Below, in pieces: positions 1-64,000 of a stretch of 64,000 bases of DNA (position 1 is its first letter; each line of letters starts with the position of its first letter). The DNA comes from Bdellovibrio bacteriovorus. Lineage in GTDB: Bacteria; Bdellovibrionota; Bdellovibrionia; Bdellovibrionales; Bdellovibrionaceae. The notes below the pieces were generated by a model. That model saw nothing but the letters and a program-made list of their open reading frames with translations, had not been told where the DNA came from and ran no database searches. The position numbers were made by a program, and so were the translations under genes. The stretch is from NCBI RefSeq assembly GCF_001592755.1, contig NZ_LUKF01000017.1:1-64000 (forward strand), given 5' to 3'.

Positions 1-777
1 GGAACACATCTTAATTCTCCAGATTATATGAATATCGAAAAACAATTTTATAAGATAATCAAAGATCATTTAGGTTCACCTCGATTATTAGTTGACGCTG
101 TCAGTGGTAAGATTCTGCAAATTATGGAATATACCGCATGGGGTAAAATTACAAAGGATACAAACCCTGGTATTCATCCGTTTGGCTTTGCGGGTGGCTT
201 AAGAATTGGAGACGAAGCGACTTTGAAGTTTGGGAGTCGCGAATACGATCCTGAAACTGCAAGATGGATGTCTAGGGATCCAGTTAGCTTTTGGGGAAGC
301 CCGGATAATTTATACATCTACGCAGGTAACGATCCGATCAACCTCGTGGATCCGTTGGGTTTAACTGAAGATCAGATGATCGCCGCTGAAAACTGGTTGC
401 GAGAAAATATGCCTGAGCTATTTAATAAAACCAATCCGAAGATTGAGTATGGCCCCGCTTACAACGAAATGGGTTGGGACGTGTACGGTCAAGCCCCAAG
501 TAAAAATAGGGTTATAATTAATGGTGATTTTATCGACAAAAAGTTTGATAGCGATAAGCGGATGAGTGAGTACGTCATTACGATCGCTCATGAAGTATTG
601 CATACCCACGATTGGTTGCGATGTGAGGGGTGGAGTGCTGAGTTAGCTGACAAACTTATGAAGAAGATTACAACAGAGGCTAGGGAGAATGAAATCGAAG
701 ATTTCGCAAAGCGAGTTGGAAAGGGATATATGCGTAGCCTTAAATACCAGCGAGCTGGGGCATTGCCATTTAATTAG
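1..777 (+). CDS. RHS-repeat core C-terminus with HExxH metallopeptidase-like tip (5' truncated)
   Basis: The reading frame is open from base 1, so the gene begins before the window; 258 codons are visible. Residues ~24-123 are the RHS-associated core: DHLGSPR, a YTAWG segment, FGFAGG, REYDPETARWMSRDP and the boundary signature NDPINLVDPLGL. In RHS/YD-repeat proteins this boundary separates the conserved shell from a variable, usually toxic, C-terminal tip. Here the tip is ~135 residues and contains HEVLHTHDW (H197, E198, H201 counted from base 1) followed by an acidic patch (CEGWSAE), which fits a zinc metallopeptidase. That activity is inferred from the motif only. The stop lies 14 nt before the next gene, suggesting one operon. 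No small immunity-like gene follows; the next three genes are large and exported. Base composition is AT-rich, unlike most of the window. Confidence 0.85.
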   Translation, partial: GTHLNSPDYMNIEKQFYKIIKDHLGSPRLLVDAVSGKILQIMEYTAWGKITKDTNPGIHPFGFAGGLRIGDEATLKFGSREYDPETARWMSRDPVSFWGSPDNLYIYAGNDPINLVDPLGLTEDQMIAAENWLRENMPELFNKTNPKIEYGPAYNEMGWDVYGQAPSKNRVIINGDFIDKKFDSDKRMSEYVITIAHEVLHTHDWLRCEGWSAELADKLMKKITTEARENEIEDFAKRVGKGYMRSLKYQRAGALPFN

Positions 778-791
778 AATAAAAGGAATTT

Positions 792-3029
792 ATGAAAAAT
801 TTATTTAAAAATCTTATTACTGTATTAGTTATTTTAATATCTTTCAGTGCAAATGCTAAAGATATTAAAGAGCTCCAAAAATTTAGTAGAAAGGTAAAGC
901 TAATTCAATCTGCTCAGAGCAAGATCGGTAAAATTAGCTTTTCTAATTCCAATCCTATACAGGGAGATAGGATAACTGCCTTTATTGAGCTTTCTACATC
1001 ATTTAACGGTAATGCCGAAATAAGTCATATTATCGACGCGGAAATAAATGGAAGAAAATTAAAGTCACATAGGAAGACAGACACTCTTTGGGTAACTGAA
1101 CCGTTTGTATTACATAAAATAGGAAGCCACACTTTAACCTCAAAATTGTTTTTAGAAAACAAAACAGAGGCTAATTTAATTCGTACGAGTATTCTTGCTA
1201 AGAGCAAAGATATAGAAAGAGTCGTTGCGAAATTAGCACGGGAGTCCGATCCGGTAAAACGAGCTGCTTTGGAAACGGAGAGAGATGCCTTAGTAACTGA
1301 AAAGGAAGGCCTCGAAAATCTTTTAGATGCTTCTAAAAGAGCGGTTTCGACTTTCGAGGACATAATTTTAGTATCTGAAAACATAAACTCAATCAACTAT
1401 CCCAAAATCAACTTGATTTCACCAAATGTTGTCTCTCTGGTTGGGGGCGAAGAAATTTCAATAACTGGTGTCAATCTTGAAAAGACAGAGCGACTATGGA
1501 TTGGTGGTGTTGAAATTTCTGATAGTGATTTTTCTATAGTTGGAGGCATGATTGTCACGACCGTTCCCACGCTTCAAAAAGAGGGACCTGTAGAAGTTAA
1601 AATTGCCTCCACTTTTGAAGGGCAATCCGTAATATCTGATTTACCTGGGGGATTGTTTGCGAGTAGCGTTCCTGTTGGTGGACCTCAAAACACAATTTAT
1701 CCTGTTGCTTTTGCTGGCACTCCACAAGTTGGGAAATCAGGTGACACAATCACACTTGATGGAAGCAGGTCTTACAGTGCGGATGGAGCTGCGATTTCAT
1801 ATTCTTGGAGTGTGGTCTCAAAGCCTTTGGGATCTACATCCTTAGACGGAGTTTTCGATGATGCAACTCTCGTACATCCACAGTTTATTGCACATACACC
1901 CGGTAATTATACAGTTGCGCTTGAAGTTTCCAATGGTTCAGCCACAAGTATTCCTTCATTAACATTGGTTACGATTGGTCATAAAGCCGAGGCTTATATC
2001 GCTCCAACTGAAATATTCGGGACTGCGATGAAGGACGGTGTTTATATTGGTTCATTCAAAATCTGTAATAACAAAACCGAAGACGTAAACTTTCAAATAT
2101 TTCTCGATAAAAAAGTAACTTTACTGTCAGGATATTCTAGAGGAACTTTACAAAAACAAAAATGCGGAGACTATCAGTTCTCGGTAAAACTACTTGGAGA
2201 CTCCGCTATTTCTATTGATATTCCTGTTTGGATCGGGGGTATTACTAAAATACTTCACCTCCAGGTTTTGGAAGGTGCGACGTCACCTCTGAAACTTGAA
2301 ACTACATTCTTAGATAACTCATGGAGTTCAGAATCTGATCTTGAGGTCCTCAGTTTGAATGGCCATGTCCCGTTATTTGGCTCATTTGATGAGATATCTC
2401 CGACTCAAATCAAGATTTCCAATACATCTAACGTAGATGTGGAGATCTTTGAGCCGCCAACGTTTACCCATCTAAATGGAAGTTCAGGTGTGTTTTCGTC
2501 AAATTACCCAGTCGAAGGATTGATAGTACCAGCTAATGGCAGCGTACTAATAAGCCTGATGGTTCAACCCGGCGTTTTTGCTAATGACGATTCTGCCAGT
2601 GCAATAATGGAGTGGATAGTTGAAGAGAATTCTACACCGAAAGTAGTCTTTTTAAAGACAAGGAAACTTCCAGTTCCATTGGGATATTTAAAGAATGTAG
2701 ACTTAGGAGAAGTAGAAACAGGTGACCCCGTACAAGAATCCTTAGTTGATATCGAAAGGGATTTTTTCGACGGAGTTTTCAATGGCCTCACGTCAGTGCC
2801 TTCAATAACTGTTTTTGATGATGCCGGTGGCGCTTTAACTGTCGACAATTATTCTTATTTACCACACACCTTGTTGGGAAATATCGGTGGTTACAAACTG
2901 CCCTCAGTACAAGTCGGGGTGAACATGTCTTCACAGAATTTTGGGCTATTCTCCGGAAAAGTTGACGTAAAATTAAAAGGATACGCAACGTCGTTCCGAT
3001 ATAATTATCAACTTGAGGTGGCGCCATAA
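792..3029 (+). CDS. Secreted protein with shared N-terminal module, TIG and PKD domains
   Basis: 745 residues; SD AAGGA sits just before the ATG. Residues 1-22 form a Sec signal peptide (hydrophobic stretch ending SANA). Residues ~45-130 look like an Ig-type strand-rich domain. Residues ~145-185 form a charged helical hairpin containing SDPVKRAALETERD, the module shared with the next two genes. Residues ~205-270 match an IPT/TIG domain (ISITGVNLEKTERLWIGG). Residues ~305-395 match a PKD domain (GDTITLDGSRSY, then YSWSV). The last ~350 residues are strand-rich and unrecognised. Its stop overlaps the next start as TAATG, so the two are probably translationally coupled. The likely location is the periplasm or cell surface; the function is unknown. 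It follows the RHS gene closely, so a role as accessory or partner is possible but unproven. Confidence 0.85.
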   Translation: MKNLFKNLITVLVILISFSANAKDIKELQKFSRKVKLIQSAQSKIGKISFSNSNPIQGDRITAFIELSTSFNGNAEISHIIDAEINGRKLKSHRKTDTLWVTEPFVLHKIGSHTLTSKLFLENKTEANLIRTSILAKSKDIERVVAKLARESDPVKRAALETERDALVTEKEGLENLLDASKRAVSTFEDIILVSENINSINYPKINLISPNVVSLVGGEEISITGVNLEKTERLWIGGVEISDSDFSIVGGMIVTTVPTLQKEGPVEVKIASTFEGQSVISDLPGGLFASSVPVGGPQNTIYPVAFAGTPQVGKSGDTITLDGSRSYSADGAAISYSWSVVSKPLGSTSLDGVFDDATLVHPQFIAHTPGNYTVALEVSNGSATSIPSLTLVTIGHKAEAYIAPTEIFGTAMKDGVYIGSFKICNNKTEDVNFQIFLDKKVTLLSGYSRGTLQKQKCGDYQFSVKLLGDSAISIDIPVWIGGITKILHLQVLEGATSPLKLETTFLDNSWSSESDLEVLSLNGHVPLFGSFDEISPTQIKISNTSNVDVEIFEPPTFTHLNGSSGVFSSNYPVEGLIVPANGSVLISLMVQPGVFANDDSASAIMEWIVEENSTPKVVFLKTRKLPVPLGYLKNVDLGEVETGDPVQESLVDIERDFFDGVFNGLTSVPSITVFDDAGGALTVDNYSYLPHTLLGNIGGYKLPSVQVGVNMSSQNFGLFSGKVDVKLKGYATSFRYNYQLEVAP

Positions 3030-5125
3030 TGAAAAAGGTCATTTACATTCTTTCGCTCATTGTTTCTTCGATAGCTTTTGCAGCTCCCGATTTTATTGAA
3101 ATTCGTTCAATAAAAAGTTCGTATCAAATTGGAGATCGCCCGGTATATCTCATCACTCAAATGTTAAAACCCAACGACGTGAATACCGAGGTCTTTATTG
3201 AAGCAAAACTTCAAGGGGTACCAATAAAGGTCGTGAAAATTTCCGAATCTCAATGGGGTGTCGTTTCATCTTCTTTGGCGAATCTTGGTCCTCTAACTTT
3301 CGAAGCTAAAGTTTATCTACAAAACAAAAATAGTGCACTTTCCAAGAAGATTGCGGTTGAGAAGAATCTGCGGGAAGTTGAAGATCTGTTGCAAGCTAAA
3401 AGAAAAGCTAAAGATCCTCAAAGAATCGCGATACTAGAGAGTGCAATTTCTGAAAAGAATCAGGAAAGTGTGCTACTAGAGGAGCAACTGGCAAAAGGTA
3501 GAACGCTGATTGAAACTCAATCTATGGTAATACCTGTTTCCAGTATGCTAAAGAAAAATACCACTCTTGTGAATCCTGCGGCATTAGTGTTTAATGTTAA
3601 CGAACCGTATGTCGAAGGTAGAAATAAATTTTTGTCAGTGTCCGTGAATCAAAATGGCGTGCCGGAAATTGGTTCTTTTAAAACAGAAGTCGTCGTTAAG
3701 ATCGATGGTGTTGAAAAGGTTAAGGGCAGGAATCAGTCTTATGTTTACCTCGATTTTAGCGCGCTACAGAGAGGCACTTATAGCTTCACGGCAGAACTCT
3801 TTCTTCGTGATAAATTTGTTGCAGATATTCTGGAAGAAGCTATTGGAAGTGCTTCAATTACCAGGCTAAATACTTTGCCTCAGCTGAGGAATGAAGCGAT
3901 TTCAAACGACCTGAAGCTCTATTATGATAAAGAAATAGAAGATGTTACTCTGATCTCTCAGGCGCTTGATTCAGTCTTTGAAGACATAAAGATAAATTTT
4001 TATAGTACATCAAAAAGCATTGCGGTTCTTGCTCCGCCTTTAGTTTTTTCCACTCTTGCCGCAAACACAAACCACAGCTGCGGGATAGTGAGCGGAAAGC
4101 TCTATTGTTGGGGTAAGAATGAACATGGCGAGTTAGGAGTAGGAGATAACCTTCCAAGGTTAATACCGACTGAAGTTAACGGTATGTCGAGCGGCGTAAC
4201 GGAAGTTCAAGTTGGTCTTAATCATACCTGTGCAATAAAATCTAACACGCTCTATTGTTGGGGAGATAATACTTTTGGTCAGCTTGGAAACGGATTAAAC
4301 TCGAGTACTTACCTGCCAGTCCAGGTTTCAGGTCTTCCAACTTTATACGGAAGTATTTCTCTGGGCTCTCACCACTCTTGTGTAATTACTTCTGGTGGCA
4401 CTTACTGTTGGGGAAGAAATTCTCACGGTCAACTAGGTATCGGAAGTTTAACTGATTCTAACATTCCAGTTTTAGTTTTAACTCCAAGTTTAGTTACTTG
4501 GGGAGGGCTTACATCAGGAGATAGCTTTACATGCGCGTTTAGACCAGGTGGAGGGCTTGGCGGGCCTGGATTTGCATACTGTTGGGGATCTAATGAGTAT
4601 GGCCAGTTAGGGTTAAGTGGTGGGGGGACTTATTCAACTCCGGTTAATTCAGATGTTGGGACATATAAAGCTAAAGGCGATACTATATGTATTTATAGTT
4701 TACATTGGTCTTGTAGAGGAAATAACTCTTATGGACAATTTGGTTTAGGCCTTACTAATAGTACACACGTTTTTGTCTATATTCCAGGCCCTTATGAAGG
4801 CTATGGCAATCTTGTCCTAGGGAAAAACTCGATTTGTTATACCAATTATTCTCAAGCGTATTGCGCAGGTAAGGGAGTTGATGGAGGCCTGGGTAATAAC
4901 GGAAATAGTAACTCAAGTGTTTTCGTAGCACAGCCATATTATCCTAACAGCATTTCAAGAATGGAAATTGGCGATGGTTACGGTTTAGCACAAGTCACAG
5001 ACGATTATTTAATGAGTTGGGGTGCGAATCGAGGTGGGAATCTAGGGAACGGTACTTCAGACGTTCATAATCTCACGCCTAAACCTGTTAATGCTCCGTT
5101 AACCCTTCATAGTTTTAAATATTGA
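3029..5125 (+). CDS. Secreted RCC1-type propeller protein with shared N-terminal module
   Basis: 698 residues with a signal peptide (~1-18, ending AFA). The N-terminal ~165 residues repeat the architecture of the preceding gene: an Ig-like domain (SSYQIGDRPVYLI) and a helical hairpin (KDPQRIAILESAISEK, then a Leu/Glu-rich second helix). A second strand-rich domain follows (~190-280). From ~345 to the end there are seven RCC1-type repeats of ~45-50 residues. The best keep the pattern HxC, then YCWGxNxxGxLGxG. Each of the first repeats has two Cys, one in the HxC strand and one before WG, so disulfides inside blades are plausible in an oxidising compartment. Repeats 5-7 are degenerate. Seven repeats fit one closed seven-bladed propeller, usually a protein-binding surface. 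It starts on the stop of the upstream gene (TAATG). Confidence 0.85.
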   Translation: MKKVIYILSLIVSSIAFAAPDFIEIRSIKSSYQIGDRPVYLITQMLKPNDVNTEVFIEAKLQGVPIKVVKISESQWGVVSSSLANLGPLTFEAKVYLQNKNSALSKKIAVEKNLREVEDLLQAKRKAKDPQRIAILESAISEKNQESVLLEEQLAKGRTLIETQSMVIPVSSMLKKNTTLVNPAALVFNVNEPYVEGRNKFLSVSVNQNGVPEIGSFKTEVVVKIDGVEKVKGRNQSYVYLDFSALQRGTYSFTAELFLRDKFVADILEEAIGSASITRLNTLPQLRNEAISNDLKLYYDKEIEDVTLISQALDSVFEDIKINFYSTSKSIAVLAPPLVFSTLAANTNHSCGIVSGKLYCWGKNEHGELGVGDNLPRLIPTEVNGMSSGVTEVQVGLNHTCAIKSNTLYCWGDNTFGQLGNGLNSSTYLPVQVSGLPTLYGSISLGSHHSCVITSGGTYCWGRNSHGQLGIGSLTDSNIPVLVLTPSLVTWGGLTSGDSFTCAFRPGGGLGGPGFAYCWGSNEYGQLGLSGGGTYSTPVNSDVGTYKAKGDTICIYSLHWSCRGNNSYGQFGLGLTNSTHVFVYIPGPYEGYGNLVLGKNSICYTNYSQAYCAGKGVDGGLGNNGNSNSSVFVAQPYYPNSISRMEIGDGYGLAQVTDDYLMSWGANRGGNLGNGTSDVHNLTPKPVNAPLTLHSFKY

Positions 5126-5134
5126 GGTATATCT

Positions 5135-6142
5135 ATGTTGTCACGAATTCTATTTATATTTTTTTTGGCAAGTGGCGCCAAAGCCCAATACGTTAGCTTA
5201 TCAACTGATAAGACCACATATCAACCGGAAGAAAAGATGGTCGTAGTGGCATACCAAAAGTCTGCGCTTCCCTCCGGTCAAGAGCTTACGGTTGAATTGA
5301 GTTCAAATAGCGTCGAGATGCGCGCCATTCGAATAGGTAGCAAGTTGTTTGCGGGTACTGTAAACGCGCCTTCTGTTGCTTCAAACTATATTGTTAAAGC
5401 TTTCGTTTATTCTCAAGATATAGCTTTAGCGAATGCCGTTAGATCTGAAATCGGGGCTATGCTAAATAAGATTCTGCAAGCTCAACTTCTATTGAGGTCT
5501 GAAACTTCACCCGACAAAATTATCCTTCTTGAGGATAGCATCAACGAATTAAGAAGTTTGATTGTAGCAAAAGAATCTGAGCTTAAGCAGAGTAGAACGC
5601 TTTTGGAAGAAGTTAGCCTCAATATCAGTGTGCTCGCGAGTAACGTGAAGCCGAGTGCAACGCCTAAATTTTCCGACCCAATCGACGTATCGTTCGATAA
5701 CGGAACCGGACAATACCAAGTTGGGGATTCTGCCACAATCAGTGCTTTGATTCATCCTGATATAATCAGTCCATCCAATACTTATTCGTATGACCTTTAT
5801 ACGGATCTAGATGGAATTGCCGTACCGAATTCAAAAGATAGCGAGTTTATCTTTAATGTGCCGATTTCTTCGTCCATGTTGACTTTGGGTAACCATCAGC
5901 TTCGTTTAAAGATCGTCGGAATGGCAATGGATAAAGAAGAACTGTTTTCAACTATCATAGGGGATGCTTTGTCGTACAAGACCGAACTCACTCAGATGAT
6001 TGATAATAGTTCAGGAGCATCAAAAGTCTTCTATGAAATGGAGCTAGGTGAACTTCAGCTGATTATCGACGTTATATTTGATATATACAATTCGAACAAA
6101 GTGATTTTGTACGAAGAAAGCGTTTTGATTACTGTTTCCTGA
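5135..6142 (+). CDS. Secreted protein, third paralogue of the shared N-terminal module
   Basis: 335 residues; SD GAGG overlaps the previous stop codon and lies 7 nt before the ATG. It has a signal peptide of ~17 residues (ending GAKA). Residues ~18-110 form an Ig-like domain opening STDKTTYQPEEKMVVVAY. Residues ~110-165 form the helical hairpin with SPDKIILLEDSINELR and KQSRTLLEEV, clearly the same module as in the two preceding genes. The remaining ~165 residues look like another strand-rich domain (YQVGDSATISALIHP). Unlike its two neighbours it carries no extra TIG, PKD or RCC1 unit, so it may be the minimal member of the set. Function unknown. It is the last gene of the apparent RHS-led operon. 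Confidence 0.8.
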   Translation: MLSRILFIFFLASGAKAQYVSLSTDKTTYQPEEKMVVVAYQKSALPSGQELTVELSSNSVEMRAIRIGSKLFAGTVNAPSVASNYIVKAFVYSQDIALANAVRSEIGAMLNKILQAQLLLRSETSPDKIILLEDSINELRSLIVAKESELKQSRTLLEEVSLNISVLASNVKPSATPKFSDPIDVSFDNGTGQYQVGDSATISALIHPDIISPSNTYSYDLYTDLDGIAVPNSKDSEFIFNVPISSSMLTLGNHQLRLKIVGMAMDKEELFSTIIGDALSYKTELTQMIDNSSGASKVFYEMELGELQLIIDVIFDIYNSNKVILYEESVLITVS

Positions 6143-6488
6143 GAGAAGCTTTGTAAGAGAAAACATCCTCGTTTTGAGGTCAATCCGAAGAAAATGCATG
6201 AGGTTCAACCGGTGAATATCGACAATGGAACTTATTCCACCAATGTTAGCAGAAAAACTCAAATTAGCTGCGTTGTCTCCCGGAAGATAATGTTCAGCTG
6301 ACTTTTAGCAGCTAGCTTTTGAACGAATAGTTTTGTCTGCTCTTTACTTTCTGGATTCCATGTACACAAGTGACACTACTGTTTAAGAGACGATAAAAAA
6401 TGATTTAGTTTTGGCAGAGATTTGTAAATAGGTGTCAGCGGCGAGAGATTGCGGTGAAGCTTCAAAAGAAAAATCCAGTAATTACTCT
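6143..6488. other. Gene-free intergenic stretch, 346 nt
   Basis: No convincing gene in either strand. It separates the AT-rich RHS cassette from the convergent tag gene. A short GC hairpin (CCTC, 5-nt loop, GAGG) lies near 6166-6178 without a T-run. The right end holds one arm of the inverted repeat described separately. Confidence 0.5.
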
Positions 6489-6508
6489 TTATGGTTTTTT
6501 GAAGCTTC
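6456..6508. repeat. Inverted repeat at the 3' end of tag
   Basis: GAAGCTTCAAAA at 6456-6467 is matched by its exact reverse complement TTTTGAAGCTTC at 6497-6508, with a ~29-nt spacer. It overlaps the last codons of tag on the minus strand. It may act as an intrinsic terminator or RNA-stabilising stem between convergent genes; the long spacer makes it weak. Confidence 0.4.
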
Positions 6509-7094
6509 GCCTTTTTGTTTCTACCTTAGACCTAATAACACACCCAACTGCATGATCATTGATAAGCCCCATCGCCTGCATGAAGGCATACACTGTTGTT
6601 GGGCCGACAAATTTCCAGCCTTGTTTCTTTAAGGCTTTTGAGAGCGCTACTGAAGCTGCCGACGTTGAAGCGGTTTGAGGTGTTACAAGATCCTTCTTGT
6701 CTGGCTCAAAACTCCAAATATAAGCGGCTAGGGAGCCGTGACTTTGGACGATTTCTTGAGCCATCTTAGCATTGTTGATGACGGCTTCTATTTTTCCTTT
6801 GTGGCGGATAATGCCTTCATCTTTAAGTAATCGAGTGACATCTTTCTGCGTGAATTTTGCGATTTTGTTAAAATCAAAGTTATGAAATGCCTTACGGAAG
6901 TTTTCCCGTTTAGCCAGTATTGTGCGCCAACTAAGACCTGACTGGAAGCCTTCAAGGCACAGCTTTTCGAAGAGGCGATAGTCATCGCGAACGGGGAAGC
7001 CCCATTCTTCATCATGGTATTTCAAAAATTCGGGAGCTGAGGCACTCCATGTACAGCGTTTCTTGCCATCGGTCGAAATTACGGTCTTGCTCAT
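6489..7094 (-). CDS. tag: DNA-3-methyladenine glycosylase I
   Basis: 201 residues, close to the usual ~190. It removes 3-methyladenine from alkylated DNA in base excision repair, in the cytoplasm. Family signatures run along the protein: RCTW near residue 14, YHDEEWG, EGFQSGLSW, then LIRHKGKI-like text (GIIRHKGKIEAVINNA), LSKALKKQGWKFVGPTT, and FMQAMGLINDHAVGC. The Cys and His residues in RCTW, YHDEEWG and NDHAVGC correspond to the structural zinc site of E. coli Tag. The C-terminal tail (ETKRRSFKKP) extends a little past the usual end. It appears monocistronic, with a ~50-nt gap to the YCII gene upstream. Confidence 0.95.
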   Translation of the reverse strand: MSKTVISTDGKKRCTWSASAPEFLKYHDEEWGFPVRDDYRLFEKLCLEGFQSGLSWRTILAKRENFRKAFHNFDFNKIAKFTQKDVTRLLKDEGIIRHKGKIEAVINNAKMAQEIVQSHGSLAAYIWSFEPDKKDLVTPQTASTSAASVALSKALKKQGWKFVGPTTVYAFMQAMGLINDHAVGCVIRSKVETKRRSFKKP

Positions 7095-7143
7095 AGGTTG
7101 CTACTTTAAAAGTTGTGCGTTCAACAAAAGTTGGAGTAAGGCT

Positions 7144-7431
7144 TTATGCTTTCAAAAGATCGGCGAAGCGTTCGTCGAATTTTGAAGGACTGATTTCCAG
7201 AATTTCGGCTTCAACCACTTTTTCACTGACGAAGGGATCTTGATCCACACGCTTTTGAATGAGTTCCAGAGAAGAATTTTTAGCGATAATAGCGCCGCCT
7301 AGTTGAGGCTTTATGCCGCCAGCCAGAATGAAGATGTCATCTTCAAATCCTTGCTTCAGCCACTGCATGTGACCTTCCATAAATGCACCCGCGCGTTCGC
7401 GATTTATAAACTTCAATAAAATGATATACAT
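7144..7431 (-). CDS. YCII-family small protein
   Basis: 95 residues from the ATG at 7431, chosen because GAGG lies 5 nt upstream and the protein then starts MYIILLKF, typical for YCII proteins. A longer frame would overlap the end of the TetR gene. YCII proteins fold like ferredoxin-type dimers and include muconolactone-isomerase-like enzymes, but most have no assigned substrate. Visible features are an early FINRERAGAF segment, HMQWLKQGFEDDIF, and the Gly-rich GGIKPQLGGAII. It lies 17 nt downstream of the TetR regulator and is presumably its co-transcribed target. Confidence 0.8.
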   Translation of the reverse strand: MYIILLKFINRERAGAFMEGHMQWLKQGFEDDIFILAGGIKPQLGGAIIAKNSSLELIQKRVDQDPFVSEKVVEAEILEISPSKFDERFADLLKA

Positions 7432-7448
7432 GTGTTCCTCGTGTGTGT

Positions 7449-8018
7449 TTAAGAAATTTTGGACTGCAGCCATTCTTCCATCTGACGAACTTCATTTTTT
7501 ATAAACTTCTCATCATGGAAAGTATTTGCCAGAGTGGCGATCCCTTGACTGCGTGCAAGGATGTGCATGGCAAGTTCATCGGATTCTTTTTTACAACCGG
7601 CGGCTGCAAACTGCTTGCTTAGCCAGGTTCTGAACAAGCTCATCAGTTTGTTCGCGTGAGCCTTAGAAGCATGATTCATTTTTGCAAGTTCCGTACAAAG
7701 TGTACCGACGGGACATCCGTATAATTTAATTTTCGCTTGGTTCATGATGAGCATGTGAAAGAATTTGCTAATTCTCTCCGCTGGCGTTTGTCCATCGGCT
7801 TCCCACATATTCAACATTTCTTGGGTGCGATGCAGACGCAACTCGATCACAGCTTCAAGGATTTCATCTTTAGTTTTGAAGTGGTGATAAAAATTTCCGC
7901 GAGATATCTTTACCTTGTTAGCGATATCAGCAAAAGAAGTGTGTTCAAAACCTCTTTGATAAAAGAGTACATCCGCGGATTCCACGATGTGCTCGCGGGT
8001 TGTTTTTTCAAAAGGCAT
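7449..8018 (-). CDS. TetR/AcrR-family transcriptional regulator
   Basis: 189 residues. The N-terminal ~50 residues are the TetR helix-turn-helix (TSFADIANKVKISRGNFYHHFKTKDEIL). The C-terminal ligand domain contains GCPVGTLCTELAKMNH, like the YxaF/LmrA-type branch. Two near-identical palindromes precede the gene and one lies inside its likely promoter, so it very probably represses itself and the YCII gene behind it. The inducer is unknown; the small YCII target suggests response to a small organic compound, which is inference only. Confidence 0.92.
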   Translation of the reverse strand: MPFEKTTREHIVESADVLFYQRGFEHTSFADIANKVKISRGNFYHHFKTKDEILEAVIELRLHRTQEMLNMWEADGQTPAERISKFFHMLIMNQAKIKLYGCPVGTLCTELAKMNHASKAHANKLMSLFRTWLSKQFAAAGCKKESDELAMHILARSQGIATLANTFHDEKFIKNEVRQMEEWLQSKIS

Positions 8019-8051
8019 ATTGACCTCAAAGAGGATGAATTAACTTCCTAC

Positions 8052-8106
8052 TAGGACGGGCGTCCTAATTGAACTTAGAAATAGGACGACTGTCCTAAAG
8101 AGTCAA
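8052..8106 (-). promoter_or_regulatory. TetR promoter with twin 16-bp operators
   Basis: TAGGACGGGCGTCCTA (8052-8067) and TAGGACGACTGTCCTA (8082-8097) share half-sites TAGGAC/GTCCTA, with starts 30 bp apart. Reading the minus strand, TTGACT (8106-8101) and TATTTC (8083-8078) are spaced by 17 nt and could be the -35 and -10. One operator then fills the spacer and the other lies just after the transcription start, an arrangement expected for tight autorepression. The palindromes are seen directly; promoter and binding are inferred. Confidence 0.75.
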
Positions 8107-8210
8107 GGGATTGATTTTTAAGGTCAAAAAGATGATTGTGCGTCAGACGAAAAACTCAAAGGGTGATTTGAGTCGCAATAGATGAACGAGCCTTCGGCAA
8201 GAAAGAATAA

Positions 8211-8336
8211 TTATCGATAAAGATAAAACGCCATAAATACCAGCGTCCCGATCGATGGAAGAATAAACGTCAATCCCAGAATAATAAGAGTTTTAATTCG
8301 GATCTGCTTTTCGTTGTCTTCGGTTGTTTTGGTCAA
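8211..8336 (-). CDS. Small membrane protein, 41 residues, TTG start
   Basis: Translation from TTG at 8336 gives a charged N-terminus (TKTTEDNEKQIRIK) followed by one hydrophobic segment (TLIILGLTFILPSIGTLVF) and a short YLYR tail. AAGGAG lies ~7 nt before the TTG, which supports the start. No homologue is recognised. Single-pass, cytoplasmic-N topology is expected from the charges. Confidence 0.6.
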   Translation of the reverse strand: MTKTTEDNEKQIRIKTLIILGLTFILPSIGTLVFMAFYLYR

Positions 8337-8703
8337 AGAGGTTCTCCTTCACTCTACCGATTATTTATACGGCGACATTTACTTTCAAAGCAACTTAGAG
8401 TTGCGCATGATCTTGACCGAACCAGACAACAAAGATCTTTAACATGCAAATTCGATCGTGACGTGAATCCTACATTACAAATATCTGAAAAGAATTCTGA
8501 TAATTCGGTTTTGTTCGGATGCTGTTAGTAAAATAAAAGCTCAAGGATTTGAAAATTTAATTCTTCGCAAAATACCTCAGCCGATTCGTAGATCTAAACT
8601 GATCTAGATCACCTAAAATAATATGAATGTAGGATTTGGCCCTTTAGGGAATATAAACAAATCCCGAAAGGTTAGTCACCGAAACATTACTGGAGTGAAA
8701 TGA
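8337..8703 (+). promoter_or_regulatory. Long leader of the KH-protein gene with palindrome and hairpins
   Basis: No gene is seen in these 367 nt. TAATAT at 8619-8624 could be a -10. A perfect 12-nt palindrome, TGATCTAGATCA (8600-8611), sits just upstream and could be an operator. Downstream of the putative start, GGATTTG (8632-8638) pairs with CAAATCC (8658-8664) around an inner CCC-TTTA-GGG stem, and a smaller GGT/ACC stem follows. The leader may therefore be structured. It does not match a known riboswitch core that I recognise. Confidence 0.4.
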
Positions 8704-9030
8704 ATGACTGACCCAAGCGAGATCAAAGTTATTAGAAAGCGTCCTGAGCCTAAAGACCTGGATTCAGGTCGAGTCCGAGAGGAAGGCAAAGAACTCTTAC
8801 AGGCCCTGATCCGCGGTTTGGTTGATCATCCAGATTCCATCGTTGTGTCCTATAGTTTCGGTGATAAAACGACAGTATATAAAGTGGAATGCGATCAAAA
8901 GTGCTTGGGGCAAATCATTGGCGCCAAAGGTAAGAATATCAATGGCGTGCGTGCGGTGATTAGTGCGACGTTGGCGCGAAAAGGTGTTCGCGCCGTCGTA
9001 GAGATTCCTTACTATTGCGTTGACGCTTAA
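8704..9030 (+). CDS. KH-domain RNA-binding protein (KhpA-like)
   Basis: 108 residues. The KH core spans ~35-104: LLQALIRGLVDHPDSI, then the GxxG loop in LGQIIGAKGKN, and VRAVVEIPY at the end. This resembles KhpA-type single-KH proteins that bind RNA in the cytoplasm, but an extra ~30-residue charged N-terminus precedes the domain. SD GGAG lies upstream of the ATG. Its stop overlaps the stop of the convergent envelope gene. The long structured leader hints at control at RNA level, possibly by the protein itself. Confidence 0.85.
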   Translation: MTDPSEIKVIRKRPEPKDLDSGRVREEGKELLQALIRGLVDHPDSIVVSYSFGDKTTVYKVECDQKCLGQIIGAKGKNINGVRAVISATLARKGVRAVVEIPYYCVDA

Positions 9031-9452
9031 GGTTTTACGTCGACGTTGAATTCGCCTTTTTCTCCATTAACGAAAAGGCGAATCTGCCAGCGGCCTGACA
9101 TCACGAAATAAGCTTCAGAAACAAAATAAGTTCCTTGATCTTGTTTTACAACTTTGACCGGGCCCGAACCGTGACCATGATGACCCATATTCATCCATAG
9201 ATCGACTTTCAAGTTTTGCGGATCGACCATGGCATGTTCATTGTGAGCGGACGCGTGCTCATAGAATTTTACTAAAAATTGAGACTCTTCAGAATCCGAA
9301 GGGCCTTTTGTGAATTCAACAGAAGCACAAAGGTCGGCCGTTTTGAAATAAACGGGGCAAGCCGCATCCGCATGGGCTCTTGCGTTTGCGCTGAATAGAA
9401 GGCCGGCAATTACAAGGGCCAATCCTAAAATAATAGAACCGATGAGTTTCAT
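9027..9452 (-). CDS. Exported FixH/YtkA-like protein
   Basis: 141 residues from the ATG at 9452, preceded by AGGAG; the longer frame adds only a 7-residue extension overlapping the upstream gene. The N-terminus is a hydrophobic signal or anchor (IGSIILGLALVIAGLLFSANARA). The rest is one strand-rich domain with LKVDLWMNMGHHGHGSGPVKV and YFVMSGRWQIRLFV. FixH/YtkA-type domains have this size and a conserved 'MPxMGHG'-like turn. The His/Met-rich turn could bind copper or another soft metal; this is inferred. It is the last gene of a four-gene operon and is paralogous to the lipoprotein two genes upstream. Confidence 0.75.
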   Translation of the reverse strand: MKLIGSIILGLALVIAGLLFSANARAHADAACPVYFKTADLCASVEFTKGPSDSEESQFLVKFYEHASAHNEHAMVDPQNLKVDLWMNMGHHGHGSGPVKVVKQDQGTYFVSEAYFVMSGRWQIRLFVNGEKGEFNVDVKP

Positions 9453-9460
9453 TTTCTCTC

Positions 9461-10360
9461 CTACCGAGGCCACCGCTGTTGGTAGCTGATATTAATTGTT
9501 TTAGATAAACTTGAATTCACTGGATTGCCGATCCAGCTTTGATCGCTGTAACTGACGGTGAGGGCCGACTCGAGATTGATCATATAGCTGCCGGAAAAAC
9601 CCAACGTAAAATTCTTTTGAGCCGTGCCATCGCTACTCGTCGCTCCGGAAAGTCGAATGGCATCTTCATACAAATAAGTAAGAGCCGAACCAAGGCGATA
9701 ATCTCCGCGATTCCAACCTAAGCCCACGGTTTGAGTCGTTCCAAAACCGGGCTTTACCTCTACATCGCCACCATAAGCTTCATTAGAAATCGTGCGTGGC
9801 AAAGAGTAATGAATTTCTCCATTGTAGTTGGCATCCCAGGTCGCCCAGGCCTTCATCAAAGCGACTCCGCCGCCGACAGAATAAAAACCACGACCACGAA
9901 TGTCCGTCGCGGTTGTGATAGAGGAATCGTAAATGGAAGGGCTTGTAGGTAATGTCACCTGCAAGAATGTCAGGCCTTTGGGTTTCCAGCGAGAATAAGT
10001 TCTTTCAGGAAATGTTTCATGTCCTAGGTATAAAGAAATATCGCCAACTCCGCTCGAGTCCGAAGAATTGTCGGCTGACTTCATCATCACGGGTACAGAA
10101 AACCCCGCTTGAAAGCTGTCACTTACTAAAGCCGCGCCTTCCAACTTTAAAGTTTGTGCTAAGTTTCCATCTTGGCGTCGCAGCCACTTGCCGTTCGCTA
10201 AGACTTCGTCACTGACTTGGGCATAAGAATAGGTGCTCGTCACTTGAGCTTTGTCGTCAGCTAAAATCAACGCGGGAAAAGAAAAACTTCCACCACAACA
10301 GCTGGCCGCTAAAGACAAAGAGCTATTTAAAAAAATCAACAGAGATACAAAATATTTCAT
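9461..10360 (-). CDS. Outer-membrane beta-barrel-like protein
   Basis: 299 residues with a signal peptide (~1-18, ending LSLA) followed at once by SCCGG. The rest shows alternating strands with Gly/Ser turns and many aromatic residues, ending in a short Tyr/Gln/Trp strand (ISYQQRWPR), typical of small outer-membrane barrels. No exact family is recognised. The ATG overlaps the stop of the upstream lipoprotein gene (ATGA), so the two are co-translated. The CC pair at the mature N-terminus is unusual for a barrel and may bind metal or be oxidised by the operon's redoxin. Confidence 0.7.
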   Translation of the reverse strand: MKYFVSLLIFLNSSLSLAASCCGGSFSFPALILADDKAQVTSTYSYAQVSDEVLANGKWLRRQDGNLAQTLKLEGAALVSDSFQAGFSVPVMMKSADNSSDSSGVGDISLYLGHETFPERTYSRWKPKGLTFLQVTLPTSPSIYDSSITTATDIRGRGFYSVGGGVALMKAWATWDANYNGEIHYSLPRTISNEAYGGDVEVKPGFGTTQTVGLGWNRGDYRLGSALTYLYEDAIRLSGATSSDGTAQKNFTLGFSGSYMINLESALTVSYSDQSWIGNPVNSSLSKTINISYQQRWPR

Positions 10361-10776
10361 GGAACGATCATGGATGCGTACGAAGAGTCCATGGTGACTC
10401 CATTGTTTTTAAGAGTGAAGCGGATGTCCCAATCTCCAGGCATCAAGAAGTACACATCCGTGATGCGGTATTGAGTGGCATTGATTTTTTCGATTTTTAC
10501 CGGAATGGATCCATGACCCATTGAGGGCATCCAAAGACTGACGGCCAATTCATTGAATTGATCCGAAGGTGCGGAGAAATTTAGAACAAACGCGTTGGTT
10601 TGCTCACTCGTCGGCGTATTTTCCCAGCTGATTTTAGCCATGATACGAACTTTAGAAAAGTAAGCACCATCGGCCATCGGTTTATTTTGAAGATGTTGAT
10701 CATCGTCAGAGACGTAATCAGGATTCGCGCAACCCGCTAACAAACAGACACTTAGAATGAGCATCAGAGTTTTCAC
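10357..10776 (-). CDS. FixH-like lipoprotein
   Basis: 139 residues from GTG at 10776, supported by GGAGG 10 nt upstream. A lipobox (CLLAGC) ends the signal, so the protein should be lipid-anchored at Cys ~16. The domain contains ELAVSLWMPSMGHGSIPVKI and YFLMPGDWDIRFTL, closely parallel to the exported FixH-like protein at the end of the operon. It lies one base after the redoxin stop and overlaps the barrel start. Probable location: periplasmic face of a membrane. Confidence 0.75.
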   Translation of the reverse strand: MKTLMLILSVCLLAGCANPDYVSDDDQHLQNKPMADGAYFSKVRIMAKISWENTPTSEQTNAFVLNFSAPSDQFNELAVSLWMPSMGHGSIPVKIEKINATQYRITDVYFLMPGDWDIRFTLKNNGVTMDSSYASMIVP

Positions 10777-10777
10777 T

Positions 10778-11323
10778 TTAGCTATCCTCCCGTTGAATGT
10801 AGCAACCTAAAGCGCGGCCTTCTTTGTGACGAGGCGCTTTGCCTGCATGAATGTCTTCTAGAACTTCCTTCAAGAAAAACTTTTTAGCACTGGGACCCAC
10901 GTGGCTGTCCGTGACGCCTCCGTGATAGACCATTTCACCCTTCTTATTAAAGACGAAGGCATGAGGTGTTTTCAAAGCACCTAATTCATTGGCTAACTTA
11001 GATTTTCTATCTTGGATGACCGGAAAGGGAAGTTGAGCTTCGGCAAAATGTCTTTGGGTTTCTTCAGCGGTTTCATCAGAGTTCGAGTGAACGCCCACAA
11101 ATTGCATATCTTTAAATTCGGTCGAAAGATTTTTTAGCAAAGGTTCATGGCTGGCAGAGCAAGGACATTTGGCTGAAATAAAAATCAAGACCGTCGCTTC
11201 TTTGTCTGTTGTGGAAAACTTGTATTCTTTTTGTGAAGTGACATCGTTTCCATCAAAGGTCGGCAGGGCCCATGAAAGTGATGCCCAAAGAGTTAGCAGA
11301 GTAAGAGTTGAAAGTCTTTGCAT
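10778..11323 (-). CDS. Exported redoxin (AhpC/TSA-like thioredoxin fold)
   Basis: 181 residues from the ATG at 11323; this start gives a clean signal peptide (QRLSTLTLLTLWASLSWA) with AAGG upstream. The thioredoxin fold has ISAKCPCSASHEPLL, so the active-site cysteines are C53 and C55 (CxC spacing, not the usual CxxC). VGVHSNSDETAEET and KTPHAFVFNKKGEMVYHGG are typical of AhpC/TSA-like redoxins. Predicted role: thiol redox chemistry in the periplasm. It heads the operon, which suggests redox or metal maintenance for the downstream Cys- and His-containing proteins. Confidence 0.85.
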   Translation of the reverse strand: MQRLSTLTLLTLWASLSWALPTFDGNDVTSQKEYKFSTTDKEATVLIFISAKCPCSASHEPLLKNLSTEFKDMQFVGVHSNSDETAEETQRHFAEAQLPFPVIQDRKSKLANELGALKTPHAFVFNKKGEMVYHGGVTDSHVGPSAKKFFLKEVLEDIHAGKAPRHKEGRALGCYIQREDS

Positions 11324-11455
11324 AAGGCCTTCTAACACAGGAGGTCTATCAGGCAAACGCCACCAAATGTTGCGTAAATCCGTCTGTACGGCGCAATGCG
11401 TTTCAATACGGGCTCTTTCGTACCTTTTTAAAAAGGATTTCTGTAAACTTTCCGT

Positions 11456-13543
11456 ATGTTTACAAAACTTAAAGCCCTCCGATCACGTTTCATTCAATAC
11501 AAGCGAAGTGGAAAAGTCCACAGCGACCTCGATGTTTTGTTATCTAGCGCTAAAGAACAGCGCCAACTGGAAGATCAACTGCAATGGCTGGTGAAATTGA
11601 TGCAGTGGATTCGCTACGAAGGATCTGTTGATTCTCACTTGGAAAAGGAAACAGGCCGGTTGCCGGTGGCGCGTCTGCGCTTTCTACTTATGGTGCTCGA
11701 CAGAAATCCGGAATGGAAAAAGAATGTCGCACGTATTCTTCGTAAGGTTGTTCATGAGGTCAGCGGCATTGAGCTCTATACCGACACGGGTCTTCCCAAA
11801 GAACTTGGAATGTGGAGTGAGTTTTCAGATCGTCTGATGATGAAACTTCTGCCTACCCCTCCCTTGGATCACGAGTTGGGATATTTATTTTGGGCGCTCT
11901 TTCCAGACAAAGATGATCCACTGTGGTTAGCGTCCATCGACAACGTGACATTCGATAAACTCGTTGAACTCTTTCAATTTGAAGTCGAGGCGGATGAGCG
12001 CGATTGGAACCGCTTGCAAAGCGATTTGGAAGACGCCCTGGTTTACCTTGTTATTCAGGTTCGTGCGATCGGGCTTTCCCCGGCGATTCGCACTCGTTTA
12101 GATAAAACAAGTTTTCGGGACTCTGCTTTCTTTGCAATGATGCGCGGGCATGAAGAGTTCATGAATGCTTTTCTGGCGGGCGATCGCAATCAGGCCTTTG
12201 AAAAAGCATCGCGCTTCCGCATGATTGTTTGGGAGTGTCGTCGTGAGTTGGTGCAAGTTCATAAGCATCTTGACGAATACGGTGTCAGTATTTCTTTGGT
12301 ATTCCAGATTGCAAAATTGAACACATATCTGCAACGTATTGATAGTTTACTTGAGATTCTTCTGACAGAGCGTTTGGACAGTCGCAAGGTGACGAGTTTC
12401 TTTTCAAAGCTCGTTCAGGAAAATCAGGATCTTCGCAGTATCAAATCTTTGTTCTCGCAAAATATCGCATTGTTTGCACGCAAAGTGGTCGAGCGGGCCG
12501 CGGAAACTGGCGAGCACTATATCACGCGCACGAAAGAGCAATACCGTCATATGCTCGCAGCCGCGGGTGGCGGCGGAGCGGTTACAGCGATCACGGTTTA
12601 TGTGAAGGTGGGTATATTAGCATTAGGCTTAGGCGGTTTCGTCGAAGGTTCTTTAGCCTCCATCAATTACGCCCTGAGCTTCGTGTTGATTCACCTTGCG
12701 GGTTTTACTTTAGGAACGAAGCAGCCGGCGATGACGGCTCCGGCACTGGCTGAAAAAATGGAAGACGTCGATACTGAAAAAGGGATGGCGGATCTGGTGA
12801 CCGAAATCACGCATTTGATTCGCTCGCAAGTGGCGTCCATTTTAGGGAACGTGATGTTCGTTATTCCCACGGTCATCTTAATTGACACCGCATTCTTCCT
12901 GTTGCTCGGTCACAATATTATGTCGATGGAAAAAGCGGTCTCTGCTTATAAATCGGTAGATATCTTAGGTCCGACACTGATTTACGCGGCCTTCACGGGG
13001 ATCCTTCTTTACTCTTCAAGTTTGATCGCCGGGTGGGGAGATAACTGGTTTGCCTTAAACTCTTTGCGCAAAACATTGGCCCGCAGTCCCAGTTTAAGAG
13101 CTATCTTTGGTAAAAGAGGCGCTCGCAATATCGCCGTCTTTTTAGAAAATAATATTTCGGGTCTTCTGGGCAATATCTCTTTAGGTATTATGCTGGGGAT
13201 GGTTCCGGAGATTTTGAAGTTCTTAAGTATTCCGCTAGACGTGCGACACGTGACTCTGTCATCAGGAACTTTGGCTGGAGCTTTGCCGGTGCTGGGACTT
13301 GATTTCTTAAAGACATGGGACTTCTGGCGAGCCGTCATTGGAATTTTCTTTATCGGAGCTTTCAACGTTCTGGTCAGTTTCGGTATGGCTTTTTACACGG
13401 CTATCAAAGCTCGTGGCGTGAATGTCACTGAAAGACGGGCGATTCGAAGAGCGATTGCAAAAAGATTCTTCGCCAATCCTTTGAGCTTCTTTATTCCCGT
13501 CGGCGCTTCGGTGAAATCATCTTCAAATGGGAACGGACATTGA
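11456..13543 (+). CDS. Gcr-family integral membrane protein ('site-specific recombinase' family)
   Basis: 695 residues. The N-terminal ~350 residues are soluble and helical (for example LPVARLRFLLMVLDRNPEWK and LGYLFWALFPDKDDPLWL). The C-terminal half has several membrane segments, from AAGGGGAVTAITVYVKVGIL onward. This pattern matches the family named after Neisseria gcr. The name implies recombination, but no tyrosine or serine recombinase motif is present and a membrane protein is an unlikely recombinase. The start is the only ATG near an upstream AAGGA, which lies rather far away. The stop overlaps the next start by 4 nt. Confidence 0.85.
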   Translation: MFTKLKALRSRFIQYKRSGKVHSDLDVLLSSAKEQRQLEDQLQWLVKLMQWIRYEGSVDSHLEKETGRLPVARLRFLLMVLDRNPEWKKNVARILRKVVHEVSGIELYTDTGLPKELGMWSEFSDRLMMKLLPTPPLDHELGYLFWALFPDKDDPLWLASIDNVTFDKLVELFQFEVEADERDWNRLQSDLEDALVYLVIQVRAIGLSPAIRTRLDKTSFRDSAFFAMMRGHEEFMNAFLAGDRNQAFEKASRFRMIVWECRRELVQVHKHLDEYGVSISLVFQIAKLNTYLQRIDSLLEILLTERLDSRKVTSFFSKLVQENQDLRSIKSLFSQNIALFARKVVERAAETGEHYITRTKEQYRHMLAAAGGGGAVTAITVYVKVGILALGLGGFVEGSLASINYALSFVLIHLAGFTLGTKQPAMTAPALAEKMEDVDTEKGMADLVTEITHLIRSQVASILGNVMFVIPTVILIDTAFFLLLGHNIMSMEKAVSAYKSVDILGPTLIYAAFTGILLYSSSLIAGWGDNWFALNSLRKTLARSPSLRAIFGKRGARNIAVFLENNISGLLGNISLGIMLGMVPEILKFLSIPLDVRHVTLSSGTLAGALPVLGLDFLKTWDFWRAVIGIFFIGAFNVLVSFGMAFYTAIKARGVNVTERRAIRRAIAKRFFANPLSFFIPVGASVKSSSNGNGH

Positions 13544-14262
13544 AGTCAAAGATCTCTATTGTTATTCCGGCTTACAATGAAGAACAGCGCTTGCCAAAAA
13601 CTCTGCAGGCGCTGAAGTCTTTCGTCGCAGATGAAAGGGCAGAGTGGGAGATCACGGAGGTTCTGGTTGTGAATGATGGTTCTACCGACCAGACAGCCGA
13701 CGTCGTCCAAGAGTACAGTCGAGCATTTTCACTGGTGCGCTTGATTTCATTATCTCCTAATCAGGGAAAAGGGGCTGCGGTTCATGCAGGCTTCAAAGAA
13801 TCCACCGGTGACTTTATATTAGTTGCCGATGCCGATATGGCGACTCCGTGGGAAGAACTATTTAAACTTTTCCCATCGACCGCGAAATCTGACATGGTGA
13901 TGGGGTCTCGCGGCCTCGTGCACAGTCATATAGAAAGACGTCAGCACTGGATTCGCCAGAACATGGGAAAGACATTTAATAAGATATTAAAGCTTCTTGT
14001 GGGTCTTCCATATCAGGACACGCAATGTGGCTTTAAACTTTTGCGAAACGATACAGTTTTTCGCTCGGAAATTTTGCCGCGTCTGCAAGTGCAAAGATTT
14101 GCTTGGGATGTGGAGCTGATAGTTCTTCTTTTAAGAAGAAATAAAATCGTCACAGAAGTGCCGATTCGCTGGCGTCATCAAGATCATTCGCACGTCCATA
14201 TTGTTCACGACAGTTTAGAGATGCTGTGGACGGTGATTAAACTGAAGCTGCGCCTCCGCTGA
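13540..14262 (+). CDS. GT2 glycosyltransferase, dolichyl-phosphate beta-glucosyltransferase-like (ALG5)
   Basis: 240 residues from a TTG start that overlaps the upstream stop (TTGA). GT-A fold motifs are clear: SIVIPAYNEEQRLPKTL, VVNDGSTDQT, PNQGKGAAVHAGF, and the metal-binding DAD in ILVADADMATPW. The acceptor half carries GSRGLVHSHIERRQHW and DTQCGFKLL, characteristic of ALG5-type enzymes that load a sugar onto a polyprenyl phosphate. No membrane anchor is obvious. Overlap with the Gcr-family gene suggests the two act together at the membrane, perhaps in lipid-linked sugar synthesis; this is inference. Confidence 0.88.
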   Translation: MKSKISIVIPAYNEEQRLPKTLQALKSFVADERAEWEITEVLVVNDGSTDQTADVVQEYSRAFSLVRLISLSPNQGKGAAVHAGFKESTGDFILVADADMATPWEELFKLFPSTAKSDMVMGSRGLVHSHIERRQHWIRQNMGKTFNKILKLLVGLPYQDTQCGFKLLRNDTVFRSEILPRLQVQRFAWDVELIVLLLRRNKIVTEVPIRWRHQDHSHVHIVHDSLEMLWTVIKLKLRLR

Positions 14263-14603
14263 CGGAAAAAGTTCGTTGTCATAAAGAACAATTCTGTGAT
14301 CTCAAACAAGAAAATGAAGACTCTTAGCGTCATTTACCTTGTTTTAATATTAGGCAGAAACCAAGCAGATAAATAATGCCTTCTATAAGGGTTTCTTATA
14401 TTTAACCGCGTTCCTGTCGTAAATTTGAGCTGAGGTTCCACTTTGGAACTACCAGTGCCATGACAGAAAATTTCACTTTTTCCCCTCGAAAAAAAATTTG
14501 AAGTGGTTCCAAAAGAGTACTTGATAAATCTTTCAACCTGAAATGAAGTGCCTACCCATAGAGGACTTCAATAGTTGGAGTCCATGGATATGGGGGGACT
14601 TTA
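14263..14603 (+). promoter_or_regulatory. Upstream region of the subtilisin gene
   Basis: 341 nt without a gene. GGTTCCA (14434-14440) pairs with TGGAACT (14444-14450), and GGTTCCA recurs near 14504. The stretch around 14526-14558 (ATCTTTCAACCTGAA, then GCCTACC) closely resembles the region before the small gene at 37.7 kb and may be a shared promoter type. A very strong purine SD (GGGGGGA) precedes the ATG. Confidence 0.45.
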
Positions 14604-16232
14604 ATGAAAAACGTATTTGCACTCATCGTTACGGTGTTGTTTGCGACTGCGGCTCAAGCTGAGCGTGTGATCGTTATTATGAAGGATAAACAAGCCTTCA
14701 AATCGGCACACATGGCGTATAAGATGAAGGGGTCTTATGCACTTAAAGGTTTCAACTGGGATCAACAACCAAATGGATTGGGTCAAGTTGATGGTCAAGT
14801 TGAAGACAGCCTTGAGAATCTAAATACACTAATCATCGACACGAACAGCGAGTCTGAGATTGCTAAATTGAAAGCAAATCCAGCTGTTGCTTATGTTGAA
14901 AAAGAAATTTTCCACGAGGCACCACGCCCAGTGAAAGGTTTCTTGGCGAAAGCTCAAAAATCTCAACAAAAAGTAGGTCAGAAAACTCCATGGGGTATCC
15001 ATGCAGTGAAAGCTCCTCAAGCATGGGCTCTATCTAATCAAGGTCAAGGCGCTCGCGTTCTTGTTCTAGATACAGGTATCGACCAAGCTCATCCTTCTTT
15101 GAAGTCTAACTTCGAAAAAGGTCAAGACTTCACTGGTGACAGCAATGGTTCTGATTACACAGACCACGTTGGTCACGGTACTCACGTAGCTGGTACTATC
15201 GCTGGTGCGATCGATAAAACGGGTTTCACAGGTGTTGCTCCTAAGGCGAAAATCCTTGCGGGTCGCGTTTGTTCTGAAAACGGTTGCTCGAACGTTTCTA
15301 TCGCTCAAGGTATCAACTGGGGTATCCAAGAAAAAGTAGACGTTATCTCTATGTCTTTGGGTGGTATGTGGTCGACTCCTGCTGAACGCGATGCTGTTGC
15401 TAAAGCAGACAAAGCGGGTATCACAGTGGTTGCAGCTTCTGGTAACAACGGTTCAAACCGTGTTTCTTACCCAGCAGCTCTTTCTACAGTGATCGCAGTA
15501 GGTGCTACTGATATCAATAATCTTAAAGCAGACTTCTCTCAGTACGGTCCTGAATTGGCGATCGTAGCTCCGGGTGTTGCAGTTGTTTCTTCTGTACCAC
15601 AAGGAACTGGCCGTGAGTCTTCTGTAACAATCTCTATCGGCACTAAATCTGCAAAAGTTGCTTCAACAACTTTCCAAGGTGCGAAAGAAGTATTGACTCC
15701 TGAAATCAACGTTCTTGTTCCAGCAGGTCTTGGTAAAGACACTGATTTCACGAACATCGACGTAAAAGGTAAATATGCTTTGATCAGCCGTGGTGAAATC
15801 ACTTTCGCTGATAAAATCAAAAACGCTATCAAAGCGGGTGCAGCTGGCGCGGTTATCTACAATAACGCTCCTGGTTTGATCAACGGTGCTTTGACTGATG
15901 ATGGTTCAGTTCTTCCTATCGCGGTGTTCATGATCGAACAAAACGTAGGTCAAGAAATCTTGAAATCAATCACTGCAGGTCAAACTGTAAAAGCAACTCT
16001 TCAAACGATTGCTACAGACTACGCTCCGTTTGATGGTACTTCAATGGCGACTCCACACGTATCGGGTGTTGTGGCTCTTATGAAGTCTGCGAACAAAGCT
16101 TTGACTGGTGCTCAAGTGAAAGCACTTCTAAAACAAACTGCAACAGCATTGGGTCCTAACACGAACAATGAATACGGTGCAGGTCTTGTAAACGCTGAAG
16201 CGGCAGTTGCTGCAGCTATCAACGCGAAGTAA
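14604..16232 (+). CDS. Secreted S8 subtilisin-like serine protease with PA domain
   Basis: 542 residues. A signal peptide (~1-19, ending AQA) is followed by an I9-type inhibitory propeptide to ~104 (ERVIVIMKDK; AVAYVEKE). The catalytic triad is complete: D156 in VLDTGIDQAHPS, H191 in GHGTHVAGT, S480 in DGTSMATPHVSG. Between His and Ser lies a PA domain (~375-460) with KYALISRGEITFADK and AGAAGAVIYNN, which often widens substrate selection. The protein should be exported and self-processed. The coding sequence uses a narrow codon set (GGT, GCT, CGT, AAA), unlike its neighbours, and the SD is very strong, so high expression is likely. A predatory bacterium could use it to digest prey protein; that role is inferred. 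Confidence 0.95.
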   Translation: MKNVFALIVTVLFATAAQAERVIVIMKDKQAFKSAHMAYKMKGSYALKGFNWDQQPNGLGQVDGQVEDSLENLNTLIIDTNSESEIAKLKANPAVAYVEKEIFHEAPRPVKGFLAKAQKSQQKVGQKTPWGIHAVKAPQAWALSNQGQGARVLVLDTGIDQAHPSLKSNFEKGQDFTGDSNGSDYTDHVGHGTHVAGTIAGAIDKTGFTGVAPKAKILAGRVCSENGCSNVSIAQGINWGIQEKVDVISMSLGGMWSTPAERDAVAKADKAGITVVAASGNNGSNRVSYPAALSTVIAVGATDINNLKADFSQYGPELAIVAPGVAVVSSVPQGTGRESSVTISIGTKSAKVASTTFQGAKEVLTPEINVLVPAGLGKDTDFTNIDVKGKYALISRGEITFADKIKNAIKAGAAGAVIYNNAPGLINGALTDDGSVLPIAVFMIEQNVGQEILKSITAGQTVKATLQTIATDYAPFDGTSMATPHVSGVVALMKSANKALTGAQVKALLKQTATALGPNTNNEYGAGLVNAEAAVAAAINAK

Positions 16233-16250
16233 TTAGATTTTAAAATCTAA
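16233..16250. repeat. Perfect 18-nt AT-rich palindrome after the protease stop
   Basis: TTAGATTTTAAAATCTAA is its own reverse complement and begins directly after the stop codon. It precedes the terminator and may protect the mRNA 3' end. Confidence 0.5.
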
Positions 16251-16257
16251 ATTAAAG

Positions 16258-16287
16258 ACGGCTTCCTTCAAAAGGAGGCCGTTTTTT
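16258..16287 (+). terminator. Intrinsic terminator of the subtilisin gene
   Basis: An 11-bp stem (ACGGCTTCCTT / AAGGAGGCCGT, one wobble) with a 3-nt loop is followed by a run of six T. Confidence 0.85.
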
Positions 16288-16325
16288 ATTTGTGGCCCGC
16301 TGTAAGAGTTGTCATAATCTTTGAT

Positions 16326-18554
16326 ATGCAACACTTACCAGCTATGATTTCCGACTTAGCCCTGATTCTTGGTACTGCCGGGCTTGTGACTCTGATCTTT
16401 AAAAAATTAAATCAGCCCATCGTTCTTGGATACCTTGTTGCGGGCTTTCTGGTAGGTCCTAAAACCACGATATTTCCCACGATCGTCAGTAATGACAGCA
16501 TTCACTTGTGGGCTGAAATCGGTGTTATCTTTCTTTTATTTGCTTTAGGTTTAGAGTTCAGTTTTAAAAAACTTTTCCGCGTGGGCGGATCTTCTAGCTT
16601 CACGGCTATTTTAGAAATCTCACTGATGATTGTCTTTGGTTACGTGACAGGCCGCTTGTTGGACTGGTCACCTATGGACAGTCTTTTCTTAGGTGGGATC
16701 CTTGCGATTTCATCAACCTCTATCATTATCCGAACTATTGAAGAGCTGGGATTTAAAAATCTGCGTTTCGTTAGCCAGGTCTTTGGAATCTTAGTGATTG
16801 AAGATCTTGTCGCGGTTCTATTGATGGTACTTCTAACGACCGTAGCTTTGACCCGCGATTTTGCCGGCACAGAGATGTTGGGCGCCATCGTGAAGCTGTC
16901 TTTTTTCCTGTCGATCTGGTTTGTGGCCGGCATTTTTATGCTTCCGTCGTTTATGAAAAAGGCCCAAAAGCTTTTGAATGAAGAAACGGTTTTGGTGGTC
17001 GCGGTCGGCCTGTGTCTGGTGATGGTGGTTTTTGCAAGCTCCGTAGGTTTTTCTTCGGCTCTGGGGGCTTTCATCATGGGGTCCATCCTGGCTGAAACTA
17101 TTGAAGGCGAGCGCATCCATCATTTAGTCGGCCCCATTAAAAATCTTTTTTCGGCCGTGTTCTTTATTTCAGTCGGGATGTTGATTGATCCGATTGTGAT
17201 TCGCGACCACTGGAAAGAGGTTTTGATCTTATCTAGTGTTGTTCTTGTTGGTAAGACTTTCAGTGTGACATTGGGATCTGTCCTGGCTGGGCAGACTTTG
17301 AAGTCGTCCGTGCAATCGGGAATGAGTCTTGCGCAAATCGGGGAGTTTTCATTTATCATCGCCACTTTGGGGTTAAGCCTGAAGGTCGTTAGTGAAAAGA
17401 TTTATCCGATTGCTGTGTCTGTTTCGGTGGTGACAGCATTTACCACACCTTACATGTTAAGATCTTCAGGCAAAGTGTATGCTTTCTTAGAGAAGGTTCT
17501 TCCTGCGAAATTGATCGCCTCCCTTGATAGCTACAGCGTGATTTCGTTTTCCATGTCGGGAAATAAGGAATGGAAAGAGCAAGTGCGCTCTTACATCCTG
17601 AAAGTTGTTCTGAATTCCGTTGTTGTCGTGGCGATCTTCCTTTTAATGGCGCGTGTTTTTCTTCCGTTCCTTCTGGAGAGACAGGTTGAGGAAGGACCGG
17701 CTAAATTTATCTCTTTAAGTGCCACACTGGTATTAACAGCACCGTTTCTTTGGGCGTTGGCATTTGGTCGCACCAAGCAGTTTGAGATTCTGTTGGTCGA
17801 ACAAGGTAAAGGAAATCACAACTACGTGTTCCTGGTTTCACGCATTATGTTGGCCGTGGGTTTATTGGGCGCAATGGTGGCTCAATTCGTTCCATTGGCT
17901 TGGGCAGTCGGGATCACGCTTTGGATGGTCGTGGTTGTCGGGTATGTTCTTTCTCAAAAGCTGCGTGATATTTATGAATGGTTTGAAAATCGTTTTCTTT
18001 CAAATCTTCACGATGATGTGCAAAAGAAACACGCGCGAAAAAGCAATCGGGCGCTCGCACCTTGGGATGCGCATATTACGGAGTTCACGATTCCACCGGA
18101 AGCTCCTTATGTGGGAACGCCTTTTCACCAACTTTCCATTCGTGAAAAGTACGGTGTGACCATTGCTTTGATTGAGCGTGGACGTAAAAGAATCACGGCG
18201 CCGGGACGGAGTGAATGTCTTATGCCGCACGATCAAGTTCATGTCATTGGTACAGATGCACAGCTGATCCGCTTTAAGTCCTTTATTGACGCTGAAAATT
18301 TCGATGTATCTCATGCCGTTGGTGTAGGAGAAGCTTCCCAATACAGTCTTGAACAGTACGTGATGACCGAAGAGTCGCCGTATCTGAATAAAACCATTCG
18401 CGAGTGCGGATTGCGTGAAGCGACCAATGGATTGGTGGTTGGAGTTGAGCGTGAAGGAATGCGCATTCTAAATCCGGACTCCTCAGAGACTTTGCAAAAG
18501 GGCGATGTTCTTTGGATCGTCGGTGATCGCGCAAAAATTCTGCAACTTGATTAA
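16326..18554 (+). CDS. Kef-type monovalent cation:proton antiporter (CPA2) with TrkA-C-like domains
   Basis: 742 residues from the ATG at 16326; the longer frame starts inside the protease terminator region. The first ~385 residues form a multi-pass CPA2 exchanger: LNQPIVLGYLVAGFLVGP, EIGVIFLLFALGLEFS, GGILAISSTSIIIRTIEELG and GAFIMGSILAE. More membrane segments follow (~415-560). The C-terminal ~150 residues are cytoplasmic and resemble two TrkA-C/RCK-C units (EFTIPPEAPYVGTP...IALIERG and the terminal KGDVLWIVGD). Likely role: K+ or Na+ exchange for H+ at the inner membrane, gated by a ligand at the RCK domain. It converges with the aldehyde dehydrogenase gene with a 4-nt overlap. Confidence 0.88.
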   Translation: MQHLPAMISDLALILGTAGLVTLIFKKLNQPIVLGYLVAGFLVGPKTTIFPTIVSNDSIHLWAEIGVIFLLFALGLEFSFKKLFRVGGSSSFTAILEISLMIVFGYVTGRLLDWSPMDSLFLGGILAISSTSIIIRTIEELGFKNLRFVSQVFGILVIEDLVAVLLMVLLTTVALTRDFAGTEMLGAIVKLSFFLSIWFVAGIFMLPSFMKKAQKLLNEETVLVVAVGLCLVMVVFASSVGFSSALGAFIMGSILAETIEGERIHHLVGPIKNLFSAVFFISVGMLIDPIVIRDHWKEVLILSSVVLVGKTFSVTLGSVLAGQTLKSSVQSGMSLAQIGEFSFIIATLGLSLKVVSEKIYPIAVSVSVVTAFTTPYMLRSSGKVYAFLEKVLPAKLIASLDSYSVISFSMSGNKEWKEQVRSYILKVVLNSVVVVAIFLLMARVFLPFLLERQVEEGPAKFISLSATLVLTAPFLWALAFGRTKQFEILLVEQGKGNHNYVFLVSRIMLAVGLLGAMVAQFVPLAWAVGITLWMVVVVGYVLSQKLRDIYEWFENRFLSNLHDDVQKKHARKSNRALAPWDAHITEFTIPPEAPYVGTPFHQLSIREKYGVTIALIERGRKRITAPGRSECLMPHDQVHVIGTDAQLIRFKSFIDAENFDVSHAVGVGEASQYSLEQYVMTEESPYLNKTIRECGLREATNGLVVGVEREGMRILNPDSSETLQKGDVLWIVGDRAKILQLD

Positions 18555-19951
18555 AGTTTCAGGTCGATCATCAACTTCATAAGTTTCAACTTAAAATCAG
18601 AATAGGGTGGGTAAATCAGGCGCAACAGCCGTCCCATCCACGACTGACGTAAGATCGCTTTTTCATGCGAGAAGTTTTTAAAGCCAAAGAATCCATGCGA
18701 GCTTCCCATGCCACTGTGACCGACACCACCGAAGGGGAGGTGAGGATTGGCCAGATGAATAACGGAATCATTCACGCAAACGCCGCCTGATGAAGTCTCT
18801 TTTAAGATATGCTCAATATTAAGTTTGCTTTGAGAATAAATATAAAGAGATAAAGGCTTTTCGCGTTCGTTTATATAGTGAACTGCTTCGGCGATATCTT
18901 TAAATGGCACCAGTGGCAGAAGTGGTCCGAAGATTTCTTCTTTCATCACCGCTGCATGTGGATCGACTTTTTCTAAAACTGTGGGTGCGATGTAGTGAGA
19001 GTCGACGTCGACCTCTCCGCCATAAGAAATTTCTGCGTTGGAGTTTTTAGCTTCTTCAATCATATTCGCCAAGCGACGGGTATGATGGGTGGATACGACA
19101 CGGGCCAGATGCTTTGATTTTTTCTGGTCGTCTTTTTTACCGTAAAACTCTTCGATCTTTTTAAAAAGTTCGGACTTAAATTCTGGCAGAATTTCACGTT
19201 GAACAAGAATGTAGTCGGGGGCCACACAGGTTTGTCCGGCGTTAAGAAACTTTGCCCAGGCTATTTTCTGTGCGGCTTGTGAAATATTGGCCGAAGCATC
19301 CACGATGGTCGGGGATTTTCCACCTAGTTCAAGAGTCAGACTTGTCAGGTGTTTACTGGCCGCTTCCATGATGATTTTCCCCACACGCGTACTGCCAGTG
19401 AAGAAGATGTGATCGAAGGGCAGTTTTAAAAGCTCGGTCGTGGTTTCCGGGCCGCCTTCAATCAGTTTTATATGTTCCGGAGCAAAAGTTTCATCCATCA
19501 TCTTTTTTAAAAGACGGGATGTGTGTGTCGTAAATTCAGAGGGTTTTAATATCGCACAATTTCCCGCAGCAATAGCGGAAATTAAAGGGGCTAAAGTGAG
19601 CTGAAAGGGATAGTTCCACGGAGCGATAATCAAGCATACGCCTCGAGGTTCGTAACAAATCGAGCTCTTTGAGCCCATTAAAAGCAAAGGTGTTTTTACT
19701 TTGTGAGGACGAGACCATTTTTTTAGGTTCTTTTTTGCAAACTGAATTTCATGAAGTGTTGGGTAAACTTCAGTCATTAAAGTTTCGGCTTCAGGTTTTT
19801 GAAAGTCCTGACTTAGCGCTTTGGTGATATCCGGAATATGAGAGCGAATGACGGCATCAAGTTTGTTTAAATATTCCACGCGCATTTTAATAGACTCTTT
19901 GCGCAGTTGAAGACTGAATTGTTTTTGATGAAGGAATATTTGTTCAAGCAT
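18551..19951 (-). CDS. Aldehyde dehydrogenase (ALDH3-like)
   Basis: 466 residues, the normal length for the ALDH3-like branch. It oxidises aldehydes to acids with NAD(P)+. Catalytic residues are visible: N113 in PWNYPFQL, E208 in LTLELGGKSPT, and nucleophile C242 in NAGQTCVAPDY. GSTRVGK is the nucleotide-site turn and EEIFGPLLPLVPF the typical late motif. The C-terminal ~30 residues are basic and hydrophobic (RLLRLIYPPYSDFKLKL), as in ALDH3 enzymes acting on long-chain or membrane-derived aldehydes. The substrate is not determined. Confidence 0.93.
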   Translation of the reverse strand: MLEQIFLHQKQFSLQLRKESIKMRVEYLNKLDAVIRSHIPDITKALSQDFQKPEAETLMTEVYPTLHEIQFAKKNLKKWSRPHKVKTPLLLMGSKSSICYEPRGVCLIIAPWNYPFQLTLAPLISAIAAGNCAILKPSEFTTHTSRLLKKMMDETFAPEHIKLIEGGPETTTELLKLPFDHIFFTGSTRVGKIIMEAASKHLTSLTLELGGKSPTIVDASANISQAAQKIAWAKFLNAGQTCVAPDYILVQREILPEFKSELFKKIEEFYGKKDDQKKSKHLARVVSTHHTRRLANMIEEAKNSNAEISYGGEVDVDSHYIAPTVLEKVDPHAAVMKEEIFGPLLPLVPFKDIAEAVHYINEREKPLSLYIYSQSKLNIEHILKETSSGGVCVNDSVIHLANPHLPFGGVGHSGMGSSHGFFGFKNFSHEKAILRQSWMGRLLRLIYPPYSDFKLKLMKLMIDLKL

Positions 19952-20070
19952 GCATTTATGTTAGAGGACCAGCAAAAGGAAGCAACGCCTATTTTAAAGA
20001 CGAGTACAAAATCTTGTTGAAATATTTGTTAAGAATCAGCGGTAGGGCCCCACATTGAGCCCATCCGCTC

Positions 20071-21078
20071 TTAGAAAATCTTTGAGCAACGAGCGGGCAT
20101 CACGCGGTTCTTTTGTTGCACGAGCGTCCAAAGGATCTTAGAGCCAAGTTCGTTATTCATCAGTTCGGGGTGAAACTGTAAAAGCATTCCACGGCCATTT
20201 TTAAACTCAGTCGCTTCCGTGATGCCGTCGTGGCTTCTTGCCGCGATCTGAAGCATTCCGCCCTCTTTAAAGATCACAGATTGATGATGAAGGGAGTTGA
20301 CGGTCATTTTCATATTTCTGTCAGCAAATGGTTTTAAAAGGTTGTATTTAGTTTCTACGACTTCAATAGGATGCCAGTCATTGCCATGGGCGACTTTGTC
20401 GCCGATGTGAAAAGGGATATCTTGGATAAGTTGATAACCTAGAGCGACCGAAGTGATCTGTGATCCACGGCACACTCCTAAAAGAAACCCTTTTTCTTGT
20501 GCAACATAAGACTTTATAAGAGCCACTTCGAATTGATCACGAGCCGGGATGGTGTTGCGCGAATGAAAATTCTCTTTTTTATAAAGGTGTGTATCGACAT
20601 CGTCTCCTCCCATCGCCACCATCAGGGGAAACTTTTCGGCGATCTGTTTAAAGAGTTCGCGAGTCTCTTCCTGGCTCAAGCCAAGGTTGGCATTGATGGG
20701 AAGAATGTAAGAGGCTTGTCGGGATTGTTGGAAAATGCGTTTGAAATTTTGCACACGCAAAGAATTGCGTGTGTAGTCTTTAGGAAGATTGGCAATAAGA
20801 AGAGCGCGATTTTCGCGATCATCCTGGGACAGTTTTTTAAAGCCGCTCATAGGAAGAGCGGGCAGCCGTCCCTCAAAGAGCTCCATGAGTTCCGGATTTT
20901 TTCCTAAGTTATTCAAATAGCGTTGTGCTGCTTGCTCGGGAGTTTCTGATTGTCTGACTGGTAAAATCAGCGGCGCCATGGCTTCGCTGACATGCCATTC
21001 AAAAAGACGCAGATTTTCCGCTGCGGCAGCAGAAGCTCCTTGAAAAATCAGTACTAAGAAAAGAAAAAGGCGCTTCAT
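20071..21078 (-). CDS. Exported class I glutamine amidotransferase-like (peptidase C26/PuuD-type) protein
   Basis: 335 residues from the ATG at 21078, chosen because it gives a signal peptide (KRLFLFLVLIFQGASAAAA) and AGGG lies upstream. The nucleophile elbow is GVCRGSQI (C203), and LQFHPE near the C-terminus supplies the catalytic His and Glu. The family hydrolyses gamma-glutamyl amides (for example gamma-glutamyl-GABA) in the cytoplasm, so a signal peptide is unusual. The N-terminal ~130 residues before the amidotransferase core are extra and unrecognised. It lies 10 nt after the barrel gene and is probably co-transcribed. A periplasmic role, perhaps on gamma-glutamyl peptides, is inference. 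Confidence 0.8.
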   Translation of the reverse strand: MKRLFLFLVLIFQGASAAAAENLRLFEWHVSEAMAPLILPVRQSETPEQAAQRYLNNLGKNPELMELFEGRLPALPMSGFKKLSQDDRENRALLIANLPKDYTRNSLRVQNFKRIFQQSRQASYILPINANLGLSQEETRELFKQIAEKFPLMVAMGGDDVDTHLYKKENFHSRNTIPARDQFEVALIKSYVAQEKGFLLGVCRGSQITSVALGYQLIQDIPFHIGDKVAHGNDWHPIEVVETKYNLLKPFADRNMKMTVNSLHHQSVIFKEGGMLQIAARSHDGITEATEFKNGRGMLLQFHPELMNNELGSKILWTLVQQKNRVMPARCSKIF

Positions 21079-21088
21079 CAATAACCCT

Positions 21089-21823
21089 TTAGATATCGAA
21101 GACAAGACCTGTGGAAAGTGCTAAAGAACTATTCTTGATTTCAATCCCGTCAGCGCTTTCTTTATTCACTTTATTTAAGCCCAATTGGTAGTCGCCTTGA
21201 ATTAGGACTGAAAACATATTGTTGATGCGAAGGACTCCGCCGACACCGACGCCTGCGCGGAAGTCAGTTTCCTGGACGGAATCTTTCATGTCGATACTGC
21301 CCGTAAGAGCTCCAGAGGCAGTTCCTTTGGCTTCTTGCAAAAGTGCTACAACGCCGCCGCCTTTTACAAAGAAATGTGTGGATTCGGGAGCTTGGAAGGC
21401 ATAACGAACATAGAGCGGAGCTTCCAAGTATTTAAATTTGTATTCAATGCTGGCTTTGCCCGGTGCCAGGATACTCTCCGAGTAATTGAGATTAGAAAGT
21501 TTAGCTCCGCGTTCTGAATAATAAACGCCGGTTTCAAATTGCAGTTGAGATCGTCCTAGGCGCAAGCCTAAACCAGCTTGCATACCGCCGATTGTTTCTA
21601 GCTCCGCACCATTTTTTGCCTCGACGCCTCCGAACGTAGATGAGGTATAGCCAATGACGGGTTCCAAATGAACGAAGGAAGATTTCATTTCTGTGGATTC
21701 CATTCTGGAGTAACCAGTGGTTCCTTGATTGTTGCGCATGCTTTTAAAGGATTGTTTTGCAGAAGCGATTGATGAAAAACCTATAACGAAGGTAGCAGCA
21801 GCAACAAACATCTTTGTTTTCAT
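21089..21823 (-). CDS. Outer-membrane beta-barrel protein
   Basis: 244 residues from the ATG at 21823, with GGGAG 8 nt upstream. It has a signal peptide (KTKMFVAAATFVIGFSSIASA). After a polar ~35-residue linker come alternating strands with Tyr and Gly, typical of an eight-stranded PorT/OmpW-sized barrel, ending in SLALSTGLVFDI with a final aromatic and hydrophobic strand. No ligand is predicted. It is the first gene of an apparent two-gene operon with the exported amidotransferase-like protein. Confidence 0.75.
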   Translation of the reverse strand: MKTKMFVAAATFVIGFSSIASAKQSFKSMRNNQGTTGYSRMESTEMKSSFVHLEPVIGYTSSTFGGVEAKNGAELETIGGMQAGLGLRLGRSQLQFETGVYYSERGAKLSNLNYSESILAPGKASIEYKFKYLEAPLYVRYAFQAPESTHFFVKGGGVVALLQEAKGTASGALTGSIDMKDSVQETDFRAGVGVGGVLRINNMFSVLIQGDYQLGLNKVNKESADGIEIKNSSLALSTGLVFDI

Positions 21824-21967
21824 TTTATGATCTCCCGTTTGCAGTCCTAACAAAGCAAAGACGATGCCGAAGATAAATGAAAACTGTGAGGAGATTTTTA
21901 AATTTATTCGGGGACTTAGAGGGCTGTCTCGATATGAGATCGACTAAAGAGTGAACGCGTTGATAAC

Positions 21968-21998
21968 AAAAAAAGGCCCTGAATAGAAAATCAAGGCT
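21968..21998 (-). terminator. Intrinsic terminator downstream of the CoA-binding gene
   Basis: On the minus strand GCCTTGA pairs with TCAGGGC (one wobble) and is followed by seven T. Confidence 0.65.
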
Positions 21999-22012
21999 GA
22001 CTTTTTAATAGC

Positions 22013-22381
22013 CTATTTTTCAAATTGATTGGTTCGCAACATCACGAGTGTGCAGGCTTCTAATGTTTCAATACCCGCATTCTGTAATGCTGTTTCAATT
22101 TCTCGCGATTCAGTGCCGGGATTGAAGATCACGCGACGAGGTTTTAGCTTAATAATCTTGTCGACATGCGGTTCAAGATTTTTGGGATTCATGTAAAGAG
22201 TCACGGTATCGATGCCTTGAAGATCACTGAGTGACGCAGTGACAGGAACACCTTCAATCTCATTCAATCCGGGATTTACCGGAAAAACTGTGTGCCCATA
22301 TTCTTGCAGCATTTTTAGAGCAAGATAGGAATAGCGTTCGGGATTTTTACTGGCTCCAAGGATGGCGACTTTTTCTTTCAT
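22013..22381 (-). CDS. CoA-binding domain protein
   Basis: 122 residues from the ATG at 22381. The longer open frame is rejected because it would overlap the well-supported 60-residue gene upstream. The single domain is Rossmann-like: VAILGASKNPERYSYLALKML, GHTVFPVNPGLNEIEGV, TVTLYMNPKN and RRVIFNPGTE. Stand-alone CoA_binding proteins of this size (YccU-like) bind CoA and have no settled function. It is followed by a terminator. Confidence 0.88.
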   Translation of the reverse strand: MKEKVAILGASKNPERYSYLALKMLQEYGHTVFPVNPGLNEIEGVPVTASLSDLQGIDTVTLYMNPKNLEPHVDKIIKLKPRRVIFNPGTESREIETALQNAGIETLEACTLVMLRTNQFEK

Positions 22382-22421
22382 AAATAAAGTATAATCTGCG
22401 GAAAATGCCGCCGTCATCCAT

Positions 22422-22604
22422 TTAGCGTGCTTTTGCGTTTTTATTGATGAAGATGACGGGGCAGAGTCCCGCTTGGCAGCAGAGCTTTGCAACGTCTTTT
22501 GCTGTCGCACGATCTGTATCGGCCGCATTGATAAGTTTGATGGCTTCTACTGAGAGTTGTGAACTTTGACAGTCGCTTCCTGAAACTAAACGAACTACTC
22601 GCAC
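22422..22604 (-). CDS. Small Cys-containing protein, 60 residues, GTG start
   Basis: GTG at 22604 is preceded by GGAGG with a 6-nt spacer, a near-ideal SD. The product is helical and polar, with DCQSS near the N-terminus and CCQAGLCPVIF near the end, giving four Cys in all. No family is recognised. The closely spaced Cys could bind Fe-S or zinc or form a redox pair. It lies 40 nt upstream of the CoA-binding gene and may share its transcript. Confidence 0.6.
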   Translation of the reverse strand: MRVVRLVSGSDCQSSQLSVEAIKLINAADTDRATAKDVAKLCCQAGLCPVIFINKNAKAR

Positions 22605-22684
22605 TGAACACCTCCGCCTTCTTAAGGATAAGGGAGGAATTTACCCGGAATCCACTTATTGAGAATAATTCCTAGCAACTGAAA

Positions 22685-22725
22685 GCAGGTTGAGAATCTC
22701 CTCCTTGGGAGGGGATGTAAACCTG
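22685..22725. repeat. Strong hairpin between the histidine kinase and the small Cys protein
   Basis: GCAGGTT (22685-22691) pairs with AACCTGC (22719-22725), enclosing ATCTCCTCC / GGAGGGGAT with a 4-nt loop. There is no clear T-run on either side, so it may be a factor-dependent terminator, an mRNA 3' end of the kinase transcript, or a small RNA part. Confidence 0.4.
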
Positions 22726-22747
22726 CAAAGCTAGACCTGGTCCGCGT

Positions 22748-24316
22748 TTAAGGAGCTAAAGGCAGTTCGATATTTAACAAGGCCCCTTCGTTTTTATTCG
22801 TGGTTCTGAGATTCGATATTCTGATATTTCCATTGTGCAGTTCTGCAATTGTCCGCATGATTACGGCTCCAAGGCCTAAGGAAATATGTCCATCTTTGCC
22901 GATCTTTCTTCCTTGAAACTCTTTGCGCACGCCGAAGTTTTTCAACGATTCAGAGTCAAATCCAGGTCCATCATCTGATATTTGTATTTGAATTTTTCCT
23001 GCTTCTTGTTTTAAGTCGACGACCACTTTTGTTTCTGCGTAACGAGCAGCATTGTCGAGCCCGTTGCGGACTAAGCGGAGAATAAGGTGAGTATCGCCAA
23101 GAACGATTCTGTCGGGCACTTCTAAGTTTCCATTAAACATCCAAGTTAAGCCGTTGCCAGCAGCGTTTTGTCGCGCTTTGATTTCTTGAGTAAGAAGCTC
23201 TTGCAAGTCGACGTGAACAGTCGTTGTTTTGTAGTGAGGTTCATCCAAAGCGGCAATCGTCATTAGTTTTTCGATAAGGTCTTTCAGATAATCAACTTCA
23301 CTATTAAGAACTCCGAAAAGATTGGTCTTATCATCGTTACTCAGTTTCTCATGGTGAAGTTCCAAAGTTTCAAAATTGGTTTTAAGGCTTGCCAAGGGCG
23401 TTCGTAAGTCATGACCAAGTTCTTGTAAAAGTTCTTTGCGTTTTTTCTCTGTGGAGTGAATACGGCCAACCAGCATTTCAATTTCTTCAGCCATGCGATT
23501 GAAATCAAGCATCAGCTCTCCGAACTCATCAAAGCGCTTGATCTCAAAGCGGGCCTTTAAGTCGCCCTCTTCTAAGCGGCGCAGAACCGAACGCGCTTCC
23601 TTGGATTTTTTATGCAAATAAAAGAACAGCGCCGCTAAAGCGATGACTAAAGCAATCACGATCATTGCCGAAGTCAGAATAGCTTGTGTGGCAAGCAAGC
23701 GCCCAAAGGCCATGGGTTTGCTGTCGCGCACGACAAGATACAAAGGAACTTCGGCATTAAGTTTAATCACCGAAATTGAAGGCTTTAGACGAAAAAAATC
23801 CTCTTTGCTGACTAATTTTTTATTGCCTGTGGGGCGGGGCACCTGTTGCCAATTGAGATCCCATTTTGCATTTTCCTTTGCTGAAAGAATGTCCCCGGTA
23901 GCGGTGATAAGCCACATCTCAGGGCTGGCATTGCGAGAAGGCGGTCCCTCGTGCATTCGTGGATGAAATCCTCCCGGCGGTGGCGGCGGCATCATCGGAC
24001 GGCTAGCAAAATCAGGCGGTGGAGGCATTGGTTGGCCCTCGCGCAAAAGTGGTGGTGCTCCCCTTGGAGGACCGAACGGTGGTGGACCAAAGCCTCTTTC
24101 TTCTTGCAAAATTTTTTTGGAGTTTCGGATTTGTTCAACGGATAAGTTTTGAATTTTCCGTTCTAGCGAAGACGCATAGAAAGTCAGAAAGTCATCGCGA
24201 AATCGCGAAGCCTGAATGGCGGTGATGCGATTAAGAAAAAGCAACGACGCAAGACTGAGAATGACAGCTAACAACACACCATAAAGAGACATTTTTATTA
24301 GAGCTTTGCGATTCAT
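22748..24316 (-). CDS. Sensor histidine kinase with Pro-rich periplasmic loop
   Basis: 522 residues from the ATG at 24316; a TTG 15 nt further up is less likely. Membrane segment 1 (~10-30) and segment 2 (~200-225, LTSAMIVIALVIALAALFFYL) flank a periplasmic region with a Pro/Gly/Met-rich stretch (GPPPFGPPRGAPP; PPPPPGGFHPRMHEGPP). HAMP follows, then the H-box LGHDLRTPLASL, N-box LVRNGLDNAARYA, and ATPase G-boxes ISDDGPGFD and HISLGLGAVIM. It is a complete class I kinase, yet no response-regulator gene lies beside it. The Met/Pro/His-rich loop recalls metal sensing but proves nothing. Confidence 0.9.
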   Translation of the reverse strand: MNRKALIKMSLYGVLLAVILSLASLLFLNRITAIQASRFRDDFLTFYASSLERKIQNLSVEQIRNSKKILQEERGFGPPPFGPPRGAPPLLREGQPMPPPPDFASRPMMPPPPPGGFHPRMHEGPPSRNASPEMWLITATGDILSAKENAKWDLNWQQVPRPTGNKKLVSKEDFFRLKPSISVIKLNAEVPLYLVVRDSKPMAFGRLLATQAILTSAMIVIALVIALAALFFYLHKKSKEARSVLRRLEEGDLKARFEIKRFDEFGELMLDFNRMAEEIEMLVGRIHSTEKKRKELLQELGHDLRTPLASLKTNFETLELHHEKLSNDDKTNLFGVLNSEVDYLKDLIEKLMTIAALDEPHYKTTTVHVDLQELLTQEIKARQNAAGNGLTWMFNGNLEVPDRIVLGDTHLILRLVRNGLDNAARYAETKVVVDLKQEAGKIQIQISDDGPGFDSESLKNFGVRKEFQGRKIGKDGHISLGLGAVIMRTIAELHNGNIRISNLRTTNKNEGALLNIELPLAP

Positions 24317-24452
24317 GTCTTTATTGAACAATAAGACTGTTGAAGCTTTGTGGAAATCTCAGCCTGAGGCGAGCCTGTCTCAGAATGATTTAGATTGAAA
24401 TTTCCCCTGCCAAAACTCTAGACGAAAGTGAGTGTTCTGCCGATAAGTAAGT

Positions 24453-27020
24453 GTGCAAACTGTGGATCGTCTTTTCAATAATGTGCAAGTATTTCGCAGG
24501 GTTTTCCTGCTTTGCCTGTTCTTTATTTTACAGGCGTGTACGGAACGCGATCTGCAAGTGCAAATGCTAGCTTCACAAACACTCGACGTGGGTTTATCCA
24601 CTCCGTCAAACCCCACTAATAAAGTAACAGGCATCCCGGTCTCATTGGCTTTACCTAAGATGGCCGATGCGGCATCCTTGAAAGCCGAAATGTTTGAAAT
24701 CGAAAATGCGACTCGCGATGGCGATATCGCTTGTGATAGCGACACCAATGTTTGTTTCTTCACGGTGACTGCGGCTTCGGATAACGGTGTTGTGGCTTCC
24801 AATATCCGTATTAAGTTAAAAGCCGGAAGCTTGAATTGGCGTGGAAGCAAAAGAACTTTTTCGATTGAAGAACAAAATCTGAATATCTCGATTCAAATAG
24901 TACCTCCGACAATCACATCCTTCGTTTTGAAAAACGGCGACGCTTACTCGAATTCTTTAAGTATTCCCTATGCGGTAACGGGAGACCGTATTGCCGAAGT
25001 TTATGTGACGGAAGATGCAACCTGCGTTTCGGGCGGTGCCTGGGGCCCAGCAACGGGCAGCGTAGCTGCTCTAAGTGGTGAAGGTATAAAGACGTTTTAT
25101 TTAAAAGCCAAGGATGCCGCGGGCAATGTCACGTCGTGCACTCTCTCAGATTCCATCGAAGTGGATCTTACTCCGCCTATGATCACTGTTCTCAGCTCTC
25201 CTTCTTCCCCTGGCACAATGACCGCGACATTTTCATGGAGTTTAGAGTATTCTGGTTTTTCGAGTATTTCGTTATCTGCGTCAGATATCGTTCTTTCTGG
25301 TGCAACAGTAGGATGCAGTGTGGCCGTCAATGGTACTGGCGCAAATCGAAATATTGTCGTTACAAACTGTTCTGGTGATGGAGCAGTTTCCGTGACTGTG
25401 AAAGAGAACACAGCGCAAGACGAGGCCGGAAACGCCGCTGGCTCGGTTGTGTTGTCGCCGGTGACGGTTGATAATACGGCCCCTGCTATCGCAATTACTT
25501 CACCGGCAGAAAACTTTCAATTTCCTACTCGTACTCAGTGGGCCGCTGTTTCCGGTACCTGTAGTGAAAATGGGAGAACAATAGCATTTAATTGGGCCAC
25601 CGAAAATATCGTGACTTGTAGTAGTGGTGTTTGGAGTGCTCTGATTGATTTCAGTAGCGCGATTTCTGTGAATTCGGTTTCTTTGACGGCAACTCTTACG
25701 GATGCGGTGGGGCATTCTAGTTCCGTCAACAGAACATTTCTTTTGCCTGCCGTTGAGATCTTTTCGAATCTTTATTCCTTCGCCGCCGTGAAGGGTGGGA
25801 AAGTTATTACTTGGGGGGAATCTAGTTGGGGAGGCAATAGTGCGGCCGTTTCTGGTGATGTTTCAACGAATGTTGTTAAAGTGGCCTCGACTTCAATCGC
25901 CTTTGCGGCGGTAAAAGCCAACGGGTCCGTTGTGACTTGGGGAGATAGCGCAGCTGGAGGATCAAGCTCTGCCGTTGTCAGCCAACTGAGCTATGGAGTT
26001 AAAGATGTCTACGGAACTGGGTCCGCCTTTGCGGCGGTGAAAGTAGATGGTTCCGTTATCACCTGGGGGAATTCCGCTTTGGGAGGCGATTCGTCTTCTG
26101 TAGGTGCGGCTTTGGTCAACGTAAAGAGTATCGTAAGTAATACCGGTGCCTTCGCCGCCATGAAAGCTGATGGAGCTGTCGTAACCTGGGGTTCGGCATC
26201 CATCGGCGGAAATAGTTCTGCTGTGGCTTCTCGTTTGTCTTCGGGTGTGACAAGTGTGAAGGCGAACGACGGCGCTTTTGCCGCCCTAAAGTCTGATGGC
26301 TCCGTCGTCGCTTGGGGTAACTTGACGAATGGAAGTACACTTCCTTCTGAACTTGTTGCATCGACGAACGTTGTGAAGCTCTTTAATAATAATTTTGCGT
26401 TCGTCGCTTTAAAAACAGACAGCTCGATTGTTGCTTGGGGTGGAGGATCGGGAGGTACCAATGGAGGAATCACACCGGCAGAACTCACGGCTCCTGGAGC
26501 CGGTGTTTTGGATGTCGTCTCCAGCTTCTCAGCATTCACCGCAAAGATGGATAATGGGAGTGTTGTTTCCTGGGGAAATGCAGATGCCGGTGGTGTAGCT
26601 CCGACAGAAGCAACGACAGCGGGAAATATTGTCTCCGTTTTTGCATCTCAATATGCTTTTGCTGCGCTTACACACGATGGTCGAGTGATCGCGTGGGGTG
26701 GAACGGGTTGTGGAGCTGCTAATTGCGGTGGCGCCGCACCTACATCTGTGACGGCAGCGGGTTCAAATGTTGTAAAAATATTTGCGAACAGAAATGCATT
26801 TGCCGCAATCAAATCAGATGGATCCGTGGTGACCTGGGGTCATCCCTCTTACGGCGGCGATTCAACCAGTGTAGCTACATCTTTAAGTTCCAATGTCGTC
26901 AAAATTTATTCCACAAGCAAAGCTTTTGCTGCTGTAAAAACGGATGGATCTGTCGTGACGTGGGGAGATGCTGGATATGGCGGCGACAGTTCTGCCGTCT
27001 CGGCAGAACTTGCACCTTAA
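24453..27020 (+). CDS. Lipoprotein with Ig-like domains and ten RCC1-like VTWG repeats
   Basis: 855 residues from GTG; an alternative GTG at 24483 gives a shorter, equally good lipoprotein signal, and no SD decides. The lipobox is ILQAC near residue 29. Residues ~35-300 hold Ig-like, adhesin-type domains (DAAGNVTSC; VTVKENTAQDEAGN). Another follows to ~430 (ENGRTIAFNW, TDAVGHSS). From ~432 to the end come ten repeats of ~42 residues built on FAAVKxDGSVVTWG, then GGxSSAV. They resemble RCC1 blades but lack the GQLG turn. Ten units exceed the seven of a closed RCC1 ring. It is probably surface-exposed and binding in nature. It is transcribed divergently from the histidine kinase. Confidence 0.85.
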   Translation: MQTVDRLFNNVQVFRRVFLLCLFFILQACTERDLQVQMLASQTLDVGLSTPSNPTNKVTGIPVSLALPKMADAASLKAEMFEIENATRDGDIACDSDTNVCFFTVTAASDNGVVASNIRIKLKAGSLNWRGSKRTFSIEEQNLNISIQIVPPTITSFVLKNGDAYSNSLSIPYAVTGDRIAEVYVTEDATCVSGGAWGPATGSVAALSGEGIKTFYLKAKDAAGNVTSCTLSDSIEVDLTPPMITVLSSPSSPGTMTATFSWSLEYSGFSSISLSASDIVLSGATVGCSVAVNGTGANRNIVVTNCSGDGAVSVTVKENTAQDEAGNAAGSVVLSPVTVDNTAPAIAITSPAENFQFPTRTQWAAVSGTCSENGRTIAFNWATENIVTCSSGVWSALIDFSSAISVNSVSLTATLTDAVGHSSSVNRTFLLPAVEIFSNLYSFAAVKGGKVITWGESSWGGNSAAVSGDVSTNVVKVASTSIAFAAVKANGSVVTWGDSAAGGSSSAVVSQLSYGVKDVYGTGSAFAAVKVDGSVITWGNSALGGDSSSVGAALVNVKSIVSNTGAFAAMKADGAVVTWGSASIGGNSSAVASRLSSGVTSVKANDGAFAALKSDGSVVAWGNLTNGSTLPSELVASTNVVKLFNNNFAFVALKTDSSIVAWGGGSGGTNGGITPAELTAPGAGVLDVVSSFSAFTAKMDNGSVVSWGNADAGGVAPTEATTAGNIVSVFASQYAFAALTHDGRVIAWGGTGCGAANCGGAAPTSVTAAGSNVVKIFANRNAFAAIKSDGSVVTWGHPSYGGDSTSVATSLSSNVVKIYSTSKAFAAVKTDGSVVTWGDAGYGGDSSAVSAELAP

Positions 27021-27197
27021 GAAATGCATGACTCGACTTTTGTGTTTTGGGCGAGAATTTTTTCTCTAGAAAAAATATCGCAATGACGTTCCACTCTGAA
27101 ATCTTCGTTCCTTATAGAGACACTTCCTAACACAATCCTGACAAAACCATGGCACAGTGAATCTTTAAATTCCGCAATGTTCGCCGAAGAGATAAAG

Positions 27198-29759
27198 ATG
27201 AAGTCACTAGTGCGTATTCGGGAACTTCTTTTGCTTACGTCTTTCTTCGCGTCCGGCTGTACGCTAGAGCTTGCATTACATAAGTCTGTTTCTTTGCCGC
27301 CTACGGTGACGGCTCACAAAATCAATGAAGTTGTTTTGGATGAAATTTTGTTGGAACTCGAAGGGCAGTGTCCCGAAGACGTTTTGCAGGTACGTCTTCT
27401 TGTAGAAGGTGAAACTTTAAATGCCAACTGCGATCCTTCGACATTAACATTTACTGTGAATTACAAAGTCCCAAACCCAAACAACGATCGAATGATCTTG
27501 TTTGAAGCCTCTTCAGTTTATCCGGATGGAAAGACCGTTCCAACCACTTACGAAGTGAACTACAAGCGTCCTTCCGTTCCTTCGCCTATCATCACATCAA
27601 ATAGCGGTCGTGATTTTGTAACAAATGATACGACTCCGTTTTTACAAGGTACATGTTTGTCCGAAAAGACCAACGGAATGGAAGTTAAAATCGGCGGCGG
27701 TGCTTGGAACAATGCTTTGATTTCTTGTACATCAGGCGCTTGGTCTTTGACTCTTCCGGTGCTCACAGGAAACCCCGAAACCGATCACCTGATTCAAGTG
27801 CGTTCACTCAATTCACTAAGCCAGGATCCTTATTCTGAACCAGACACGATCACGATTCGAGTCGACACTGTTCCTCCAAATCCGCCAATCTTGCCAGCCG
27901 CCGCAGATGCTGGTGTTCGCCCCGTATGGACGTGGGTGAGCGGGGGCGGCGGTGGGAACGGAACCTATCGCTATAAGATCGGTGATTCAGATCTTTCTTC
28001 CGGTGCCACGGTAACGACATCTTTAAGTTTTGCCTCTGTTAGTGATGTCGCATTCGGAACTCATACCTTGTATGTGCAAGAGCGAGACGATGCCGGTAAT
28101 TGGTCCGCATCGGGCAGCCAGGTTTTAACAGTGAAGTGTGGACCGGGAAACTACTTAAGTTCCGGTTCGTGCGTGCAGTGTGCCCCAGGGACTTATCAGC
28201 CATCAAATAGTATTTCAAATTCTTGTGTGACCGCGGGGACTGGGACCTATGTCGACGGCACGGGCTCTAGCACGGTGACGGCCTGTACGAATAAACCCGC
28301 GCATGCGGCAAGTGTTAGCTATGGCGCAAGTTCAGGTTTAACAAGCAACGCTTGTCCAATCGCGAGCATCGACACCTGTGAAACGAACTACACACAAAAT
28401 GGTCTTACCTGTCGCGCCCTGTGCGCCACAGATAAATACTGGGATGGAAGCGCATGTACAGATGTGGGTTCAGGATTTTATTCGCCTGCGAATAACGACA
28501 CTCGCTATGCATGTACCAATGTTCCCGCGCACGCTACGGCGGTGGTGTATTCTGGTTCGGGAAGTGGTGCTAACAACTGTCCAGTAAGTTCGGTTCTAAC
28601 TTGTGACATCGGCTATGATCCAAGTGGAGATCATTGCACCGACAACACACCTGATGCCTTGGTCTTCGCCGCACAGTCTAGTGTAGAACTTTCGACCGTG
28701 ATCACTTCAAATACTTTAACCCTTGGTGGCTTTGATGGCCCGTTGATTGCGAATTGCACGGGCTGCTCTGCCATCGCTCGAAATGGAGTCTGGGGTGGTA
28801 CATCGGTAGGTGGCTTTCTGCCCGGAGATACGATCACGATCCGTCGCACGTCATCTTCGTCCTTCTCTACGGCGGTCACGGCCCAGGTCACCTTAGGAAA
28901 CATCACTTCCAATATTTGGTCAGTGACAACGCGTGCAGCACTTTCTTGTACAAGCACACCATGGGGAACGCTAGCCCACGGAGCTACAGTCCAAGGTTAT
29001 TCACAGTCCGCACCGACATCGTCATGTTCCGCGATTGCAGAGACGCGCACATGTTCAGATGGGGTCCTGTCAGGAAGCTTTAATGAAGTTACATGTAATG
29101 ATGGCTGTACGGTAACTCCTTGGGGGAATGTCGCTCACGGATATTCAAACACTTCCTACGCAGCTGGCTTGCCTGCGGGAACATGCGTTTCTGAAGTGCG
29201 CACATGCAATAGCGGTGTGATGAGTGGATCTTATTCGGCATTAACATGTACGCCGGGATGTACGGGCACGCCGTGGGGAAATGTGTCGCATGGATTCTTA
29301 GGCACCGCTTATTCGGCGACTTCCGCTGTTGCGCCAACAACTTGTGCTTCGTTGTCGCAGGCGCGGGGTTGTACAAATGGAAGTATGCCGGGATCTTACA
29401 CGATCACTTCGTGCCAAAATTATCCGGCCGTTTCTTTAAGCATAGGTTATAATACGGTCAGCTTTGGATCCTTGGGCGATCAAAGAACCACGGCAACCAT
29501 TACGCCCGCCGGTGGCGTGGGAAGCGGTGGATATAGTTATGAATGGGTCCTAGGTACAGTTAGCAATAACAACGGCGGGATGGGTTCTACAGGTATCGTC
29601 ACCGGTGGCGGGACTAGCAATAGTCTGTCGTTAGAAGGTCGCTGCGGAGGTTCAGAGATGAGTTTCCAAGTGCGCGTGCGGGATAATACGTCGGGTATTT
29701 GGTCAGGCTGGAGCAACGGCTCTTTACAGGCGGGCCGCTGGGAAGGTAACTGTGATTAA
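27198..29759 (+). CDS. Large Cys-rich repeat lipoprotein
   Basis: 853 residues from the ATG at 27198, which gives a compact lipoprotein signal (RIRELLLLTSFFASGC). Residues ~30-300 hold Ig-like domains (TNDTTPFLQGTC; TVPPNPPILPAA). From ~310 a Cys-rich section begins (CGPGNYLSSGSCVQCAPGTY) with two EGF/TNFR-like repeats containing CTNxPAHA. Around 570-750 are three ~57-residue units of the form C-x-TPWGxxxHG...CS/NxGxxxGSY. A Gly-rich C-terminal domain follows. The many Cys imply disulfides outside the cytoplasm. It follows the VTWG-repeat lipoprotein in the same direction, so the two probably serve one surface function. Confidence 0.82.
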   Translation: MKSLVRIRELLLLTSFFASGCTLELALHKSVSLPPTVTAHKINEVVLDEILLELEGQCPEDVLQVRLLVEGETLNANCDPSTLTFTVNYKVPNPNNDRMILFEASSVYPDGKTVPTTYEVNYKRPSVPSPIITSNSGRDFVTNDTTPFLQGTCLSEKTNGMEVKIGGGAWNNALISCTSGAWSLTLPVLTGNPETDHLIQVRSLNSLSQDPYSEPDTITIRVDTVPPNPPILPAAADAGVRPVWTWVSGGGGGNGTYRYKIGDSDLSSGATVTTSLSFASVSDVAFGTHTLYVQERDDAGNWSASGSQVLTVKCGPGNYLSSGSCVQCAPGTYQPSNSISNSCVTAGTGTYVDGTGSSTVTACTNKPAHAASVSYGASSGLTSNACPIASIDTCETNYTQNGLTCRALCATDKYWDGSACTDVGSGFYSPANNDTRYACTNVPAHATAVVYSGSGSGANNCPVSSVLTCDIGYDPSGDHCTDNTPDALVFAAQSSVELSTVITSNTLTLGGFDGPLIANCTGCSAIARNGVWGGTSVGGFLPGDTITIRRTSSSSFSTAVTAQVTLGNITSNIWSVTTRAALSCTSTPWGTLAHGATVQGYSQSAPTSSCSAIAETRTCSDGVLSGSFNEVTCNDGCTVTPWGNVAHGYSNTSYAAGLPAGTCVSEVRTCNSGVMSGSYSALTCTPGCTGTPWGNVSHGFLGTAYSATSAVAPTTCASLSQARGCTNGSMPGSYTITSCQNYPAVSLSIGYNTVSFGSLGDQRTTATITPAGGVGSGGYSYEWVLGTVSNNNGGMGSTGIVTGGGTSNSLSLEGRCGGSEMSFQVRVRDNTSGIWSGWSNGSLQAGRWEGNCD

Positions 29760-29851
29760 ACTATATAACGTAAATATATATAGTTTATAAAAAATAAGAA
29801 ATATCATTTATATTCGCTTGGCGGTAGTTTCTTCTTCATAGGGAGAAACAT

Positions 29852-30553
29852 ATGATTCAAGTTAGAAGATCAAACGAACGCGGACAAGCTCACCACGGTT
29901 GGCTCAACTCAAACCACACTTTTTCTTTTGCCGAGTATTACGACGAAAAAAACATGGGCTTTAGTGTTCTGCGTGTGATCAACGAAGATCGCATCGAAGG
30001 TGGGACAGGTTTTGATACTCACGGGCATCGTGATATGGAAATCATTTCTTATGTGATCGAAGGCGCTTTAGAGCACAAAGATTCCATGGGAAACAGCACC
30101 ATCATTAAACCCGGCGAAGTGCAACGCATGAGCGCAGGTACAGGAGTTCGTCACTCAGAATACAATCATCTTCACGACCAGACGACGCACTTTTTGCAAA
30201 TCTGGATTCAGCCTCAAGAAAAAAGTCTGGCACCCGGCTATGAACAAAAGACTTTCTTTGGAAGTGATTTATCCTGCAGTGATCTTGTTTTAGTGGCTTC
30301 TAAAAATGGTCGCAACGGGTCCATCACGATCAACCAAGACGTGGATATGTACGCGGCCAAAGCTCAAGACGCGGGAGAAAAACTTCTGAAAACTTATCAA
30401 CACCGCCATCTGTGGGTGCAAGTGATCAAAGGCGATGTGCAAGTGGAAGGGGAAACTTTGCAAGCGGGCGACGGCGCGGGAATTACCGGAGTTGAACGCT
30501 TGAAATTTCAATGGAGCGAAGGCGCAGAGTTTATTCTTTTCGACCTTCCTTAA
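29852..30553 (+). CDS. Pirin-family bicupin
   Basis: 233 residues, normal for YhhW-type pirins. The first cupin holds the metal site in FDTHGHRDMEIISYVIEG and MSAGTGVRHSEYNH, so three His and one Glu are present. The C-terminal cupin (HLWVQVIKGDVQVEGE) is metal-free as usual. Some members have quercetin dioxygenase activity; others act as redox-linked cofactors. A 12-nt gap to the next gene, with an SD between, indicates an operon with the hypothetical protein and OsmC, fitting a role in oxidative stress. Confidence 0.93.
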   Translation: MIQVRRSNERGQAHHGWLNSNHTFSFAEYYDEKNMGFSVLRVINEDRIEGGTGFDTHGHRDMEIISYVIEGALEHKDSMGNSTIIKPGEVQRMSAGTGVRHSEYNHLHDQTTHFLQIWIQPQEKSLAPGYEQKTFFGSDLSCSDLVLVASKNGRNGSITINQDVDMYAAKAQDAGEKLLKTYQHRHLWVQVIKGDVQVEGETLQAGDGAGITGVERLKFQWSEGAEFILFDLP

Positions 30554-30565
30554 AAGGAGAACGCC

Positions 30566-30982
30566 ATGAAATGGCAAATGCAAGAAATCAACAAAGAGCT
30601 TAAAAATCTTCATCGTCTTTTCTTAGATAGAGAGCGTTTGGAGGCTGAAAAGCTTTTGCAAAGAAAACTTTCGTCTTTCGATTTTCTTTTTCTGTTAACG
30701 CAGGATCAGGAGTTTGCATGGATGCGCCCGTTTTCAACTCTGATTGCGGATATAGATGCCTTCTTGGACGAAGAAGAGGTGCAGAGCTTGGATTTGCGTG
30801 ACGTGCGAGACCAAATCGTCTTTGTTCTGCAACAAGATGGATCACCCATTAATGCCCGTATCCAGAACTATCTAGGTTATGACGGCGAGTTCATTTTGGC
30901 TTATTCAAAACTCAACAGTCTTTTAGCGGCACTTTCTGCTAAGGCGGACACAGAATTAAGAATGGAGACAGCAAATGGTTAA
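30566..30982 (+). CDS. Uncharacterised cytoplasmic protein in pirin-OsmC operon
   Basis: 138 residues; AAGGAG before the ATG supports the start. It is helical and acidic, with no signal or membrane segment (KNLHRLFLDRERLEAEKLL; FLDEEEVQSLDLRDV). No family is recognised. The 3' end overlaps the OsmC gene by 8 nt, so translation is probably coupled. Confidence 0.75.
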   Translation: MKWQMQEINKELKNLHRLFLDRERLEAEKLLQRKLSSFDFLFLLTQDQEFAWMRPFSTLIADIDAFLDEEEVQSLDLRDVRDQIVFVLQQDGSPINARIQNYLGYDGEFILAYSKLNSLLAALSAKADTELRMETANG

Positions 30983-31355
30983 AGCACAAAGAAAATCAGA
31001 CACCATGGTGGCTGAACTCAAAGTAAGGAATCATGACTTCGTAGCGGGACTTGTAGAAAAGCTAGGAGGGCGCGATGAAGGCCCTAATCCTCATGAGTAC
31101 GTGGAAGCCGCTTTGGCGGCTTGCACGGTTTTAACGGCGCAAATGTATGCGGCTCGTAAAGGGATACCTTTAGAGTCCACAGATGTTGTTGTCAAAATTA
31201 TCTCTGAGGGCGAGGAAACTCAAATCAGCCGTCAGATCTCTTATCGCGGGGACTTAACACAAGAACAGCGCGATCGCCTTTCTGATATCTTAGAAAGATG
31301 TCCCATCCATAACTTGTTAGAAAGTAAGATTACAATCAGCACGACAGTCTCTTAA
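30975..31355 (+). CDS. OsmC-family peroxide-reducing protein
   Basis: 126 residues, short but complete for an OsmC/Ohr-type subunit. The two reactive cysteines are C50 in AALAACTVLT and C109 in LERCPIHNLL, as expected for organic hydroperoxide reductases or their YhfA-like relatives. GPNPHEYVEAA is the family dimer segment. It likely detoxifies peroxides in the cytoplasm. It closes the pirin operon. A GACAGTCTC / GAGGCTGTC stem (31343-31367) overlaps its stop codon. Confidence 0.92.
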   Translation: MVKAQRKSDTMVAELKVRNHDFVAGLVEKLGGRDEGPNPHEYVEAALAACTVLTAQMYAARKGIPLESTDVVVKIISEGEETQISRQISYRGDLTQEQRDRLSDILERCPIHNLLESKITISTTVS

Positions 31356-31456
31356 AAAGAGGCTGTCAAATTAAAGTGAAGAACGTGTGGTAGAGTCCAG
31401 TGAAGATGGACAGTGAATGCGCTCCATGGTACCAAAGAACTAGCGGGGAGTTTTGC

Positions 31457-32308
31457 TTGAAACAAGTTTTGGTAACAGGAGCTTCTACGGGGATCGGTTT
31501 TGATTTAACGAAAAACCTTTGTGAAAAAGGTTATCGTGTCTGGGCGGGCGTCAGACGTCCTGAAGTTTTACAATCCTTGCAATCTCGTTTTCCGGATAAA
31601 CTCTCGGTCTTAAAACTTGATGTTACCAGTGATGAAGACATCCAAAACGCTTTTGAAAAAATCCGTCGCACTATCAATACTCAAGATGAATTGATTTTAG
31701 TAAACAATGCGGGTATCGCTGTGGGCGGACCGATAGAGGCGCTACCGCTCAAAGAGTGGCAGGATCTTTTTGATGTGAATGTTTTTGCGCCGATTCGTCT
31801 GACACAGGTTTTTCTTCCTCTCTTGCGAGAGACCAAAGGACGCATCATCAACGTCGGATCCATCAGCGGTCAAATTTCCACACCTTTCTTGTCGCCTTAC
31901 TGTTCATCAAAATTTGCACTTCGTTCGTTTAACGATTCCTTAAGACGAGAGCTTTTACCCTTAGGTGTGAAAGTCGTTCTTTTTGAACCGGGTCCCGTGC
32001 GCACAGAGATTTGGTCCAAGTCCATTTCGCACAGTGAAGACCAGCAAAAAGGTATGAGTGATGAAATGCGCAAAGTTTATGGACCTCAGTTAGAGGCTTT
32101 AAAGCAAGGCGTTTTAGAGACGGTTAAAACGGCGATTCCTGTCGAGGACGTTACAAAGGCGATGCTTCACGCTATCGAAAGCAAAAAACCTGAGCGCTAT
32201 TACCTTTTAGGGAAAAACGTAAAGATTTTTGCCTTAATGAGTCGTTTTCTACCAGCCGCTTTGATTGATAGAATGATGATGCAAGGTTTTAGAATGAAGC
32301 GCGCTTAA
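31457..32308 (+). CDS. Short-chain dehydrogenase/reductase
   Basis: 283 residues from TTG at 31457, chosen because GGGGAG lies 6 nt upstream and the protein then starts directly at the Rossmann strand (KQVLVTGASTGIGFDL). NNAG, Ser in VGSISG, and the YCSSK catalytic Tyr/Lys are all present. ALMSRFLPAALIDR near the end suggests membrane association, as in retinol- or ketoacyl-reducing SDRs. The substrate is unknown. Its stop overlaps the stop of the convergent Fic gene. Confidence 0.9.
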   Translation: MKQVLVTGASTGIGFDLTKNLCEKGYRVWAGVRRPEVLQSLQSRFPDKLSVLKLDVTSDEDIQNAFEKIRRTINTQDELILVNNAGIAVGGPIEALPLKEWQDLFDVNVFAPIRLTQVFLPLLRETKGRIINVGSISGQISTPFLSPYCSSKFALRSFNDSLRRELLPLGVKVVLFEPGPVRTEIWSKSISHSEDQQKGMSDEMRKVYGPQLEALKQGVLETVKTAIPVEDVTKAMLHAIESKKPERYYLLGKNVKIFALMSRFLPAALIDRMMMQGFRMKRA

Positions 32309-32991
32309 GCGTCGTTCAATACCAGTCGATAAGAACGTTGAACATTCGTTATTAGTTTGATGACGGCATTTCCCGGTGTTGCCGAAACTCGATCATTAGA
32401 CAGTGTCGCTATTAAGCCATCGATCTTCGTATCAAAGCTCATTGGTAAATAGCCGTGCAATCCTAAAAGCCAATCGCTTAGAACTACAGAAGTGCGACCG
32501 TTTCCATCTTCAAAGGGATGAAGACTTACCAGCCAGTATTGGCAAAGAGCCGTGGCAATCAGCGGATGTAACTGATCTTTGTTCTGTAGGATGTGATTTT
32601 CAAAGTACTGAAGACTCGACGTAAGTTCTTCGGGCGGACAAGCTTCAAAAGGTCCCAAATAAACTGGTTTTGTGCGTATCTCTGACTTCACTTGATTCGT
32701 TAACAGAGCATTGAGATTTAAGATGTCTTGCCAAGTCGGAGCCTGATTTGTCTGAATTTTTTCGGCGATATAAGAGTTGGCTTGCTGCCAGGTTTCAACA
32801 CGGCCGTGACGAAGATTTCCAGAATATTTAAGTCGGTAAGGGGCCATGCGAATAAGCCCCTCTTGAAGACGTTCCGTCGAAAGAGATTCCAGTTCGACTT
32901 GAAGGCCTTTCAGATTAAATATCTCTGCCTGAATCTGTGAGGATTCAGCCTCGGAAAATTCACGAGAAAGGCGCTCCAGCCAAAGACTCAT
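32305..32991 (-). CDS. Fic-domain protein with altered motif end
   Basis: 228 residues. The Fic motif HPFEDGNGR starts at H158, so the catalytic His and the phosphate-binding turn are intact. The classical motif ends GNGRxxR; here the last position is Val (GNGRTSVV). That second Arg normally contacts the nucleotide phosphates, so AMP transfer may be changed. No (S/T)xxxE(G/N) inhibitory helix is recognised. The middle segment KPVYLGPFEACPPEEL matches the Fic flap region. The start codon overlaps the stop of the upstream exported protein (TAATG). Fic enzymes usually AMPylate target proteins; the target is unknown. Confidence 0.88.
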   Translation of the reverse strand: MSLWLERLSREFSEAESSQIQAEIFNLKGLQVELESLSTERLQEGLIRMAPYRLKYSGNLRHGRVETWQQANSYIAEKIQTNQAPTWQDILNLNALLTNQVKSEIRTKPVYLGPFEACPPEELTSSLQYFENHILQNKDQLHPLIATALCQYWLVSLHPFEDGNGRTSVVLSDWLLGLHGYLPMSFDTKIDGLIATLSNDRVSATPGNAVIKLITNVQRSYRLVLNDA

Positions 32992-33581
32992 TATTTTGTG
33001 ATTTCAATCATCTTAGTATTGTATGCGTAAGGCGACCATTGCGAACCACCTTGCCATACTTCTTCAACTTCAATACCGATATTGGCTGAAAATTGCAGAT
33101 TCATTGTCGCAAGTTTTCCCGGCGCCAATGTCAGTTCATAATTTTCAGGAGAGCAATAAGTCAAAGTCGAGTTGCATCCGTAAAGAGAGTAACGATTTTC
33201 GTCGCGGCTTTTGTGAGTGCGATCCAAAAGCACTTCACCGTCATCGCCAGCTAATACAATTTTCGTCGTGTACTTAACACCGTCGTATTCTTCTGTTTTT
33301 TCATCACTTTCAAAATAGAAAACGCCGGTCATTTCACCACGCAACTGATTTTGAGAGTCTGGAGTCAACGGAGATTGTTCGATCGAAAGATAAAGATGTC
33401 CAATCACGACTTTGCCATCGCTATCTGTGTAACGTGCCTTGTTCGCAGATTTTAAAACAAAGTTTTTCGCGAATTCTTTTTCGACGATTGTCGATTTTGC
33501 TAAAGCTGTTTGAGGAAAAGAAACCGTACTTGCCATACCCGCAGTCAGCGTAAGAACACTGGCCAATAACTCTTTTTTCAT
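32991..33581 (-). CDS. Exported protein coupled to Fic
   Basis: 196 residues with AGGAG before the ATG. The signal peptide is long (~28 residues, LTLTAGMASTVSFPQTALA). The mature part is strand-rich, with YDGVKYTTKIVLAGDDG and two Cys close together (LYGCNSTLTYCS), likely a disulfide. No family is recognised. The unusual overlap with a Fic gene suggests a shared task, yet the two products should be in different compartments unless Fic is exported. Confidence 0.75.
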   Translation of the reverse strand: MKKELLASVLTLTAGMASTVSFPQTALAKSTIVEKEFAKNFVLKSANKARYTDSDGKVVIGHLYLSIEQSPLTPDSQNQLRGEMTGVFYFESDEKTEEYDGVKYTTKIVLAGDDGEVLLDRTHKSRDENRYSLYGCNSTLTYCSPENYELTLAPGKLATMNLQFSANIGIEVEEVWQGGSQWSPYAYNTKMIEITK

Positions 33582-33682
33582 GTGAGCTCCTAAATTTGAT
33601 TCGAATTGCGAGTCGTTTTATACCGCAAAAAAGGGGGTTTCCCTAGAGGAATAAAATTCAGGACTGTTGACAGATTAGACAG

Positions 33683-34324
33683 TCAGTTCATGCGGCTGCG
33701 TTCAATGCCTTGCAATCGCTCGGTAGTATTGGTGGATTTGATAATTTTAGAGTATCCGACACCCCAGCGCGAATAAACCTTAGCGACATCCATAACGGGG
33801 ACATCCAGAAGTTTTATATCTAGTCGGGGAACAACATAGAGATTGCCGCTAAAGGCCGTCGGTACACCAGGGACGAATATGACCGCGCGCTCTTCGTCGA
33901 TGTATTCAACAACGAACACCAGTGCGTTCATTTCGTCAGCGCGGGTCAGAAGGGCTGGCTCAAACAGTTTGTTGGTTTTAGAAGGAATCAGTCTTTCAGA
34001 AAACTCTTTCATCGCATGATACATTTTAAAACGTCCAAGAGTCTTTTCTTCAAGCCAATGTCCCACTTTTTGCCCCGTATCCGTCTGGGCAAATAATCCT
34101 AACAGCATAGATAATAAGACAAATATCATTATCGTTGCGAGCTTCAATGCGTGAGGGGTTTCAAGAAATTGAGCAGGGAAGAGGGTTTGTGCAATCGGCG
34201 TCGCCAAACGTTCTAAAATAATAAGTATCTTTTCAAATAGGAAAATAAGCAGAAGGACCGGAAGAAGGACTCCCGCTGCCGCCATGAAACTGGATTTTAA
34301 AAACTCTTTAAAGCGACTTAGCAT
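33683..34324 (-). CDS. DUF502-family membrane protein
   Basis: 213 residues from the ATG at 34324, just after a GGCGGA purine stretch. Two N-terminal membrane segments (MAAAGVLLPVLLLIFLFEK and LATIMIFVLLSMLLGLFA) are followed by a cytoplasmic or periplasmic strand-rich domain with VFVPGVPTAFSGNLYVV, the DUF502 hallmark. These proteins are widespread in Gram-negative bacteria and chloroplasts and lack a settled bacterial role. Confidence 0.9.
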   Translation of the reverse strand: MLSRFKEFLKSSFMAAAGVLLPVLLLIFLFEKILIILERLATPIAQTLFPAQFLETPHALKLATIMIFVLLSMLLGLFAQTDTGQKVGHWLEEKTLGRFKMYHAMKEFSERLIPSKTNKLFEPALLTRADEMNALVFVVEYIDEERAVIFVPGVPTAFSGNLYVVPRLDIKLLDVPVMDVAKVYSRWGVGYSKIIKSTNTTERLQGIERSRMN

Positions 34325-34398
34325 TTCCGCCCCCACGTCATCACATCAACGGAAGAGGGGAAGATAAAGAATGAAGGTCTGGCGTGTGGTAAAAAACA

Positions 34399-34422
34399 AA
34401 AGGCCAGGAATTCCTGGCCTTT
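34399..34422 (-). terminator. Intrinsic terminator, perfect 24-nt palindrome
   Basis: AAAGGCCAGGAA is followed directly by its reverse complement TTCCTGGCCTTT. On the minus strand a T-rich tract (TTTGTTTTTT) follows, which fits termination of the large exported-protein gene. Confidence 0.8.
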
Positions 34423-34447
34423 AAGACGAATTTATTTGAATCGAGAG

Positions 34448-37279
34448 TTATTTAACAAGTGGATTTACTTCATTAACTAAAGCCGCATCCCACGAAGGTG
34501 TTAAAGAGTAGTTTTTAATACGCGTTCCAGACACGTTATAAGAAGAACTGACACCTTTACCTGCTGTTCCTGCAACCGCCGCTGAAAGGACTGCTTGGAA
34601 CGTGAACGGACTTGCCGTCAATGACTTACCGAAGTCCGCATAAGCGGTCGTGAACGCTCGACGATCGCCACGCTCTAAAGCGGCCTTCATATCACGAAGG
34701 TTCACGATAGCTTCACCTGTGGCATCCAATGTCGCTTCTTGAGCTTGGCGGATACAAGTGTCGATATTGTTGTTATAAATCGTGCCGCACATGCCGATAG
34801 GATCGGTCGAAGAAGAGTTGTTTCTGCGATCAAAACCATTTCCACGCACGTAACCATTCAGGAACACTTGCGCATCTCTTTCAAGTTTTCTTGAAGCCAT
34901 GCGGTCTGTCGCCAAAGCCATCAAGAAATCGGTCGCGGACTTATCAAAAGTCAGTTGGAAGGAAAGAGCGCCGTAACCTAAGTTGCCTATTTTAGGAACT
35001 TCAACGTAAAGCTCTTTATGCATTCCCGTTAAAGCGACAAGTTGGTTCACCACTCGTTGAAGCTCAGAACCTTTTGTATGCGTATCTGTATAAGATACGA
35101 TGAACTGACCCATGTAACCAGAGTCTTGAAGTTCATTGGTATTTACATCACGAACATTGTAGCGACCGGCAGAGAACGCCACTGTGGAGTTCTCAATCCA
35201 GTTGAACATACGGCTGTCACGCGCTTTCAAATAAACTGAGTAGTTCGCGTCACCCAAAGTATTGTCAGGGAAGTATTGAGTTAATTGAGTCTGATTGATG
35301 CGACCTTTACCCCAGCTAGCCGTGATATAAGGAACACCCATGCTGATTGTGCGCATATGACCACGAGCAATGTTATCCTGCTTCGTCACTGCCATCACAA
35401 CTTTTTCACCCGTTGAATTCACAAGCTTTTGCGCATCAAGAGCAATACCTTTGAAAACGAAGTTTTCCAAAGCTTTGGCACCTTGAGAATCCGCAGTGTT
35501 GAATACCCATGAAAATTGAGAGTCTGTGGATTTAAATTGGCTTGCAGAATAAGCCACCGTCAATGTCGTACCAATAGAAGCACCGAAGTTATTCATTTTA
35601 AGTGCAGTGCGGTTCACATAGTAGATATTGTCGTTTACTTTTTGGATATCTGTTTTCCACTGACCAATAGCGATGTAATTTACACCGACGTTCAAGGCCA
35701 CGTACGCCGCGCCGGCAGAGAACATAACTCCACCCATTTGCGCAAAGCTGATAGAGTCGCCGACTTTCAATTTTTTAAGATCATTCAAAGAAGAAGGAAC
35801 TGAAGGAACTTTTACGTTTTCTGCTTCATAACCCGTTTTAACAATCGTGCGGAATGTCTTTTCAGTTCCCGCGATAGGAGCCATGCCCAATGTCAAAGCG
35901 GTTCCCGGTTTCCAAGCAGAATACTGAGCAACCACGGCGCCACCGATAGCTCCAGTGACAGCCACTTTCTTTTCAACCAAGAAGCCTTTGTTCGAAGAAG
36001 AAGGCTCGATAAATTTACGGCTTGTTCCCTGAGAAACAGTGGGAACCACGAACTGAGAGTCTAAGCTCGTAATTTTCGTTGGTGTTTGAATATCTAATGA
36101 AAGAATAGGAGAGAAGCTGAATTTCCAAGTGTTCTTTTTATTGCGAACAACTTCTTGTGTCGTTTCAGTGCGTTCTTCTTCATGAGTTTCAGAACGCTCT
36201 TCTTGGCGAACACCTGCGCGCTCTTCTTCGCGAGTTTCAGTGCGAGTTTCTTCGCGTGTTCCCGTGCGTTCTTCTAAAACAGTTTCGGAGTGATGTTCCG
36301 TCACTGTTTCGTCAGTAAACGTGACGCGTTCTCCGGTTTCAGTCGTCGTTGTTGAAGTCGCGTTACCGTGGAAGGAGCCATTAGTAAGTACCGTAACGTT
36401 GTCGGTGTCGTCGACGATGCCATTTCCATTGGTATCGACCCAACCATAAACTGTCGTTTTGGATCTGTCTTCAACTGCGGAATAGGTCGATACTGTGATC
36501 GTGCGAGCGCGATGTAATACGCCGGACCCATCAACATAATCGGCAGGATTTGAAATTGTCGTTGTTGTATTCGCGTTGGAAACGCCCGTTGTGGTGTATC
36601 CGGAAATATCGACAGCTCCCTTGGTCCAAGGCGCTTTAATCCCAGAGTTTTTCAATGCATCACGCACATCTTGGGCACTTGTTGGCGCTCCATTGATAAC
36701 CCAATAGTTTGAAACGTCGGCACCATTAAATGTTTGGGTTTCCGAAGGTGTTAACTGACCTGCATTGGCTAGGACTTGGTCAATAACGTCTGAGACCGTC
36801 CAAGATGGAAGGGTGCCACCACCCCACTGCATATCGAATTGACTGCTTTGGGACGTAACTACGCTATAGGGAGTAACAACCTCAGTGCGAACAACTGATG
36901 TCGTCGTCCAAGTTCTTGTAACCGGAACTGTGTAAGTATAAGGAACAGTCACCGTTGTTGTTGTCGTAACAGGGACTGTGTAAGTGTAAGGGACATCGAC
37001 AATCGTTGTTGTCGTCACTGGAACCTTCACCGTGTTTGTGTGAAATACAACGGTTTCCGTGATTTTTGGTGAAACGCCGTTTGGATTGACGTAAACGAAA
37101 CCCAAACCATTAAAGATTGGTGAGTTCTGCATGAACGCTGTCATGTCAGTGCTGAAGTTAGTTTTGTAAGTGGGCTTATACAGCTTTGCAGCTTCTTCTA
37201 AAGTGAGCGGCGGAGTTTGCTCTTGAGCGTGAACGACAGACGCAGTCACCAAAAGGGACAGGAAAACCTTTAAATTCAT
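34448..37279 (-). CDS. Large exported protein with Thr-rich and Glu/Arg-rich repeats
   Basis: 943 residues from the ATG at 37279; AGAGG lies 5 nt upstream and a signal peptide follows (KVFLSLLVTASVVHA). Residues ~86-143 repeat VPYTYTVPVTTTTT with small changes. Residues ~326-377 are highly charged, with recurring EERT and REETRTE units. A long region after ~380 alternates strands and Gly/Ala (GAIGGAVVAQYSAWKPG; VGVNYIAIGQW), compatible with a membrane barrel or stalk. FDRRNNSSSTDP and CGTIYNNNIDTC lie near the end, the two Cys possibly paired. No family is recognised; a surface or outer-membrane location is inferred. Confidence 0.8.
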   Translation of the reverse strand: MNLKVFLSLLVTASVVHAQEQTPPLTLEEAAKLYKPTYKTNFSTDMTAFMQNSPIFNGLGFVYVNPNGVSPKITETVVFHTNTVKVPVTTTTIVDVPYTYTVPVTTTTTVTVPYTYTVPVTRTWTTTSVVRTEVVTPYSVVTSQSSQFDMQWGGGTLPSWTVSDVIDQVLANAGQLTPSETQTFNGADVSNYWVINGAPTSAQDVRDALKNSGIKAPWTKGAVDISGYTTTGVSNANTTTTISNPADYVDGSGVLHRARTITVSTYSAVEDRSKTTVYGWVDTNGNGIVDDTDNVTVLTNGSFHGNATSTTTTETGERVTFTDETVTEHHSETVLEERTGTREETRTETREEERAGVRQEERSETHEEERTETTQEVVRNKKNTWKFSFSPILSLDIQTPTKITSLDSQFVVPTVSQGTSRKFIEPSSSNKGFLVEKKVAVTGAIGGAVVAQYSAWKPGTALTLGMAPIAGTEKTFRTIVKTGYEAENVKVPSVPSSLNDLKKLKVGDSISFAQMGGVMFSAGAAYVALNVGVNYIAIGQWKTDIQKVNDNIYYVNRTALKMNNFGASIGTTLTVAYSASQFKSTDSQFSWVFNTADSQGAKALENFVFKGIALDAQKLVNSTGEKVVMAVTKQDNIARGHMRTISMGVPYITASWGKGRINQTQLTQYFPDNTLGDANYSVYLKARDSRMFNWIENSTVAFSAGRYNVRDVNTNELQDSGYMGQFIVSYTDTHTKGSELQRVVNQLVALTGMHKELYVEVPKIGNLGYGALSFQLTFDKSATDFLMALATDRMASRKLERDAQVFLNGYVRGNGFDRRNNSSSTDPIGMCGTIYNNNIDTCIRQAQEATLDATGEAIVNLRDMKAALERGDRRAFTTAYADFGKSLTASPFTFQAVLSAAVAGTAGKGVSSSYNVSGTRIKNYSLTPSWDAALVNEVNPLVK

Positions 37280-37395
37280 TTGAACCTCTTTAATTGCCAA
37301 ATGGGTATAAAGGGTAGGGCAACTAAACAGGAAGATAAGATTTCTTGATCTGGTTATTCTGGAAAATTATTCAGTTGTTTTTGGGAATTTTCTAG

Positions 37396-37478
37396 TGGTG
37401 CGCGGAGAGGGACTTGAACCCTCACGCTTGCGCATACGCCCCTCAAACGTACGTGTCTACCAATTCCACCATCCGCGC
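37396..37478 (-). tRNA. tRNA-Leu(GAG)
   Basis: 83 nt with encoded CCA. Acceptor stem GCGCGGA / TCCGCGC; D-arm TGGTGGAATTGGTAGACA; anticodon stem TACGT / GCGTA around loop TTGAGGG (anticodon GAG); a variable arm longer than in class I tRNAs, as in Leu; T-arm with GGTTCAAGTCC. It reads CUC and CUU. Confidence 0.93.
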
Positions 37479-37713
37479 GCGAGGCTTTATCAGACCATTG
37501 TCATTTCCCAGAGTCAATATATTGCAATACGCAATAAAATCGCCCCCTAGACCTCAAAATGCACACATTTTTAGCAAAAATCTTTAACCTGAATATGTAG
37601 CCTACCAGTCCTATGAGTAAGAGCACGGACGCTCTTAAGACGGAAACAAGAAGACGCTAGGATGGCACTACTTGATTCCGAGGCCAGGGAAGGCCGAATA
37701 AAGGAGAAGGACA
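37479..37713 (+). promoter_or_regulatory. Leader/promoter of the 41-residue gene
   Basis: 235 nt without a firm gene. The part at 37580-37608 (ATCTTTAACCTGAA, then GCCTACC) resembles the region before the subtilisin gene. A 7-bp stem TAAGAGC / GCTCTTA spans 37618-37637. Two mini-frames of 15 and 19 codons start with ATG at 37613 and 37662; the second would end inside the next gene's start region. Confidence 0.4.
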
Positions 37714-37839
37714 ATGACTGAATTACATGACGTAGCAATGTTCTGCATCTTTTACTCAGGAGTCGTGATGTACGCTCTCTGGGTCACAGTAGCCCGCCGG
37801 CCCCAAAGGGTGGAAGTGAAGAATAAAAGGGCTTCTTAA
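37714..37839 (+). CDS. Small membrane protein, 41 residues
   Basis: The ATG has an excellent SD (AAGGAGAAGG). The product has a hydrophobic centre (VAMFCIFYSGVVMYALWVTV) and a basic tail (ARRPQRVEVKNKRAS), so a single membrane segment with the C-terminus inside is likely. No family is recognised. A strong terminator follows, giving a compact, self-contained transcription unit. Confidence 0.7.
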   Translation: MTELHDVAMFCIFYSGVVMYALWVTVARRPQRVEVKNKRAS

Positions 37840-37903
37840 TTAGATTCTAAATTTTATGTGTTTTGCGACTCTTCGAAGGTTTGGTGGTTCCCTTCGTGAG
37901 TCC

Positions 37904-37934
37904 GGGGGAGGGATGACCTCCCCCATTTTTTTTA
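37904..37934 (+). terminator. Intrinsic terminator of the 41-residue gene
   Basis: GGGGGAGG pairs with CCTCCCCC over a 5-nt loop, followed by ATTTTTTTTAT. Confidence 0.9.
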
Positions 37935-38429
37935 TTTCATACGCTCTAGCAAGCAAGTCCCTTTTGAATTTTCAATTTTCCATTGAATCTGCAACTGACC
38001 TTGAGCATTGACGCTCATGCCGACAGCGTCATCCCATTTACGACGGCAAGGATGACTTCCAGGGAATGGATAGTTATCGCATGTCGACCATTCCGAACCT
38101 TTTGTTCGCATCGCATACGCATTCTCAGTGACACGCACTTCTGAATTTTTATAATAGTCTGCGAAGTTCATGTGCTCTAATTCTGAACTTGAAGTCAGTG
38201 GCAATGCTAAGGTGTTGTGTTCTGCTGTAAATAGCAAAAGTCCATTTGCTGAATCGGTTTCGATAGTGACAGGTGTTCCTTCGAAGTACATAAGTTGCAA
38301 AACGCCGATTCGGGAGTTATCAACTTTGCAGCCTTGAGTCACTTGGTAAGTGCCTTCAAGAGAACGTGCTGGAGAAGCAAATACGTTCAGAGAAGAAAGA
38401 AAAATAAATGCCGAAAGAAGCATTTTCAT
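37932..38429 (-). CDS. Exported protein of unknown function
   Basis: 165 residues; AGGAG before the ATG. Signal peptide ~1-18 (MLLSAFIFLSSLNVFA). The mature domain opens SLEGTYQVTQGCKV and is strand-rich with four Cys, including CDNYPFPGSHPCRRKW, likely two disulfides. It looks like a small lipocalin-type or enzyme-inhibitor fold, but nothing is recognised. Confidence 0.75.
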   Translation of the reverse strand: MKMLLSAFIFLSSLNVFASPARSLEGTYQVTQGCKVDNSRIGVLQLMYFEGTPVTIETDSANGLLLFTAEHNTLALPLTSSSELEHMNFADYYKNSEVRVTENAYAMRTKGSEWSTCDNYPFPGSHPCRRKWDDAVGMSVNAQGQLQIQWKIENSKGTCLLERMK

Positions 38430-38703
38430 AGGGGTCTCCTTTATTATCCATTCGAGGTTGTTAAAACAGGGTGGATATTACCAGAGACCGCTCCGAATCG
38501 CTAAAGTAAGTAGAAACCGCGATGGAATACCACAAAAACCGTGAATGAGGATTGCAACACTTATAGGAGTGTCTAAGGTCTTTACACTCTTTCTTTCACA
38601 GAAAAGTGTTTGCGAAGACCTGTGGATGGGCCGCCTTTTTTTCAAAACCTCTTGAGAATTCGCCGAAATCACTGGTATACGTGCCTCACACAGTGAGGAC
38701 CCT

Positions 38704-39132
38704 ATGTTTAAGAAAATTTTGATTTTGATGGTTCTTTGTTTTTCGTCCAGTGCGGCAATGGCAAACCCTAATCCGTGGATGCGCGTATGTCGTATAGCGG
38801 AAGGTTTCTTTCAAGGATTAGTTGTTGAAGGAACTAAAGATCAGTTCTTGTGGACTTGTTCTTTTGATAATTCTTTTGTCGGTGCGGACGAGCTCTTTGT
38901 TTACAAGACAGACAAGAAAATCGCTCTATCTTTAAACGCCTATTTAAGCGGTGTCAGTTCAACCGCATCTTCTTGTGAAAGCTTGAATGCCACAACGGTG
39001 CGCGCTGAATCTATCAGCGGTCAGATGATTACAATGTGTCAGTTCGCGGATGGATCTTTGTTAGATCTTTCATCTTTGAAATCTGGTTACAAGTCTCCGG
39101 CGAATTCAAAATTAGACCGAGGTCTAAATTAA
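38704..39132 (+). CDS. Small exported protein of unknown function
   Basis: 142 residues with SD GAGG close to the ATG. Signal peptide ~1-20 (LILMVLCFSSSAAMA). The mature part has four Cys and no recognised family. It is divergent from the preceding exported protein, with a 274-nt gap holding the promoters of both. Confidence 0.7.
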   Translation: MFKKILILMVLCFSSSAAMANPNPWMRVCRIAEGFFQGLVVEGTKDQFLWTCSFDNSFVGADELFVYKTDKKIALSLNAYLSGVSSTASSCESLNATTVRAESISGQMITMCQFADGSLLDLSSLKSGYKSPANSKLDRGLN

Positions 39133-39208
39133 CGCGAGCAGAGCGTTATCGTACACTTTAAGATATATAAATTTGCCCTACAGCGAATCTTTCCCGTAGG
39201 GTGAATTT

Positions 39209-40339
39209 ATGACGATACCAAATATTCCATTCGGAAAATCGGAGTCCCTTACTTTGGGGGTTGAAGTTGAATTGCAAATCATTCAACCGCAAACTCGGGA
39301 TCTTTATCCGATTTCACCAGAAATTCTTGATGAGTGGTCGTTACCCGGTCCTCACTTAAAGCCTGAAATCTTCCAGAGCATGCTGGAGATCGACACACCT
39401 ATCTGCAAAAATGTTCAAGAGGTTGAAGAGACACTTTTGCTTTCGGCACGCGAGCTTCATCGCATTTGCAAAAAAAGCGGGGCCCGCATTTCTGCCAATG
39501 GCACTCATCCTTTCGCTCGATGGCAAGATCGTATTTATTATCCTTCAGAGCGCTATGAGTACGTCATCGAACGCAATCAGCATATTGCAAGACGCTTGAT
39601 GATTTATGGATTGCACGTTCATTTAGGTATGAAAGACGGCGACCGTTGTATTCAGATGATGAATGAGTTTCTTTACTATCTTCCGCACATGTTAGCGCTT
39701 TCCGCTAGTTCACCTTACTGGGCGGGCAGAGATACGGGACTCGCGTCTTCTCGTATTACGATTTTTGAGTCTCATCCTGCGGGAGGACATCCCTGCAAAG
39801 TAGAGTCTTGGGCTGACTTTGAAAGTATCATTCATAAGCTGACAAAGAGTCACAGTATCGAGAGCTTTAAAGATGTTTGGTGGGATCTTCGTCCAAGCCC
39901 TAACTATGGCACCCTTGAAATTCGTATTTGTGATGGACTGCCTGGGATCCGTCGCACCAGTCGTCTAGTCGCTTTTATTCATTTACTTGCACGTCACTTA
40001 GAAAAGAAACTTGAGAGCGGTCAGCATCGACCGACTCCGCAGGATTGGTTCATTCGAGAAAACAAATGGCGAGCGTCCCGCTTCGGCTTGGATGCGGATG
40101 TGCTCATAGATAACGAAGGTAATACGAAATCGGTGCGCCAGGATATTCTGGATTTAATCGCAGAAATGAAAGAAGACAGTGCGACCTTGCGCTACGACCA
40201 GTATTTGCAAGACTTAGTTGAAAAGGACATGGCCTCACCCAGTTACCAGGAGCAGAGATTGGTGTTTGAGCAAAGCCAAAATCTTGAAACCGTGGTCGAT
40301 TCTCTTTGCGATTATTTCGAAAATGATTTGAAAGTATAA
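39209..40339 (+). CDS. YbdK-type carboxylate-amine ligase (GCS2 family)
   Basis: 376 residues, the family's usual length. The ATP-grasp-like glutamate-cysteine ligase core is marked by LTLGVEVELQIIQPQTRDL, LHVHLGMKDGDR, LSASSPYWAGRDTGLASSR and VWWDLRPSPNYGTLEIRICD. E. coli YbdK has weak gamma-glutamylcysteine-forming activity; the true substrate is unclear. Cytoplasmic. A stem-loop between it and the convergent gene terminates the latter. Confidence 0.92.
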   Translation: MTIPNIPFGKSESLTLGVEVELQIIQPQTRDLYPISPEILDEWSLPGPHLKPEIFQSMLEIDTPICKNVQEVEETLLLSARELHRICKKSGARISANGTHPFARWQDRIYYPSERYEYVIERNQHIARRLMIYGLHVHLGMKDGDRCIQMMNEFLYYLPHMLALSASSPYWAGRDTGLASSRITIFESHPAGGHPCKVESWADFESIIHKLTKSHSIESFKDVWWDLRPSPNYGTLEIRICDGLPGIRRTSRLVAFIHLLARHLEKKLESGQHRPTPQDWFIRENKWRASRFGLDADVLIDNEGNTKSVRQDILDLIAEMKEDSATLRYDQYLQDLVEKDMASPSYQEQRLVFEQSQNLETVVDSLCDYFENDLKV

Positions 40340-40342
40340 AAA

Positions 40343-40370
40343 AAGCTCACGGGTTTTATCCCGTGAGCTT
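40343..40370 (-). terminator. Intrinsic terminator of the Ser/Thr-rich gene
   Basis: An 11-bp perfect stem (AAGCTCACGGG / CCCGTGAGCTT) with a 6-nt loop, followed on the minus strand by TTTTTTT. Confidence 0.85.
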
Positions 40371-40376
40371 CGCTCC

Positions 40377-40871
40377 TTAGAAGGTGCTTGTGCCACCTGG
40401 TGTTGAGGATGGTGTGGTTGTTGAAGGAGTTGTGGGAGTTGTTTGGTTTTGCAAATCCCGTTGGTTTTCTTCCATAGTTCTTTGCATTTCTAGCTGAGAT
40501 TGTTCAAGTTCGCTTTGTCCCGGCTGCATAGTGTTTTGAGAAGTCTGAGGTGTATTCGTTGTTGTAGGGGCGCCTTGAGGTCCCATCGGTGCGCCACTGA
40601 CGGATGAAGTTGAAGTACCTAATGTTGATCCTGTATCGGTCGTACTAGTTGTGGCTGAACCTGTAGTTGTACCTGAAGGTGTGGTTGTAGACGTTGTTGT
40701 TCCTGAAGGAGAACTTGTCACAGAACCAGTTGCTCCGGTTGTTCCAGAAGTGCTGCCACTTGTGGTGGAGCCCGAGGACGTTCCTGTAGAACTAGGTGAC
40801 GTCGTCATTTGTGCCATACCCGTGCTAGCTGCAAAGAGGCTAGTTAAGGCGACAACAAGTAGAGTTTTCAT
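40377..40871 (-). CDS. Exported Ser/Thr/Gly-rich low-complexity protein
   Basis: 164 residues, AAGGAGG SD. Signal peptide ~1-20 (LLVVALTSLFAASTGMA), then almost entirely Ser, Thr, Gly, Pro (TSGSTSGTTGATGSVT), with one Gln/Glu-rich helical stretch (SELEQSQLEMQRTMEENQRD) near 115-140. Probably intrinsically disordered and periplasmic. No family is recognised. Confidence 0.75.
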   Translation of the reverse strand: MKTLLVVALTSLFAASTGMAQMTTSPSSTGTSSGSTTSGSTSGTTGATGSVTSSPSGTTTSTTTPSGTTTGSATTSTTDTGSTLGTSTSSVSGAPMGPQGAPTTTNTPQTSQNTMQPGQSELEQSQLEMQRTMEENQRDLQNQTTPTTPSTTTPSSTPGGTSTF

Positions 40872-40978
40872 AAAAACCTCCTTGATATTCTTGCAGACTT
40901 CATTGTCTCGCTATTTGTATTTTGTTGAAACCCCCGACAAGAAATCTTGAACAGAAGCTCTGCTAAGGAAGGGGAAAA

Positions 40979-41015
40979 TAAAAAAGCTTCCTACATTTTA
41001 AGAAGGAAGCTTTTT
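40979..41015. terminator. Bidirectional-looking terminator
   Basis: AAAAAGCTTCCT (40981-40992) pairs with AGGAAGCTTTTT (41004-41015). The A and T tracts make it work on either strand; it closes the PfpI/BON gene pair on the minus strand. Confidence 0.75.
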
Positions 41016-41035
41016 ACATATTTGACAGGTGACAA

Positions 41036-41614
41036 TTAAATAGAGGCGTCTATTCCCGGTCTTTGAACATGACGACCTTCTGCAAATTCTTCGATCATCT
41101 TGCGATTGAAAGCGGGAATATCCTCGGGTTTACGGCTGGTCACTAAGCCGTTGTCAGTAATCACCTCTTTGTCTTCCCAGGTTGCGCCCGCATTTTTCAG
41201 ATCTGTTTTTACCGAAGGGTAAGAGGTCATACGACGTCCCTTCACCATACCTGTTTCAATGAGCAGCTGTGGACCATGGCAGATGGCGGCGATAGGTTTG
41301 CCAGACTCGGCAAACTTTTTAGTGAATTCGACGGCCTTGCTTTCCTTGCGAAGCTTGTCGGGATTCATCACGCCACCGGGCAACAGAAGGCCGTCATAGT
41401 CATCGGGACTTGCTTTTTCCACTGTTAAATCCACCTTGATGGATTTTCCCCAATTCGTTTTTGCCCAACCTTTGATTTCGCCTTCTTTTAAAGAAATCAG
41501 GGTGGTTTTCGCTCCAGCGTCGTCCAAGGCTTTTTTGGGTTCAAAAAGTTCTGACTCTTCAAATCCGTCCGTCGCTAAAATCGCAATATTTTTTCCTTTT
41601 AATGAGGGTGCCAT
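41036..41614 (-). CDS. DJ-1/PfpI-family protein (YhbO-like)
   Basis: 192 residues, AAGGAGG before the ATG. The nucleophile elbow AAICHGPQ places C112 next to H113, and E20 in DGFEESELFEP completes the usual catalytic set. DYDGLLLPGGVMNPDKLR is the family strand-loop. Members repair or degrade glyoxal-damaged molecules and protect against stress. It lies 15 nt after the BON gene and is presumably co-transcribed. Confidence 0.93.
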   Translation of the reverse strand: MAPSLKGKNIAILATDGFEESELFEPKKALDDAGAKTTLISLKEGEIKGWAKTNWGKSIKVDLTVEKASPDDYDGLLLPGGVMNPDKLRKESKAVEFTKKFAESGKPIAAICHGPQLLIETGMVKGRRMTSYPSVKTDLKNAGATWEDKEVITDNGLVTSRKPEDIPAFNRKMIEEFAEGRHVQRPGIDASI

Positions 41615-41629
41615 CGAAGCCTCCTTTAG

Positions 41630-42388
41630 TTAGTGTCTTGGTGTTGAAGATGTTCTTCCTTTTTTGGAAGTAGTTTTTTCAACGGTGGTAGAAGCGGGCA
41701 GAGTGGTGCTGCTCTCTTCACCTTCTTTTTTTACACGTATATTATTAATAATGTCTTTCACACCTAAGCAGTGCTCGGCACAGTCTTCGGCAAGATGTTT
41801 CATTTTTCTTTCCGGCACGGTGCCGGTAAGTGTGACGATGCCGTTGTCCACTTCAAGATCAATATCTTGAGCGTCGATTTGTCCGTGTCGAGTCAGCATC
41901 TCGCACACTTCTTCTTTGATGCGATCGTCAGAGCGTGTGAAGCCTCGCGGGCCCTTTCCATAATGCTGGCCTTGGCCTTCTTGTTGATTTGTGAAATAGC
42001 TTGATGACGAGGAAGAACCAATGAATCCAGAAGAGGGCGCATAGGCCGGAGAGTTGACGTTCTGTTCTCCGGAGTTTTGCCGGTAAGCTCTGTCAAGTTC
42101 TTCACGGTACTCCGAAGAGCCCTGATAGCGCGGTTGTGGGTAAGCTCTTCCGGTATAGTCATAGGAGGAATCATAGTTTCTTTTTTGATAGTATTCTGTC
42201 GGACGGGAATAGTCTGAACGATCATCGCGACGAAGGCGGCGGCGTTCTTCAGAGAATGGAACTTCGTTTCTATAGCCGGATCTTTCATCCATAGGATCAC
42301 GCTCGTACCAATCTTCGCGCTCATCGATTTTGCGTGGACGATTTTCTTGGTTGCGGCCATACATAGAGCCACGGGACTGCTGTGCCAT
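41630..42388 (-). CDS. BON-domain protein with Arg/Tyr-rich disordered N-terminus
   Basis: 252 residues, CAGGAGGA SD. Residues 1-~150 are low complexity with many Arg, Tyr, Asp, Ser (EERRRLRRDDRSDYSRP), with no signal peptide. Residues ~157-224 form a BON domain (RIKEEVCEMLTRHGQID, VDNGIVTLTGTVPER, GVKDIINNIRV). BON domains usually bind membranes or lipids in the periplasm; without a signal this one may be cytoplasmic. It pairs with PfpI on the same strand. Confidence 0.85.
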   Translation of the reverse strand: MAQQSRGSMYGRNQENRPRKIDEREDWYERDPMDERSGYRNEVPFSEERRRLRRDDRSDYSRPTEYYQKRNYDSSYDYTGRAYPQPRYQGSSEYREELDRAYRQNSGEQNVNSPAYAPSSGFIGSSSSSSYFTNQQEGQGQHYGKGPRGFTRSDDRIKEEVCEMLTRHGQIDAQDIDLEVDNGIVTLTGTVPERKMKHLAEDCAEHCLGVKDIINNIRVKKEGEESSTTLPASTTVEKTTSKKGRTSSTPRH

Positions 42389-42593
42389 AGTAGTATCCTC
42401 CTGGGAATTGCTATTGAAAGCATCAGCATGAAATAGAATTCACTCTAAAACACATTACATTTTTGAATGATCTAGTGACATTCGTCACATCCAGGCACGC
42501 ACTCACTGCTATCAAACACGATGAGGGAAAATGGATCTTGGCCTATCATAAATACGGTCCCAAAAATCGAGGATGAAACAACTGGAGGTTATT

Positions 42594-43184
42594 ATGAAAA
42601 AAAGTATTATTGCAATGCTGGCGGTAGGACTAAGTTCTTCCCTTGCTTTGGCGACTTCCGTTAAAGAAAACATGACAGATACAGAAGCAGCCACAAAATC
42701 TTTAGGCAGCGCTTTAGAAAAAGAAATGGAAGGTATGAATACGACTTCTGTAAATCAAGCTGCAGAAGAAAGCAGTTATGATCGTACTATTTCAACTTCA
42801 GAAGCAAGTCGTGATCCCTCTGAAGTCTCTTCTTCAAGCTCTACAGCAACAACACGTTCTCCAAGCAATAACGGATCTTCGTCAAGTTCTGCCGGAGCCG
42901 CGATGGGTGGTGCGGCCGTGGGCGCTGCGGGCGTGACGGCTATGGACCAAGCAAGTACTGGTCAATCGGATACAGATTTGACTCGTCGTGTGCGTCAGTC
43001 CTTAGTGAACGATCCAGGTCTTTCTGTTCGAGCTAAAAACATCACCGTGATTTCTGAAGGCGGTAACATCACATTAAAAGGTGCGGTTGCTACCAATCAG
43101 GAAAAAGCTCGCGTGGAAGAGTTGGCTGAAGGCGTACAAGGCGCCAGAAATGTTGATAATCAGACAGAAGTTTCGAACTACTAG
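42594..43184 (+). CDS. Exported BON-domain protein (OsmY-like)
   Basis: 196 residues from the ATG at 42594, preceded by GGAGG at 5 nt. It has a signal peptide (KKSIIAMLAVGLSSSLALA). After a Ser/Gly/Ala-rich linker (~60-115) comes one BON domain (TDLTRRVRQSLVNDPGLS; GGNITLKGAVATNQEKARV; NVDNQTEVSNY). Related to OsmY-like osmotic stress proteins but with only one domain. It is divergent from the cytoplasmic BON gene. Confidence 0.88.
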   Translation: MKKSIIAMLAVGLSSSLALATSVKENMTDTEAATKSLGSALEKEMEGMNTTSVNQAAEESSYDRTISTSEASRDPSEVSSSSSTATTRSPSNNGSSSSSAGAAMGGAAVGAAGVTAMDQASTGQSDTDLTRRVRQSLVNDPGLSVRAKNITVISEGGNITLKGAVATNQEKARVEELAEGVQGARNVDNQTEVSNY

Positions 43185-43210
43185 ATTGTAGCAACTACTA
43201 GGAGGTGGTT

Positions 43211-43789
43211 ATGCCAAAACAAGGAAGAAAAGTGGTCTTCGGTATTTTTCAAAATCGTTCCGGCCTTGAAAGCTGCGTCAGCACTTTGAAGCTGGAAGGC
43301 TTCCGCCCCGAGGATGTCTCTGTGTTGATGCCAGATAAAGGCGACACAGCCACATTCGCTCATGAAAAAGGAACCAAAGCACCAGAAGGTGCAGCTATTG
43401 GTAGCGGTACTGGTGCTGTCGTAGGCGGTACTTTAGGTTGGCTTGCGGGTATCGGTGCTATTGCAACCATTCCTGCATTCGGTCCTCTTGTCGCCGCAGG
43501 TCCTATCATGGCAGCATTAGCCGGATTAGGTGTCGGTGGTGCCGTCGGTGGAGTCGCCGGAGCCTTAGTCGGTATCGGTATTCCAGAATACGAAGCCAAA
43601 CGTTATGAGAAATTTGTAAAAGAGGGCGGTATCCTTCTTTCTGTTCACGTGGATGATTCAGACTGGGAAGATAAAGCCGAGCGCATTCTTGAATCGTGCG
43701 GAGCCAAAGATGTCTCTAGCTCTAGCGAAGTCAGTCAAAAATCGGCTGAAGAACGCGCCAACAATATGAACCGCTCGTCACAGATTTAG
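43211..43789 (+). CDS. YflT-like stress protein with glycine-rich membrane core
   Basis: 192 residues from the ATG at 43211, just after GGAGG. The N-terminal ~45 residues resemble the YflT/GSP17M fold (KVVFGIFQNRSGLESCVSTL and FRPEDVSVLMPDK). A long Gly/Ala stretch (~60-125) forms glycine-zipper-like membrane or amphipathic helices. The tail is charged with a VSVHVDDSDWEDKAERIL-like helix. The exact family is uncertain. It sits 26 nt after the exported BON gene. Confidence 0.75.
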   Translation: MPKQGRKVVFGIFQNRSGLESCVSTLKLEGFRPEDVSVLMPDKGDTATFAHEKGTKAPEGAAIGSGTGAVVGGTLGWLAGIGAIATIPAFGPLVAAGPIMAALAGLGVGGAVGGVAGALVGIGIPEYEAKRYEKFVKEGGILLSVHVDDSDWEDKAERILESCGAKDVSSSSEVSQKSAEERANNMNRSSQI

Positions 43790-43804
43790 TCGGTTCTTTT
43801 AAAA

Positions 43805-43833
43805 GGCCTCCTCAAAATGAGGGGGTCTTTTTT
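43805..43833 (+). terminator. Intrinsic terminator after the YflT-like gene
   Basis: GGCCTCCTCA pairs with TGAGGGGGTC (two wobbles) over a 3-nt loop, followed by six T. Confidence 0.8.
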
Positions 43834-43860
43834 CATTTTAGAACGTCATCGGAGTCCACA

Positions 43861-44919
43861 GTGAAAAAACGCACGCTCATTATTATCATCTGCTTATTGA
43901 TTGTGTTCCGTATCGCACTTCCATATATGATCCTTTATCCTCTGAATGTGTTTATGGGCGATTTTTCAAAAGTCTTTTTGATTCGCGCCGATGATTTAAG
44001 TCTGAGCTTTCTGCGTGGCGCCTATAGGCTGGAGGCCATAGAGGCAAAAATCAAGGACCCGCCACAAAGTTTTCTGAAAATCGAATATATGGATGTGTCC
44101 TTGGCGTGGAGAGACTTGCTTCAGGGGAATCTGCGCACCGACATTGTCGTTGAAGGTATGAAGTTTGATTTAAATAATCAACTTATGGATGCGGTAAAAA
44201 AGAATGCGGAAGAGTCAGCCAAAGACACTCAGGAGTTGGGTAAAAAAGTTTTACCGATTCGTATTTCGCGCGTGGATATTAAAAATTCCGAAGTCGCTGT
44301 CGCCGACATGAAAGGTCTGCCAGAAGAACTTAAGATTAAAGTCACGCAAATCGATGGACGTATCAGTAATGCCACCGCGACAGAAAAAGATCCCATCACC
44401 TTAGCTAAGATCAAAGCTGTTCTGCAAGATTCGGCAACGATGTATGCGGTGGGCGAAGTCAACCAGTGGAAAACCCCGGCGGAATGGCTTTTATCCTTTG
44501 AAGCCAAAGAGTTTGATATCACTTCACTGAATCCATTTTTAACTCATAAGCTTCCGTTGAATTTTACGGCGGGAAAAGTGGACGTGTACGCAGAGGTCAA
44601 AGGAGAGAACAATGGGCTGAAAGGTTACGTAAAGCCTTTCGTCAAAAACATGCAGGCCGTGGGAAATAAAAAGGACTTTCAAGGTATCAAACATTTCGGA
44701 ATTGAAATTTCCGGCGAACTTGCCAATTTGATCTTTAGCAGAAAGTCCGACAAAACTGTCGCTACCATGGTGAACTTTTCTTACGAAAAAGGGACACTCA
44801 ACATAGATAAGGGTGGCATTGTTAGCAGCGCTTTAGCTCACGGCTACACCAAAGAGCTGCCAACAGGCCTCGAAAATAAATATAAAATGAATAAAAGTAC
44901 AAATGAAAAAAAGGAGTAA
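43861..44919 (+). CDS. DUF748/AsmA-like envelope protein
   Basis: 352 residues from GTG. One N-terminal membrane helix (TLIIIICLLIVFRIALPYM) anchors a long strand-rich domain with LFSRK, LRTDIVVEGMKFDL and ISRVDIKNSEVAVAD, typical of DUF748/AsmA-type repeats in the periplasm. Such proteins are linked to outer-membrane lipid transport or assembly. It lies 3 nt before the OmpA-like lipoprotein gene, so the two form an operon. Confidence 0.78.
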   Translation: MKKRTLIIIICLLIVFRIALPYMILYPLNVFMGDFSKVFLIRADDLSLSFLRGAYRLEAIEAKIKDPPQSFLKIEYMDVSLAWRDLLQGNLRTDIVVEGMKFDLNNQLMDAVKKNAEESAKDTQELGKKVLPIRISRVDIKNSEVAVADMKGLPEELKIKVTQIDGRISNATATEKDPITLAKIKAVLQDSATMYAVGEVNQWKTPAEWLLSFEAKEFDITSLNPFLTHKLPLNFTAGKVDVYAEVKGENNGLKGYVKPFVKNMQAVGNKKDFQGIKHFGIEISGELANLIFSRKSDKTVATMVNFSYEKGTLNIDKGGIVSSALAHGYTKELPTGLENKYKMNKSTNEKKE

Positions 44920-44922
44920 GTT

Positions 44923-45492
44923 ATGAACGTGAAGCTGATGTCTCTTCTTTTAATTTCAGGTTTTGTCTTTGGCTGTGCCACGGAAGAAAAAAAAGAAGAG
45001 GCGGAAAAAACGGCGGCGGCGGCGGGCCCCAGTATTGAAGCCAAACAAGTAGCGGCTGAAGAAGAAGCCTCTTACGTGACAGAGTTTGCTTTCAAAAAAG
45101 GTTCGGCTAAATTGTCAGATGGAATGAAGAAAAATATTTTACAAGTGATGAACCAAGCAAAAAAATCCGGCGAGATTAAAGAGTTTAAAGTCATCACTTG
45201 GGGCGACTCGGAATACCCTTCGACTCATACTGAAAAATTATCACAGGCCGAAGTAGAACTGGTTAAGAAAAGAAATACGGCGATTCGCAAATACATCGAA
45301 GGCGCGAGCAAAGGTGTTGATGTTGAAACTTATAGCATGGCCGAGAGACCGAATGCGCTGCAGAACATGTTGAACACATCTGACGCACGCGTAAAAAAAT
45401 CTTTGGAAGTTGCCGGAGTTCCTACAACGGACACAGCAGTTAAAACTCCCTCGAAAGCTTCAAAAGCCATCGTGATGGCTATCACAGAATAG
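44923..45492 (+). CDS. OmpA-like lipoprotein, paralogue A
   Basis: 189 residues, AAGGAG before the ATG. The lipobox is FVFGC (Cys ~18). A charged Glu/Lys/Ala linker precedes a domain with EFAFKKGSAKLSDGMKK, SGEIKEFKVITWGDSEYP, MAERPNALQ and a C-terminal KASKAIVMAITE. The opening and central strands resemble OmpA C-terminal peptidoglycan-binding domains, though the classical NxxLSxxRA helix is not clear. It is clearly paralogous to the protein at 46.1-46.6 kb. Confidence 0.82.
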   Translation: MNVKLMSLLLISGFVFGCATEEKKEEAEKTAAAAGPSIEAKQVAAEEEASYVTEFAFKKGSAKLSDGMKKNILQVMNQAKKSGEIKEFKVITWGDSEYPSTHTEKLSQAEVELVKKRNTAIRKYIEGASKGVDVETYSMAERPNALQNMLNTSDARVKKSLEVAGVPTTDTAVKTPSKASKAIVMAITE

Positions 45493-45692
45493 TTTTCGTT
45501 CTTGCAATTCTTAAGCGGCCCATGCGGAAATTTTCCCCGCAAGCTCTGGGGCATGATGGGCTGCTTGTCGAAAAATTCCTGTTTAATTCTTTTATATTCG
45601 ATCTCAATCATTTTTTCGTTTGGTCTGATTCCTGCTCTAGTGAATGTGCAGCCCGTATGGTCGTGACTGCGATTAAACAAAAAGGAGAAAGC

Positions 45693-45980
45693 ATGACGCC
45701 TTCTACAAGCCCTGAACAAAGAGGTACTAATAATGGATCGCAAAAACCACAACAGTTCGGTTCCCAAACCGGAAATTCCAGTCAACCCCTCAAATTCGGG
45801 GAAGGGTCCAGAAATTCGCAAGGAGGATCAAATCAACAACAAGGGAACCAATCCAGAAATCCCAACCAAACCGGTCAATCCAACCAACAGGGATCAAACT
45901 CCGGAAATCAACGAGGATCCACGGGTCCGAATCAAAACCAAAGTCAAAATATGGGCGGCTCGCGCTCAGACAAACGTTAG
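45693..45980 (+). CDS. Disordered Gln/Asn/Gly/Ser-rich hydrophilic protein
   Basis: 95 residues from the ATG at 45693 with AAGGAG 6 nt upstream; the longer frame has no SD. The sequence is nearly all Gln, Asn, Gly, Ser, Pro, Arg with short irregular repeats (NQQQGNQSRNPNQTGQSN) and no hydrophobic core or signal. It resembles hydrophilin-like stress proteins in composition. It lies between the two OmpA-like paralogues. Confidence 0.7.
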   Translation: MTPSTSPEQRGTNNGSQKPQQFGSQTGNSSQPLKFGEGSRNSQGGSNQQQGNQSRNPNQTGQSNQQGSNSGNQRGSTGPNQNQSQNMGGSRSDKR

Positions 45981-46055
45981 ACATTAATTTGTAGTTTCAC
46001 CAGATAGGGCCCCGTGGTGGGGCCTTCTCTGATTATCAAGGAAAGGAAGTTCAGA

Positions 46056-46601
46056 ATGAGAACTATCAACAAAGTAGCAGTAGGTTTAGCATTTCTCTCT
46101 TTGGTTTCAATGAAGGCAGTAGCGGCTGTTGACTCTGAAACAGAAACAGCTTCTAAAAACCTGGGCGCATCTATGGTTACAGAAATTTCTTTTGATGAAG
46201 GTCAATCGGCATTGAATGACTCGGCAAAAGAAGAAATCCGCGGCTTGATTAAATCCGCAAAAGAAAGCGGCAAGATCGATGAGTTGAAAGTGGCAGCTTG
46301 GGCTGACCGCGAATATCCTGCCAAAGACACAAAAGCTTCTAAGTCAGATATTGATCTTGCGAAGAAACGTGGCGAAAACATCAAATCTTTCGTGAAAAAA
46401 GAGCTTTCAGTGAATGACGTCAATACTTACAATATGACTGAAAGACCGAATGCACTTCAAAAATTCTTCAAAACACCAACTGAAAAAACAAAAACAGCTC
46501 TAGAACAAAGCGGTTCAGCTCCTAAAACACAGGACGAAACGGGCTTCTTCGGTCAAAAAGCGAAAGCCTCTAAAGCTGTGATTATGGTTTACATGGAATA
46601 G
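46056..46601 (+). CDS. OmpA-like exported protein, paralogue B
   Basis: 181 residues from the ATG at 46056, with AAGGAAG upstream. It has a cleavable signal (VAVGLAFLSLVSMKAVAA), unlike its lipidated paralogue A. Shared landmarks are EISFDEGQSALNDSAKEE, KIDELKVAAWADREYPA, MTERPNALQ and KASKAVIMVYME. Probably periplasmic and cell-wall-associated; binding is inferred. Confidence 0.82.
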   Translation: MRTINKVAVGLAFLSLVSMKAVAAVDSETETASKNLGASMVTEISFDEGQSALNDSAKEEIRGLIKSAKESGKIDELKVAAWADREYPAKDTKASKSDIDLAKKRGENIKSFVKKELSVNDVNTYNMTERPNALQKFFKTPTEKTKTALEQSGSAPKTQDETGFFGQKAKASKAVIMVYME

Positions 46602-46639
46602 TGATTTAATAATTAATGACACCCGTGAAGGAGGCTCAC

Positions 46640-47230
46640 ATGAGAAATCTGAGTGTACTAATGCTGGTTTTAGGTTTCCTTGTATCCGCACAATCTTACG
46701 CTGGCTTTTACATTGAACCCGGTATCACTTATGAAAAAGGTGACAACGAGTTAGAGTGGCCGGCACCACTTGGAGATTCCACCGGAAATACGAAGGGGTT
46801 GGGTGTGAATCTCAAATTGGGTTATCATTATGACTCAGTCTTCTTCATGGGCCTAGATGGATCTTACTCACAACCTAAGTTCGAGCACTCGGCAACTGAT
46901 TATGATGCGGATGCCAAGTCGTCTCTGTACGGGGTGATCTTAGGAGGCCAAATGCCACACATCGGTTTGCGCATCTGGGGTGGATACATCTTCGGCGGAG
47001 AACTGGATCCCGATGAAAGCGGTGGTGTGGACGTGAAGTTCACAGGAGCGAAGGGGCCCAAAGTCGGTCTAGGATTTAAGATCTTCATGGTCAGCTTGAA
47101 CGTTGAGTACATGGATCTTGAATACGATGACTCTAAGGTTGAACAAGCCGGTCCAATCTCAGGAGAGATCGACAATAAATTGAAAAATAAATTAGGTTTA
47201 GTCAGTATTTCATTGCCACTGACTTTATAA
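46640..47230 (+). CDS. Small outer-membrane beta-barrel protein
   Basis: 196 residues from the ATG at 46640, with AAGGAGG at 5 nt. Signal peptide ~1-21 (LVLGFLVSAQSYA). Alternating amphipathic strands (FYIEPGITYEKGDNEL; GVNLKLGYHYDSVFFMGLDG; LRIWGGYIFGGEL) end in VSISLPLTL, an OmpW/OmpA-sized barrel. It follows paralogue B closely and ends the cluster at a strong terminator. Confidence 0.82.
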   Translation: MRNLSVLMLVLGFLVSAQSYAGFYIEPGITYEKGDNELEWPAPLGDSTGNTKGLGVNLKLGYHYDSVFFMGLDGSYSQPKFEHSATDYDADAKSSLYGVILGGQMPHIGLRIWGGYIFGGELDPDESGGVDVKFTGAKGPKVGLGFKIFMVSLNVEYMDLEYDDSKVEQAGPISGEIDNKLKNKLGLVSISLPLTL

Positions 47231-47252
47231 AACCTGTTTTCTGCGAGTTTAA

Positions 47253-47293
47253 AGAGCCCTTATACAGGAAGTGTAAGGGCTCTTTTTTTTTTT
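47253..47293 (+). terminator. Intrinsic terminator of the barrel gene
   Basis: AGAGCCCTTA pairs perfectly with TAAGGGCTCT over an 11-nt loop, followed by ~11 T. Confidence 0.9.
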
Positions 47294-47297
47294 GGAG

Positions 47298-47365
47298 GTG
47301 CCTGCTTCTTTTTTGCACTTCAGCGCAGCATTCGCTGCAGCGTAGTGCAAAAAAGAAGCAGGCAC
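47298..47365. repeat. 68-bp hairpin repeat, left copy
   Basis: Two perfect 22-nt arms (47298-47319 and 47344-47365; outer part GTGCCTGCTTC / GAAGCAGGCAC) enclose a 24-nt centre with its own GCAGC-ATTC-GCTGC stem. The centre is asymmetric, so orientation can be read. The reverse complement of this element recurs at 48250-48318. It ends 3 nt before the stop of the transporter gene. Confidence 0.9.
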
Positions 47366-47368
47366 TTC

Positions 47369-48217
47369 TTAAAGACTTAGAAGGAAGGCGCCAAGTCCGA
47401 TGGCGCAGGCGCTGAGGATTTGTTTTCTCGTCAGTGATTCTTTCAGGAAGTAAGAAAAGATCACCGCGAAAAAGATAGAAGTGTTGCGCAGAGAAATTGC
47501 AAAGCCCGGTGCGGAAATTTTTAAGCCGTAAAGGAAAATCAAGAACGAAGCCGTGGCGCCAGCTCCGGTGGCGACCACAGTCCAGCCTTTTGTTTTAACA
47601 GTGTCGCGAATTCTTGCGAACGGACTTTTTCGGATACTCCAAAATAAAAACGGCAAGGACACAACCATCGCGATAAAAAACAATGTGCGCGGTTCAGCGC
47701 CTCTTTCTAAAGCTTGATGATAGGTCAAATGGTAGCCGGCGATAAAGACGGCACTTAGGTAAGACCAAATATCTTCCGTCTTAAATAGCGCATGATCTTC
47801 TTTCGTACGTCCCGCCATATTCATAGTGAAAATGCCGGCAAGAATTGTAAATGCGCCCAGGTATTGTAAAAAGGCCGCGCGCTCTTGTAAAAAGACTGTC
47901 GAGATCATCCATACGACGATCATCGCTCCACCGCGCATGATGCTATAAGATTTTCCTAAGCTGGTTGTGCGCAAGGCTTTCGCCAAAGTTAAAAAATAAA
48001 GCCCTTCAAAAATTCCCGAAAGAAATCCCAAGGCCACGACCGTATTATTCGGAAACTCCAACTGCCCAAATACGAGCACAGTCATAAAAGTGAATAAACC
48101 CGATAATAAAATCGTGAGAAAAAGAAAGCTTTCCTTATCTTGCGAGGATTTAGCCAAGGCATTCCATCCCGCATGTAAAAAAGCCGAACCAATAAGCAAT
48201 AAAGGACCCGTAGCCAT
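47369..48217 (-). CDS. EamA/DMT-family transporter
   Basis: 282 residues from the ATG at 48217; the longer open frame would begin inside the right hairpin repeat. Ten membrane segments in two EamA halves are visible (GPLLLIGSAFLHAGWNALAK; YSIMRGGAMIVVWMIS; AFTILAGIFTMNMAG; SFLIFLYGLKISAPGFAISL; FSYFLKESL). The family exports metabolites or amino acids through the inner membrane. It is enclosed by two inverted hairpin repeats, suggesting it may move or be regulated as a unit. Confidence 0.88.
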   Translation of the reverse strand: MATGPLLLIGSAFLHAGWNALAKSSQDKESFLFLTILLSGLFTFMTVLVFGQLEFPNNTVVALGFLSGIFEGLYFLTLAKALRTTSLGKSYSIMRGGAMIVVWMISTVFLQERAAFLQYLGAFTILAGIFTMNMAGRTKEDHALFKTEDIWSYLSAVFIAGYHLTYHQALERGAEPRTLFFIAMVVSLPFLFWSIRKSPFARIRDTVKTKGWTVVATGAGATASFLIFLYGLKISAPGFAISLRNTSIFFAVIFSYFLKESLTRKQILSACAIGLGAFLLSL

Positions 48218-48249
48218 ATAAAAACCACCATACCTGCTTTTCCCGAAAG

Positions 48250-48318
48250 GTGCCTGCTTCTTTTTTTGCACTACGCTGCAGCGAATGCTGCGCTGAAGTG
48301 CAAAAAAGAAGCAGGCAC
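48250..48318. repeat. 69-bp hairpin repeat, right (inverted) copy
   Basis: This is nearly the exact reverse complement of the left copy at 47298-47365, differing by one extra T in one arm. It lies 32 nt upstream of the transporter start and 27 nt upstream of queA. Confidence 0.9.
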
Positions 48319-48345
48319 CTTCGAAATATGGTATGAACGAGGCTC

Positions 48346-50477
<2,132 letters not shown>

Positions 50478-50544
50478 ACTAAAATATTGATTCTTCTCAA
50501 GAATAATGCTGAATTTTACTGTCAGTTATTAACTTGGAGGAATC

Positions 50545-50883
50545 ATGTTATTCGGACTTCTTGCATCCACAGCTCATGCACAAACAGCAACAGGCACTCA
50601 ACCCTCAGCCTTTGAAATGTTTGTGCCGTTTATCTTCATCTTCGTTATTTTCTATTTCCTCATCATCCGTCCTCAAGCCAAAAGACAAAAAGATCACCAA
50701 AAGTTTTTGTCAGAAGTTAAACGTGGCGATGAAGTGATCACTTCATCTGGTATCTTGGGTCGCGTGGAAGGCATCACAGACCAATTCGTAACTTTGGAAA
50801 TCGCTGACGGCGTTAAAGTAAAAATGCTTCGCAGTCAGATTGCAACATCTCAGAAGGCAGCAACAGCAGAGGAAAAGAAATAA
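50545..50883 (+). CDS. yajC: Sec translocon accessory subunit YajC
   Basis: 112 residues, GGAGG SD. One membrane helix (FVPFIFIFVIFYFLIIRPQ) and the family signature KRGDEVITSSGILGRVEGI. YajC joins SecDF in the inner membrane. It starts with a short extra N-terminus ending HAQ. Its stop overlaps the secD start (TAATG). Confidence 0.96.
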   Translation: MLFGLLASTAHAQTATGTQPSAFEMFVPFIFIFVIFYFLIIRPQAKRQKDHQKFLSEVKRGDEVITSSGILGRVEGITDQFVTLEIADGVKVKMLRSQIATSQKAATAEEKK

Positions 50884-52577
50884 TGGAAGGACTTCGTTGG
50901 AGATCTATTCTCGCAGCACTAGGAGTGGCGGCAGCCATCGTTTGGGTACTACCAAACGTTGTTAATTTCGGTGAAAAGGCATGGTGGCCTTCAAAACAAA
51001 AGCTGAACTACGGTTTGGACATCCAAGGTGGTTTGCACTTAGTTATGGGTGTGGACGTAGATGGCGTTGTTTCTGAAAGTACGCACCGTCTTATCACGTC
51101 AATGAAAGCGGACATGCAAAAAGAAAATGTCGCTGTCAAAGACGTGAAGTCTGTGAACCCAAATCTGGGTGAAGTGACTATCGATGTGAACGATGCTGCG
51201 GGTAAAGCAGCCGTAGAAAAATTCTTGGCAGACAAGTATTCAACAGTACTTCAAGTGATGAGCTCGACGGATACTTCGATCACGACTCGTTACTTTGATG
51301 CTTACTTGAATGATTATAAAAACCGCGTGATTCAGCAAGCGATTGAAACTATCCGCAACCGTATCGACGAATTCGGTGTGGCTGAGCCTTCAATCTCTCA
51401 ACAAGGTGCCAACCGCATTTTGATCCAACTTCCTGGTATGGAAGATGCTGAAAAAGCAAAGCAGTTGATCAATACAACAGCTAAATTGGATTTCATGATC
51501 GTTTCAAATGAAAAGTCCCCGCAAGAACTTCAAGCCATGATCGCTGAAGCTGAAAAAGCAGGGAACTATAGCATGACGACAATGAAGTACTCTGATTACG
51601 TGACGAAGTTGAATGCAGACCTTGCTTCAAAACTTCCTGCGAAATCTGTTGTTTACTTTGAGAAGTCTGCAAACGCGACAACGATGGAAGCGGGCGCAAT
51701 CCCTTTCCTTCTTAAAACAGACACAGATTTGGGTGGAGATTCTTTGGATGACGCTTTCGTTGGTTACGACCAATATGGTGCTCCTCAAGTTTCTTTGCAC
51801 TTCAATTCTGCAGGTTCGAATAAATTCGCGGACCTAACAGGCAACAACGTCAACAGACAGATGGCGATTGTTTTGGATAAAGTTGTGAAATCAGCTCCAA
51901 GCATTCGTGACCGTATTGCTGGTGGCCAAGCGGTGATCACTTTAGGTGGTGGTCGTGACCGCAACGGCATGATGGAAGAAGCGAAAATGATTTCAACGGC
52001 TCTTCGCGCGGGTGCTTTGCCAGCGTCTTTAGAGCAATTGGAAGAGCGTCGCGTAGGTCCAACATTGGGTGCCGATGCGATTGATAAAGCGAAATTGGGT
52101 TCTTACGTAGGCGCGGCGATCATCGTGATCTTCATGTTGGCGTACTATAAAGCTATGGGCGCGGTGGCGAGTCTTTCATTGGGAATCAACGTTCTAGCGT
52201 TGTTCGCGTTGATGACAAGCATGGGCTTCACGCTGACTTTGCCGGGTATCGCAGGTATTGCGTTGACGGTGGGTTTTGCGGTCGATGCGAACGTTCTGAT
52301 CAACGAACGTATTAAAGAAGAGCTTCGTTTGGGGCACGGCCTGAATGTGGCGGTAAAAGAAGGTTATCACCGCGCGATGTCGGCGATCATCGATGCCAAC
52401 GTAACAACGGCAGCAACTGCGGTTGTGTTGTTGTACTTCGGTACGGGTCCTGTGCGTGGTTTCGCTGTGACTCTATTGATCGGTATCGTGACTTCTATGT
52501 TTGCAAACGTGTTTGTATCGAAAGTCATCGTGGATCTTTTGGTTCATAAATTTAAAGTTAAAAAGTTGGCAGTGTAG
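50883..52577 (+). CDS. secD: Protein translocase subunit SecD
   Basis: 564 residues, within the normal range. LDIQGGLHLVMGVD is the N-terminal P1 signature, RIDEFGVAEPSISQQGANRILIQ the next, and six membrane helices end with VGFAVDANVLINERIKEELR, the SecD/RND motif. With SecF it uses proton motive force to pull exported chains into the periplasm, matching the large load of secreted proteins in this genome. Confidence 0.97.
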   Translation: MEGLRWRSILAALGVAAAIVWVLPNVVNFGEKAWWPSKQKLNYGLDIQGGLHLVMGVDVDGVVSESTHRLITSMKADMQKENVAVKDVKSVNPNLGEVTIDVNDAAGKAAVEKFLADKYSTVLQVMSSTDTSITTRYFDAYLNDYKNRVIQQAIETIRNRIDEFGVAEPSISQQGANRILIQLPGMEDAEKAKQLINTTAKLDFMIVSNEKSPQELQAMIAEAEKAGNYSMTTMKYSDYVTKLNADLASKLPAKSVVYFEKSANATTMEAGAIPFLLKTDTDLGGDSLDDAFVGYDQYGAPQVSLHFNSAGSNKFADLTGNNVNRQMAIVLDKVVKSAPSIRDRIAGGQAVITLGGGRDRNGMMEEAKMISTALRAGALPASLEQLEERRVGPTLGADAIDKAKLGSYVGAAIIVIFMLAYYKAMGAVASLSLGINVLALFALMTSMGFTLTLPGIAGIALTVGFAVDANVLINERIKEELRLGHGLNVAVKEGYHRAMSAIIDANVTTAATAVVLLYFGTGPVRGFAVTLLIGIVTSMFANVFVSKVIVDLLVHKFKVKKLAV

Positions 52578-52587
52578 AAGGTGCAGC

Positions 52588-53520
52588 ATGACTATTAAAA
52601 ATGATTCTTTCGGACGTTTTGATTTTGTTGGAAAAGCCTGGTTGTTCGGTGGCATTTCCTTGATTTTGACAATTGCATCTTTGATCTACCTTGCGGTGAA
52701 TGGGATCAACTACGGTATCGACTTTAAAGGTGGTACTGAGATCCAAGTAAAGTTTGCGCAATCAGTGACTATCGAAGATCTTCGTAAATCTATCGATGAC
52801 CTTAAGCTAGGTGAAGTCGGTGTTCAGTCTTTCGGTGAAGGCAACGAATACATCGTTCGTTTCCAAGGTCGTACTGGTAAAACAGACAAAGAGACCAACG
52901 AAATCTTGAATTCGGATCTTGGTAAAATCCGTAACGTGATCACAACTCAGTTTGCCTCCCAAGGCCCTGACATCCGTCGTGTCGACACGGTGGGACCTCA
53001 GGTGGGTGCGGAGTTGAAACGTAATGGTGTCCTTGCGGTCTTCTACTGCTTGCTGGTAATCTTGATCTACGTTGCACTTCGTTTCGACTATAAGTTTGCT
53101 CCGGGCGCAGTTCTTTGCTTGTTCCATGATGCGGTCATTACTTTGGCTGTTTTCGTGGCGGTAGGTAAAGAAGTGAACGTAGCTATCCTTGCAGCGATCA
53201 TGACTTTGATCGGTTTCTCTCTGAACGATACGATCGTTGTATTTGACCGTATCCGTGAAACTGAAGGTCACTATCACGATAAGGGCTTTGGCTTCGTTAT
53301 CAACAGATCTATCAATGAGATGTTGGTTCGTACTTTGATCACTTCAGGAACGACGTTTGTATCTGCCATCTGCTTGTACATCTTTGCAGACGGAACTGTT
53401 GAAGATATCGCCTTCGCGATGTGCGTAGGTATCTTCTTCGGAACTTACTCTTCTATCTATGTAGCAGCGCCGCTGGTACTTTTGATGGAAAAGTTGAACC
53501 TTAAAAAAGCCAGAGCGTAA
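52588..53520 (+). CDS. secF: Protein translocase subunit SecF
   Basis: 310 residues from the ATG at 52588, ten bases after secD. Signatures: INYGIDFKGGTEIQVKF, GPQVGAELKRNG, TLIGFSLNDTIVVFDRIRE, and INEMLVRTLITSGTT. Inner-membrane partner of SecD. AAGG before the start. Confidence 0.97.
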   Translation: MTIKNDSFGRFDFVGKAWLFGGISLILTIASLIYLAVNGINYGIDFKGGTEIQVKFAQSVTIEDLRKSIDDLKLGEVGVQSFGEGNEYIVRFQGRTGKTDKETNEILNSDLGKIRNVITTQFASQGPDIRRVDTVGPQVGAELKRNGVLAVFYCLLVILIYVALRFDYKFAPGAVLCLFHDAVITLAVFVAVGKEVNVAILAAIMTLIGFSLNDTIVVFDRIRETEGHYHDKGFGFVINRSINEMLVRTLITSGTTFVSAICLYIFADGTVEDIAFAMCVGIFFGTYSSIYVAAPLVLLMEKLNLKKARA

Positions 53521-53530
53521 TAAGGACGGA

Positions 53531-55261
53531 ATGAACCCTTTATGGAAGTCGCGTGATTTAACGATAGAAGCGGAAGTGCCCTCGACAGTCGAAGGGCAAT
53601 GGCCGCCTCTCATCGGTAAGATTCTTGCGGCTCGAGGGTTCGCGGCTTCTCCCGAAGTGGAGAAGCTTCTTTTTCCGAAGCTCGCGGACTTGAAAGATCC
53701 TCTTTTATTAAAGGGGATGTCTCAAGCTCTTGAGCGCCTAGGTCGGGCGTATCTCAATAAAGAAAAAATCTGTATCTATGCGGACTTTGACTTGGATGGA
53801 ACCTCAGGTCTGGCTTTGCTTAAAACCGGCATGGTCGCTTTGGGTTTTCCTGAAGTTTTGCACTATCAGCCGAAGCGTCTTTCTGAAGGTTACGGATTTC
53901 ACGTCGCTGCGGTGGAAGAACTTCATAAGCAGGGCGTGAGTGTTATCATCACGGTGGACGTTGGTATCACCGCCCATGCGGCCGTCAATCGTGCAAAAGA
54001 ATTGGGTGTGGATGTGATCCTCACGGATCATCACTTGCCGGCTGACACCATCCCGAATGCCTTTGTTGTTGTGAATCCGAATCAAGGGGATTGCCCTTCA
54101 GAGATGGGTTATCTTTGCGGCGCGGGTGTGGCGTTCTATCTTTTGCGTGGATTAAAACGCTACTTTCAAGATCATGAGCAACTCCCTAAAAATAATTGGG
54201 ATTTAAAAGAAGTTCTGGATTATTTCACGATTGGGACTTTGACGGACATGGTTCCTTTGGTCGACGACAATCGTGTTCTAGTGAAACATGGTTTGGTTAA
54301 ATTAGCGGAAACCAAAAAGGCAGGACTTCGAGCTTTACTTGAAGAGTTGGATCTTGTGGATCGCCCTTTGACAAGTCAAGACGTCGCCATCCGCTTTGCA
54401 CCCAAACTCAATGCGCTTTCGCGTATGGAGTCCGGCGTATTGCCTATTGATATTTTCCTTTTAGATGACGCCGCAAAGGCGCGAAACATGGTTCGTGAAG
54501 TTATGAAAAATAACTCCACTCGTGTGCAGCTGCAAAATGACGCCGAGATCGAAGCTCAAGCTTTACTTAAAGAGTGGCCTCATCAAGATTTTGTCTTCGT
54601 TGCTTCAAAAACCTTCCATCGCGGCGTGGTCGGACTTATCGCTACGAAGCTCACCCAAGTTTATAATAAGCCGGCTTTTGTGGGATCCGTCGGTGATGAT
54701 GGCATGATCGTGGGTAGTGCGCGCTTGCCACAGGGTCAAGAGGCCTGCCTGGTCGAGGCGATGTCGAGCGCTCAAGATTTCTTAAGTCGGTTCGGGGGGC
54801 ACTCGGCCGCGGCGGGATTTGAAATCGCGGAAACTCGCGTGGCTCATTTCATTGAAAAACTGAGTGGCCACTTTTCTGATCTTCGCGAAAAACCGAAGCC
54901 ATTAGAAATCTTCTATGATGTGGAAGCGAAGCTTTCCGAAGTCGGGGCGCCTTTAATGAAGTGGTATGACTTCGTGGGGCCTTTCGGGACTGGCTTTGCC
55001 ATCCCATTGATTCATTTTTCAAATATTCAAATTCTATCCAAACGAGAGTTAAAAGGTGGTCACCTGCGTTTAAGAATCGCAGATCCGGATGGGCGCGCCT
55101 CTTCAGAAGCGCTGTTATTCACGCCGACACCTCGTCAGTTGGACACTTTGCAAAACGTTCCTGGCTTTTACCATATCTTGGGAGAGCTTCAGTGGAACTA
55201 CTATGCCGGTCAAAAAACCGTGCAGATTCTTATTCGTGATTTAAAGGTAGCTAGCACATGA
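53531..55261 (+). CDS. recJ: Single-stranded-DNA-specific exonuclease RecJ
   Basis: 576 residues. DHH-family nuclease motifs: IYADFDLDGTSG (motif I), ITVDVGITAH, LTDHHLPAD (DHH), YLCGAGVAFYLLR and GGHSAAAGFEI (DHHA1). It digests single-stranded DNA 5'-3' in recombination and mismatch repair. SD AAGGACGGA. The stop overlaps the queC start (ATGA). Confidence 0.95.
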   Translation: MNPLWKSRDLTIEAEVPSTVEGQWPPLIGKILAARGFAASPEVEKLLFPKLADLKDPLLLKGMSQALERLGRAYLNKEKICIYADFDLDGTSGLALLKTGMVALGFPEVLHYQPKRLSEGYGFHVAAVEELHKQGVSVIITVDVGITAHAAVNRAKELGVDVILTDHHLPADTIPNAFVVVNPNQGDCPSEMGYLCGAGVAFYLLRGLKRYFQDHEQLPKNNWDLKEVLDYFTIGTLTDMVPLVDDNRVLVKHGLVKLAETKKAGLRALLEELDLVDRPLTSQDVAIRFAPKLNALSRMESGVLPIDIFLLDDAAKARNMVREVMKNNSTRVQLQNDAEIEAQALLKEWPHQDFVFVASKTFHRGVVGLIATKLTQVYNKPAFVGSVGDDGMIVGSARLPQGQEACLVEAMSSAQDFLSRFGGHSAAAGFEIAETRVAHFIEKLSGHFSDLREKPKPLEIFYDVEAKLSEVGAPLMKWYDFVGPFGTGFAIPLIHFSNIQILSKRELKGGHLRLRIADPDGRASSEALLFTPTPRQLDTLQNVPGFYHILGELQWNYYAGQKTVQILIRDLKVAST

Positions 55262-55956
55262 AACCAGCAAAAAAAGTCGTTGTTCTTTTGTCGGCGGGTT
55301 TAGACTCGACGGTGAACGCATTTGATGCCGTTAAGCACGGCCATGAAATTGTTCTGGCTTTGACTTTCAACTATGGCCAGCGAGCCGCTCAAAAGGAAAT
55401 CGAATCAGCCGCAAAACTGGCGGCGCACTTAAAGGTTCCGCATAAAGTCGTAGATCTGCCTTGGTTCAAAGATTTCAATAAGTCTTCTTTGTTAGTTGAA
55501 GACCAAGCTGTTCCTGTTGGAGCGCAAGTTGAAATCGATAATGCACAAAAGTCAGCGGAGTCGGCAAAATCCGTGTGGGTTCCTAATCGCAACGGGATCT
55601 TTTTAAATATCGCCGCGGCTTATGCGGAGGCTTTGGGGGCGACAGCTGTGATTCCGGGATTCAATGTCGAAGAGGCGGCTACTTTCCCGGATAACTCAAA
55701 AGAGTTCATGGATACGGCGACGAAGGCGTTGCATTACTCTACGTCCAATCATGTGACAGTGGGTTGTTATACTGTTCACTTGAAAAAAACCGATATTGTT
55801 CGCTTAGGACACGGCTTGAAAGTTCCTTGGGAAATGATCTGGCCTTGTTACTTCTCGGGCGAACAGTGGTGTGGGCAGTGTGAATCTTGCCAACGCTCTA
55901 AGCGCGCGTTCGCGTCGGCGAATGTGGACGTGAAACATCTGTTTAAGGATTACTAA
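55258..55956 (+). CDS. queC: 7-cyano-7-deazaguanine synthase
   Basis: 232 residues. It makes preQ0 from 7-carboxy-7-deazaguanine with ATP and ammonia. The PP-loop is VVLLSAGLDST (family usually SGGLDS, so one Gly is Ala). FNYGQRAAQKEIESA and VPNRNGIFLNIAAAYAEALG follow. The zinc site is CYFSGEQWCGQCESC (four Cys). It is separated from queA and tgt by the Sec and recJ genes but lies in the same run. Confidence 0.95.
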   Translation: MKPAKKVVVLLSAGLDSTVNAFDAVKHGHEIVLALTFNYGQRAAQKEIESAAKLAAHLKVPHKVVDLPWFKDFNKSSLLVEDQAVPVGAQVEIDNAQKSAESAKSVWVPNRNGIFLNIAAAYAEALGATAVIPGFNVEEAATFPDNSKEFMDTATKALHYSTSNHVTVGCYTVHLKKTDIVRLGHGLKVPWEMIWPCYFSGEQWCGQCESCQRSKRAFASANVDVKHLFKDY

Positions 55957-56522
55957 TGAAAACACTTTTTATCGAAAAGAAATTTCCTTACGACGGAACT
56001 CAGCTGCATTCGCTGTTTGCTTATCTGGATCATAAAGTCTTAGGACCTTCGATCGTCTCTTGGCAGGGGGCTTGCTCTATCTCTTTTGATCACATGGTGG
56101 ATGGAGAAGATCTTTTAGAACAAGCGGAGATCAAAGGCGATGAAATGCTTCATTTCATTATCGAAGTCTTTGATCGAGATTTGTTTTCAGGCGTGGCTTT
56201 GCAAAGACTTTTTGCTTCGATCGCGCGTGATTACTTGCAAGCCGCATCTTCTGTTTTGGCCGGTAAGTCATTGGTGCGTGATGGGGATGATATTTATCTG
56301 GATGATCGTAAGCTGAGTATCAGCATTGCTACGAAGTCACCAGTTTCAGTGATGGTGCATTTTGCGATGAATATCACTAATGACGGAACACCGGTAAAAA
56401 CTTTGTCTTTGCAGGACTTGAAATTAGATCCTCGAAAAGTCTCCGAGGACCTGATGGCGAAGTTTAAGAAAGAATATGATTCAATAGTCGTGGCGACACA
56501 GAAAGTGCGCCCCGTTTCTTAG
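55956..56522 (+). CDS. DUF366-family protein in queuosine operon
   Basis: 188 residues, starting on the queC stop (TAATG). It matches the DUF366 pattern: LFIEKKFPYDGTQLHSLFAY, ACSISFDHMVDGEDLLE, MLHFIIEVFDRD, VRDGDDIYLDDRKLSISIA and SVMVHFAMNI. The cytoplasmic fold is unassigned to a reaction. Tight coupling to queC argues for a role with deazaguanine precursors; this is inferred from position only. Its 3' end overlaps the convergent gene by 4 nt. Confidence 0.8.
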   Translation: MKTLFIEKKFPYDGTQLHSLFAYLDHKVLGPSIVSWQGACSISFDHMVDGEDLLEQAEIKGDEMLHFIIEVFDRDLFSGVALQRLFASIARDYLQAASSVLAGKSLVRDGDDIYLDDRKLSISIATKSPVSVMVHFAMNITNDGTPVKTLSLQDLKLDPRKVSEDLMAKFKKEYDSIVVATQKVRPVS

Positions 56523-56935
56523 TGGTGATCGTGAGCGGAAGAAGGTTTTTCTTCCGCGAGTTTAGTTAACGGAAGCTTGTAACTGACTTCGTTTCCGACA
56601 GCGCCATCGCGCACGGCTTTCACTTTCAGTTCCCCTTTTAATGGGTACTTCTTCGTAGGCACGCAGTGAAAGTGATTTCCTCCCATGACGGAGCATTTAA
56701 AATCCACTTTGTCCTTTCCATTCACGGCAGCAACCTCGATTTTAGAATTCTTGACCGTAGGGTACTTAAATTCCATGTCTAAAAGAAAAATGTGGGCTTC
56801 TTGTTTTTCATCTAACATAAGCTCGGTATGAAAGGCTCCGGGCATGCGAATATGTCCGCCGTGAGGGCCTTCCTTGTCTTCGCCATGAGCTAGAGCTATA
56901 AATGGTGTCAGAATCAATAGAGATAGTATTTTCAT
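56519..56935 (-). CDS. His-rich periplasmic protein
   Basis: 138 residues, GAGG SD. Signal peptide ~1-16 (LSLLILTPFIALA), then HGEDKEGPHGGHIRMPGAFH and a C-terminal AHDHH, with two Cys in FKCSVMGGNHFHCVP. The His, Met and Cys clusters suit copper or zinc binding. It is divergent from the Cu+ ATPase gene with a 130-nt gap, so joint metal control is plausible. Confidence 0.78.
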   Translation of the reverse strand: MKILSLLILTPFIALAHGEDKEGPHGGHIRMPGAFHTELMLDEKQEAHIFLLDMEFKYPTVKNSKIEVAAVNGKDKVDFKCSVMGGNHFHCVPTKKYPLKGELKVKAVRDGAVGNEVSYKLPLTKLAEEKPSSAHDHH

Positions 56936-56983
56936 AGTGTTTTCCTCATTTATCAGTCTTTCTAGGAATGAGACGTGGGTTTT

Positions 56984-57015
56984 GTGACATAAATCTAAAT
57001 ATTTATTTCTGTCAC
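56984..57015. promoter_or_regulatory. Inverted repeat in the copA divergent promoter
   Basis: GTGACA (56984-56989) and TGTCAC (57010-57015) enclose TAAAT / ATTTA. This could be an operator for both flanking genes. It is not a CueR-type box. Confidence 0.35.
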
Positions 57016-57065
57016 TAAAACCGGGGTGGTCTCCTAATACAGTTCAGAAGACGGGCAGGTTTAAA

Positions 57066-59252
57066 ATGGATGCTGAAAAACTAGATCAAACTGAAAAATC
57101 AACAGAACTTCAACTTATGGGTATGACCTGCGTAAATTGCGCGGCCAAGGTTGAAAAGACCCTCAATTCTTTTCCAGATATTAAGGCTTCGGTCAATTTT
57201 GCGACCGAGAAAGCGCACGTCGAGTTCTTAGGAAATACCGATGTTTCTCAGCTTTTAAAAGCCATTCAGGATATCGGCTATCAAGCTTATGAAGTCAGTA
57301 ACGAAATAGAATCCTCCAAGTTTAAAGAAGAGGCTGCGGCGGAATATAAAAAGGAACTTCGTCATTTTATTATTTCTTTAGTTCTGACAATTCCGTTTCT
57401 TATCGAAATGGTTTGGATGTTCACAGGAGCACATCACGAGTTTATTCCGCGCTGGGTGCAATTGGTGTTAGCAACCCCAGTTCAGTTCTGGATCGGTTGG
57501 AGATTCTATCGCGGTTCTTTCTTTGCCTTAAGATCTAAAAGCGCCAATATGGATGTCTTAGTCGCATTAGGAACATCTATGGCTTATCTTTTGAGCGCCG
57601 TGGTGACAGTTTTAAATTGGAAGGATCAACACGTTTACTTCGAGGCCAGCACTGCGATCATCACTTTGATTCTTCTTGGAAAATTAATGGAAAGCCGAGC
57701 TAAAGGAAAAACTTCCGAGGCGGTAGAAAGTCTTCTTCGTTTGCAGCCAAAGAAAGCCTTCGTTGAAAAAGATGGGCAGATTATCGAAGTCGCGACTTCA
57801 GAATTAAAAGCGGGGGATATCGTCGTTGTTAAAAACGGCGAAGGCGTTCCTGTGGATGGTGTCGTCTCTTCTGGAGAATCTTCGATCGATGAGTCTATGT
57901 TAACGGGTGAAAGCATTCCCGTGCAGAAAGTCGCGGGCGACGCGGTTTATGCGGCGACATTGAATCAAGAAGGCACACTAAAAATCAAAGCGACAGGGGT
58001 CGGAAGTAAAACTCAGCTAGCGCAGATTATTAAGATTGTGACAACGGCCCAAGGTTCGAAAGCTCCGATTCAAAGAATGGCTGATAAAATTTCAGGCGTC
58101 TTTGTTCCCGTCGTTGTTCTTATAAGTATCATTACATTCTTTGCGACTTGGTTCCTTGCAGGGGATCTGACTTCCGCATTTATTGCATCTGTTTCTGTAT
58201 TAGTCATTGCGTGCCCTTGTGCACTGGGGTTAGCGACTCCGACAGCAGTGGTCGTCGGAATTGGTAAGGGAGCTCAAGCTGGAGTTTTATTCCGCGATGC
58301 CAAAGCTTTAGAACTCGCTGAAAAAATCAAAGTCCTAGTTTTAGATAAAACTGGAACTATCACTGAAGGTAAGCCACAGGTGACGGATGTAGTGGTGACG
58401 CAGGGATCTCAAGAGGATTTACTTCGTTGGGCCGCAAGTCTTGAAATGGGCTCCTCACATCCATTGGCTCAAGCTATTGTTGATGAAGCCCAAAAGTATG
58501 GCCCGTCATTACCTGCAGTGACGAATTTCCGATCCGTCGCGGGCCAAGGGGTCGAAGGTGTGGTTGAAGGGCGACAAATGCGCTTAGGTCGTCCTCATTG
58601 GGTGGCCCCGGAATATTCTTTGAACAAAGAAACCCTTTCCCGTCTAGAAGGACAAGGAAAGACCGTAATGACCTTGGCCGATGATTCTCGCGTGCTTGGC
58701 TACATTGCTGTGGCTGATAAGATTCGTGAAACTTCGAAAAAGGCCATCGCCGAACTTCAAGAAAAAGGCATTCGCGTGATGATGCTCACTGGGGATAATG
58801 AAGGCACGGCCAAAGAAATTGCTGCCCAAGCGGGAATTAAAGAATTCAAGCACAGCGTGAAGCCTGCGGATAAGGCGAGTGTGATTGTTGCATTGAAGCG
58901 CCAGAAAAACCGTGTGGCCATGGTGGGCGATGGGATCAACGATGCTCCGGCTTTAGCGGTCGCAGACGTTAGTTTTTCGATGTCTTCAGGGACTGATATT
59001 GCCATTGAAACGGCAGACGTGACATTGATGAAAAACGATCTTCAGTCTGTGGTTCAAGCTATCGAACTTTCGGAGATCACTTTAAAGAAAATTCGCCAGA
59101 ACTTATTCTTCGCCTTTTTCTATAATGTTCTAGGAATTCCGCTCGCAGCACTGGGCATGCTGAATCCGGTCATTGCAGGAGCGGCTATGGCTATGAGTTC
59201 TGTGTCCGTGGTAAGTAACTCATTGCTTTTAAAAAGGAAGAGCTTGAGCTAA
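57066..59252 (+). CDS. copA: Cu+-exporting P1B-type ATPase
   Basis: 728 residues. One N-terminal heavy-metal domain with GMTCVNC (C22, C25). The membrane metal site is CPC (C383-C385). D427 in DKTGTITEG is phosphorylated. [13 protein letters not shown] (HP motif) and [12 protein letters not shown] are present. [14 protein letters not shown] and [12 protein letters not shown] in the last helices are typical of Cu+ pumps. Exports copper from the cytoplasm using ATP. Confidence 0.95.
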
Positions 59253-59309
59253 AACGATGACGCCCTCCTAAAACGTTGACTTCAAAAGGACGCGCTTTAG
59301 GATTAAGGC

Positions 59310-61406
59310 ATGACGCGTTTTTCAAGAATGAAGTTTTCGCAGAAGATCTTTTTAGCCATCTTTGGCACTGCTTCATTCTCGGCCCTGATTCTGTGTCTTT
59401 CGCTTTATGCGACCCTTTCCCGCTATCAATCCAGTGATTTTGAAGACAGTTACGTCGATCATATGAATCTTTTTGGTAAAGCTTTAGGGCGTATTGAATC
59501 GGCTCAAGCGCGTATCGCTCTGAACGCGGCTAAGGCTGTGGAACTTCGTGATCAAGACATTAAAGGGAAGTGGACGAATAAAGATCTTCGGGCTTTAGCT
59601 GATGAACTGGGTGTTAGCGAAGTGAACGTTTTCAATCAGGATGGCAAAGCCTTGGCTTATTCCGATGACTTGCCGGAACCTTTGTTCACAGAATTTCCGG
59701 ATTTACTTACGATCAACTCACTTGTTTATCAAACTCATCTTTTACGTGATTCTGACTCTAAGGTTCGTCACCACACGATTCTGCGCACGAAAGATTTGAA
59801 TCGTTATATTGAGGCCGCACTTTATTTTGATGCCGTGACACTGCTTTTGAAGGAAATGGCCGAACACGATGTGGATAATCTTGTTATCGAGATGTTCGGG
59901 CCCGACGGCAAGAGCTTAGGGCGCATCCAAAAAGAAGACTTCACCGAAGCTTTGGATCTTTCAAAGTCTTTGAGTTTGCAAGACGGCGCTCATTGGGATC
60001 AAGGGCGGCTGATTGTTTTAGCTTCTTCAACAAACGCGAATCAAAAAACTTATCGCCTAGCTGCGGTGATTTCAGACCGGTTTTTGCGACAAGGGCTGCA
60101 GAAGATTCAAATGACCTTGGCAGTCGCCGCCCTTATTTTAATTTTGATTTCTTGGGTGTTGTCGCAAGCCTTAACTAAAACTTTATTGGCTAAGGTTGAA
60201 ACCATCCGTTCCTTGCTATCACGAATTACGCGGGACCAGGATTATTCAAAACGTGTGTCTATTGTTGAAAAATCAAAAGATGAGTTGGATGAGCTGGGCG
60301 GTAATCTGAATCATATGTTAGAGACCTTGCAGGCCCATCAGTTTCAACTTTTAGGGGCGGAACGCGATAAGGCTCGCGCACAGATCGCGGCGCAAGTGGC
60401 TCATGATATTCGCAGTCCGCTGATGAGTATGAATATGGCACTCAGCCAAATCGAAAGTCCGCAAAAAGAGTCGTTGGCGATAATCAAAAGCGCCGTCGCC
60501 CGGGTGGCTGGTATCGTACAGAAGCTGTCTTCATTGTCGGCCAAACCCGATGAGTCCGCTAAGACGGAAGAGCCGAAATTAACGCTGATGGAGCCGGTCA
60601 TCGCAACGGTCGTGAACGAACACCGTGTGCGTAAAGCCGATCATCAAAATTTGATATTTACAGGGATGAGTGCGACTCCGCATCTTTGGAGTGTAGTTCA
60701 AGTGAACGAAATCCAAACCGCTCTTTCTAATATGATTAATAACTCCTTTGAAGCGGAAGCGACCGAAGTTCATCTGACTCTTTCCGAACAACCCAAAGCT
60801 TGGACGTTGGAAGTGAAAGACAATGGAAAAGGTATTCCGTCGACAATTATCGATAAGATTTTTGAACGCAGCTTTACTTTTGGAAAGGCGACGGGGACGG
60901 GACTAGGACTTTTTCAAGCAAAAGCCGCCATTGAATGGAGTGGCGGAACTTTAGAGCTGCGATCAGAAGAAGGCAAAGGGACAACGTTTACTATTCGCAT
61001 TCCTCGAGAGAAAACTCCGGGTTGGCTGCCTTCCTTGATCGAATTGGCGGATGATCAAACCATTTGTTTTGTAGATGACGACGCCCAAATTTTAGAAAGC
61101 TGGAAAGCCAAGGCTCAGGTCGCCTCCCTAAAACAGGCCCATTTCTTTGAAAGTATCGAAGCTTTGGAAAAGGCTTTCCCACTATCTGATTGGCCCCCAA
61201 CAGCATTGCTGGTGATTGATCAGAATTTAAGTGAGACTAAAAAAGGCCTTGAGGTGATGAGTGCTTTAGCCATCGGCAAAAGAGCTTATCTTTGCACCAC
61301 GGATTTTGACGAAAAGTGGATTCAAGATCAAGTGCGCAAAATCAATGGCTTCCTGATTCCGAAATTATTAGTCAGTCAGTTTGAAATTAAAGTGAGAGGT
61401 TCCTAA
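59310..61406 (+). CDS. Membrane hybrid histidine kinase with C-terminal receiver
   Basis: 698 residues. Two membrane segments (~12-35 and ~270-290) flank a ~230-residue periplasmic sensor. HAMP-like linker, H365 in VAHDIRSPLMSM, N-box ALSNMINNSFEA, G-boxes VKDNGKGIP and TGTGLGLFQAKAAIEW. From ~582 a receiver-like domain starts ICFVDDDAQILESW; D637 in LLVIDQNLSE is the likely phosphate acceptor. The usual conserved Lys is not clear, so the receiver may be regulatory rather than catalytic. The stop overlaps the next start (TAATG). Confidence 0.9.
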   Translation: MTRFSRMKFSQKIFLAIFGTASFSALILCLSLYATLSRYQSSDFEDSYVDHMNLFGKALGRIESAQARIALNAAKAVELRDQDIKGKWTNKDLRALADELGVSEVNVFNQDGKALAYSDDLPEPLFTEFPDLLTINSLVYQTHLLRDSDSKVRHHTILRTKDLNRYIEAALYFDAVTLLLKEMAEHDVDNLVIEMFGPDGKSLGRIQKEDFTEALDLSKSLSLQDGAHWDQGRLIVLASSTNANQKTYRLAAVISDRFLRQGLQKIQMTLAVAALILILISWVLSQALTKTLLAKVETIRSLLSRITRDQDYSKRVSIVEKSKDELDELGGNLNHMLETLQAHQFQLLGAERDKARAQIAAQVAHDIRSPLMSMNMALSQIESPQKESLAIIKSAVARVAGIVQKLSSLSAKPDESAKTEEPKLTLMEPVIATVVNEHRVRKADHQNLIFTGMSATPHLWSVVQVNEIQTALSNMINNSFEAEATEVHLTLSEQPKAWTLEVKDNGKGIPSTIIDKIFERSFTFGKATGTGLGLFQAKAAIEWSGGTLELRSEEGKGTTFTIRIPREKTPGWLPSLIELADDQTICFVDDDAQILESWKAKAQVASLKQAHFFESIEALEKAFPLSDWPPTALLVIDQNLSETKKGLEVMSALAIGKRAYLCTTDFDEKWIQDQVRKINGFLIPKLLVSQFEIKVRGS

Positions 61407-62791
61407 TGCGTGTTTTGATTGTGGATGACGAAACGCTAGTAAGAAAAACCATGCAATCACAGATCGAATCACCGCATGTGGTTTCGCTCGCGGATTCTAT
61501 GGAGGAAGCATTAGATATTCTGGACAAGCAAGTGATTGATCTTGCTTTTGTAGATCTGTCTTTAGATGACTCCACGGATCGTATTGGTTTGCAGTTGATT
61601 CAAGAAATTGCGAAAAGTCATCCAACGACGGTTGTTGTGGCGATGACTGGTCATGACGAAGGCCCTCTTGTGGAAACATGTATGAAGGCTGGCGCCGTTG
61701 ATTATCTTCTAAAACCTTTCGATCGCACCACGCTGACTCAAGTTCTGCGCAAGGCTCCGGTGTTGCATCGTCTGCTTCGTCGAAATCAAACTTTGAAACA
61801 TCAAGCAGGGTCAAAGCTGGTTCAGCACATCAATCTATACACAAAATCACCGGCCTTTAAAGCGGTCCTAGATACAGCCAAAAAAATTCGTGGCGCCAAT
61901 CAGTCGATCTTGATTCGCGGGGAGAGTGGATCCGGTAAAGAGATCATGGCGCAATATCTGTGGAGTCTTGAAAACGACAGCTCACGTCCTTTTATCGCTG
62001 TGAATTGTGGAGCTATTTCGGGGCAGCTCGCAGAGTCGGAACTCTTCGGTCACAAAAAAGGTGCATTCACAGGGGCGACGGAAACTCGCTCAGGGAAGTT
62101 TGAAAGTGCGGATGGTGGAGATATTTTCCTAGATGAGTTAGCTACTTTGAATATGGACATTCAAGTAAAGCTGTTGCGTGTTCTTAGTAGTGGCGACATT
62201 TATCCAGTAGGACAAGATGTCGGTAAGAAAGTAAATTGCCGTACTATTGCTGCTACGAATGAAAACCTAGAAGAACTTATCAAAGAGAAAAAGTTCCGCG
62301 AGGATCTGTTCTTTAGAATTAAAAACTTCACGATCACTCTGCCACCGTTGCGTGAACGCAAAGAAGACATTTTAGATTTAGCGCACGAGTTTTTAAGAAA
62401 AGGGAACTATGGCGACAAACACTTTAGCTCTCAGGCGGAGGCTTTGCTCTTAAGCTATTCTTGGCCAGGAAATATCCGTGAATTAAAGTCGGCCGTGGAA
62501 GTGGCATCCGTACTTGCAGATGGCAATGAATTGCAACCCGGGGATATTACACCTCACTTGGTTCAGTCCGCGCCGGTGTATGAAGAAGTTCTTAAGAATC
62601 ATTCGATCACGGAAATTGACGAAAAGGCTTTAGAAGGGCGCTTCAGTCACTTGGTTTCCGAATTTGAATTAAAGCTGATCGACTTTGCTATGCAGAAAAA
62701 AGGCTCTGAATCGGCAGCGGCTCGTTATCTAGGGATTCCAAGAAGTACTTTAGGGGATTTACGTCGTCGTTTGGCGGGAATTAAGAAATAG
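61406..62791 (+). CDS. NtrC-family sigma-54-dependent response regulator
   Basis: 461 residues. Receiver: D50 in AFVDLSLDD accepts phosphate, with KPF near 105-110. AAA+ core: Walker A GESGSGKE (172-179), GAFTGA loop (219-224) for sigma-54 contact, Walker B GGDIFLDELATL, and the arginine region LPPLRERKEDI. The C-terminal Fis-type HTH is AARYLGIPRSTLGDLRRRL. Cytoplasmic activator, clearly the partner of the kinase. No -24/-12 promoter was found in the window as target. Confidence 0.95.
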   Translation: MRVLIVDDETLVRKTMQSQIESPHVVSLADSMEEALDILDKQVIDLAFVDLSLDDSTDRIGLQLIQEIAKSHPTTVVVAMTGHDEGPLVETCMKAGAVDYLLKPFDRTTLTQVLRKAPVLHRLLRRNQTLKHQAGSKLVQHINLYTKSPAFKAVLDTAKKIRGANQSILIRGESGSGKEIMAQYLWSLENDSSRPFIAVNCGAISGQLAESELFGHKKGAFTGATETRSGKFESADGGDIFLDELATLNMDIQVKLLRVLSSGDIYPVGQDVGKKVNCRTIAATNENLEELIKEKKFREDLFFRIKNFTITLPPLRERKEDILDLAHEFLRKGNYGDKHFSSQAEALLLSYSWPGNIRELKSAVEVASVLADGNELQPGDITPHLVQSAPVYEEVLKNHSITEIDEKALEGRFSHLVSEFELKLIDFAMQKKGSESAAARYLGIPRSTLGDLRRRLAGIKK

Positions 62792-62800
62792 TGTCTTAGA

Positions 62801-62834
62801 AGGATCTCTGATAATTCTGGAGGTCCTTTTTTTA
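62801..62834 (+). terminator. Intrinsic terminator of the kinase-regulator operon
   Basis: AGGATCTC pairs with GAGGTCCT (one wobble) over an 11-nt loop, followed by seven T. Confidence 0.75.
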
Positions 62835-62853
62835 GCCGCATTTAAGTTGCGCG

Positions 62854-64000
62854 CTATTCTTTGTCTTTCGTTTTAATATACGCTTCCAGAAGCCACTTAC
62901 GAAGGTGCTTCAGGTAATAATCTTTCATTCCGAAAAACACGAAATGATTCAAATAGCCTTCCCCGGATTTATTGGGTTCGTTGAAGTTCACGGTTCCAAT
63001 GATCTCGGGCGTATCGAGTTCTTCGGGACGCCATAAGATAAACTCCCTAAAGGCTCCAATGCTGATGGCGCGGTAATATTTTAGAACTAAGCCTGCTTCG
63101 GAAATCTGTGTGATCTGAACTGGGTTAGCCACTTTCAGAGCACCTGAATCTTTCACGCTCCCCAGTGTTGTGGCTTCTTTGTTCAGAAGGTGCGGGTTTA
63201 AGCACAGTGTCTTTTTTAAGATGTACGACTTATCAAGGGGAGTGAAATAGATCTCTTTCACCCATTCAGATAAGTCCTTCATCACTTCAAAGCTCAGTTT
63301 TCGTTTTGAAACCAAATAAAGATCGGGGAAGTTCTGCAGTTGAACTCCGTGTTTGGCGGCGCGATCAGTAAGATATTGCTGAATTTGTTCCCAGCGCTTC
63401 TTTTTTTCGATATCAAAGATTTCATAGTTTGCAAAAACCATGTCGAAAGTTTCTGGAAGCTGCTGGCGATGAACCGTGTCTTTGTCAGAAAGGTCAGAAA
63501 GAAGCTGACCCAACAAAGAGTATTGGAAAACTTCCGCATTCTTAAACTTATCCGTAAAGAAGTTTTTGACCTCAAGACCCAAAGCGGCGTCTTCATCTAA
63601 AACTAGTATTCGTGTCTGACGGCCATGAGTATTTAAAAGTTCCGTTGTTTGATGAGCTTTATCTTGAAGAATATTTCTTCGCACCTGGCTGACCTGCTTG
63701 TTGTCGGCCCCAAAAAAGTGAAATTCGCAAAGAAAGTCTTTGTCGCTTACGGGCTTACAGGATTTGCAATAAGCAAGAACGCTCTTGATATTGCCAGAGG
63801 TGAACGAGTCACTGTAATACTTCGTCATAGCCCCGATTTTAATCTCGTGATTATTCATCGTCGTAAAGCCGATTTCAGAAATCGAGTTCAGTGAAACCTC
63901 TTTCAGCATTTCAATGGTGGAGCTGATGTTCATAGAGGCTACGGTCGTTGAAGTGACCGGGTGGTGGCCTGTCAGTGCATACTCTAAATGCTGCTTTAAG
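62854..64000 (-). CDS. Regulator-like protein with receiver-like middle domain (5' truncated)
   Basis: The frame stays open to the window edge without a stop, so the gene starts beyond base 64000; 381 codons are visible. An ATG at 63933 is an internal Met rather than a clear start. The N-terminal part (NSISEIGFTTMNNHEIKIG, CKSCKP) looks like a PilZ-type domain with a CxxC. A central segment RILVLDEDAALGLEVKNFF resembles a receiver opening, and the C-terminal ~150 residues contain another PilZ-like strand set (ISEAGLVLKYYRAISIG). Phosphorylation is doubtful because no clear acceptor Asp strand follows. It may bind a nucleotide second messenger; this is inference. Confidence 0.65.
   Translation of the reverse strand, partial: LKQHLEYALTGHHPVTSTTVASMNISSTIEMLKEVSLNSISEIGFTTMNNHEIKIGAMTKYYSDSFTSGNIKSVLAYCKSCKPVSDKDFLCEFHFFGADNKQVSQVRRNILQDKAHQTTELLNTHGRQTRILVLDEDAALGLEVKNFFTDKFKNAEVFQYSLLGQLLSDLSDKDTVHRQQLPETFDMVFANYEIFDIEKKKRWEQIQQYLTDRAAKHGVQLQNFPDLYLVSKRKLSFEVMKDLSEWVKEIYFTPLDKSYILKKTLCLNPHLLNKEATTLGSVKDSGALKVANPVQITQISEAGLVLKYYRAISIGAFREFILWRPEELDTPEIIGTVNFNEPNKSGEGYLNHFVFFGMKDYYLKHLRKWLLEAYIKTKDKE

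What the first reader, a model, noticed from the sequence alone, without database searches (positions are those of the whole stretch)
1..6142. RHS-metallopeptidase operon with three exported paralogues: candidate new system
An RHS shell end with an HExxH tip is followed at 14, -1 and 9 nt by three exported proteins. No immunity-sized gene is present. The tight spacing and AT-rich composition make the four genes one acquired unit. The three exported proteins could be carriers, receptors or surface guides for the RHS product, a combination I do not recognise.
Basis: partly seen in the sequence, partly recalled or inferred. Interest (0 to 1): 0.72.

Follow-up and report, generated by a model that had tools for sequence, protein, structure and literature searches.

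The report
Rhs toxin cluster with Ig-hairpin partners
In the predatory bacterium Bdellovibrio, an exported Rhs-type toxin gene travels with three exported partner proteins built on one undescribed "Ig-sandwich plus helical hairpin" module, and the same set recurs with different toxin tips in related predators, so it looks like a modular surface toxin complex.

Summary
An Rhs 3' end with an HExxH tip (1-777) is followed at 14, -1 and 9 nt by three exported proteins, B (792-3029), C (3029-5125) and D (5135-6142). The window starts at a contig edge: the Rhs N-terminal part, with its own signal peptide, lies on contig C13, so the gene is not truncated. B, C and D carry one, two and two copies of one ~150-aa module. 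AlphaFold models of B and C show an Ig-like sandwich prolonged into a long helical hairpin; Pfam has no match. B adds TIG/PKD/Ig domains and C a seven-bladed RCC1 propeller.

The set occurs in 7 of 24 Bdellovibrio genomes; at 7 of 8 loci an Rhs gene lies within 10 kb (chance about 2e-9 over six chromosomal loci). Tips and the small genes behind them differ at every locus, as in polymorphic toxins. In a distant Bdellovibrionota genome the module is fused to Rhs; where Rhs is missing, a module protein carries a possible M15-peptidase tip.

Best reading: a polymorphic exported Rhs toxin with co-assembling surface partners, on an acquired island. Assembly, prey contact and toxicity are inferred. 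It is a new variant of a known kind.

The parts
1..777 (+). 3' part of an Rhs/YD-repeat gene (258 codons here; the rest, with signal peptide, is on contig C13:2-3262 minus strand)
   Evidence: TIGR03696 E 1.8e-17; 112-nt identical contig overlap
367..774 (+). Variable C-terminal tip after the DPLGL end of the Rhs core; predicted zincin-like metallopeptidase (HExxH at 589-603)
   Evidence: sequence; no Pfam family; one relative in the phylum, G043, 34% identity, keeping HExxH
792..3029 (+). Gene B, 745 aa, exported: Ig-hairpin module, TIG, PKD, then further Ig/ASH-like domains (stalk-like)
915..1376 (+). Ig-hairpin module of B (aa 42-195)
   Evidence: E 5.6e-41
1401..1943 (+). TIG (aa 204-271) and PKD (aa 304-384) domains of B
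3029..5125 (+). Gene C, 698 aa, exported: two Ig-hairpin modules plus a seven-bladed RCC1 propeller; 12 Cys, all in the propeller, in closely spaced pairs
   Evidence: (Z 49.7 to UVR8, rmsd 1.9, 348 aligned)
3086..3541 (+). Ig-hairpin module 1 of C (aa 20-171)
   Evidence: E 4e-46
3593..4030 (+). Ig-hairpin module 2 of C (aa 189-334)
   Evidence: E 4e-31
4046..5098 (+). RCC1 propeller of C
5135..6142 (+). Gene D, 335 aa, exported: two Ig-hairpin modules only (relatives add about 225 residues at the C-terminus)
6489..7094 (-). Flanking core gene (DNA-3-methyladenine glycosylase I-like, named by eye); synteny with relative G006 starts here
   Evidence: 87% DNA identity begins at 6490; 93% protein identity

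Best explanation
The locus encodes a polymorphic, Sec-exported Rhs/YD-repeat toxin together with a conserved set of exported partner proteins. The Rhs shell encloses a C-terminal tip, here a predicted zinc peptidase, and probably cuts it free at the DPLG site. B, C and D share an Ig-sandwich module that carries a long helical hairpin. I infer that these hairpins pack together and build a hetero-oligomeric complex in the envelope or on the surface, in which B is a stalk, the RCC1 propeller of C is a binding head and D is a connector, and which displays or delivers the Rhs protein to prey or competitors. Shown: the gene set, the shared module, its recurrent linkage to Rhs and one natural fusion to Rhs, and exchange of tips and small downstream genes between loci. 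Inferred: assembly, surface position, target, peptidase activity and toxicity.
For: Five homologous modules in B, C and D, predicted in B and C as an Ig sandwich with a two-helix hairpin. Linkage: the module set occurs in 7 of 24 Bdellovibrio genomes; an Rhs core lies within 10 kb at 7 of 8 loci, and at 5 of 6 chromosomal loci against about 0.08 expected (P 1.7e-9). Conserved order Rhs - [small gene] - B - C (- D) in the window, L048, L050, L051 and L054, with overlaps of 1-4 nt or short gaps between B, C and D. Fusion: in G184 (L090, L091) a giant Rhs protein carries the module at its own N-terminus (E 2e-18 and 7e-19) downstream of B-like and D-like genes. Replacement: in G022 (L053) a 1053-aa module protein (E 9e-10) stands where Rhs would be, with an M15-like C-terminus (Pfam E 0.14, plus SGWR...SGHQTGNSIDL...HVHI; a lead only) and an exported 166-aa gene behind it. 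Polymorphism: the tips share no detectable similarity and neither do the small genes; one tip is YkuD-like (E 0.006). Export: signal peptides on Rhs, B, C and D; twelve paired cysteines in the propeller.
Against: No binding, localisation or activity data. In Bdellovibrio the Rhs proteins themselves lack the module, so how they join the partners is unknown. G354 has module clusters with no Rhs in the stretch read, so the module set is not used for Rhs alone. The window's tip has no immunity gene next to it. No outer-membrane translocator was identified in the cluster.
Confidence: 0.5

Rival explanations
1. B, C and D form a surface adhesin or fibre of their own; the Rhs gene is a separate toxin that happens to insert in the same surface-gene island.
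For: TIG, PKD, Ig and RCC1 domains are typical of bacterial surface proteins; some module clusters (G354, G303) show no Rhs core in the stretch read; at one G009 locus (L049) the Rhs gene is divergent from B and D; Rhs genes also occur without the set in other Bdellovibrio genomes.
Against: Rhs is adjacent at 7 of 8 genus loci, in conserved order with tight gaps at five of them, and the module is fused to Rhs in G184.
Confidence: 0.3
2. B, C or D act as immunity or inhibitor proteins: the RCC1 propeller of C caps the peptidase tip as BLIP-II caps beta-lactamase.
For: C is similar in fold to BLIP-II, an RCC1-like inhibitor (Z about 25); the window lacks any other immunity-sized gene.
Against: C is kept next to quite different tips (YkuD-like, unknown, HExxH), while the small genes change with the tip; UVR8 and RCC1 are closer in fold than BLIP-II.
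Confidence: 0.08
3. The tip is a processing peptidase or a dead end, and the cluster has a structural or social role (display without killing), like metazoan teneurins.
For: No adjacent immunity gene; the third zinc ligand was not established.
Against: Relatives pair changing tips with changing small genes, the mark of polymorphic toxins; the G043 relative of this tip is followed by a membrane protein of immunity size.
Confidence: 0.12

Closest known systems
Bacterial teneurin-like proteins (TLPs; Nat Commun 2026, PMC13018210)
   Same: Exported Rhs/YD-shell proteins with variable C-terminal toxins and DPxG self-cleavage, seen in predatory or social bacteria; the strongest PDB match of the Rhs end is a teneurin-like protein (E 2e-19).
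   Different: TLPs are single chains with FN-plug, NHL propeller and shell in one protein, and almost all have an immunity gene. The search of the window's Rhs parts found no NHL domain, and propeller and Ig parts are separate genes. The paper's text has no mention of Bdellovibrio.
Tox-MPTase tips of Rhs polymorphic toxins (Zhang et al. 2012, PMC3482391)
   Same: HExxH metallopeptidase at the end of an Rhs protein, with no immunity family recorded.
   Different: This tip matches no Pfam model; membership of Tox-MPTase1-5 could not be assigned.
Tc/ABC insecticidal toxins (TcB-TcC cocoon with propeller)
   Same: Rhs cocoon with a C-terminal toxin, in a multi-protein complex that uses a beta-propeller (from general knowledge; weak PDB hits to TcdB2-TccC3).
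   Different: No TcA-like gene among the ORFs read, a different (RCC1) propeller on a separate protein, and Sec signals. Works-like comparison only.
RCC1-repeat proteins (UVR8, RCC1, HERC, BLIP-II)
   Same: Seven-bladed propeller in C (Z 49.7 to UVR8).
   Different: Exported, with cysteine pairs, and joined to Ig-hairpin modules. An earlier Bdellovibrio paper noted an RCC1 protein annotated as 'RTX toxin' (PMC5941755).

Membership tests
Rhs/YD-repeat polymorphic toxin | YD repeats plus Rhs-associated core ending in DPxG | tested here: met
   TIGR03696 E 1.8e-17; RHS_repeat E 2.5e-12 on the C13 part; DPLGL at residues 117-121
Rhs/YD-repeat polymorphic toxin | Tip exchanged between otherwise similar proteins | tested here: met
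   shells about 29-39% identical over 900 residues or more in pairwise comparison, tips without cross-hits
Rhs/YD-repeat polymorphic toxin | Cognate immunity gene directly downstream | tested here: not met
   window: B starts 14 nt after the tip. Small genes are present in the related loci. Zhang 2012 lists no immunity for HExxH tips, so the feature is not universal
Rhs/YD-repeat polymorphic toxin | Tip toxic on delivery | not testable with these tools
   needs expression experiments
Bacterial teneurin-like protein (TLP) | FN-plug, NHL propeller and YD-shell in one chain | tested here: inconclusive
   TEN_YD-shell matches below the cut-off (26 and 48 against 50 bits), no TEN_NHL match in either piece; the two pieces were searched apart
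Tox-MPTase / zincin tip | HExxH in a zincin fold | tested here: inconclusive
   HEVLH present and kept in G043 as HELMH; no family or PDB match; tip not folded
RCC1-like propeller | RCC1 repeats forming a seven-bladed propeller | tested here: met
   PF00415 E 1.3e-41; Z 49.7, rmsd 1.9, 348 aligned to 4dnv
Tc/ABC toxin | TcA pore and TcB-type SpvB/propeller subunits | not tested
   no dedicated search was made; no such gene was noticed among the cluster ORFs

The most novel reading that the evidence does not exclude
The Ig-sandwich with helical hairpin is an undescribed assembly domain. Sets of three to six exported proteins built on it form multi-subunit surface machines in Bdellovibrionota that load interchangeable effectors: Rhs toxins, or in some genomes module-borne peptidases. 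That would be a delivery platform separate from T6SS, Tc and single-chain teneurin-like toxins.
Probability: 0.3. Interest if true: 0.8.

Novelty: new variant of a known kind. Interest (0 to 1): 0.58.

Why it matters
Exported Rhs and teneurin-like toxins of Gram-negative bacteria have no known delivery machinery; the 2026 TLP paper states this openly (PMC13018210). A conserved partner set, with a module fused to Rhs in one lineage, gives concrete candidates to test, in predators whose prey-contact machinery is of wide interest. It also defines an exported domain with no Pfam match.

Tried and rejected
Truncated or degraded Rhs gene: rejected, the break is a contig edge. The two contigs were read apart and not joined. 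Phage or plasmid origin: no phage match to D and only PKD-domain matches to B on plasmids. Module as a coiled-coil artefact: rejected, the profile spans the Ig part, AlphaFold predicts both, and 117 control ORFs gave no hit below E 1 outside B, C and D; two weak matches elsewhere (G000:C17:72674, G006, E 2e-5) cover mostly the helical part and were set aside. Known fold for the module: profile search of the PDB found only coiled-coil noise; the structure searches were filled by the RCC1 domain, so a known fold is not excluded. Promoters and terminators: no more than in shuffled sequence, so uninformative. Scan of viral contigs with the module alignment: not possible, too little conservation. 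The named-genome scan with B returned mostly PKD-domain matches and one true relative, B. bacteriovorus strain kdesi. Tree of C and D modules: shallow nodes weakly supported, so orthology of C and D across loci is only partly resolved.

Full report
What is there. The window is the first 64 kb of contig C17 of a Bdellovibrio genome (the genus is named by its relative G010, whose chromosome length matches B. bacteriovorus strain kdesi, NZ_CP102930.1). The first 258 codons are the end of an Rhs/YD-repeat protein (TIGR03696 E 1.8e-17) followed by a 137-residue tip with HEVLH at 589-603. Gene B follows after 14 nt, C overlaps B by 1 nt, and D follows after 9 nt. The Rhs gene is cut only by the assembly: the first 112 nt of the window are identical to the end of contig C13, which carries at least 1087 more residues, a signal peptide and the remaining repeats. 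I read the two pieces separately.

The three exported proteins. C is related to both B and D by BLASTP; B and D show no direct BLASTP similarity but share the module by profile. Profile comparison shows one repeated module of about 150 residues: once in B, twice in C, twice in D (module 1 against 2, probability 98%, E 5e-14; B against module 1, probability 99%, E 1e-18). AlphaFold2 gives the same topology in C (pLDDT 82) and B (pLDDT 72): an Ig-like sandwich whose strand pair is prolonged by two helices of about 27 residues (C: 100-126 and 130-156; B: 124-150 and 154-180). No Pfam family covers it. After it, B has TIG and PKD and further Ig-like domains; C has a seven-bladed RCC1 propeller (Z 49.7 to UVR8) with twelve cysteines in closely spaced pairs, which fits an oxidising, exported location.

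Does the set go with Rhs? Across 144 genomes of the class the two-module profile was found in 7 genomes, all of this genus, while Rhs cores are in 61. The first search gave eight loci in seven genomes. In the window, L048, L050, L051 and L054 the order is Rhs, usually a small gene, then B and C, with D in three of them. In L049 the Rhs gene is divergent from B and a D-like gene. In L052 the order is C, C', short B, D, a further 832-aa exported protein (module match weak, E 3e-4), then Rhs. Only L053 has no Rhs. For the six loci on complete chromosomes, five have an Rhs core within 10 kb; chance gives P 1.7e-9. Rhs genes do occur without the set, but in this genus the set hardly occurs without Rhs.

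Wider evidence. In phylum-level searches clear sets appear in three further genomes. In G184, two clusters hold a lectin-like protein (Laminin_G_3 in the L090 copy), a B-like gene, a D-like gene and a giant Rhs protein that itself carries the module near its N-terminus (E 2e-18 and 7e-19), followed by PKD, carboxypeptidase-regulatory and Rhs repeats. This natural fusion is the best single argument for a working link. In the one Bdellovibrio locus without Rhs (L053), a 1053-aa protein carries the module (E 9e-10), and its C-terminus shows an M15-like pattern (Pfam E 0.14, a lead only), with an exported 166-aa gene behind it. In G303 and G354 the module is joined to PKD, LamG or DUF7453 domains, without an Rhs core in the stretches read.

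Toxin character. Rhs shells in these clusters are about 29-39% identical over 900 residues or more, while the tips have no detectable similarity to each other, nor do the small genes that follow them. One tip is YkuD-like (E 0.006). Several small genes encode membrane or exported proteins, as expected for immunity against envelope-acting toxins (inference). In the window no such gene is present. HExxH tips on Rhs proteins without recorded immunity are described (PMC3482391). The only relative of this tip found in 369 genomes is in G043, where a 124-aa membrane protein follows.

Acquired unit. DNA identity with the nearest relative G006 (87%) begins abruptly at window 6490, at the end of tagI. 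The other flank of G006, XerC-like and ComM-like genes (named by eye) and tRNA-Cys, lies at the very start of contig C18 in this genome. The cluster therefore sits in a variable site between tRNA-Cys and tagI, where G006 has other genes. GC is 0.38-0.42 against 0.458 +/- 0.018. The site supports horizontal acquisition, although the left end was not assembled.

Mechanism. Export, a shared module in three partners and linkage to a changing effector are shown or strongly supported. That the hairpins make a hetero-oligomer, that it is on the surface, and that it displays or delivers the tip to prey or competitors is inference. Rivals are an independent adhesin that shares the island, a BLIP-II-like inhibitor role for C, and a non-toxic structural role.

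Place among known things. The Rhs protein belongs to the exported Rhs/YD polymorphic toxins, near the teneurin-like proteins (PMC13018210), whose delivery is unexplained. What is not described, as far as the library searched shows, is the Ig-hairpin module and its multi-gene sets. I file it as a new variant of a known kind.

Noticed in passing
L011:8261-12709 (own genome, C2): A second exported Rhs gene with a different tip, followed at 13 nt by a 147-aa membrane-anchored gene of immunity type, without B, C or D partners.
   Followed up: partly
L048:14537-15741 (G009): Two transposase-like ORFs (judged by eye) interrupt an Rhs gene of a related cluster just before its tip; the downstream B-C-D genes are intact.
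   Followed up: no
L110:62-135 and L107:12316-12389: tRNA-Cys flanks the variable site that holds the cluster; a possible integration site.
   Followed up: partly
L089:22-7908 and L088 (G354): Runs of up to five successive module proteins on a contig, one set beside a transglutaminase-domain protein; possibly another effector type.
   Followed up: no
L093 and L087 (G303): Proteins of about 1240 aa with the module at the C-terminus, one with a DUF7453 match, in similar copies on several contigs.
   Followed up: no
L010:3376-4095: Exported 239-aa protein divergent from the Rhs gene, no family above cut-off.
   Followed up: no
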